Below, in pieces: positions 1 to 33,220 of a stretch of 33,220 bases of DNA; within the stretch, counting starts at the first letter, position 1, and each line of letters begins with the position of its first letter. This DNA comes from Microcaldota archaeon (lineage in GTDB: Archaea > Micrarchaeota > Micrarchaeia > Anstonellales > Bilamarchaeaceae). The notes under the pieces are model-generated. The model saw only the letters and a list, made by a program, of their open reading frames with translations. It made no database searches and was not told the origin of the DNA. Both the position numbers and the translations under genes were made by a program. Location: contig JAKQHW010000016.1 of NCBI GenBank assembly GCA_029557835.1, positions 1-33,220 of the forward strand, in the 5' to 3' direction.

Positions 1-345
1 CTCATCGTGGGCGGGATAGGGGTCGTGAACACGATGTTCATGAGCGTGATGGAGCAGACTAAGACGATTGGGGTGCTCAAGTCGCTAGGGGCGAAGAACA
101 GGGACGTGATGCTCATATTCGTTTGCGAGGCGGTGATACTCGGGTTTGTGGGCGGCGTGATGGGGGTGGTGCTGAGCTTCTTCGGGGCGGCACTGCTGGC
201 TGCGCTTGGGCTTTCAACCGTGATTACGGTTGAACTTATTGCGCTGGGAGTGGTGTTCTCATCGATTGTCGGGGTTCTGGCCGGAGTGGTGCCCGCAAAG
301 AACGCGGCATCCATCTCACCGGTTGAGGCATTGCGGTATGAGTGA
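1..345 (+). CDS. ABC transporter permease, MacB/FtsX-like, C-terminal fragment (truncated by window edge)
   Basis: Frame open from the window edge; IVGGIGVVNTMFMSVMEQTKTIGVLKSLGAKNRDVM... is a typical FtsX/MacB permease C-terminal signature with TM helices. Confidence 0.85.
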   Translation, partial: LIVGGIGVVNTMFMSVMEQTKTIGVLKSLGAKNRDVMLIFVCEAVILGFVGGVMGVVLSFFGAALLAALGLSTVITVELIALGVVFSSIVGVLAGVVPAKNAASISPVEALRYE

Positions 346-437
346 GCCCCTATTGGGAGTTAATGGGGGATAAATTTGGGGCTTAATCCGGGGAATTTAT
401 TTATAAGCGGAGGATTTTCTTCCTTAGGTGGTTTGAA

Positions 438-872
438 ATGAACAGAAAAATGAAGGCGGGATTCATTGCGCTACTGTGCCTTTTCGGCGCGGGGTTCGCG
501 ATGAACGGGGATGGAGCAGCAAGGCAGGAGCTGCCCATGGAGATTAGGGCGCAGTTCATGGAAGCGGCGCACACTGGGGACTACGAGACCGCGATGGCGC
601 TGCACGGGAAGTATGGAATCGGAGGGAAGAAAATGGAACATGCGGCCCCGGAGATGTTCCAGTTGAAGGCGAACATCTTTGAGGCGATGGGGGACGGTGA
701 CTGGATGGGCGCAGTGCAGCTGCAGGACCAGTTTAGGGAACTGGCGAGGGATGCGATGGATGGGATGCCCCCTCAGCCTGGGCCCGGGATGCGTGGCCGC
801 GGATTTGGGCAGCCCGGGAGGGGCGGCAGGGTGCGCGGGCCCCCCACAGAAATAGTGGAAGTCGCGGAGTGA
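438..872 (+). CDS. Hypothetical small secreted protein with two helical-hairpin-like repeats and a Gly/Pro/Arg-rich tail
   Basis: N-terminal signal-like stretch MNRKMKAGFIALLCLFGAGFA; SD-like AGGTGG upstream; TATA-like TTTATAAG near 398-405. Confidence 0.7.
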   Translation: MNRKMKAGFIALLCLFGAGFAMNGDGAARQELPMEIRAQFMEAAHTGDYETAMALHGKYGIGGKKMEHAAPEMFQLKANIFEAMGDGDWMGAVQLQDQFRELARDAMDGMPPQPGPGMRGRGFGQPGRGGRVRGPPTEIVEVAE

Positions 873-884
873 AGAGCTCCGCGA
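862..884. terminator. Hairpin TCGCGGAG-TGAAGAG-CTCCGCGA followed on + by TTCCTTTTATTTTA; probable terminator between convergent genes
   Basis: 8-bp perfect inverted repeat read directly; T-rich tract immediately 3' on +; stop codon TGA (870-872) lies in the loop. Confidence 0.65.
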
Positions 885-890
885 TTCCTT

Positions 891-3134
891 TTATTTTACG
901 CACTGCACGTAGTAGGTGAGCCTTCCATTCTCGTTCTTGATTGAGACGCCGTGCACCTCGTTTTCGAAGCCCGGGAACTCGTTGTCGAACTCCTCGCAGA
1001 AGTCCAGGTAATCCATTATCTTCTGGGTTTGGGGGGAGAATTTCTCCCCGGGCATCATCATGGGGATTCCGGGCGGGTAGGGGACTATCATCGCGGCGGA
1101 GATTTTTCCCTTCAAATCCTTCAATTTGGCCTTTTGGACCTTCCCCTGGACCAGGAGGCGGTAGGATTCCGCGGGTGCCATCTCCTGCGGGGGGAGCACG
1201 GAGTAGGCCTCGTGGATTATGCTGGAGATGCCTTCCTTTACGAAGAAGGCATGCATGCCCGCGCAGAGCTTCTGGAGGGTGAGGCCCTTGTATATGGAGG
1301 GGTATTTTTCTGCGAGTTCAGGGAATACGCTCTCCATCTGGGCGTTGGAATCATAGAGTTCCTTGAATTCGTGGAGGGCGTCCAGGAGGGTGGCGGATTT
1401 GCCCTTCGTGGTGCCTATTGTGAAGAGGCACAGGAAGGAGTAGTGGCCTGTTTTTTCCACCACTATCCCCCTGTTGTGGAGGAAGCGGGAGACTATCCCC
1501 GCGGGGATGCCGAATTTCTCCATTTTGCCTTTCTTGTTTATGCCCGGGGTGAGGATAGTGACTTTTATCGGGTCCAAAAGGATGTGGTCGTGTTTCAGGT
1601 CCCCGAAACCGTGCCATTTGTCGTTTGGCTTCAGGGCCCAGCAGGCCGGATCTGATTTGAGGGTTTTGTTGTCCACTTTCTCAAAAGGCTTCCCCCTTAT
1701 TTTTTCGGGCTGCCACGAGACGAACCACCATTTCTCCTTCTTGCCCATCTCCACCATCTGCTTGCGGAACTCTATCGCCTCCTCCATCGCCTCGTCCATC
1801 AGGCGGAAGCCGTCGTCCTGCATCATTCTGGTGGCTACATCCAGGGATGCGATTATCCCGTATTGCGGGGAGGTGGATGTGTGCATCATGAATGCTTCGT
1901 TGAAGAGCTCATGGTCTATTTTTTCCTTCCCGCTTTTCACGTGGACCATGGAGCCCTGGGAGAACGCGGCGAGCACCTTGTGCGTGGACTGGGTGGCGAA
2001 CATGGCCGGGAGCGAGGGGTCGTCCCTGGAGGGGTGCATCGCATATCTGCCGGAGTAGAGCGGGTGGAAGCAGGCATACCCGTACCATGCCTCGTCGAAA
2101 TGGAGGCAGTCCACGGAATCCTTGAGGCATTCCTTTATGGACTGGACGTTGTAGCAGAGGCCGTCGTAGGTGGAATTGGTGATTATTGCGAGGCGGGCGG
2201 CTTTTGCGCCCTTTGCCAGTTTGGAGGAGGCGAGCTTCTTCCGGACGGTTTTCGGCTCGAATTCGGAATTGTGGATCGGGCCGATTATGCCGTATTGGTT
2301 GCGGGTGGGGATGAAATACGCCGGGATGGCGCCGGTCATTATTATCGCGTGCATGGCGGACTTGTGGCAATTGCGGTCCGCCAGCACAACCTGCCCCGGC
2401 GTGACGGTGCCGTGGAACACTATTTTGTTAGCGGTGGATGTGCCGTTGGTCACAAAATAGGTACGGTCCGCACCAAAGGCCTTCGCGGCTTCGGATTCCG
2501 CCTTTCCCACCACCTCAGTATGCTCGAGGAGGGAGCCGAGCTCAGGGACGGAGACGGATAAATCCGCCCGGAACGTGTTTTCCCCGAAGAAATCGAAAAA
2601 GAAGCGGCCGGAGGGGGACTTGCGGAAGGCTATCCCGCCCATGTGGCCCGGAGTGTGCCAAGCGTATTTCCATTCGTATGTGTAGTTTACCAGTTCGCGG
2701 AAGAAGGGCGGGAGCATGCTGTCGATGTATTTTTTCGCGGCTTCCACCACCATGCCCACGTTGAAGTCCAGGGTGTCCTCAAGGAGCCATATATATCCGC
2801 TGGTGTTGGAGACTATATCCAGGGGAATCTTCCCGACCTCGAGCTTGTTGGCCACGAGGAAGATGGGCAGGTTCCTGTTCTGGAAGCGCATTGTCCCCAA
2901 TAGTTTTGAAGGCTTGAGGGACCAGTCGATTATCACGCAGCTTATTGCCTTGTTCGAACGGAAGACAAGTTCCCCTTCATCCAAAGTGTAGGCCCGGAGC
3001 ACCTGGAAGCCCATTGAGGAAAGCTTGCCGGTGAATGTTTTTACCGCGGCGCTTATGGTTTCCTGGCCTTCCGGCTCTTTTCCCACGACCAAAATGGGGC
3101 AGTTTTTGTATTCAAGTATGTCCATTTCATCCAC
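891..3134 (-). CDS. Orn/Lys/Arg decarboxylase-type PLP enzyme with N-terminal receiver-like domain
   Basis: 747 aa; TYFVTNGTSTANKIVFHGTVTPGQVVLADRNCHKSAMHA and STHKVLAAFSQGSMVH (PLP-Lys region) are family hallmarks. Confidence 0.93.
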   Translation of the reverse strand: MDEMDILEYKNCPILVVGKEPEGQETISAAVKTFTGKLSSMGFQVLRAYTLDEGELVFRSNKAISCVIIDWSLKPSKLLGTMRFQNRNLPIFLVANKLEVGKIPLDIVSNTSGYIWLLEDTLDFNVGMVVEAAKKYIDSMLPPFFRELVNYTYEWKYAWHTPGHMGGIAFRKSPSGRFFFDFFGENTFRADLSVSVPELGSLLEHTEVVGKAESEAAKAFGADRTYFVTNGTSTANKIVFHGTVTPGQVVLADRNCHKSAMHAIIMTGAIPAYFIPTRNQYGIIGPIHNSEFEPKTVRKKLASSKLAKGAKAARLAIITNSTYDGLCYNVQSIKECLKDSVDCLHFDEAWYGYACFHPLYSGRYAMHPSRDDPSLPAMFATQSTHKVLAAFSQGSMVHVKSGKEKIDHELFNEAFMMHTSTSPQYGIIASLDVATRMMQDDGFRLMDEAMEEAIEFRKQMVEMGKKEKWWFVSWQPEKIRGKPFEKVDNKTLKSDPACWALKPNDKWHGFGDLKHDHILLDPIKVTILTPGINKKGKMEKFGIPAGIVSRFLHNRGIVVEKTGHYSFLCLFTIGTTKGKSATLLDALHEFKELYDSNAQMESVFPELAEKYPSIYKGLTLQKLCAGMHAFFVKEGISSIIHEAYSVLPPQEMAPAESYRLLVQGKVQKAKLKDLKGKISAAMIVPYPPGIPMMMPGEKFSPQTQKIMDYLDFCEEFDNEFPGFENEVHGVSIKNENGRLTYYVQCVK

Positions 3135-4530
3135 CTTTGGGAACCCAGCCGGGCTTCTTCAATTTGAGGATTATGAGGGGCATTATGCAGACAAGGGCGA
3201 TACCGCCCATCGTGAAGAGGTGGAAGAATGACTCGCTTCCAGTGTCTATGCCGGAAGGGGGGACGAACCCGATGATTATCGCAAAGAGGGACGCCAGGAA
3301 GCCCGTCCCCGCGATGATCCACATGCCTGCGTTTCCACCCGGAACGCAGAATGCGCGCTTCACATCTGGCTGGGAGTGGCGGAGCCTGATTGCCGCCGCG
3401 AACATCAGTAGGTACATTATGAGGTATAGCTGGGCGGTCATTGCGGTGAGTATCCAGTATGAGGCGCTTACCGATGGCATGAATACGAACACCAGGGCGA
3501 GCAGGGATATTATTGCCGCCTGGGTGATGAGGACGTTGGCGGGCATGCCGTTTTCATTCACCTTCTGAAAAAACGGCGGGAGGCTTCCGTCCTTTGCGGT
3601 CACGAGGAGCCCCTTGCTTGGCCCCGCGAGCCAGGTGCTGACCGTGCCGATCGAGCCCACGGCTATGAGGAGGGCCATCATCGGAAGGAACCACAGGATG
3701 TTGAATTCATTGAAGAAATATTGGAACGCCTCCATTATCCCGGCGGTAAGCACTATCTCGGAACGCGGGATTGCCAGGGAAATGGCAAGGGAGCCGAGTG
3801 TGAGCGTGAGGAAGATTATCACTGCGGAGATGAGGATTGCCTTGGGGTAGTTCGTTTGGGGATCCTTCACGCTGCCCGCATGGATTGCGGACATTTCCAT
3901 TCCGGAGAGGCTGAGCAGGACGCCCACGAGGAACACCAGGCTGGCGAGGTTGCCCATCTCCGGGACCAGGTTTTGCATGCTGAGGTCTATCTGCGGGGTT
4001 CCTCCGGAGGAGAGCCAGATGAGGGAGAGGGCGATTATTAGCAGGAGGGGAAAGAGGACACCCACCCAGACGCCGAAGGTGCTGATTAGGCTGGAGGTCT
4101 TCATCCCCCTGAGATTCATGAATGTGGCGCCCCAGGCGATTAGAAGGATTATTGCGAAAGTGTAGATTGGGTTGGTGGCGAGCGCCGGATTGAAGATGAA
4201 TGCGATGGTCGCGGCTGCGAAGGAGAGGATGGTTGGGTACCAGATCACGTTCTCGAACCAGAGGAGCCACATGGCGAGGAATGCCCATCCCTTCCCGAAG
4301 GCTTCCTTCACCCATATGTATACCCCCCCAGTCTGGGGCCAACCGGTCGCGAGCTCTGCGGAAACCAGGGCTACGGGCACAAAGAATATGAGGGATGCGG
4401 CGCCAATGAAAAAAATGGCGGAGAGGCCGTATTCCGCGAGCACGGAGAGCTGTGCCAGGTTAGCGACCGCCGCGACGTTTATCATCACCAGCGCAAAAAC
4501 AGTAAGGGTTTTGGCTTCCTTGGAGACCAT
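3127..4530 (-). CDS. APC-superfamily amino acid antiporter, GadC-like
   Basis: 467 aa, about 12 TM; ATGWPQTGGVYIWVKEAFG, STWLAGPSKGLLVTAKDGSLPPFFQKVNENGMP and VKRAFCVPGG resemble GadC-family sequence. Confidence 0.85.
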   Translation of the reverse strand: MVSKEAKTLTVFALVMINVAAVANLAQLSVLAEYGLSAIFFIGAASLIFFVPVALVSAELATGWPQTGGVYIWVKEAFGKGWAFLAMWLLWFENVIWYPTILSFAAATIAFIFNPALATNPIYTFAIILLIAWGATFMNLRGMKTSSLISTFGVWVGVLFPLLLIIALSLIWLSSGGTPQIDLSMQNLVPEMGNLASLVFLVGVLLSLSGMEMSAIHAGSVKDPQTNYPKAILISAVIIFLTLTLGSLAISLAIPRSEIVLTAGIMEAFQYFFNEFNILWFLPMMALLIAVGSIGTVSTWLAGPSKGLLVTAKDGSLPPFFQKVNENGMPANVLITQAAIISLLALVFVFMPSVSASYWILTAMTAQLYLIMYLLMFAAAIRLRHSQPDVKRAFCVPGGNAGMWIIAGTGFLASLFAIIIGFVPPSGIDTGSESFFHLFTMGGIALVCIMPLIILKLKKPGWVPKGG

Positions 4531-4534
4531 GGTG

Positions 4535-5527
4535 CTAGGTTCTTGGATAACGTATATAATGATTGTTGGTTGGCAGTTTCCCCTTTAGAAGCACTATCCT
4601 TGAGTCCGCGCATTCGTCCTTGTATTTGTAGGAAGGCATGAATTTTAGCAGGGATTTGGAGAATTCCTTTACGTATTCGTGGGAAGGCATGTTCTCCTCC
4701 TTCAGGCGGAGGCGGGAGTAGCCGAGGAACATGTAGGCCTTCACTTCTATGTAAGTGGGGGCGGCGGATTCGAACAATTCTGCATATTGGGGGAGCATTG
4801 CGGGAAGGTCGTTCACTCCCTTGATTACGGTGAAGCGGATCACCGTGTTGCAGTCCATATCCTTCAGAAGTGACAAGGAGCGCTTCAAACGGCTCCAGCC
4901 GTTCGGGTAAATGGAGCGGTTTATCTTTTTGAATAAGGCGGGGGTGGGCGCATCCACGGAAATGTAAAGGTTGGTGAGGCCCGTTCCCTCCAGTTTCTTT
5001 ATCATGGAGGGCTCCTGGCCGTTGGAGACCACGAAAATGGTTTTCACTTCCTTGCGGGAGCGGAGCTCCCTCACCAGTTCGGGGAGGAGCGGATAGAGGG
5101 TTGGCTCGCCGGAGAGGGAGATGGCCCAGTGGGAGGGGAATTCGGAAAAGGATTTTTGGAAGAGGGGGCGGTCAACATCATGGGCGCCTCCGATGCCGGA
5201 GAGGAGCTTTTTTCTGGAGGCGACGCAGGCATCTATTATTTGCTCGGGGGAATCCGCTTCCTCCTTCAAAGAAAAGGATTTCTGCATCCATTCCATTGGG
5301 CGCCAACAAAAAATGCAGGATTGCTGGCACCAGGCCGCGGAGGGGCTCATCTGGCAGCACTTATACGTTTCCACCCCGTAGAATTTCTGCTTGTAGCAGG
5401 AGCCTTTGCCACGGAGGGATTTTCTTGTCCAGGAGCAGATTTGCACGGCCGAGTGCCTTCCGGCCAACCCGTATTGCTTGTTCAGGAGTTGCTTGCGGAC
5501 CTCGGGAGTGAATTCGGAAGAGGTCAT
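4535..5527 (-). CDS. taw1: 4-demethylwyosine synthase (TYW1 / Taw1), radical SAM
   Basis: CYKQKFYGVETYKCCQMSPSAAWCQQSCIFCWRPMEW: TYW1 radical-SAM cysteine arrangement; SGEPTLYPLLPELV. Confidence 0.93.
   Translation of the reverse strand: MTSSEFTPEVRKQLLNKQYGLAGRHSAVQICSWTRKSLRGKGSCYKQKFYGVETYKCCQMSPSAAWCQQSCIFCWRPMEWMQKSFSLKEEADSPEQIIDACVASRKKLLSGIGGAHDVDRPLFQKSFSEFPSHWAISLSGEPTLYPLLPELVRELRSRKEVKTIFVVSNGQEPSMIKKLEGTGLTNLYISVDAPTPALFKKINRSIYPNGWSRLKRSLSLLKDMDCNTVIRFTVIKGVNDLPAMLPQYAELFESAAPTYIEVKAYMFLGYSRLRLKEENMPSHEYVKEFSKSLLKFMPSYKYKDECADSRIVLLKGKLPTNNHYIRYPRT
4552..4561 (-). promoter_or_regulatory. TATA-like box (CATTATATAC on minus) about 26 nt before the antiporter ATG; candidate leaderless promoter inside the taw1 3' end
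   Basis: Sequence gtatataatg at 4552-4561; spacing to ATG at 4530 matches archaeal TATA-TSS distance. Confidence 0.5.
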
Positions 5528-6210
5528 TCTTCCGTCTTCTCTTCCTTCTTTGCCTTCTTGGCCCTGGGCTTCTTCTCCTTCGCGGGCTTCTCGGCGGACT
5601 CTTCCTTCTTTTTCGCCTTCTTCTTTTTCCCGCCTATTTCGGCAACTGCGTCCGAAAGGGCCTCGAGGTCGGACTCGAGGGCCTTGCAGCCGCGCACGAG
5701 CATCTCCCGCGCGCCCATCTGCATGAAGCTCTCTGCCTTGAACACGAACGTGCCGTCGTCCTTTTCCTCGTAGGCGACCATGCCCGCCTGGAACTTGGCG
5801 TGCTTCCTGCCGGCGCCGAGGACAGCCTTCCCCTCCAGGCGGAGGGACTGGTTGTCGATAAGCGTGACTATGGGTATCTTCGGCTCCGCGACCTCGATTG
5901 CGGCATCCCCGCTCTTCAGGTCGCCGGAGCAGACCGTGGCCGGGCCCTGCACGTCCAGCACGAAGGACGCCTCGGAAGAGGCGGGGAGGCCGTCCGGCGT
6001 CCTTATCGGGATCATGCCTATGCGGTGGGCTATGTATTCGTCGAAAATGGATGAGGAGTTCTCATACATTATTATCCGGTCTATCGCAAGCACCGGCACC
6101 CTGTTTATGGAATAGCGCCTGACCGCGTTCGCGACCGGGAGGGAAACGCCCTTTACGGCAAAAGAAAACCTGTTTTCCTGCTCATTCAGGGGCTTTATGT
6201 CCATGCTCAC
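5524..6210 (-). CDS. rpoD: DNA-directed RNA polymerase subunit D, with Lys-rich C-terminal tail
   Basis: [44 protein letters not shown]; position after rps11. Confidence 0.95.
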
Positions 6211-6719
6211 ACCCTTCTTCCCCTTCTTCCGCCCCTCCTCTTCATCGAATCGGTGGGCAACGGGGTGACGTCCTCTATCCTGCCTACCCGGACCTTCATC
6301 CTTGCGATGGTCCTGACGACCGCCTGTGCGCCGCCCCCGGGCGTCTTGGATTTGTTGCCCCCTGGGGCGCGTATCTTTATGTGGACCGTGTCGATGCCCT
6401 TCTCCCTGAGCTGGTTCACGACCTTGCCCGCGGCCTGCATCGCGGCGTAGGGCTTGCCCTCCTCACGCGAGGATTTGACCATCATTCCGCCGCTTGCCCA
6501 TGCGAGGGTCTCGGCGCCGCTTATGTCTGTAGCGGTTATTATCGTGTCGTTCTTGGAGGAATAGACGTGGACCACGGCGAGCTTGCCCTTCTTCCTCTCG
6601 CGGGGCTTCTCCTCCGCGGGCTTCTGTTCCCCGGGCTTGGCCTCCGCCGCCGGCTTCTCCTCGGCCGCATCCGCCTTCTTCTCGACTGCCTTCGCTTCGG
6701 TCTTTTCTTCTTCTGGCAT
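6207..6719 (-). CDS. rps11: 30S ribosomal protein S11 with acidic/Lys-rich N-terminal extension
   Basis: [39 protein letters not shown]...RGGRRGRRV. Confidence 0.96.
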
Positions 6720-6730
6720 ATCATCAACCT

Positions 6731-7273
6731 CTAGGCGGCCTCGGCCGGCTTCTCCTCCTTGGGCTCCTCGGCCTGGACCGGGGGCCTTGCCTCAAGGTCT
6801 ATCGGCCTTGAGTAGGATATCCGGGGCTCCTCGTCGCTCGCGACCAGGTAGCTTGGGGCCGATATCCTCCTGCCTCCGATGGATATGAAGCCGTGGGTTA
6901 TGAGCTGCCTCGCCTGTGCCATGGTCTTGGCCAGCCCCTTGCGCACCACGCGCGTCTGGAGCCGTCTCTCGAGTATGTCCTTCACGGTGAGGGATAGTAT
7001 GTCCTCCAGCTTTGCGTCCCTCTGGATTATGCCGAGCTTGTGAAGCTTGTCCATGAGCTTGCCTATGTCCCTCTGCCTCTCCTCTTCGGAAAGCGAGAGC
7101 AGGCGCCTCGCGTCCCTCCTCGCCTTCTTTAGCTCGCGGTCCATCACCCATAGCTCCCGCATGCTCTTGAGCCCGTACAACCTCTTCAGGCCCTTCTCTT
7201 CCTTCAGCCTGTCGAGGTCCCAAAGCCTTTTCGGCTTTTCATACTTGTTTGAGAATTTCCTGGGGTCTCCCAT
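6731..7273 (-). CDS. rps4: 30S ribosomal protein S4
   Basis: [26 protein letters not shown]...[44 protein letters not shown]. Confidence 0.96.
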
Positions 7274-7281
7274 CTAGCCAC

Positions 7282-7962
7282 CTATTTCTTTGCCTCCTTC
7301 GCGGCCGGGGCCGGGGCCGCGGCCTTCGCCGGGCCTGCGCCTGCCGGTGCCGCCGCCTGTGCCGCCTGCGCCTTCTGCGCCTGCGCGGCTCCGAGTATCG
7401 TCTTCCTCAGCACTCCGAGGGCCATCCCTTTCCTTCCGGTGTTCCTGGTCCTCTGCCCGCGGACCTTCTTGCCGTAGGCGTGCCTGTAGCCCTTCCAGGT
7501 GTAGAGCTTCTTCTCGCGCTCTATGTCCTGGCGCTGGGCGAATGCTAGGTCGTTCATTATCACGTGGACATCCTTCCCGGTTTCCGGATCCTTCCTCCTG
7601 TTGAGGAGGTAGTGCGGGATTTTCCTCGTGTGCATGCTTGCGAGTATCTTGTCGGCCTTCTCTATCTGCTCGTCCGTGAGCTTCCCGGCCTTCTCCGTCG
7701 GGGATATGCCGAGCTCCTCGGCGATTATGCTGGCGAAGACCTTGCTTGTGGTGTGGCTCACTCCCCTCACCCTCATGAGCCCCCTGTCGAGCCTGGTGCC
7801 GCCCATCACATCCTTGCCCGCGATGCGGACTATTCCCCTGAGGCCCGGCTCAAGCTGCATCTCCTTCCTCGGGGCCGGCTTGGCCTTCTTTTTCTCGTCA
7901 ACCTTGACTTCCTTCGGCTGCTCCTCGGCGCCTTTCTTCGGTTTCCTTTCCTTCTTTGCCAA
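7282..7962 (-). CDS. rps13: 30S ribosomal protein S13 with low-complexity N- and C-terminal extensions
   Basis: GIVRIAGKDVMGGTRLDRGLMRVRGVSHTTSKVFAS...VRGQRTRNTGRKGMALGV. Confidence 0.96.
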   Translation of the reverse strand: MAKKERKPKKGAEEQPKEVKVDEKKKAKPAPRKEMQLEPGLRGIVRIAGKDVMGGTRLDRGLMRVRGVSHTTSKVFASIIAEELGISPTEKAGKLTDEQIEKADKILASMHTRKIPHYLLNRRKDPETGKDVHVIMNDLAFAQRQDIEREKKLYTWKGYRHAYGKKVRGQRTRNTGRKGMALGVLRKTILGAAQAQKAQAAQAAAPAGAGPAKAAAPAPAAKEAKK

Positions 7963-7980
7963 ATAATCACCAATTCGCGG

Positions 7981-8021
7981 GCGTCAGAGGGATTGAGATA
8001 GCGTTCACAATCTGATGACGC
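7981..8021 (-). promoter_or_regulatory. Stem-loop in the rps13 operon leader: GCGTCA/TGACGC outer stem plus GATTG/CAATC inner stem
   Basis: Inverted repeats read directly: 7981-7986 with 8016-8021, and 7991-7995 with 8008-8012. Confidence 0.5.
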
Positions 8022-8055
8022 AAGAACACGCGTAGAGAGAATATACCATAGAAAT

Positions 8056-8066
8056 GCTTAAAAAGC
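8056..8066 (-). promoter_or_regulatory. Candidate TATA element (GCTTTTTAAGC) for the rps13 operon; alternative GGTATATTC at 8040-8048
   Basis: AT-rich boxes upstream of rps13 at archaeal spacing for a leadered transcript. Confidence 0.4.
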
Positions 8067-8276
8067 GTGGTGAGTGGGGAGGATGGCGGATAAACGGAAG
8101 GGGGCCGGGTGTTTTTGGGCTCCTTTTTACCCGGGGCTATTGGCTAGGGCCGAACCGGGGCTTTGCCGGAGTGGGGCGGGTAAAAAAAGGAGTAAGTACA
8201 AAGCGTTTCAAGGCGAAGTTGATGGGGAATCAGAAAATCGGGGGAGGGTCAGAAAGATAGAAGAAAATGGGGCAAT

Positions 8277-8345
8277 AGTTTCGCCGAGGCGAAACTGTGC
8301 GCATTTTTCCAGCAGGAAAAATAGCGAGGGGGTTGTTACCCCCTC
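8277..8345. repeat. Three consecutive perfect hairpins downstream of tRNA-Ser: 8277-8296, 8303-8322, 8326-8345
   Basis: AGTTTCGCC-GA-GGCGAAACT; ATTTTTCC-AGCA-GGAAAAAT; GAGGGGGT-TGTT-ACCCCCTC. Confidence 0.75.
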
Positions 8346-8358
8346 CGCGTTTTCTCTC

Positions 8359-8440
8359 GCGGAGGAGGAGATTTGAACTCCTAATCCCGTGAGGGACATG
8401 CTTTCCAGGCATGCGCACTACCAGGTTATGCGACCTCCGC
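8359..8440 (-). tRNA. tRNA-Ser (anticodon GGA), class II variable arm, CCA not encoded
   Basis: Acceptor GCGGAGG/CCTCCGC, anticodon arm CATGC-CTGGAAA-GCATG, variable stem TCCC/GGGA, T arm AGGAG-TTCAAAT-CTCCT, G73. Confidence 0.95.
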
Positions 8441-8444
8441 TCTG

Positions 8445-8466
8445 CTTTTTGCCGTGATGCAAAAAG
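8445..8466. terminator. 8-bp perfect hairpin CTTTTTGC-CGTGAT-GCAAAAAG between cbf5 and tRNA-Ser; terminator or processing element
   Basis: Inverted repeat read directly. Confidence 0.45.
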
Positions 8467-8494
8467 AGGGATAGTATAGGGTTGCGTTTCGCTT

Positions 8495-9364
8495 TTATTC
8501 TTTTGCCTTGGTTGCGTGCACCCTCTCTATGTATGCGACGTAGCCGTGCGTCCTTTCCTTTATTTTGCGGGCGGGGAATATTGTCTTTCCCATCCCTATG
8601 AATCTGTCGCCGCAATAGATTTTGACTGTTTCCTCCTTCCTGATGGAATCGTCCAGGGATTCCACCCCCGGCGCTGCGAGCTGCGCACCGTGCATTATCG
8701 CCTCCGCGGCCTGCGGCTTCACGAAGATTTTTTTCGCGTCTATGAGTTCCTCTGGGGGGTGGAGCATGCCGAGGAGGGGGGCGGGGTTGCCCTTTTCCCT
8801 GTATGCATACAAGGCGTCGGAGAAATCCTGGAGGGCCACAGCCTGGTTTTCGGATATGTTGCCGACGGAAACGCGGCGGAGCTCCTCCATCCTTGAGCCG
8901 CCGGTAAACTTTCCCATGTCCGAGCAGAGGGTGCGGATGTAGGTGCCCGCGTCCACGTCCGCATAAAATAGCACTTTTTTCCCTTCGCGCTCCAGGATGC
9001 GGAGCTCGTGGACTGTGCGCCTGCGCGGCACTTTGCGGACTGCGGAGATTTTGGGGGGCGTCTGGGTGATGATGCCGCGGAATTTGGAGAACAGGGATTC
9101 GAGCCCTGCATCCGAAAGCTCGTTCCTGAAGCGGGCGATGCACACGTATGCCTTGCGCCTGCCCGCGATGTAGCGGAGGAGCTTGGTGGCGCGGCCCAGG
9201 GCGATGGGAAGGACGCCGGACACGTTGGGGTCCAGGGTGCCCGCATGGCCGGCCCGGGAGACGCCCGCGAGCGCCTTCACCCATGAGGTGACCTCGTGGG
9301 AGGCGGGGCCGCACGGCTTGTCGATTATGATGATGGAATCGCTGAGTGGCGGTTGAAGGTCCAT
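8495..9364 (-). CDS. cbf5: tRNA/rRNA pseudouridine synthase Cbf5 (TruB family, PUA domain)
   Basis: IIIIDKPCGPASHEVTSWVKALAG..RAGHAGTLDPNVSGVLPIALGRATKLL; YADVDAGTYIRTLCSDMG. Confidence 0.95.
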   Translation of the reverse strand: MDLQPPLSDSIIIIDKPCGPASHEVTSWVKALAGVSRAGHAGTLDPNVSGVLPIALGRATKLLRYIAGRRKAYVCIARFRNELSDAGLESLFSKFRGIITQTPPKISAVRKVPRRRTVHELRILEREGKKVLFYADVDAGTYIRTLCSDMGKFTGGSRMEELRRVSVGNISENQAVALQDFSDALYAYREKGNPAPLLGMLHPPEELIDAKKIFVKPQAAEAIMHGAQLAAPGVESLDDSIRKEETVKIYCGDRFIGMGKTIFPARKIKERTHGYVAYIERVHATKAKE

Positions 9365-9391
9365 GGGATTCGAATAAGAAATGCCGGGGTA

Positions 9392-9403
9392 GGTTTAAAA
9401 AAC
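9392..9403 (-). promoter_or_regulatory. TATA-like GTTTTTTAAACC upstream of cbf5 (leaderless spacing)
   Basis: ggtttaaaaaac about 30 nt before the cbf5 ATG at 9364. Confidence 0.45.
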
Positions 9404-9407
9404 GAGG

Positions 9408-9869
9408 TCAGCGCCTGGCCCGGAGGGATGCCTGGTTGGAGATGGCGTCTGCCATCCTGCGCATGCCGCAAACCTTGGCGCCAATCGGCTCTTCGGGAGA
9501 AAGGAACTTGTTAAGGAAGGAACGGACGCCGTCCCGGCTCCAGCCCTCGGAGATTGCCCTTTCGTGCAGGCGCTCGATTATGAATTTGAGGGGGCGGGAA
9601 GCCCTTTCCTGGAGCTCGCGGTCCCCTATCTTAAGAAAGGAATTGAATGCCACCGGAAGCAGGTATCCTGCCTCGGATTCGGATATTGCGCCGCGGCCCG
9701 CGCGCCTGGCAAGCCCGGCTATGACCCTGAACTCGAGCGGCTGGGACCTGTTGGGGGGCGGGGGGGCGCTTGCCCTCTTCGAGGCGCCATGGAGGAGCGC
9801 CTCCAGCATCATGCCGTCGACATCAATTTCCATGGACCGGGCTGGGGGGTCGGAATCTCCAAACTCCAT
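9408..9869 (-). CDS. Hypothetical protein inserted between rpl14e and cbf5
   Basis: 153-aa ORF, ATG at 9869 nine nt after the rpl14e stop, co-oriented; no recognised family. Confidence 0.65.
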   Translation of the reverse strand: MEFGDSDPPARSMEIDVDGMMLEALLHGASKRASAPPPPNRSQPLEFRVIAGLARRAGRGAISESEAGYLLPVAFNSFLKIGDRELQERASRPLKFIIERLHERAISEGWSRDGVRSFLNKFLSPEEPIGAKVCGMRRMADAISNQASLRARR

Positions 9870-9878
9870 AAAAAGCCC

Positions 9879-10043
9879 CTATGCGCACGGCTCGAGGTGG
9901 GAGATGTTCGCCTTCCTCTCCTTTCCTTTCGCGCCCTTGACCATCACGTAGTTGTCGTCTATGACCTTGGTGATGGTCACCTGCTCGCCCGCGTTCCTGC
10001 CAAGCTTCAGTATGCAAACCCTTCCCTTCTCAATCGCTGCCAT
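9879..10043 (-). CDS. rpl14e: 50S ribosomal protein L14e, very short form (54 aa)
   Basis: Translated from minus strand: MAAIEKGRVCILKLGRNAGEQVTITKVIDDNYVMVKGAKGKERKANISHLEPCA*; located between cmk and cbf5 as in other archaea; absent from ORF track because under 60 aa. Confidence 0.88.
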   Translation of the reverse strand: MAAIEKGRVCILKLGRNAGEQVTITKVIDDNYVMVKGAKGKERKANISHLEPCA

Positions 10044-10054
10044 GCAAATGCACC

Positions 10055-10576
10055 TCAAATCTCCTCGAATTTCTTCCTTATCGCGACGAGCGCTATCTCA
10101 ACCATCTGCCCGGGCGCGTATGATTCCGAGCTCAGGGCGAGGTCGAACGTGCTCGTGTCTGTTATGTCTATCCGGTAAATGTCCTTATATCTCCGTATGT
10201 TATTGGAGTCGCGCTCGCGGATGTGCGCAAGCGCCTGCCTCAGCGGCATGGAGTCGCGGTCCGCAACCCTCTCGGCGCGGGTGCGCTCCGGGGCGAATAT
10301 GTGGATGCGGAAGTCCGCCGCAAGCATCCACGGGCCGAGCCAGGTGGTGACCACGCAGTCGCCCTTCCCCGCCTCCTGCTTCAGGAAGGCGTCGAACTTC
10401 TGATCTATGGAATGGTCGGATTCGGCCCTCTTCTGGAACTCCAGGAGGGGGACGCCCGCCTTCTTGGCGAGGTCCTTGAAGGTTGGGGAGACTATCCTGT
10501 GCCCAAGCCTCCTCGCGAGGAGCTCGCCGAAAGTGTTTTTTCCGCTGCCCGTGAGGCCGGAGACCGCGATTATCAT
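10055..10576 (-). CDS. cmk: Cytidylate kinase (start revised from the longer ORF)
   Basis: MIIAVSGLTGSGKNTFGELLARRLG...; start overlaps rpl34e stop; neighbourhood typical. Confidence 0.88.
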   Translation of the reverse strand: MIIAVSGLTGSGKNTFGELLARRLGHRIVSPTFKDLAKKAGVPLLEFQKRAESDHSIDQKFDAFLKQEAGKGDCVVTTWLGPWMLAADFRIHIFAPERTRAERVADRDSMPLRQALAHIRERDSNNIRRYKDIYRIDITDTSTFDLALSSESYAPGQMVEIALVAIRKKFEEI

Positions 10577-10896
10577 AGCACGAGGCCCTGCACGTATTTC
10601 CTGAGGACTATGTCCACATCTTCCATGCTCTTGCCCTTCTCGCGCACCCTCTGGGCCTCCACGAGGACCTTTGAGCCGCACCTGTGGCAGAGGTTGCCCG
10701 CGAACTTGCGCGTGGGCCTGCGGGAGCTCTTGGCGCCTTCACCTATGCCCTGGAGCGCGGAGCCGCAGAGCGCGCAGGATGCCTTCGGCTTCTTGAGCCT
10801 GCGCTTGTAGTATTCCCTGCTCTCTCCGGAGGGGACCCTCCGCTTGAGCTTGCGGATTGCTGTTGATCTATCCTTTCTTTTTGTCATTTTTAACAC
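10573..10896 (-). CDS. rpl34e: 50S ribosomal protein L34e
   Basis: CALCGSALQG...RRPTRKFAGNLCHRCG zinc-site pattern. Confidence 0.92.
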   Translation of the reverse strand: MLKMTKRKDRSTAIRKLKRRVPSGESREYYKRRLKKPKASCALCGSALQGIGEGAKSSRRPTRKFAGNLCHRCGSKVLVEAQRVREKGKSMEDVDIVLRKYVQGLVL

Positions 10897-11704
10897 CCTT
10901 CATCTTTTTCATGGCGAACGAGAAGGCCACGCCGGACAGGAGGGACACCAGTATGAACCACGGTGCCGCGCCGTAGACGATTGCCTGCGTATCCAGCCCG
11001 GGTATGGTGAATGGGAGCGGAACCATGAACCATGTGCCGGAATCTGCCTTCCCGGTTGCGCTGTATGCGGTCTCGGGCGCCTGCACGCACACCTCGACAA
11101 CATCATTTTGCGCGTAAATGTTTTTATCGGTTGTCATGTTTATGGGGACCCCGGAAAAGGAGGTGTGGGGGGGTATTTCGCTCCTCTCCCCGCATATTAC
11201 CTCTATTGTCCGCATCCCGGTTTCCTGGCCCGTGAGCTTGTTCCATATGACGGTTATTATGTCGCCCTCGTTGCGGAAATGGACGGTTGCGGTCAGGCCG
11301 TGGGAGCCTGGGGATGTGCAGTCGATGCTGTATGAGCCGCACCATTGCCCGCCGGAGGGATAAAGCTCGAATTCCACGTCATCCTTTGTGGACGGGTCGA
11401 GGATGTTCACGACCGCCATGAAGGAGATGAAGACCAGTATGACGACCATCATCATCTTCATCTGGCCGCCCATGAGCTTGTTGAACTCCGGCATTATCTT
11501 CTCCTGCTCCGCCTGCATCTGCTCTATCCTCTTCTTGTTGCCGGACTTCATCGCGTCGAGGTAATCCTTGTTTATCTGGTTGAAGCGCTTCTGTATTTCC
11601 TTCATCTTGTCCTGGTCGACCAGGCGGGACTGTATGATGCGTATTGAGAGGGAATAGGCGAGCGCGAGCGCGGTGGCGACGAAGAAGAAAAGGCCTGTGT
11701 CCAT
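10868..11704 (-). CDS. DUF106 (EMC3/TMCO1-like, Get1/YidC superfamily) membrane protein with large extracytoplasmic insertion
   Basis: MDTGLFFFVATALALAYSLSIRIIQSRLVDQDKMKEIQKRFNQINKDY... plus TM2/TM3; conserved position between adk and rpl34e; start revised. Confidence 0.85.
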   Translation of the reverse strand: MDTGLFFFVATALALAYSLSIRIIQSRLVDQDKMKEIQKRFNQINKDYLDAMKSGNKKRIEQMQAEQEKIMPEFNKLMGGQMKMMMVVILVFISFMAVVNILDPSTKDDVEFELYPSGGQWCGSYSIDCTSPGSHGLTATVHFRNEGDIITVIWNKLTGQETGMRTIEVICGERSEIPPHTSFSGVPINMTTDKNIYAQNDVVEVCVQAPETAYSATGKADSGTWFMVPLPFTIPGLDTQAIVYGAAPWFILVSLLSGVAFSFAMKKMKGVKNDKKKG

Positions 11705-11709
11705 GGGGC

Positions 11710-12252
11710 TCACTCCAGCATCCCCCTGAGCTGGCGGACTGCGTCCTCCAGCTTCCCGTCGTGGTTGTATATTATGCGCGCGGGGCAGCCCCTGTGGGCG
11801 GCATACGCGGCCAGGAGGGCCTTGTTCATCAGGTCGTGTTCCCTTATCGAATCGATGGTTTCCGGGTCCCGGGCGCGGGTTGCGTCGGATTCCCTCCTCC
11901 CCATTATCTCCTCCGGGGTTGCGGTAAGCAGCACCACCGCGTCCACGTGCAGCTTCTCGAGGAGGGAGAACGGGAGGCCGGGGAGGTATCCCCTGGAAGT
12001 CTTTATGGAGCAATGGGTGTCGAGGACAACTTTCCCCCGCTCGGAAGAAAGGCGAAGGGAGACCGCCTCCTGCACCTGCTTCTGCTTCTCTACCGGCAGC
12101 TTCCGCATCTCGTCCCTGTGCGATATCCCGAATTTCTCCTTTGCAATCCCGAACATGAGGGTGCCGTAGTTGAGGAAGGCGTAGCCCGTCCCCTCTGCTC
12201 CAGCCAGAACCGAAGACTTCCCTGCGCCGGGAAGGCCCATCACGATTATCAT
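11710..12252 (-). CDS. adkA: Archaeal-type adenylate kinase
   Basis: MIIVMGLPGAGKSSVLAGAEGTGYAFLNYGTLM; position next to secY; start could be the upstream codon at 12279. Confidence 0.88.
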   Translation of the reverse strand: MIIVMGLPGAGKSSVLAGAEGTGYAFLNYGTLMFGIAKEKFGISHRDEMRKLPVEKQKQVQEAVSLRLSSERGKVVLDTHCSIKTSRGYLPGLPFSLLEKLHVDAVVLLTATPEEIMGRRESDATRARDPETIDSIREHDLMNKALLAAYAAHRGCPARIIYNHDGKLEDAVRQLRGMLE

Positions 12253-12256
12253 ATCA

Positions 12257-13672
12257 TCAACCCGAAGACAAATCCCCAAGGAACGGGACCGCGTCCAGCA
12301 GCTTCTGCCTCTTCATCTGGAGGTAGGTGCGGTAGAATATGCCTACGGTAAGCAGGATACCGGTTCCGGTACCGAGCGCACCCGTCAGGTCGGCCAGGCC
12401 CGCAAGCAGCCCCACAAGGAACGAACCGAGTATTATGAGGGGCGGGATGTATTTGGAGAGCACCTTCTCCAGGATGCGCGGGTCGCGCCTCCACCCCGGG
12501 ACCTGCATCCCGGACTGCATAAGCTGGTTGGTCATCCCCCTTGTGTCCATCCCGGACGTCTCTGCCCAGAAGATGCCGAACAGGACGGAAACCAGGGAAA
12601 GGAACAACACGTAGGTTATGGCGTGCACCCATTCCGGTATCCCGAAAATCGGGGTGGTGCCGTTCAAAAGGAAGTTCAGCTGCGCTATGGTGTTGCCCCC
12701 GTGGATGGGGCTGAAGAAATAAAGGAGCCCGTCGCGGAGCTGGCCGCTTGAGTCGACGAAACCGAAGAACGGGACTATGTTGGTGCCCCCTATGTCCAGG
12801 GTGGCGCCGGCGAGCATTCCGGAAAAGAGCTGTATGTTGAGGAGAAGCGCTGATGCGAAGATGACCGGGATGTTGGAAAGGTAGAAAAGGTTGAGCGGTA
12901 GCTTGGGCGCAATCCCGCGGGCCTGCTGGTAGGCGAGCGGAATCTCCACCTTGACCCCTTCGCAATAGCACACAACGGTGAAAACTATCAAGGTGAATAT
13001 TAGCGGAAGGAGCACGAGCAGGGCGTTGGGTATAGCTTCGGCGCCCCCTCCTGCGACCGCGCCGGTAACCCCTCCTTCCCCTATGAGGAGGGTTATCGCC
13101 CCGGCGATTATGGAGAAGGAGACACCGGCCGCGATGAAGAGCGAGATGCCGCTGCCGATCCCGTATTTGGTGACTATTTCGTCGAGGTAGAGCACTATCG
13201 CGGAACCGAGGGCTATCTGGAATATGACGAGGGCTACGAGCAGGGAGGATGCCGGGTCCACAAGGAGCACCGTGCCGTTCGTGACGAATATGGTCGCCTC
13301 CACGAGGGCGATTATGAGCGCGAGGACCTTCTGGACCTCCTGGAACTTCTTCTTGTGCTCGGGGTTCTTGGGGTCCAGAGGTATGAGCCCGGCCCCGGAA
13401 AAGAGCTGCAGGAATATGGACGCGAGCACTATGGGGCCGATGGAGGTTGTGAGCAGGGAGCCCATGCGCGAAGCGGTGATCATCTGCAGGAAGTCGAAGC
13501 CGCCGGACTGGTGCACAACCCCGAAAGCGGTGGTGTTGTACATCACGAAGAAGAGCAGCAGCGCGAGGCCGGTCCATATGAACCGCTCCTTCACGCTGGG
13601 TATCTTTGCCGGTGCCCTTATCTCCGGGAGGTAGTGGGAAATCCTGTGGAACCCGTCAAGTATCGCGCCCAT
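12257..13672 (-). CDS. secY: Preprotein translocase subunit SecY
   Basis: 471 aa, multiple TM; RISHYLPEIRAPAKIPSVKERFIWTGLALLLFFVMYNT; spc-operon position. Confidence 0.96.
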   Translation of the reverse strand: MGAILDGFHRISHYLPEIRAPAKIPSVKERFIWTGLALLLFFVMYNTTAFGVVHQSGGFDFLQMITASRMGSLLTTSIGPIVLASIFLQLFSGAGLIPLDPKNPEHKKKFQEVQKVLALIIALVEATIFVTNGTVLLVDPASSLLVALVIFQIALGSAIVLYLDEIVTKYGIGSGISLFIAAGVSFSIIAGAITLLIGEGGVTGAVAGGGAEAIPNALLVLLPLIFTLIVFTVVCYCEGVKVEIPLAYQQARGIAPKLPLNLFYLSNIPVIFASALLLNIQLFSGMLAGATLDIGGTNIVPFFGFVDSSGQLRDGLLYFFSPIHGGNTIAQLNFLLNGTTPIFGIPEWVHAITYVLFLSLVSVLFGIFWAETSGMDTRGMTNQLMQSGMQVPGWRRDPRILEKVLSKYIPPLIILGSFLVGLLAGLADLTGALGTGTGILLTVGIFYRTYLQMKRQKLLDAVPFLGDLSSG

Positions 13673-13677
13673 TCAGT

Positions 13678-14091
13678 TCACTCTATCTTTGAAAGCCCGC
13701 CCCCTGCGGCCTTGATTTTTTTCTCGGCTATCTTGCTCCAGGATAACGCTTTTAATGATATTGGGTGGCGCACCTCGCCGGAGCCCAATATCTTGCCCCT
13801 GAACTCGAAGCCCATCATCCCGCCCTCGGCCTTCAGCTTGCCGGCCTCGGCCATCGCGTTTATCTCGTAGAGGTTCATGCACGGGGTTTCGGGCCTATTG
13901 CGCGGCACGAATCCCATCACCCTGCCGTAGTCCGGGTCGTTCCGGGTCACCCAGGAGAACTTGTGCTTGTGGAGCCCGGCGTTGCCCACGCCCCCCCTGC
14001 ATCCGGAGCCCCTCTTGTTCTTTACGTTCCCGAAACCGTGGAAACGGGAGCCCCTCATCCTCACTTTTCTTTTCTGCTTCCTTTTCGGCAT
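13678..14091 (-). CDS. rpl15: 50S ribosomal protein L15
   Basis: KRKQKRKVRMRGSRFHGFGNVKNKRGSGCRGGVGNAG. Confidence 0.95.
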   Translation of the reverse strand: MPKRKQKRKVRMRGSRFHGFGNVKNKRGSGCRGGVGNAGLHKHKFSWVTRNDPDYGRVMGFVPRNRPETPCMNLYEINAMAEAGKLKAEGGMMGFEFRGKILGSGEVRHPISLKALSWSKIAEKKIKAAGGGLSKIE

Positions 14092-14100
14092 ATGAGCACC

Positions 14101-14535
14101 TCACATCATCCTCTTGACGAGCGCGTCCATGTCCTCGCGCCAGCCAAGGTCGCCGCCCTGGGCCACGGGCCTCTTTATGTCCCTGAAGCCCTTGCGCGGC
14201 GGGTGGAGCCTGAAAACGCGGTCTGAGAAGTTTTCTAGCTTCTCGCCGTGCATCACCTTCTTCGCGGCCTCGGATATCTCCCCTTCCTCCATTATCTCCG
14301 AAAGCATCCTTCCTCCCTTCTCCCCCCTTTTCTTCATGAGGGCGGAGAGCGTGCCTTCGCTTATGGGCCCGAAGGCAAGGTAGTCCTTGCAGAGCTGCAG
14401 CATCCCGCGGATGGGGGGGGAATCCTCCATGACCACGCACTGGTTTGTGCGGTGGAGGTTGAGCATCTCCAGCGTCCTCCCTATCTTGGGGGTCATGTTC
14501 CTCCTTCCCCTTACCCTTACAATCGCGAGCTTCAT
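14101..14535 (-). CDS. rpl30: 50S ribosomal protein L30
   Basis: LAIVRVRGRRNMTPKIGRTLEMLNLHRTNQCVVME. Confidence 0.95.
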   Translation of the reverse strand: MKLAIVRVRGRRNMTPKIGRTLEMLNLHRTNQCVVMEDSPPIRGMLQLCKDYLAFGPISEGTLSALMKKRGEKGGRMLSEIMEEGEISEAAKKVMHGEKLENFSDRVFRLHPPRKGFRDIKRPVAQGGDLGWREDMDALVKRMM

Positions 14536-15206
14536 ATGGCCTCACCGGGTTGCGGCTTCCTCTTGTTTATAGAGTCCAGCGCCTCCACCGTGGCCATCGC
14601 GGTGTTGTACACGTTCGAGGTGGAGCCCAGGGCGGAGCTCCAGACGTCCCTGAGGCCCGCTATGGAAAGCACCTTCCTGACCACCGTGTTGGCGGCTATC
14701 CCGAGCCCCTTGGGGGCCGGCTTGAGCGTGATGGTTGTCGCGCCGTATTTTCCCGCGAGCCTCTGGGGGACCGAATGCGCGGTTCCGCACTTGCACTCCC
14801 AGCTCCCGCATCCCATCCTCACGCGGACCATGTTCTTGCGGGCGTCCCTCATCGCGTATTCCAGCGCGGGCTTGACCTCCTCGGATTTGCCCACGCCTAT
14901 GCCCACATGGCCCTTCTTGTCCCCCATAACGAGCACCGCGCGGAACTGCATCTTCCTCCCGGAGTCCGTGGACCTCTGGGTGGGGGTTATCGAAAGCGTC
15001 TCGGCCTCGAGCTCGGGGAGCAGCACGTCCACGATTTCGGGCTCCAGGATCTTTATCCCGTCATCCAGTATCTGGTCGATATTGGATATCTCGCCAGCCT
15101 TCACCCTCTTCCCTATCGAGGTGCGGGGTGTCCAGGAGGCGATGTCCAGCTGGATTACCTCCTCCTTCTTGTTTGTGCTGCTTTTTCCCCTTCTTCCTTT
15201 CGCCAT
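14532..15206 (-). CDS. rps5: 30S ribosomal protein S5
   Basis: RKMQFRAVLVMGDKKGHVGIGVGKSEEVKPALEYAMRDARKNMV. Confidence 0.96.
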   Translation of the reverse strand: MAKGRRGKSSTNKKEEVIQLDIASWTPRTSIGKRVKAGEISNIDQILDDGIKILEPEIVDVLLPELEAETLSITPTQRSTDSGRKMQFRAVLVMGDKKGHVGIGVGKSEEVKPALEYAMRDARKNMVRVRMGCGSWECKCGTAHSVPQRLAGKYGATTITLKPAPKGLGIAANTVVRKVLSIAGLRDVWSSALGSTSNVYNTAMATVEALDSINKRKPQPGEAI

Positions 15207-15210
15207 TTTA

Positions 15211-15798
15211 TCATGCCTCCTTGAGGATTGCCTCCTTGGCGCTGCTGAAGTGGGATGTGAATTCCCTGGGCTTGAAGCCGTCCTTCAGGTAGCTGGAGAA
15301 CCTCCTCTTGTAATCGTCATCGCCAAGCGACTTGGCGTATTCCTCTATGTGGGAGCCGGTTATGCGGCCCTCGTCCACAAGCCCCTCGCCGTGGGGGCTC
15401 CCGAGCCCGGAATCCATCGCCCCCTTCTGGGCGGCGAACAGGAGCGAGCCTTTGACAGGGGGATAGAGCCCGGTGTCGAGCACGAACTCCTTCACGCCCT
15501 TTTTCTTCGCGAGCCTTCCGGCATACAGGCCGGTCAGGTATGCGGTGGGCAGGTTGGCGCGGGGGGCCCATTTGAACTTCCCGAGCGCGTTCGAGCTTAT
15601 GCCCGCTATCACCTTGTCGCCCGTGGGCGTGTACTCTACGAACTGGACCACCAGGGAGGTGCTGCCCTTGCGGACCACCATCCTGGGCAGGCCGCCCTTG
15701 ACGAGCGCCAGCCTCTTGGCGTAGTTCGTAACGTTTTCGCGCCTCCTCCTGAAAGGCGCCTCATATTTCGGACCTTTTGCTCTTGCCATCAGCTTCAC
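15211..15798 (-). CDS. rpl18: 50S ribosomal protein L18
   Basis: KYEAPFRRRRENVTNYAKRLALVKGGLPRMVVRKGSTSLVVQFVEYTPTGDKVIAGISS. Confidence 0.96.
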   Translation of the reverse strand: MKLMARAKGPKYEAPFRRRRENVTNYAKRLALVKGGLPRMVVRKGSTSLVVQFVEYTPTGDKVIAGISSNALGKFKWAPRANLPTAYLTGLYAGRLAKKKGVKEFVLDTGLYPPVKGSLLFAAQKGAMDSGLGSPHGEGLVDEGRITGSHIEEYAKSLGDDDYKRRFSSYLKDGFKPREFTSHFSSAKEAILKEA

Positions 15799-15801
15799 CC
15801 A

Positions 15802-16230
15802 TCACTCCTTCGCCCTGAGCATCCTGTTCTCCACGAGGTATGCCCTCATCGCGGCCTTGCCCCTGAAGGCGCCGCCCTTTATCTTCATGTATATGGCGCG
15901 CTTGTGCCCTGCGGGCAGCTCCCCGCTCCCGAGCAGCTGCTCAAGGAACGCGCGCTGGGAGCGTATGCGCAGCATCCAGGCGGACTTGCCGCCGGTGCGG
16001 GCCTTCTTCTGCCCCTTCCTCCGCCCGCGGCCCTGCCTGGACCTCTCCTTGGACCTGTGGCCCGCCCTCAGCGGGATTGCGTATACCGTCCCGTCGTCTA
16101 TTAGGGCGCGCACGTCGGCGCGGGTGAGGGCCTCCTCCACCTTGCCAAGGTTGCCCTTGTCAAGCCTTACCCTGTTAAGGCCGACGCCGAGTATGTCCGC
16201 CGCGAGCCTCTTGACCGTGGTTGTGCTCAT
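15802..16230 (-). CDS. rpl19e: 50S ribosomal protein L19e (start revised)
   Basis: MSTTTVKRLAADILGVGLNRVRLD...GHRSKERSRQGRGRRKGQKKARTGGKSAWMLRIRSQRAFL. Confidence 0.95.
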   Translation of the reverse strand: MSTTTVKRLAADILGVGLNRVRLDKGNLGKVEEALTRADVRALIDDGTVYAIPLRAGHRSKERSRQGRGRRKGQKKARTGGKSAWMLRIRSQRAFLEQLLGSGELPAGHKRAIYMKIKGGAFRGKAAMRAYLVENRMLRAKE

Positions 16231-16589
16231 GAGACCGACCTCCCTTTGGTCCTGACCTTCATCTCCTTGGCCTTTGCCTGGATGAGGAGCCTTTTCCTCT
16301 TCCCGACCGAAGAGGAGATTACAGCGATTTTGCCCTTCGCGGATTCGAGGTCCTCGGGCCTGTGCACCAAGAATTCTTCCAGCCCGGATGGGTGCCTTCC
16401 GCGGATTGAGGGGGGGTTGCCGTAGCCCACGCGCGGGCATGCGCCGTGCGACGCCTTCCTTATCCTTTTCTTGTTGTCTACGCCCTTGGGCTTCCTCCAT
16501 TTCCCGCTCACGCGCATCTTCCCGTGCTTGCCACGGTAGTTGGGCACGTTGAAATACGGATGCGTTTTCTTCTCAGCCATAAACATCAC
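16227..16589 (-). CDS. rpl32e: 50S ribosomal protein L32e
   Basis: KWRKPKGVDNKKRIRKASHGACPRVGYGNPPSIRGRHPSGLEEFLVH. Confidence 0.95.
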   Translation of the reverse strand: MMFMAEKKTHPYFNVPNYRGKHGKMRVSGKWRKPKGVDNKKRIRKASHGACPRVGYGNPPSIRGRHPSGLEEFLVHRPEDLESAKGKIAVISSSVGKRKRLLIQAKAKEMKVRTKGRSVS

Positions 16590-17089
16590 CCTACGTTGTA
16601 TATCCCGTCCTGGAACACCCTGCCGTCCTTGTCGCGTATGCGGGTCGCGGCGCGGATGTTCGCCGCGGTCTGGCCCACGGCCTCCTTGTCCGGGCCGGAA
16701 AGCTTAACGTCCTGGCCCTTGACATCTATCTTGACCTTCCCGATTATCTTCGCCTTGCGGGGCTTCTTCTCCCCGAGGAAGTTCTTTATGAGGAGCGTGT
16801 CGCCCTTGGTCTCGAGCGTGACCGGGAAGTGCGCGAAGCGGATGACCATCCTCCTCTCGAACCCCTTGAGCACGCCCTCGCACATTATGCTTGCGTGGGA
16901 TGCGGCGGTCCCCTCTACCGCGCGGTCCGGGGAGGACACCCTGAGCACCTTCCCCTCGAGGGAAAGGCTGAGCGGCGCGCCCCTGAACTCGCGCACCACC
17001 TCCCCCATCCTGCCCTTCGCCCTGAGCACGTTGGAGGAGACGGTGAATTCGACCCCTTCCGGTATCTTTACCTCTATCATCTCAAACAC
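16586..17089 (-). CDS. rpl6: 50S ribosomal protein L6
   Basis: IEVKIPEGVEFTVSSNVLRAKGRMGEVVREF...VGQTAANIRAATRIRDKDGRVFQDGIYNV. Confidence 0.95.
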   Translation of the reverse strand: MFEMIEVKIPEGVEFTVSSNVLRAKGRMGEVVREFRGAPLSLSLEGKVLRVSSPDRAVEGTAASHASIMCEGVLKGFERRMVIRFAHFPVTLETKGDTLLIKNFLGEKKPRKAKIIGKVKIDVKGQDVKLSGPDKEAVGQTAANIRAATRIRDKDGRVFQDGIYNVG

Positions 17090-17482
17090 CTAATACACGA
17101 ATGCGATGAGCCTGCCGCCCATCTGCTTCTCATGCGCCTCGGAGTTGGTCATTATCCCCTTTGGCGTGGAGACGACCAAAAGGCCTACTCCAACCCCGGG
17201 TATGAACCTCTCCTCCATCCTGGCCCATTCGCTCTTCTTGACCGGGAACCTGGGCTTTATCACGCCGCAGTCGTTTATGGTCCCCGAAAGGAGCACTTCA
17301 AAGAAGCCGCCCCTCCCGTCGTCAACGTAGTCGTATGATGCCACGTATCCCTTCTCCTTGAGTATTCGGAAGACCTCGCCAACGATTTTGGATGCCCTAA
17401 CTTCGCACCTTTTCTCCCCCTTTATCTCGTGGGTTTTTATCGTGTTGAGCGCGTCCGCCAAAAGGTCAATTGCCATCATCAC
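17090..17482 (-). CDS. rps8: 30S ribosomal protein S8
   Basis: DLLADALNTIKTHEIKGEKRCEVRASKIVGEVFRILKEKGYVASYDYVDDGRGG. Confidence 0.96.
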   Translation of the reverse strand: MMMAIDLLADALNTIKTHEIKGEKRCEVRASKIVGEVFRILKEKGYVASYDYVDDGRGGFFEVLLSGTINDCGVIKPRFPVKKSEWARMEERFIPGVGVGLLVVSTPKGIMTNSEAHEKQMGGRLIAFVY

Positions 17483-17485
17483 ACC

Positions 17486-17641
17486 TCAGTATTTCCTGAA
17501 TCCGATGGATTCTCCGGCTTCCCGGAAGCACCTTCTGCATATGCAGAGCCCGTATTTCCTTATCAGGCCGCGGGACGAACCGCACAGCCTGCACTTCCGC
17601 TTCCCTTTCCCCTTGAACCTCTCATCAGCAGGAACAGCCAT
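17486..17641 (-). CDS. rps14: 30S ribosomal protein S14, zinc-type (51 aa)
   Basis: Translated from minus strand: [51 protein letters not shown]; CxxC...CxxC; absent from ORF track because under 60 aa. Confidence 0.95.
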
Positions 17642-17645
17642 CTAA

Positions 17646-18158
17646 TCACTCAACCTTTATGCCGAGCTCGGACTTTGCGAACTCTATTCCCTCCTCTTTG
17701 GAGACAATGTGGCTTTTGCCAACAACGGAGCGCTTCACGCGCCTCTCGCATATGCGCTTGCCGCGCCTCTTGAGCGTGACGCAGACATCCATCCCCATCA
17801 TCCCCAGCTTCGGGTCGTACTTCGCCCCCGGGAAGTCGATGTATTCGTGGATGCCGAAGGCGAAATTGCCCCTCTCGTCGAAATTCCTCGCCTGGAGCGT
17901 CCTCTTCTTGGCGGTTAGCGCCTTGTCAAGGAAGTCGCGCGCACCCTTGCCGCGGAGGGTTGTCTTCACCCCTATCTCGAGGCCCACCCTGAGCTTGAAG
18001 GTCGGGTTCCTCTTCTTGGCGCGGGTGAGGACCACCTTTGCGCCGGTGAGCTTGCCGAGGAGCTCCTTTGCGTTGTCCAGGCGGTCGCCGCTCGCGCCTA
18101 TGCCTATGTTGGCGGTGACCTTGTCTATCGCTATGCCGAGCATCGGGTTGGTTTCCAT
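17646..18158 (-). CDS. rpl5: 50S ribosomal protein L5
   Basis: IDKVTANIGIGASGDRLDNAKELLGKLTGAKVVLTRAKKRNPTFKLR. Confidence 0.95.
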   Translation of the reverse strand: METNPMLGIAIDKVTANIGIGASGDRLDNAKELLGKLTGAKVVLTRAKKRNPTFKLRVGLEIGVKTTLRGKGARDFLDKALTAKKRTLQARNFDERGNFAFGIHEYIDFPGAKYDPKLGMMGMDVCVTLKRRGKRICERRVKRSVVGKSHIVSKEEGIEFAKSELGIKVE

Positions 18159-18862
18159 CAGGCATCACCTATTATGAAGAGGTAGTCCAGCAGCGTGCGG
18201 ACCTCGCCTTCCGGCGTCTTCACCATCACCTCGGTGGGCCTGCCTTCCTTCCCCTCGAAGAACTTCTCTATCTTTGCCTCCTTGCCGGCGTGCTTGCCGC
18301 TCACAACCAGGCATTTCGCGCCCACGCCCCTCTTGAGGAGCTTCTCTATCTTCCCGTCCTTGAACGAGAAGATTGCGGAGTCGCCTATCTTCATGTGGTT
18401 GTCCCCGGGGAGGCTCCTCCCGTCGTGGAAGCGTATGCTCTGCCTGCCGCCGGCGACGGTGCGCTTGCCTACGACCTTCAGGAACTTGTGGCCAGCCTCC
18501 TTCTCGTCTATCTTCCTGGGCTGGAGCTTGCCGCGGGAGACGGTGATCTGGTAGTGGAGCTTGGCGTCCGGTATGGAGACCACGTCCATGAGCCCGACCG
18601 GGTAGGACGGCTCGGTGCGCGCCTTCCCGTCCACGAGCACGCGCCTTGCGTTGAGTATCTTCTTCACCTCGAAAAGCGTGTCGGCCAGCCCGAGCACGTC
18701 GCGGATGAGCACGGAGAGCGGTATCGCCATCTTAGTGCTGTGGGGGCCGGGCTTCGCCCTGGCCATCCACGTGTGTGCCTTCTTGTCGTGTATGGGCACC
18801 GCCTTCGGCGCCGCAATCCTCTTCATGTGGTTGCCTCTTCCCCTCTTTGCCATTTCAAGCAC
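18158..18862 (-). CDS. rps4e: 30S ribosomal protein S4e (start within ORF near MAKRGRGNHMKRIAAP)
   Basis: NHMKRIAAPKAVPIHDKKAHTWMARAKPGPHSTKMAIPLSVLIRDVLGLADT. Confidence 0.95.
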   Translation of the reverse strand: MLEMAKRGRGNHMKRIAAPKAVPIHDKKAHTWMARAKPGPHSTKMAIPLSVLIRDVLGLADTLFEVKKILNARRVLVDGKARTEPSYPVGLMDVVSIPDAKLHYQITVSRGKLQPRKIDEKEAGHKFLKVVGKRTVAGGRQSIRFHDGRSLPGDNHMKIGDSAIFSFKDGKIEKLLKRGVGAKCLVVSGKHAGKEAKIEKFFEGKEGRPTEVMVKTPEGEVRTLLDYLFIIGDA

Positions 18863-19208
18863 CCTTCAAAATCCCCTTCCTGGACGGGGTGTCCTTCATA
18901 TCCGTGAGCACCAGGTTGGACGGCTCGAACGGGAGCAGGGATTCCACCCCGCGCCTGTTCCTCTGCGAGACGCCCTCGAGGTACACCTTTCCCTTGGCCA
19001 TGCTGACGCGCGCGACCTTCGCGGACTTCCCCCTGCTGTCCCCGCGCATCACCTTAACCGTGTCCCCCTTGTTCACAAGCAGGGAGCGCATCTTCACGCC
19101 CGCCTTCGCCCTGAGCTCCTTGGAAATGTGCACGTGCATCCTCGCCTTCCTGGAGTGGATGTCCCCGCAGAAGGCGTTTTTCCTTTCAGTCCTCTTTTTC
19201 ATAAGCAT
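18855..19208 (-). CDS. rpl24: 50S ribosomal protein L24
   Basis: HVHISKELRAKAGVKMRSLLVNKGDTVKVMRGDSRGKSAKVARV. Confidence 0.94.
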   Translation of the reverse strand: MLMKKRTERKNAFCGDIHSRKARMHVHISKELRAKAGVKMRSLLVNKGDTVKVMRGDSRGKSAKVARVSMAKGKVYLEGVSQRNRRGVESLLPFEPSNLVLTDMKDTPSRKGILKGA

Positions 19209-19212
19209 CCCC

Positions 19213-19611
19213 CTATATCACGCCGGGCGAAATGGCCGCGACCTTCGGGTACCTCTCCGCCACTTCCTTCGCCACCACGCCCTTTATCTCGGTCCCGACC
19301 GGGAGCCCGTCCTCGGTTATAAGCACCGCGGCGTTGTCCTCGAACGAGATGCGCAGCCCGTTGGGCCTGCGGAACTCCTTCTTCTGGCGGATGACTATCG
19401 CCCGCACTATCTTCTTCACCATGTCCGGGTTGCCCTTCTTCACGGAGGCGATTATGAGGTTGCCCACGCCTGCGCTCGGCACCCTCTTGCGGGTGGTGTT
19501 GTTGCGCAGGACGCCGATTATCTGTATCTCCCTTGCGCCGCTGTTGTCGTGGCAGAGCAGGCGCGTGCCGACCAGGAGCCCCTTTGTCACATGCGAACCG
19601 AGCGATTTCAT
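19213..19611 (-). CDS. rpl14: 50S ribosomal protein L14
   Basis: GTRLLCHDNSGAREIQIIGVLRNNTTRKRVPSAGVGNLIIASVKKGNPDMVKKIVRAIVIRQKKEFRRPNG. Confidence 0.96.
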   Translation of the reverse strand: MKSLGSHVTKGLLVGTRLLCHDNSGAREIQIIGVLRNNTTRKRVPSAGVGNLIIASVKKGNPDMVKKIVRAIVIRQKKEFRRPNGLRISFEDNAAVLITEDGLPVGTEIKGVVAKEVAERYPKVAAISPGVI

Positions 19612-19919
19612 TGCTCCTCACCCTTGGACACTACCTCGAGCACCGTCCAGGACTTTGTCCTGCTTATCTTGCGTGTCTCGCCTATGCGGACGGTGTCGCC
19701 CTTCCTGGCGCCGATGCACTCCGGGTTATGCGCGGGTATGCGGGAGTTGCTCCTTGCGAACCTCTTGTACTTGGAGACCTGCTTGGAAACCTCCCTCTCG
19801 ACAACCACGGTGTGCTTCCCCTTGTCGCTGACGACCTTCCCGGTGAGGCGGGTGCCCCGCACGGAAATGCCGCCATGAACATAACAGTTCTTGTCATTGC
19901 ATTCTGTCAAACCAATCAC
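19608..19919 (-). CDS. rps17: 30S ribosomal protein S17
   Basis: HGGISVRGTRLTGKVVSDKGKHTVVVEREVSKQVSKYKRFARSNSRIPAHNPECIGARKGDTVRIGETRKISRTKSWTVLE. Confidence 0.95.
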   Translation of the reverse strand: MIGLTECNDKNCYVHGGISVRGTRLTGKVVSDKGKHTVVVEREVSKQVSKYKRFARSNSRIPAHNPECIGARKGDTVRIGETRKISRTKSWTVLEVVSKGEEQ

Positions 19920-19928
19920 CTGTGAACG

Positions 19929-20234
19929 TCATTCCACCTGTATGCTCTCCGCGGAATACCCCATCTTCACCAGGATGTTCCGCATCTTCTTCTTGTGGTC
20001 CCCCTGAAGGACTATCTGGCCGTCCTTCGCGGTCCCTCCGCACGCAAGCGCCTGCTTCAGGCCCTTTGCGGCGTCGTCCATGTTCTTCCGGTCTATGCCC
20101 TCCACGATGGTCACGAGCTTCTTGAACTTCGCCTTGACGGTGTAGACCCTTATCTTGGTCGCCTCCTCCTTGTCGAGTATCTCGCACACGCAGAGGTCCT
20201 TTATCATCCCGCATTTCTTGCATAGCTCAGCCAA
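19929..20234 (-). CDS. sui1: Translation initiation factor aIF1 (SUI1 family)
   Basis: TKIRVYTVKAKFKKLVTIVEGIDRKNMDDAAKGLKQALACGGTAKDGQIVLQGDHKKKMRNILVKMGY. Confidence 0.93.
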   Translation of the reverse strand: MAELCKKCGMIKDLCVCEILDKEEATKIRVYTVKAKFKKLVTIVEGIDRKNMDDAAKGLKQALACGGTAKDGQIVLQGDHKKKMRNILVKMGYSAESIQVE

Positions 20235-20235
20235 A

Positions 20236-20454
20236 TCATTTCACCTTTTTTCCATCGCCCTTCGCGGGCTTCTCCGCGGCAGGCCCCTTCTCGTTTAGGA
20301 TGGTGAGCACGCGCGCGATCGCCCTGCGGAGGTTCACCTTCTTCTTGGGGTTCTCCCCCACCTCGAGCATCTCGCGCCTGTACGCATCCAGCTTCTTGGA
20401 AAGCTCATCCCCGGAAAGCGACCTGAGGTCCCTGATCTTCGCGACCGCCATCAC
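20236..20454 (-). CDS. rpl29: 50S ribosomal protein L29
   Basis: KIRDLRSLSGDELSKKLDAYRREMLEVGENPKKKVNLRRAIARVLTILNEK. Confidence 0.93.
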   Translation of the reverse strand: MMAVAKIRDLRSLSGDELSKKLDAYRREMLEVGENPKKKVNLRRAIARVLTILNEKGPAAEKPAKGDGKKVK

Positions 20455-21089
20455 CTACCACCCTCTCCCTTCGCGAGCACCTTGGGGAGCACTATCTCCT
20501 TGGGCGCGCCCTTGTCCGGGAAGACCGTGCCTGGGGGCGCTATCCTGACCAGCACCCCGATTATCCCGGATTTTGTGTTCGCGGCTATGTGGGATTCCCT
20601 CACAAGCCTTGCCGGCTCCCCTGCCTTGGGGATGTAGCCGACCGAGACGCGGAGGGATTTCGCCCTCGCGCCCTTCGCGCCGATTTTGCCGGACGCGACC
20701 ACTTCGGCGCCTACCGCGCCGTTGCGCATGATGTCCTTTATGAGGAAGTGGAGGACCGAACGGACCTTCTTCCCGGTCTCGATGTATTTGCAGGCCTTCT
20801 TCGCGACCAGGCTCGGCTCCAGGTTCGGGTTCCTGGACTCCACCACGCTTATCTGGGGGTTCTCTATCCCGAACTTGGTGCGGAGTGTCTCCGTGAGCGC
20901 GTTTATCGTCTTCCCCTTCTTCCCTATCACGCGGCCAGGGTTGAGCACCTCTATCGCTATCCTGGTCACCATGGGCGTGCGCTGGATGTCGATGTTGGCG
21001 ACTCCGGCCTTGTCGAGCTCCTTCTCGAGGAACTTCATCACCCGGTACTTCTCTATCGGCGAATCAATGAATTTCTTCTCTATTGCCAT
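20451..21089 (-). CDS. rps3: 30S ribosomal protein S3
   Basis: KH-domain region VLNPGRVIGKKGKTINALTETLRTKFGIENPQISVVE. Confidence 0.95.
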   Translation of the reverse strand: MAIEKKFIDSPIEKYRVMKFLEKELDKAGVANIDIQRTPMVTRIAIEVLNPGRVIGKKGKTINALTETLRTKFGIENPQISVVESRNPNLEPSLVAKKACKYIETGKKVRSVLHFLIKDIMRNGAVGAEVVASGKIGAKGARAKSLRVSVGYIPKAGEPARLVRESHIAANTKSGIIGVLVRIAPPGTVFPDKGAPKEIVLPKVLAKGEGGR

Positions 21090-21093
21090 CCAA

Positions 21094-21837
21094 TCACTTC
21101 CCTTTCTGAACGGGCTTCCTTCCGGGAAGGGGCTCCTTCTGCTCCTTCACCTTCTGCTCCGCCTTCTGCTCACGCGCAGTGGCCAGCTTGTCCTCGTCGG
21201 CCTTCATCCCCGCCTTCACCGCCTTGCCCTTCTCCCCGGAGGGTGCGGGCTTTTCGGCCTTCGCCCCCTCCCCGGGCGCCTCCTTTTCCGGCTTCGCCCC
21301 CACCTGGGTTTCCGCGGGCTTTTGGGTTGGCTCTGGCTTCTGCTCGGGCTTCGGTTCCGCCTTCTGCCTCGGCTTCTCGGGCCTCTTGGCGCCCTCCTTC
21401 TCCTTCAAAACTATCTCAACGCGCGCGGTTATGAGGCCGGAGTAGTTGCGCCTCCCCTTCGAGGAGAGCCTCCCGTGCTCCATCTTCTTGTTTGCGGCCG
21501 CGTGCATGACTATAAGCTCCTCGCTGAGGCCCTTTGCCTGCGCGTTTGCTATCGCGCTCTTCAGCGCCTTGAGGACTATCTTCGCGGACTTCTTGGGGTA
21601 CCTCCCCTTCCTGCCGCCCAGCTCGCGCCTGTGGCCGAGACGCTTGTTGTTGCTGCGGTAGAGGATGGGCATGGAGCCGTCCGCCGCCTCCTCGAGGATG
21701 CGGAGCGCCGCGCCAACGGGCTTCCTGCGGATGTTGCCGCAGACCTCCACCAGGTCCTTCACCGAGGCGTCCACCCCCTCGACGCGCGAGCGGGCGAAGT
21801 CCCCTTCCTTCCCCTTCTCTATGATGCATGAATACAT
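21094..21837 (-). CDS. rpl22: 50S ribosomal protein L22 with about 95-aa K/E/P-rich C-terminal extension
   Basis: DFARSRVEGVDASVKDLVEVCGNIRRKPVGAALRILE...GRRNYSGLITARVEIVLKEKEG then low-complexity tail. Confidence 0.94.
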   Translation of the reverse strand: MYSCIIEKGKEGDFARSRVEGVDASVKDLVEVCGNIRRKPVGAALRILEEAADGSMPILYRSNNKRLGHRRELGGRKGRYPKKSAKIVLKALKSAIANAQAKGLSEELIVMHAAANKKMEHGRLSSKGRRNYSGLITARVEIVLKEKEGAKRPEKPRQKAEPKPEQKPEPTQKPAETQVGAKPEKEAPGEGAKAEKPAPSGEKGKAVKAGMKADEDKLATAREQKAEQKVKEQKEPLPGRKPVQKGK

Positions 21838-21846
21838 TCCATTACC

Positions 21847-22248
21847 TCACTTGAGCGGGACGAACTTGCTTCCCCTCGTGGCGCCCACGCCGGGGCCGGA
21901 GTGCAGCACCCTGTATGTGCTGTGGGAAAGCTCGCCTAGCCTCTTGCCGAGGGCATTCAGGGTTATCTGGACCTGCTTGTATTCCTTGCCGTTGTGGATG
22001 GCGAAGCGCAGGCCGAGCCATTCGGGGAGGATGACCGCGTCCCTGACCTGTGTCTTTATCGGCTTGTCCAGCTTGCCCTCCTTCTTGAGCTTCCTCACCT
22101 TGTCGATGAGTTTCTTGTAGGCCGGGTTCTGGTTCGCCCTCCTCACGGTCCTCCTTTCCCTGGACGTGAGGAGCGGGAGGAATTCCTCCACGGACATCCC
22201 CTTCATCTGCTCTTCCTCGTATCCCCTGAATATTTCCTTTCGTGCCAT
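21847..22248 (-). CDS. rps19: 30S ribosomal protein S19
   Basis: IKTQVRDAVILPEWLGLRFAIHNGKEYKQVQITLNALGKRLGELSHS...GATRGSKFVPLK. Confidence 0.96.
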   Translation of the reverse strand: MARKEIFRGYEEEQMKGMSVEEFLPLLTSRERRTVRRANQNPAYKKLIDKVRKLKKEGKLDKPIKTQVRDAVILPEWLGLRFAIHNGKEYKQVQITLNALGKRLGELSHSTYRVLHSGPGVGATRGSKFVPLK

Positions 22249-22250
22249 GA

Positions 22251-23003
22251 CTATTCACCTGCCTTCCCGACGGCCTTCTTGGATTTCTTCCTCCCGGTAC
22301 CCCTGGCGGCTATGTGGCCGACCTTGCTGCCGGGCGGGGCGCCCCTGGAAACCGTGGTGGGCTTCCCCTCGTGGTGCTGCTTTCCGCCGTGCGGGTGGTT
22401 GTAGACTGACTGGTGGACCCCCCTTGGCACCGGCCAAAGGCGGTTCTGCGCCTTCATCTTGTAATAGTTGGTGCCTGCCTTGAGCATGGGCCTCTCGGTG
22501 CGGCCGCCTCCGCAGACAACGCCTATCTGCGCGCGGTTGTCCGAGGATACGGTTATCACCTTCTTGCTCGGGAGCTTGACGTATGCCTTGGGCCCCTCCT
22601 TGGAAACAAGGATCGCATAGGAGCCTGGGGCGCGGACCAGCTTCCCCCCGTCGCCCGGGGTGAGCTCTAGGTTGAATATGAACGCGCCGTCCGGTATCCG
22701 GTAAAGCGGGAGGACGTTCCCGGTGGAGATGGACGCCTGCGCGCCCTGTTCCAGCGTGTCGCCGAGGCAGACGCCCTCTGAGGCGAGCAGGTGCTTCTCC
22801 TCGCCGTTGTCGTATCTTACCTTCATCAGGAGCGCGCCCCTTGCCGGGTCGTCGACGAAACTGAGGACCTGCCCCTTGAGCACGCCCGCCTTTTCCGCGT
22901 CGTCATAGTCGCGGTACTGCAGGTGCACCTTGTACCTCATCTTCGGGGTGAGATACCGGGGGGATCCTTTCCCCCTTTTCTGGCTTTTGAGCATTTTTCC
23001 CAT
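22251..23003 (-). CDS. rpl2: 50S ribosomal protein L2
   Basis: YAILVSKEGPKAYVKLPSKKVITVSSDNRAQIGVVCGGGRTERPMLKAG...HPHGGKQHHEGKPTTVSRGAPPGSKVGHIAARGTGRKK. Confidence 0.97.
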   Translation of the reverse strand: MGKMLKSQKRGKGSPRYLTPKMRYKVHLQYRDYDDAEKAGVLKGQVLSFVDDPARGALLMKVRYDNGEEKHLLASEGVCLGDTLEQGAQASISTGNVLPLYRIPDGAFIFNLELTPGDGGKLVRAPGSYAILVSKEGPKAYVKLPSKKVITVSSDNRAQIGVVCGGGRTERPMLKAGTNYYKMKAQNRLWPVPRGVHQSVYNHPHGGKQHHEGKPTTVSRGAPPGSKVGHIAARGTGRKKSKKAVGKAGE

Positions 23004-23012
23004 CTAAAACAC

Positions 23013-23261
23013 CTACACCATCTTGAGCTTGGAGGATATGTCCTCCGCCTTGGAGCCATCCGCGAGCTTCACGACCGCGCGCTTGCCGCCGCCGAGCGTG
23101 TTGAGCATGCGCACCGAGGCGACCTTCACCCCGAAAACCTTCTCCACCTCGTCCCTCACCTGGGGCTTGGTTGCGCTGTTCTCGACGCGGAAGGTTATCG
23201 TGTTCTCGAATTCAATCTTCCCTATTGCCTTTTCCGTCTTTACCGGGGCGATGAGCACCAT
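23013..23261 (-). CDS. rpl23: 50S ribosomal protein L23
   Basis: IAPVKTEKAIGKIEFENTITFRVENSATKPQVRDEVEKVFGVKVASVRMLNTLGGGKRAVVKL. Confidence 0.95.
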   Translation of the reverse strand: MVLIAPVKTEKAIGKIEFENTITFRVENSATKPQVRDEVEKVFGVKVASVRMLNTLGGGKRAVVKLADGSKAEDISSKLKMV

Positions 23262-24053
23262 TCAGCACACCTCTCCAATCTTCCTGAGCGCATTCTGCGT
23301 ATAGGCCGTGAGCCTGCCCGCGTGCGTTCCGGGCGCAAGGTCCTTCACCTTGAGGTCCTCCGCCTTGACGACGTTGACCCCCGGGAGGTTCCTTGCCGCC
23401 CTGAGGACGCTGCCGCCGCCGACCACCAGGAGGATGGATTTCGCCTTCCTCGTGCCGGCCTTCCTCGAGCGCACCCCGCTCCTGGGCTTCCTGCTCTCCT
23501 TCGCGCGCACGATGTCCTCGCCGGCGACCTTGCCCAGCGCGGCCAGCACCTCCTTGGTGCGGGAGAGGGATTCAAGCCTGTCCTCGAAAACGAGCGGGAG
23601 CTCGCAGGAGAATTTGTGGCCCCGCGCCTTCACGAAAGAGGGGAGGGCGGTTGCCGCGATTGCGCTCCTGAGCGCCTTCCTGTACTCCTTCTTGTTCATG
23701 CGCTCCACGAGTATCTTGGATGGCTTGGGCGGGTGAGCCCTGTGGCCCCCCACCGAAGAAGGGATCCGGCGGACCTTTCCGTGGCCGCCCTTGGGGCGGA
23801 CCTCGCGCGGGAGCCTCGCCTGGCCCTTGTTCTTGAGGGAGCCGTAGTCGTCCTTCCTTCCGCGGTATTTCGCGGAGGTCTGGAAGCCTGCTTCAGGGAA
23901 GTTGCCCTTGGGCTGGTAGAGCCTGGACTCGTCGCTGAGCACCGCCCTGCGGATTATCTCCTCCCTCACGATTTCGGAGAAAGCGGACGGGAGCTCGACG
24001 CTTCCGGAAGCCGCGCCTTCGAGAGAATATACCTTTGCCTTCATGTTCCACAC
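23262..24053 (-). CDS. rpl4: 50S ribosomal protein L4 (L4e type)
   Basis: VELPSAFSEIVREEIIRRAV...GGHGKVRRIPSSVGGHRAHPPKPSKILVERMNKKEYRKALRSAIAAT. Confidence 0.96.
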   Translation of the reverse strand: MWNMKAKVYSLEGAASGSVELPSAFSEIVREEIIRRAVLSDESRLYQPKGNFPEAGFQTSAKYRGRKDDYGSLKNKGQARLPREVRPKGGHGKVRRIPSSVGGHRAHPPKPSKILVERMNKKEYRKALRSAIAATALPSFVKARGHKFSCELPLVFEDRLESLSRTKEVLAALGKVAGEDIVRAKESRKPRSGVRSRKAGTRKAKSILLVVGGGSVLRAARNLPGVNVVKAEDLKVKDLAPGTHAGRLTAYTQNALRKIGEVC

Positions 24054-24983
24054 CTACCTGAGCTGGGTTATCTTCGGCTCCGCGCCGGCACAGCCCCTCA
24101 TCCCGAGCCTGAACCTGACCAGCCTTTTTGCCGGCCCGGGCACAGACCCCTTAATTAGTATATAATGGTTCTTCACGAAACCGTAATGCGGGAAGCCGCC
24201 TTTGGGGTTTATCTCGTCCACATTCTCGCCTACCTTCAGGATGCGCTTGTTCAGCTCGGTGCGCTTGTGGTAGCCCATCTGGCCGGCGCGGGGTGCGGTG
24301 TACAGGATGTAGCCGGGGTGCCACTGGCCCAGGGTGCCCGCATGCCTCCTCTTCCCGGTCGCCTTCGGCCTCTGGAGGGCGATTCCGAACCTCTTGACCG
24401 CGCCCTGCCACCCTTTCCCCTTGGTGACCGAAATCACGTCAACGTATTCCCCTGGCTTGAATATGTCCTTGGGGGAAAGCTCCTTCCCAAGGAGGGATGT
24501 GCAGAAGTCTATGCGCGCCTTGACGTCCCCGCCGCCCACGCGGATCTCCATCCGCTCCGGGTGCTTCTTGCCTATGCCGGTCTTTTCCGGCTGGGTGAAC
24601 GCAAGCAGGGATATCTCGTCCACGGACTCGGGGGCCAGCGGCTTTTTTGAGGCCTTCTTTATCCCGAGCCTCTTGAGCAGCGCGGCGTTGTCAACTAGGA
24701 CGTCGCCGACGTTCCTGCCATCCTTGTAGCCCCTGAAGCCGTAAGCCGCGAGGGGAGGCATCTCTACCACGGTGACCGCGGAGGCGACCTCCTGCCCTTT
24801 TGTGACGTTTTCACTGTCATCGACATGGCATATCTGGGACATGCCCGCCTTGTAGCCTGCCGCGCCGAGCAGCCTGACGTCCTTGGACTCGGGCCATGCG
24901 TTTACCGATGGCATCTGGGAATAGGCGCGCTTCCTGGGCCTGAACGCTAGAGAACCCCGTCTGGGCTTGTGTATGTCCGTCAT
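24054..24983 (-). CDS. rpl3: 50S ribosomal protein L3
   Basis: HKPRRGSLAFRPRKRAYSQMPSVNAWP...DVISVTKGKGWQGAVKRFGIALQRPKATGKRRHAGTLGQWHPG. Confidence 0.97.
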   Translation of the reverse strand: MTDIHKPRRGSLAFRPRKRAYSQMPSVNAWPESKDVRLLGAAGYKAGMSQICHVDDSENVTKGQEVASAVTVVEMPPLAAYGFRGYKDGRNVGDVLVDNAALLKRLGIKKASKKPLAPESVDEISLLAFTQPEKTGIGKKHPERMEIRVGGGDVKARIDFCTSLLGKELSPKDIFKPGEYVDVISVTKGKGWQGAVKRFGIALQRPKATGKRRHAGTLGQWHPGYILYTAPRAGQMGYHKRTELNKRILKVGENVDEINPKGGFPHYGFVKNHYILIKGSVPGPAKRLVRFRLGMRGCAGAEPKITQLR

Positions 24984-25004
24984 ATTATTACCCTTTTTGC
25001 GTAG

Positions 25005-25076
25005 CCCTTCCCTGAAGGGACGCCGTGAGCCAACCAGGTTAACGCGAAGCGTTTCCGGTAAGCCGGATAAGTTAAC
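25005..25076 (-). promoter_or_regulatory. Structured leader of the S10-type operon: hairpins 25005-25019, 25041-25053, 25054-25067, with flanking GTTAAC copies
   Basis: CCCTTC-CCT-GAAGGG; AACGC-GAA-GCGTT; TCCGG-TAAG-CCGGA; GTTAAC at 25038 and 25071. Confidence 0.5.
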
Positions 25077-25095
25077 AAGGAATATCCATAGAAGA

Positions 25096-25105
25096 ATTTA
25101 TAAAG
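25096..25105 (-). promoter_or_regulatory. TATA box CTTTATAAAT for the rpl3 operon
   Basis: Strong archaeal TATA-like sequence about 115 nt upstream of rpl3. Confidence 0.6.
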
Positions 25106-25159
25106 GATGTGCCGGCGGGCGGGCCTGCGGGGCGCGCCGGAAGCCCCGGGGCTCGCGTG

Positions 25160-25167
25160 TTTTTATT
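25160..25167 (+). promoter_or_regulatory. TATA-like TTTTTATT upstream of purP (leaderless spacing)
   Basis: About 26 nt before the purP ATG at 25189. Confidence 0.45.
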
Positions 25168-25188
25168 GGTTTCTTTTCCATTTATAAT

Positions 25189-26229
25189 ATGGGCCTGATT
25201 GAAAAGGGGAAGATAGAGGGCATCCTATCCGGCTATAAGAAGCTCTGCATCGCGACCGTGTGCTCCCATTCGGCGCTCCAGATTTTCCGCGGTGCGAGGC
25301 AGGAGAAGGTGCATACTATCGGGATATGCACGAAGGACAGGCTGGAATTCTACAAATCCTTCCCGCATGCGGCGCCGGACGAGTTCCTTGTGGTGGATTC
25401 GCTGGCGGACGTGCCGGTGGACGAGCTGGTTGCGCGGGATGCGGTTGCAGTTCCGCACGGCTCCTTTGTGGAGTATGTGGGTGAGAGGCTGGACGGGATG
25501 GCGGTGCCTGTTTTTGGAAATAGGAGGAGTTTGCAGTTTGAAAGGGACAGGATGAAGATGTTCTCCTGGATGGAGAAGGCCGGGCTGCGTGTGCCCAAAA
25601 CGATGAAGCCGGAGGAGATAGACCGGATGGCGATTGTGAAGTTCCCTGGGGCGAAGGGCGGCCACGGGTACATGATTGTGAAAAGCGAGAAGGAGTACTG
25701 GGAGAAGATTGGGAAGAGGAAGGCGCTCATACAGGAATTTATTGTGGGGGTTCGGGCGTATCCGCATTATTTCCATTCCGCGTTTTCCGGTGCGGGGTTC
25801 AGGACCTCTTACGGGCACGTGGAGCTGATGGGCGTGGACAGGAGGGTGGAGAGCAATGCCGAGGAGATTGCGCGGGCTGTGGCGGCGGGAGGGAACGTCC
25901 CTTTGTCTTTTACGGTGATGGGGAACGCGTCCATGGTGCTTAGGGAATCCCTGCTCCCTGAGTTCATGGAAATGGGGAGGAATGTGAGCGACACCTCCAA
26001 AGAATTGTTCGGGGGGATGCACGGGCCGTTCTGCGTGGAGACGATTGTGACGGAGGATTTGGACATTTATGCGTTCGAGATTTCTGCGCGGATTGTGGCG
26101 GGGACGAACATATTGTATCATCCTTATGCTGAATTCACGCACGGGGAACATGTGAGCACGGGAAGAAGGATTGCGATGGAATTGAAAGAGGCGTTCAAGA
26201 AGAAAAAGATGAACGAGATTGTTTACTGA
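25189..26229 (+). CDS. purP: Formate-dependent phosphoribosylaminoimidazolecarboxamide ligase (PurP)
   Basis: GYKKLCIATVCSHSALQIFRGARQEKVHTIGIC; KFPGAKGGHGYMIVKSEKEYW; EISARIVAGTNILYHPYAEFTHGE; start revised from longer ORF. Confidence 0.93.
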   Translation: MGLIEKGKIEGILSGYKKLCIATVCSHSALQIFRGARQEKVHTIGICTKDRLEFYKSFPHAAPDEFLVVDSLADVPVDELVARDAVAVPHGSFVEYVGERLDGMAVPVFGNRRSLQFERDRMKMFSWMEKAGLRVPKTMKPEEIDRMAIVKFPGAKGGHGYMIVKSEKEYWEKIGKRKALIQEFIVGVRAYPHYFHSAFSGAGFRTSYGHVELMGVDRRVESNAEEIARAVAAGGNVPLSFTVMGNASMVLRESLLPEFMEMGRNVSDTSKELFGGMHGPFCVETIVTEDLDIYAFEISARIVAGTNILYHPYAEFTHGEHVSTGRRIAMELKEAFKKKKMNEIVY

Positions 26230-26610
26230 TTATTTTCCTGATTTTTTCATGAGGGAATAGTAGTTGTAGGCAGAGGCCGCGAACATGGGGAGCACGAAAA
26301 GGTGGAAGGGCAGCAGGTTCCAGGTGAAGTAGGCGAGCGAGAAGCCTGAGACTATGAAGTTGGCTGGCCAGAGGAGGGCGCTGGCGAGCGCACCCCAGTG
26401 TTTTTTTGCGTGCGGGAATACTATCCAGAAATTTATGAAGAAGCCTATCAATGTGAGGGCGGAGATGAGGAGGAAGAGGGGGGAGGAAAGCATTGCGCCC
26501 GTGTCCGGATGGAACGGGATTCCGAGCAGGAGGAGGATTATCAGGCCAACCGGCACTATCGCGATGGGAAGCAGGAACATGGACAGGCGGAAGGATTTGG
26601 ATTTTTGCAT
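26230..26610 (-). CDS. Hypothetical four-TM membrane protein
   Basis: 126-aa hydrophobic ORF convergent with purP. Confidence 0.65.
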   Translation of the reverse strand: MQKSKSFRLSMFLLPIAIVPVGLIILLLLGIPFHPDTGAMLSSPLFLLISALTLIGFFINFWIVFPHAKKHWGALASALLWPANFIVSGFSLAYFTWNLLPFHLFVLPMFAASAYNYYSLMKKSGK

Positions 26611-26632
26611 TGGATTGTATTTTGGGATGCTG

Positions 26633-26641
26633 GTTTAAAAC
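26633..26641 (+). promoter_or_regulatory. TATA-like GTTTAAAAC upstream of infB
   Basis: About 29 nt before the ATG at 26666. Confidence 0.5.
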
Positions 26642-26665
26642 GTTTTTCTGGCAATCTCTAACCTT

Positions 26666-28405
26666 ATGGCTGTCCGCTCGCCCATAATCTGCGTGCTAGG
26701 GCACGTGGACCATGGAAAAACGTCTCTGCTAGATGCAATCCGGGGCAGCGCTGTCGCCGCGAAGGAGGCGGGGGCGATCACTCAGATGATTGGGGCGAGC
26801 TACCTGCCGCGGGAGGCGATTGAGAAGGCTTCCGCTCCTGTGGCGGAGATAATGAAGATAAAAATAGGGATTCCGGGGCTGCTGTTCATAGACACGCCGG
26901 GGCACGAGGCGTTCACGAATTTGCGCGAGCGCGGGGGAAGCATCGCGGACATGGCGATACTGGTGGTGGATGCGGCGCAGGGATTCCAGCCGCAGACGGT
27001 CGAGAGCATAAGGATACTGAAACAGTGCAAAACCCCCTTCGTGGTGGCGGCGAACAAAATAGACCTGGTGCACGGGTGGAAAAAGCAGGGGACCGAATCC
27101 TTCCTGAAATCCCTTGCGAAGCAGCCGCCGCATGTGCGTGAGGCGGTGGATGCGAAGATGTACGAGCTGATGGGGGCGCTTTCAACGCACGGTTTCGACT
27201 GCGACAGGTTCGACAGGATCACGGATTTCAAGAAGCAGATTGCGATCATTCCGCTGAGCGCAAAAACAAGGGAGGGGCTGGCGGAACTCCTGCTCCTGAT
27301 TGCCGGGCTGAGCCAGAAGTTCATGGAGAAAAGGCTGGAGATGGGGCTGGAAGAAGGCAAGGGGACCGTGCTGGAGGTGAAGGAGGAGAAGGGCCTGGGC
27401 AGCACGGTGGACATAGTCCTTTATGACGGGATGATTGCGAAGGGGGACGAGGTGGTGTTCCTCGCGCGGGACGGGGTGAGGAAAACCAGGGTGAGGGCGC
27501 TGCTGGAGCCGAACCTTGCGAAGGGGGCGAAGGACAAATACTCATATTTGGAAAGGATAGAGGCGGCCGCGGGCGTGAAGGTGCTCGCGCCCGAGCTGGA
27601 GGGGGCGCTGCCCGGCTCACCGCTGTATGTTGTGAAGGATTTTGAGGCGCAGAAGAGGGAACTGGAGGCGCACGCGAAGCAATTGCTGTTTGAAAGCGGG
27701 GAGGAAGGCGTGATTGTAAAGGCGGATTCGCTTGGCAGCATAGAGGCGATATTGTGCCTGTTCGGGAAATACGGGATAAAGGTGAGCAAGGCGGGGATAG
27801 GGGCGGTCACGAGGACCGATGTCGCCGAGGCGAAGGCGGTGCGCTCCACGAACAGGTATGATGGGGTGATATTCGGCTTCAACGTTAAGGTGATGGACGA
27901 GGCCAGGGAAGAGGCCGAGGGGGCGGGCGTGCCCGTGCTGTGGAGCAACGTGATTTACAAGTTCATAGAGGACTATGAGGAATGGAAAGCAGGGGAGAAG
28001 GCGAGGGAGAAGAAGGAGCTGGAGGCTGAGCTCCCCTGGCCCGCGAAGATAAAGGCGCTGAAGGGGTTCTTCTTCAGGGTGAGCAAGCCCGCGGTTTTCG
28101 GAATAAGCGTGGAGGCGGGTAAGCTGAGGAAGGGCGTGCGGCTGATGAACGCCTCGGGCGAGGACCTTGGGGAGGTGAAGGGAATACAGAACGAGGGGAA
28201 GGCTGTGGACGAGGCGGATGCGGGGGCGAAGCTGGCCATTTCATCTGACGAGATTGTGCTGGGGAAGGATGTGAGGGAAGGGGACGTGCTCTATACAGCG
28301 ATGGGCAAGGCCCAGGTGTTCAAATGGGAGGAGAAGGGGGACTCCCTTAATGAAAATGAGAAAGAGCTGCTTGGGGAGATAAAGAAAATAGTGATTTACA
28401 GGTAG
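26666..28405 (+). CDS. infB: Translation initiation factor aIF5B (IF-2 like GTPase)
   Basis: MAVRSPIICVLGHVDHGKTSLLDAIRGSAVAAKEAGAITQMIGASYLP; DTPGHEAFTNLRERGGSIADMAILVVD; NKID. Confidence 0.97.
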   Translation: MAVRSPIICVLGHVDHGKTSLLDAIRGSAVAAKEAGAITQMIGASYLPREAIEKASAPVAEIMKIKIGIPGLLFIDTPGHEAFTNLRERGGSIADMAILVVDAAQGFQPQTVESIRILKQCKTPFVVAANKIDLVHGWKKQGTESFLKSLAKQPPHVREAVDAKMYELMGALSTHGFDCDRFDRITDFKKQIAIIPLSAKTREGLAELLLLIAGLSQKFMEKRLEMGLEEGKGTVLEVKEEKGLGSTVDIVLYDGMIAKGDEVVFLARDGVRKTRVRALLEPNLAKGAKDKYSYLERIEAAAGVKVLAPELEGALPGSPLYVVKDFEAQKRELEAHAKQLLFESGEEGVIVKADSLGSIEAILCLFGKYGIKVSKAGIGAVTRTDVAEAKAVRSTNRYDGVIFGFNVKVMDEAREEAEGAGVPVLWSNVIYKFIEDYEEWKAGEKAREKKELEAELPWPAKIKALKGFFFRVSKPAVFGISVEAGKLRKGVRLMNASGEDLGEVKGIQNEGKAVDEADAGAKLAISSDEIVLGKDVREGDVLYTAMGKAQVFKWEEKGDSLNENEKELLGEIKKIVIYR

Positions 28406-28436
28406 GCGCTGATTCTGCAGTACGTGCGTAGGGAGC

Positions 28437-28457
28437 AGAGGGGCTAAGCGCCCCTCT
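28437..28457. terminator. Hairpin AGAGGGGC-TAAGC-GCCCCTCT between convergent infB and the 28444 gene
   Basis: 8-bp perfect inverted repeat; minus-strand stop codon TAG (28446-28444) overlaps it. Confidence 0.5.
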
Positions 28458-29541
28458 CGGAGAAAGCAAGCGGCCTGCCCAGGCGCTCAATCCTGGCAAG
28501 GTAAGTGTCCAGGTTGCCGCGGACCCATACGGTTTCCCCTCTTCCTTCGGAAGGTGTGGATATGCCTGCGACCAATCCCCTTTTCTGCAGGTCGCGCAGG
28601 AGTTCCACGGTGATTTGGCTGGGGTCCCTGAGCTCAGGTATGTCTCTGGCCTTGTCGGTATCCACATATATGTTAAGCCTTCCCACGATTTCGTTTGTTT
28701 CCCTATCGCGGATTTCGTAGCGCATCGGAGTCCGGGCCGTGGTTATGAACCTGTTGTGGAAATCCGAGCCCGCCTTCCAGGCGCCGTATTCAGAGCCCAT
28801 CTGCCGGTACCTGAACCTTATCACCGCGGCGCGGTTTTCTGGCCTGTCGAAGAAGGCGGCGTCAACCATGCCGAAGCGGTCGAGATTGGATTTCAGCCTT
28901 GCATACTGCTCTTCGCTAAGCCTGCTTGGGTCGTAGGTTATCTCGAATTCGTAGTTCACGCTCTGGTGCCCGCGCATCACCGCTATCGGGACGGAAGCGT
29001 GTGTCACCTGCCCGCGCCTGCGGGGGGCCGCTTCCGCCGTGGCAGGAGCCGCTTCTGCGGCGCCCTCGGCCGTGGCTTCAATTTCGATTTCCCGGATTGC
29101 GGGAACAACCTCGGCGGGCCGCGCCCGCCTGGATGGGCTTATGACGGGACTCTCCTCTGTCCTGCTGGGCACAATGGATGAAAGGATGCGTTCGCCGGTC
29201 TCAGCGAACGCACTGCCCACGCGCCTCGCGGCCCTTTCGGTGGAATCATATGCCTGGCGCGCCTCTTCCGTGGGCGCTTCCCTGGATTCGGTGGAACCAT
29301 ACTTTCGCTCTATCCTCTTTGCGACCGCGTCTATTGAGGTGCCCTGGAGGTTTATCGCCCTCCTCGAATCCTCAGTGGCCCTCACGAGGGAAACGAGGCT
29401 GAAGTCCTGGTTTCTCAACAATCTTGCGAACTCCGCATAATTGCTGGCCGGGATTTTCGTTCCCGTATAGGTAATTTCGTAAACAACCCCCCTTCCGACA
29501 TCCACATGGGCCGTATGCGTCTGGGCCTGCCTTTGCGCCAT
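28444..29541 (-). CDS. Hypothetical protein with repeated beta-alpha-beta-like units and an Ala/Glu/Pro-rich linker
   Basis: Long ORF, ATG (MAQRQAQTH) at 29541, TATA-like element upstream; no recognised family. Confidence 0.75.
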   Translation of the reverse strand: MAQRQAQTHTAHVDVGRGVVYEITYTGTKIPASNYAEFARLLRNQDFSLVSLVRATEDSRRAINLQGTSIDAVAKRIERKYGSTESREAPTEEARQAYDSTERAARRVGSAFAETGERILSSIVPSRTEESPVISPSRRARPAEVVPAIREIEIEATAEGAAEAAPATAEAAPRRRGQVTHASVPIAVMRGHQSVNYEFEITYDPSRLSEEQYARLKSNLDRFGMVDAAFFDRPENRAAVIRFRYRQMGSEYGAWKAGSDFHNRFITTARTPMRYEIRDRETNEIVGRLNIYVDTDKARDIPELRDPSQITVELLRDLQKRGLVAGISTPSEGRGETVWVRGNLDTYLARIERLGRPLAFSERGA

Positions 29542-29581
29542 ATTAGCACCGGTAATATTACGCAAATGGAATTATTAAAAC

Positions 29582-30097
29582 CTACTGCCTGCGGGCTATT
29601 TTGCCGAATTTCGCGTATGGCGCGGATGTAGGGGTGCGCAGCTGGTAGAAAACGACCTGGGAGATGCGCATCCCGGAATGGAGGGCCATGGTGAAGGGCG
29701 CGTTGTTCACTATCTCCAGGACCTGGTGGTTGTCCGAGCCCGCCTGCACGAGGGCTGAGGTTATGTGGACGCTGAGCCCCATGCGGGCATATCTGCTCCT
29801 CCCCTCCAGCCTGCCCATCACGTCGGGGGCGAGGGTTATCTTCTCCCTGGTTATGCCCAGGCACATCTCATGGGGGGCGAGAACAAGCGTGTCCGCGGTT
29901 ACGGCGCGGTTTGCCTCCCTGAAATCCACTTTGGAGAGGTCAACCGTGCTGCCGAGGTATTTGTCCTTGAAGAACCAGAATTTGTTGCCGAGGGTTAGGT
30001 CCACGGACGCCGGGCCGAGCTGGTCCGGGGTGAAGGGCCTGATCCTTATCTTGCCCTTCTTCATGTATTCCCTTATGTCGTTGTTCGAGAGCAGCAT
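29582..30097 (-). CDS. dcd: dCTP deaminase (start revised)
   Basis: MLLSNNDIREYMKKGKIRIRPFTPDQLGPASVDLTLGNKFW; EGRSRYARMGLSVHITSALVQAGSDNHQVLEIVN. Confidence 0.93.
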   Translation of the reverse strand: MLLSNNDIREYMKKGKIRIRPFTPDQLGPASVDLTLGNKFWFFKDKYLGSTVDLSKVDFREANRAVTADTLVLAPHEMCLGITREKITLAPDVMGRLEGRSRYARMGLSVHITSALVQAGSDNHQVLEIVNNAPFTMALHSGMRISQVVFYQLRTPTSAPYAKFGKIARRQ

Positions 30098-30114
30098 GGA
30101 GGGGGATGGGGAGG

Positions 30115-30127
30115 GAAAATTTATAAC
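30115..30127 (-). promoter_or_regulatory. TATA-like AGTTATAAATTTT upstream of dcd (leaderless spacing)
   Basis: About 25 nt before the ATG at 30097. Confidence 0.5.
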
Positions 30128-30138
30128 TGTGTGGGGAA

Positions 30139-30483
30139 TCAGAGCAGCTTGAGCTCCCCGAGTATCCTGTCTACCGCTTCGGAATCGGCGGGGCCTGCGC
30201 CGAAGCAGGTGGGCGAGCCGGAGGGGATCTGGGTGAGGCCGGCGTCGTGGATGAGGGAGGATGGTATTCCGGCGCGCACGCATTCCTGGAAACATTTCAT
30301 CAGTCCGGACTCGGAATTCACCTTGAGCACTATCTTCTTCATCCCTGAGCGCTCCCATTCGTCCCGGATTTTTGGGGGGCATTTCTTGTAGGCGGAGATT
30401 GAGGCGTGCGCGGCCTGGGCGCACATCTTCCCTTTCCCCATCTCCAAATCAGTGCGGATGACGATTGCCTGCTTGAGCTCCAT
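30139..30483 (-). CDS. pth2: Peptidyl-tRNA hydrolase, Pth2 family (start revised)
   Basis: MELKQAIVIRTDLEMGKGKMCAQAAHASISAYKK; DAGLTQIPSGSPTCFGAGP. Confidence 0.93.
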   Translation of the reverse strand: MELKQAIVIRTDLEMGKGKMCAQAAHASISAYKKCPPKIRDEWERSGMKKIVLKVNSESGLMKCFQECVRAGIPSSLIHDAGLTQIPSGSPTCFGAGPADSEAVDRILGELKLL

Positions 30484-30519
30484 AAGTAGGGATGGAATAA
30501 TAGAAATAAAAATGAGAGG

Positions 30520-30537
30520 GTGGGGCTTGCGCCCCAC
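30520..30537 (-). terminator. GTGGGGC-GCAA-GCCCCAC hairpin followed by T-rich tract, 3' of the 30547 gene
   Basis: 7-bp perfect stem with GCAA tetraloop on minus strand; CCTCTCATTTTTATTTC follows. Confidence 0.6.
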
Positions 30538-30546
30538 GGCCTGAAC

Positions 30547-31209
30547 CTAGAATGCCGGCCTCATGCCAAGCGCGCCTGCGGTGCCGAGGGCGCCAGCGCC
30601 CACAAGCCCGAGAATGAGGGCGAGAATCACCATCATTATCAGGAAGTAGACGACGCCGCCGACCACGAGGTACACTATCAGGGCCAGGACCGCCTGCATC
30701 ATCTCAAAGCCGTAAACGGTCTTGAGGAGGGTGTAGAACAGGTAAAGCCCGTAAATCCCTATCACAAGGGCCGCGAGCATTGCAAGGAGCCCCCCGATGC
30801 CGAGCGAAACCACGGTTATTATGCCCATGACGACCGCGACCGCGGCATTAAGCACCTGTATCGCCGCCGTAAGCACCGCCACCAGGAAGAACAGCTGCGG
30901 AAACGCAACCTTCCCCTTGAGCAGCTTCGCTATCAGGAAGTGCGCAATCCATAGTATCACGTAGAATACCAGGATTGTTGGGATGAGCATTAACACCCAG
31001 CCGATGACCAGGGCAATCATGCCCGCCACCTCGAGCAGCATCCTTCCGGATATCAGCCCTACGAGCACCATCTGCACCATCGTGAGCACAAGGGAAATAA
31101 CCCCCCCGACCACTAGATACTTGATGCCCTCCATCACGTCGCCTTTCTCCCGCTTGCACATCTCCGCGAGCTTTGCGGGGATAAGGGCGTTCAACATGTT
31201 TTGGAACAT
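30547..31209 (-). CDS. Multi-TM membrane protein, possibly Yip1-like
   Basis: About 220-aa polytopic protein; start uncertain (GTG at 31218 or ATG at 31209). Confidence 0.7.
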   Translation of the reverse strand: MFQNMLNALIPAKLAEMCKREKGDVMEGIKYLVVGGVISLVLTMVQMVLVGLISGRMLLEVAGMIALVIGWVLMLIPTILVFYVILWIAHFLIAKLLKGKVAFPQLFFLVAVLTAAIQVLNAAVAVVMGIITVVSLGIGGLLAMLAALVIGIYGLYLFYTLLKTVYGFEMMQAVLALIVYLVVGGVVYFLIMMVILALILGLVGAGALGTAGALGMRPAF

Positions 31210-31381
31210 ACATTCCACCCGTGGAAGTATTCAATGGAATGTTTATATGCGTTTCCGGTGTGGGTGCAAAAATTAAATTAATGGTTGTAAGGGGAGAGGG
31301 GTGGGTTTTTATTGATTGTGAGGGATAATATATAAATATGGGCATTTGCTTCGGTTGCCCATCCCCCTGGGGGTGCGGGTG

Positions 31382-32773
31382 ATGGCCGGGAAGGATGCGT
31401 GGAGGAACGTGCGCTTCGGACAGCCCGAGGAGGATGCGGTGGGGAGGAGAGGCTTTTGCGGAAGGATGAGGGCCGGCATAAAAAAGCTTTTCTGCGGGGC
31501 AAGGGGAAAAAAGCCTGCGGTGGAAATGGTTTTTGCGGAGCCGGAGGCCGCAACGAATCCGGTGAGCAACGGCGCGATATCGTTCCTCAATTCGCTTCCA
31601 AATAACGGGGTGAGGGCGGAGGCATGGGAGGCGGTGCGCAGGGCACATGGGGAGCGGATGCCCCCCCTCGTGGAAGTGAAGGAGACTGTGGTTTGCGACC
31701 GCGGCAAGGGGGATTGGGACATACATAGGAGGAGGGACATACTTTTTGCGATTTGTTTTGGCAGGAGGAACCCCCATATGGACAAGGAAGGGCTCCTTGG
31801 AAGCCACGAGTCGGTGAACGTGCTCTATTTCAGAGTAGACCTGTTCTCCAGAATGATGGATGCGCTGATGAAGCGGGGCGAGGAGGAGGGGCTGCGGTCG
31901 AAGGGGGAGGACAGGCTCGGGGTCCTGCGTGCGGTTGAGGGGATGCTGAATGCCATGCCTCCAAAAGACAGGATGGAGGCGTTCGGGCGAATTGTGGAGA
32001 TTGCGGAGAAAATGGTTGAAACCCTGTGCACAAAGGAAGCGTGCGCAAGGCTTGTTAAATTCATGGCGAACCTGGAGGGGGCGGAGGGAAGCGTGCTTGC
32101 GGCGCTGAACGAGATGCACGGGATGGTCATGAAGGCGGGGGTGAGGCCATCCGGGAAGGAGATGCACAGCGGCATCCCGAGGGCAGAATACAGGAAGGCC
32201 AATGGATGGATCGCCGGAAGGCCGCAGGGGGCCATGGAGGCTGCCGGAACGGTTTGGGCAAAGAAGAAGCCACGCAGCTATGAAGAGTTCATGAGGATGC
32301 TGGAGGAATGCGAAGAGGACATGGAGAACAAAAGGCTGCATGTGCTCGAGGAGGCGGTTGGCGAATGGTGCGTCGGGGCGTGCAGGGGATACGAGCCTGC
32401 GGAGGCCGGCGGGATGAGGGTTGCTGCCTGGAATGTGGGCTATTTCTGCATAAGCGAAATCAAGTTTGTTGCCTCATTCGCAGAAGGGATGGAAGGGGAG
32501 GAGAGGATAAGGCTGGAGGCACTGGACACCATTCTGTGGGTGGCGAGGAGGATGCCCCCTGGGAGAAGGATGGAGGCGCCTGGGATGATTGCGCGGGCGG
32601 TGGAGAAGCTGGCAAGCCCGGACGAAGGGATTGGCATCAGGGCAAAGCCGAAGCAATGGATAATCACCGCCTGGATGGAGGAGCTCAGGTCGTATATGAA
32701 CGAGCCCAGGGCCGAGGTTGCGTTTTCCAAGCTTTCGTGGCTGGCGAATGACCCGATGAAAGTGCTCATGTGA
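31382..32773 (+). CDS. Hypothetical alpha-helical protein with an apparent internal duplication
   Basis: Long ORF preceded by TATA-like ATAATATATAAATA (31326-31339); no recognised family; start uncertain (ATG at 31382). Confidence 0.7.
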   Translation: MAGKDAWRNVRFGQPEEDAVGRRGFCGRMRAGIKKLFCGARGKKPAVEMVFAEPEAATNPVSNGAISFLNSLPNNGVRAEAWEAVRRAHGERMPPLVEVKETVVCDRGKGDWDIHRRRDILFAICFGRRNPHMDKEGLLGSHESVNVLYFRVDLFSRMMDALMKRGEEEGLRSKGEDRLGVLRAVEGMLNAMPPKDRMEAFGRIVEIAEKMVETLCTKEACARLVKFMANLEGAEGSVLAALNEMHGMVMKAGVRPSGKEMHSGIPRAEYRKANGWIAGRPQGAMEAAGTVWAKKKPRSYEEFMRMLEECEEDMENKRLHVLEEAVGEWCVGACRGYEPAEAGGMRVAAWNVGYFCISEIKFVASFAEGMEGEERIRLEALDTILWVARRMPPGRRMEAPGMIARAVEKLASPDEGIGIRAKPKQWIITAWMEELRSYMNEPRAEVAFSKLSWLANDPMKVLM

Positions 32774-32807
32774 GCTTGCGCTGGATTAGTGCAAAATGAA
32801 AAATGAA

Positions 32808-32830
32808 AAGAGGAAACGGCTACTCCTCTT
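32808..32830 (-). terminator. Hairpin AAGAGGA-GTAGCCGTT-TCCTCTT with stop codon TAG in loop, followed by TTCATTTTTCATTTTG
   Basis: 7-bp perfect stem; T-rich tract 3' on minus strand. Confidence 0.5.
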
Positions 32831-33220
32831 CATCTCCTGCGGGAGGCATCTCCTCTTCGGAGCCCTCCTCGTCCCTGCCCATCATGTAGCGCGCGTATAT
32901 GCCGCCGCCCACCATGAGAAGGAGCAGGAGAAACACCCACCACGGGATGTCTCCAAGGAACCTTCCCAGCCCTTCATTTGAGGATTCAGAGCCGCCCGGG
33001 GTTGGCTCTGGCGCGGTTATGAGGAGCGCCTCCATCGGGACGCAGGCGTTGCCCCTGCAGACCTCGCCCGCGCCGCAGCCCTCGGTGCCGCAGCACTCGT
33101 AGTCAACCCACTCGTGGTCCCTGAATGTCCCGCAGGAGCTTCCCGCGATTAGGGAGACGCACCTGCCCCCGCTGCATTCCTCGTTGGATGCGCAGCCGGA
33201 GTCGGAGGTGCAGGAAGGCT
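32820..33220 (-). CDS. Cys-rich extracytoplasmic protein with C-terminal TM anchor and acidic tail (5' part beyond window)
   Basis: Frame stays open to the window edge: ...PSCTSDSGCASNEECSGGRCVSLIAGSSCGTFRDHEWVDYECCGTEGCGAGEVCRGNACVPMEALL... then WWVFLLLLLMVGGGIYARYM. Confidence 0.75.
   Translation of the reverse strand, partial: PSCTSDSGCASNEECSGGRCVSLIAGSSCGTFRDHEWVDYECCGTEGCGAGEVCRGNACVPMEALLITAPEPTPGGSESSNEGLGRFLGDIPWWVFLLLLLMVGGGIYARYMMGRDEEGSEEEMPPAGDEEE

Follow-up and report, generated by a model that had tools for sequence, protein, structure and literature searches.

Three perfect hairpins, packed into positions 8277–8345 behind a tRNA-Ser gene of an archaeal genome, probably belong to one copy of a small, non-autonomous mobile repeat, here called E. 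The reading to which this probability applies covers mobility, placement, fold and a mirror-coupled core, together with a proposed triplex and template switching.

The hairpin array and its locus

The window is the whole stretch of DNA analysed, 33 220 nt in length. It is a single contig of a 0.94-Mb archaeal MAG, the source genome. On the minus strand, the gene order is a TruB/Cbf5-like gene, tRNA-Ser, the hairpins, rps13, a gene for an S4-domain protein (rps4), rps11 and RNA polymerase subunit D. Hairpin 1 (arms 8277–8285/8288–8296) has a stem of 9 bp and a 2-nt loop. Hairpins 2 (8303–8310/8315–8322) and 3 (8326–8333/8338–8345) each have 8 bp and a 4-nt loop. Spacers of 6 nt (hairpins 1–2) and 3 nt (hairpins 2–3) separate them, and all arms are 100% complementary. 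A preliminary description had reported arms of 9, 8 and 8 bp, loops of 2–4 nt and spacers of 3–6 nt, and had placed the array 3' of tRNA-Ser; its coordinates and the perfect complementarity are borne out in full, and the minus-strand tRNA is tRNA-Ser(GGA). The window contains seven perfect hairpins, against 2.7 from a first-order Markov model. The three-hairpin cluster is the single one in the window, and 60 random windows contain none. The predicted folding energy of minus-strand RNA from 8357 to 8277 is -39.1 kcal/mol; shuffled sequences give -20.7 ± 3.1 (z = -6.0). The three hairpins are real and lie far beyond chance. The positions of all features are collected in table 1.

Table 1. Features of the window copy of E and of its neighbourhood.
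Feature	Positions	Strand	Basis and remarks
tRNA-Ser(GGA)	8358..8440	(-)	ARAGORN; Rfam RF00005, 56.4 bits; target gene of E
whole element E, 175 nt	8183..8357	(-)	match to covariance model R1; starts at first base after tRNA-Ser discriminator base
outer stem, 5' strand (AGAGAAAA)	8350..8357	(-)	pairs with 8259–8267; covaries across copies
inner hairpin, purine arm (GAGGGGGT)	8338..8345	(-)	one arm of hairpin 3; fold, three-way covariation
inner hairpin, pyrimidine arm (ACCCCCTC)	8326..8333	(-)	other arm of hairpin 3; fold, three-way covariation
nested 54-nt two-hairpin module M1	8272..8325	(-)	hairpins 1 and 2; at inner-hairpin base; absent from compact copies
outer stem, 3' strand (TTTTCTTCT)	8259..8267	(-)	predicted fold; covariation
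third pyrimidine run CCCTCCCCC	8240..8248	(-)	mirror of inner-hairpin 3' arm; proposed third strand of triple helix
genus-specific tail ACTTCGCCTTGAAACGCTTTGTACTTACTCC	8189..8219	(-)	in window copy, 3' end lost and 20 nt inserted before tail
rps13 promoter, TATA-like, conserved	8056..8066	(-)	comparison of loci L010, L011 and L012; outside E, present with or without E

The very stable predicted fold is the point in favour of a local structured ncRNA gene or a riboregulator of the rps13 operon, and a structured ncRNA was among the candidates first put forward. Such a gene is highly improbable here. The same hairpin string stands at unrelated loci, so that the dispersed copies contradict a local function. 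The rps13 promoter is conserved in all compared species of the genus, with or without the array. When the Rfam 15 covariance models were applied, the tRNA alone was matched and no family matched E.

Two further structures lie nearby. An inverted repeat at 8117–8131/8181–8194 (CTCCTTTTTTTACCC...GGGTAAAAAGGAG on the minus strand), directly downstream of E, folds at -25.5 kcal/mol including its surroundings; it may be another module or a tRNA terminator region. The other, a perfect 8-bp hairpin with a 6-nt loop (8445–8466), lies between the TruB-like gene and tRNA-Ser, a short way upstream of the latter's 5' end.

A dispersed repeat built of modules

The source genome carries a second copy of the array. 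On another contig (C36), a copy 92% identical to it, with the same three hairpins, stands behind tRNA-Leu(CAG). A search of the genome with the tRNA–hairpin region gives a 142-bp match of 87% there, part of a copy behind tRNA-Leu(UAA), and several matches of lesser length. The earlier statement that the hairpins are not copies of one repeat holds for the three among themselves, which do differ, and fails for the array, which is repeated as a whole. Alignment of compact copies defined a regular unit of 95 nt, named E, from which a covariance model was built. Each genome of the genus, five in all, yields 21–44 copies with this model, and the lowest E-values reach 1e-31. When the roughly 60-nt core was modelled by itself, 34 of the 84 genomes in the order gave matches, with 21 and 27 core copies in two that belong to a different family. 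All of these genomes are MAGs in many contigs. The model matches show many dispersed copies of E throughout the genus and a patchy occurrence of the core across the order. The preliminary description had judged that neither tRNA nor rps13 function explains the hairpin density, and this was well founded. Open-licence papers yielded no description of E. Among IMG/VR viral contigs, none carries any of three tested E core patterns, and spread of E by viruses is rejected on that ground.

Read from 8357 along the minus strand, E consists of an outer strand, a purine arm, a loop, a pyrimidine arm, the second outer strand, a short linker, a C-rich run and, last, the tail. In the window this unit is lengthened by module M1, inserted at the foot of the inner hairpin. 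Alignment with the compact copies identifies hairpin 3 as the inner hairpin of E, and hairpins 1 and 2 as a module nested within it. The search for other loci with the same hairpin string, which had been advised at the outset, was productive: a pattern search places the two-hairpin module M1 at 18 sites in the genus, mostly inside E at the inner-hairpin base. It occupies another spot of E at three loci (L174, L184 and L186) and lies outside any recognisable E at least twice (L187 and L189). One insertion after the same gene is common to two species, with an extra loop module in one (L131) and without it in the other (L126). Because these orthologous copies differ in this way, modules come and go.

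The two ends of E, AGAG/CGG/GTC... and ...CTCCTTACGC, do not form an inverted repeat. In intact copies the tail measures 37 nt and ends in TTACGC. In other clades the core is followed by longer repeated tails peculiar to them (L261, L263, L265, L266, L268 and L269 in genome G030; L222 and L223 in G062). L222 and L223 measure 162–164 nt. Since different tails follow the same core, the right end of E is modular. The data support a constant, structured left end joined to a lineage-specific right end.

Fold and three-strand coupling

To assess the predicted fold, 28 copies were aligned without gaps. In the two-part stem, 92.9% of cells are paired, against 74.5% in shuffles and at most 73.6% in slid registers. 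Double changes number 91, against 29 in shuffles; the copies are related, so these are not counts of independent events and covariation is inflated by kinship. The check for compensatory change that the preliminary description had called for gave a positive answer for both outer stem and inner hairpin. Mutual information, calculated over 31 copies with no structure assumed, ranks the fold-relevant column pairs in the order 23–55, 16–23, 16–55, 1–39, 22–56, 17–22, 4–35 and 17–56. Two of these eight pairs belong to the inner stem and two to the outer stem. The other four link a downstream run (columns 51–58) to both arms of the inner hairpin. This run is the mirror of the 3' arm, and hence parallel-complementary to the purine arm. 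Three-strand triples are seen at A14–T25–T53, A16–T23–T55 and A17–T22–T56.

The mirror relation works in a single register. At a column sum of 78, identity is 0.92; all other registers reach at most 0.65. Among asymmetric tracts, 46 of 59 are exact mirrors and none is a direct repeat, while shuffles give 13 of 59. Other clades repeat the pattern, with exact mirrors in 51 of 61 against 10.8 expected from shuffles. With the position of the third run set by an independent anchor, 54 of 72 are exact mirrors and two fit antiparallel pairing. The stem-foot base and the first base of the third run are both C in 45 copies, both T in 21 and some other combination in six. Within the genus, 22 distinct combinations of outer stem and inner arm obey the mirror rule, so that its source is not one inherited haplotype. 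The alignments show that the core comprises an outer stem and an inner hairpin, marked by strong compensatory change, and that a downstream pyrimidine run mirrors the 3' arm and changes in step with it. Origin of the third tract as a direct repeat is rejected (0/59), as is its antiparallel re-pairing (2/72). The mirror relation is not a product of simple duplication or inversion.

The tracts are short and C-rich, and the shuffles match fairly often. Both points would fit a mirror relation that is a by-product of composition or of alternative antiparallel pairing. This is quite unlikely: mirrors abound and direct repeats are missing, antiparallel pairing is rare, one register stands out from all others, and the excess of mirrors is replicated in other clades.

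Triple helices follow known rules, which call for just such a mirror relation. T.A-T and C+.G-C triples form with the third strand parallel to the purine arm; G.G-C and A.A-T triples form with it antiparallel. The three-way coupling in E suggests an intramolecular triple helix, in which the E strand would supply the pyrimidine motif and the complementary strand the purine motif. Protonation of C is required for a C-rich pyrimidine triplex, and this counts against the favoured reading.

Placement at tRNA ends and stop codons

At least 19 of the 44 tRNA genes in the source genome have a copy of E within 4 nt of a mature end, and E always turns its outer-stem end towards the tRNA. In the genus set, 16 copies lie in sense behind the 3' end of a tRNA and 14 in antisense ahead of a 5' end. 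Copies may also begin exactly at a stop codon (distance 0), as six do in other clades and one does in the genus. The loci at which E starts at the stop codon of an open frame are L222, L223, L224, L239, L261, L277 and L133. Per base, far more copies lie at distance zero than at 6–60 nt. As mapped, the constant end of E abuts the mature tRNA end (3' sense or 5' antisense) and, less often, a stop codon. Exact stop-codon adjacency in independent clades does not follow from a hairpin-base target rule, and it weighs against the favoured reading.

Such exact placement at mature tRNA ends and stop codons, together with strong structural constraint, would also suit a functional element kept by selection at gene ends: a tRNA trailer or leader, or a 3'-end element acting as processing signal, terminator or insulator. 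A stacked terminator or insulator for rps13, one of the first candidates, is rejected: at orthologous loci E is missing or of another type, and many copies are antisense at tRNA 5' ends. Selection for such a function is unlikely on several counts. About half of the tRNA-end copies (14 of 30 for the genus) lie in antisense ahead of the tRNA, at its 5' end, where they are unable to terminate it. More than half of the tRNA genes have no E. At the orthologous tRNA-Ser(GGA), three element types and one site without an element are found: two species (G001 and G004) have other types, and a third (G003) has none yet retains the same rps13 promoter. Copies of E also interrupt duplicated gene fragments. 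Closest to the present result is the remaining first candidate, an integration scar, in so far as the array is seen as a mobile-repeat copy inserted at a tRNA 3' end.

Two further tRNA loci were noted. In G003 the tRNA-Ser(GGA) upstream of rps13, which is without E, is inverted relative to other species (L012, contig C124). At L058 (1221–1520; G000:C21 11614–11913), tRNA-Thr(TGT) stands between two oppositely oriented copies of E, and a partial tRNA fragment borders each of them on the side away from the gene.

Direct duplications and mobility

As judged from their flanks, gene-internal copies of E are bordered by long, variable direct duplications of about 20–115 bp, which often leave an intact gene on one side. 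These duplications are the ground for regarding E as mobile. The longest surrounds a core copy inside a tRNA gene (L084, G026:C43) and is identical at 115 of 115 positions. Its duplicated bases interrupt the tRNA copy, and an intact tRNA remains on the other side; this is apparently a recent insertion. Further cases are identical at 50/50 (L043), 29/29 (L109), 25/25 (L074), 24/25 (L079) and 72/78 (L008) positions. In nearly every clear case, the left duplication copy ends 0–2 nt from the start of E. A strict end-match test scores 10 of 41 copies away from tRNA ends, against 0.4% of mismatched pairs. Applied to tRNA-end copies, the same test scores one of 36. This near-absence counts against the favoured reading, which has to assume either two modes of insertion, or loss of the second copy, a redundant tRNA fragment. 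A pair of core copies 285 bp apart with a 144-bp identical right flank (L257 501–863, G059:C17) is probably a tandem duplication.

A distinctly possible alternative, and a serious rival, is that a trans-acting enzyme moves E. E would then be an ordinary MITE-like transposon mobilized by a transposase or tyrosine recombinase, with the structure as recognition site. Its multiple copies, long direct duplications and precise left end are all in keeping with this. Integrases of the tyrosine recombinase family commonly use tRNA genes, and tyrosine recombinases are present in three of the five genomes of the genus. They are missing from the other two, however. The Y1 transposase (PF01797) is found in none of the five genomes, against five of 14 controls, and a reverse transcriptase in one; among these three types, no candidate is common to all five. 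E has no terminal inverted repeats, its duplications are long and variable rather than short and fixed in size, and the three tested core variants are on no IMG/VR viral contig. In the retrieved flanks of the copies, no larger autonomous coding element that shares the left end of E was seen.

The sole reverse transcriptase domain found in the genus lies at L191 (G003:C117 7466–7900). Two particular routes are rejected: Y1/REP-type transposition, since Y1 is absent from all five genomes, and retrotransposition, since a reverse transcriptase occurs in one of five only.

A model of movement

Template switching, the route in the favoured reading, would proceed as follows. (i) The triple-helix hairpin would be the part conserved for mobility. 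(ii) The E structure and other folded sequences, such as tRNA genes, might stall the replication fork. (iii) At the stalled fork, the new strand might switch template, so that E is copied to a new site. Template switching at stalled forks is proposed as the cause of long, variable duplications that come without inverted ends or a dedicated transposase. Insertion at tRNA ends would be close to neutral because tRNA processing removes extra RNA. A bolder claim is put forward tentatively: that E represents a new class of transposase-free, triplex-forming DNA units. By switching template during replication, such units would place copies of themselves at folded sequences or at boundaries (tRNA ends, stop codons), and the target would be duplicated over tens to more than 100 bp.

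Predictions of natural intramolecular triplexes usually come from the sequence of a single genome, and evolutionary evidence for selection on the three-stranded state is scarce. The many copies of E in several clades co-change on three strands, so that the mirror rule is directly testable by base swap and restoration. To our knowledge, almost no small mobile elements have been described from this lineage of tiny-genome archaea, in which E has a sharp preference for tRNA ends. There is also a warning for annotation. A stack of perfect hairpins behind a tRNA gene may be nested debris left by mobile elements and not a terminator.

Comparison with known systems

MITEs of archaea and bacteria (reviewed in PMC10969869) resemble E in being short, non-coding, multi-copy, presumably non-autonomous and flanked by direct repeats. 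E differs from them in the same two respects that count against a MITE-like origin, its ends and the size of its duplications. REP/BIME sequences and Rickettsia palindromic elements are likewise short, dispersed palindromic units in small prokaryotic genomes. E is set apart from REP/BIME by a different architecture and by the absence of a Y1 (RAYT-type) transposase from the genus.

Mitochondrial hairpin elements and GC clusters, of sponges (PMC2800124), yeast (PMC4478555) and Allomyces, are closer. They too are tiny, GC-rich, hairpin-forming and mobile, with nested and merged units and no known transposase. E shares with the RHE/DHE type its short, GC-rich hairpin units, which are multi-copy and polymorphic between relatives, and M1 is a double hairpin like the double-hairpin elements in those accounts. 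The mitochondrial elements differ from E in being organellar and in having short (2–3 nt) or no target duplications, and the passages on them describe no third-strand mirror rule.

Intrastrand triplex motifs of bacteria, known as TM or TMECO and earlier as PIT elements, were described by Holder et al. (2015; PMC4666352). They were searched for with loops of 1–6 nt; TMECO is 37 nt long and intergenic, and no mobility was seen. Like E, the TM motifs are short, G/C-rich and dispersed, with three tracts on one strand that make up a hairpin and a mirror-related third strand. They have many copies per genome and no transposase found nearby. In E the three tracts are a purine arm, a complementary arm and the mirror-related run, all on one strand; the linker before the run, of about 20–23 nt, exceeds the loop range of the TM motifs. 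That linker, some 20 nt long, carries the outer stem. E is further distinguished by its tail, its nested modules, its position at tRNA ends and the long duplications that accompany insertion. It thereby connects triplex-type structures with mobility, a property not demonstrated for the bacterial triplex repeats. In kind, these bacterial intrastrand triplex motifs come nearest to E among published systems, together with the mitochondrial hairpin elements and GC clusters.
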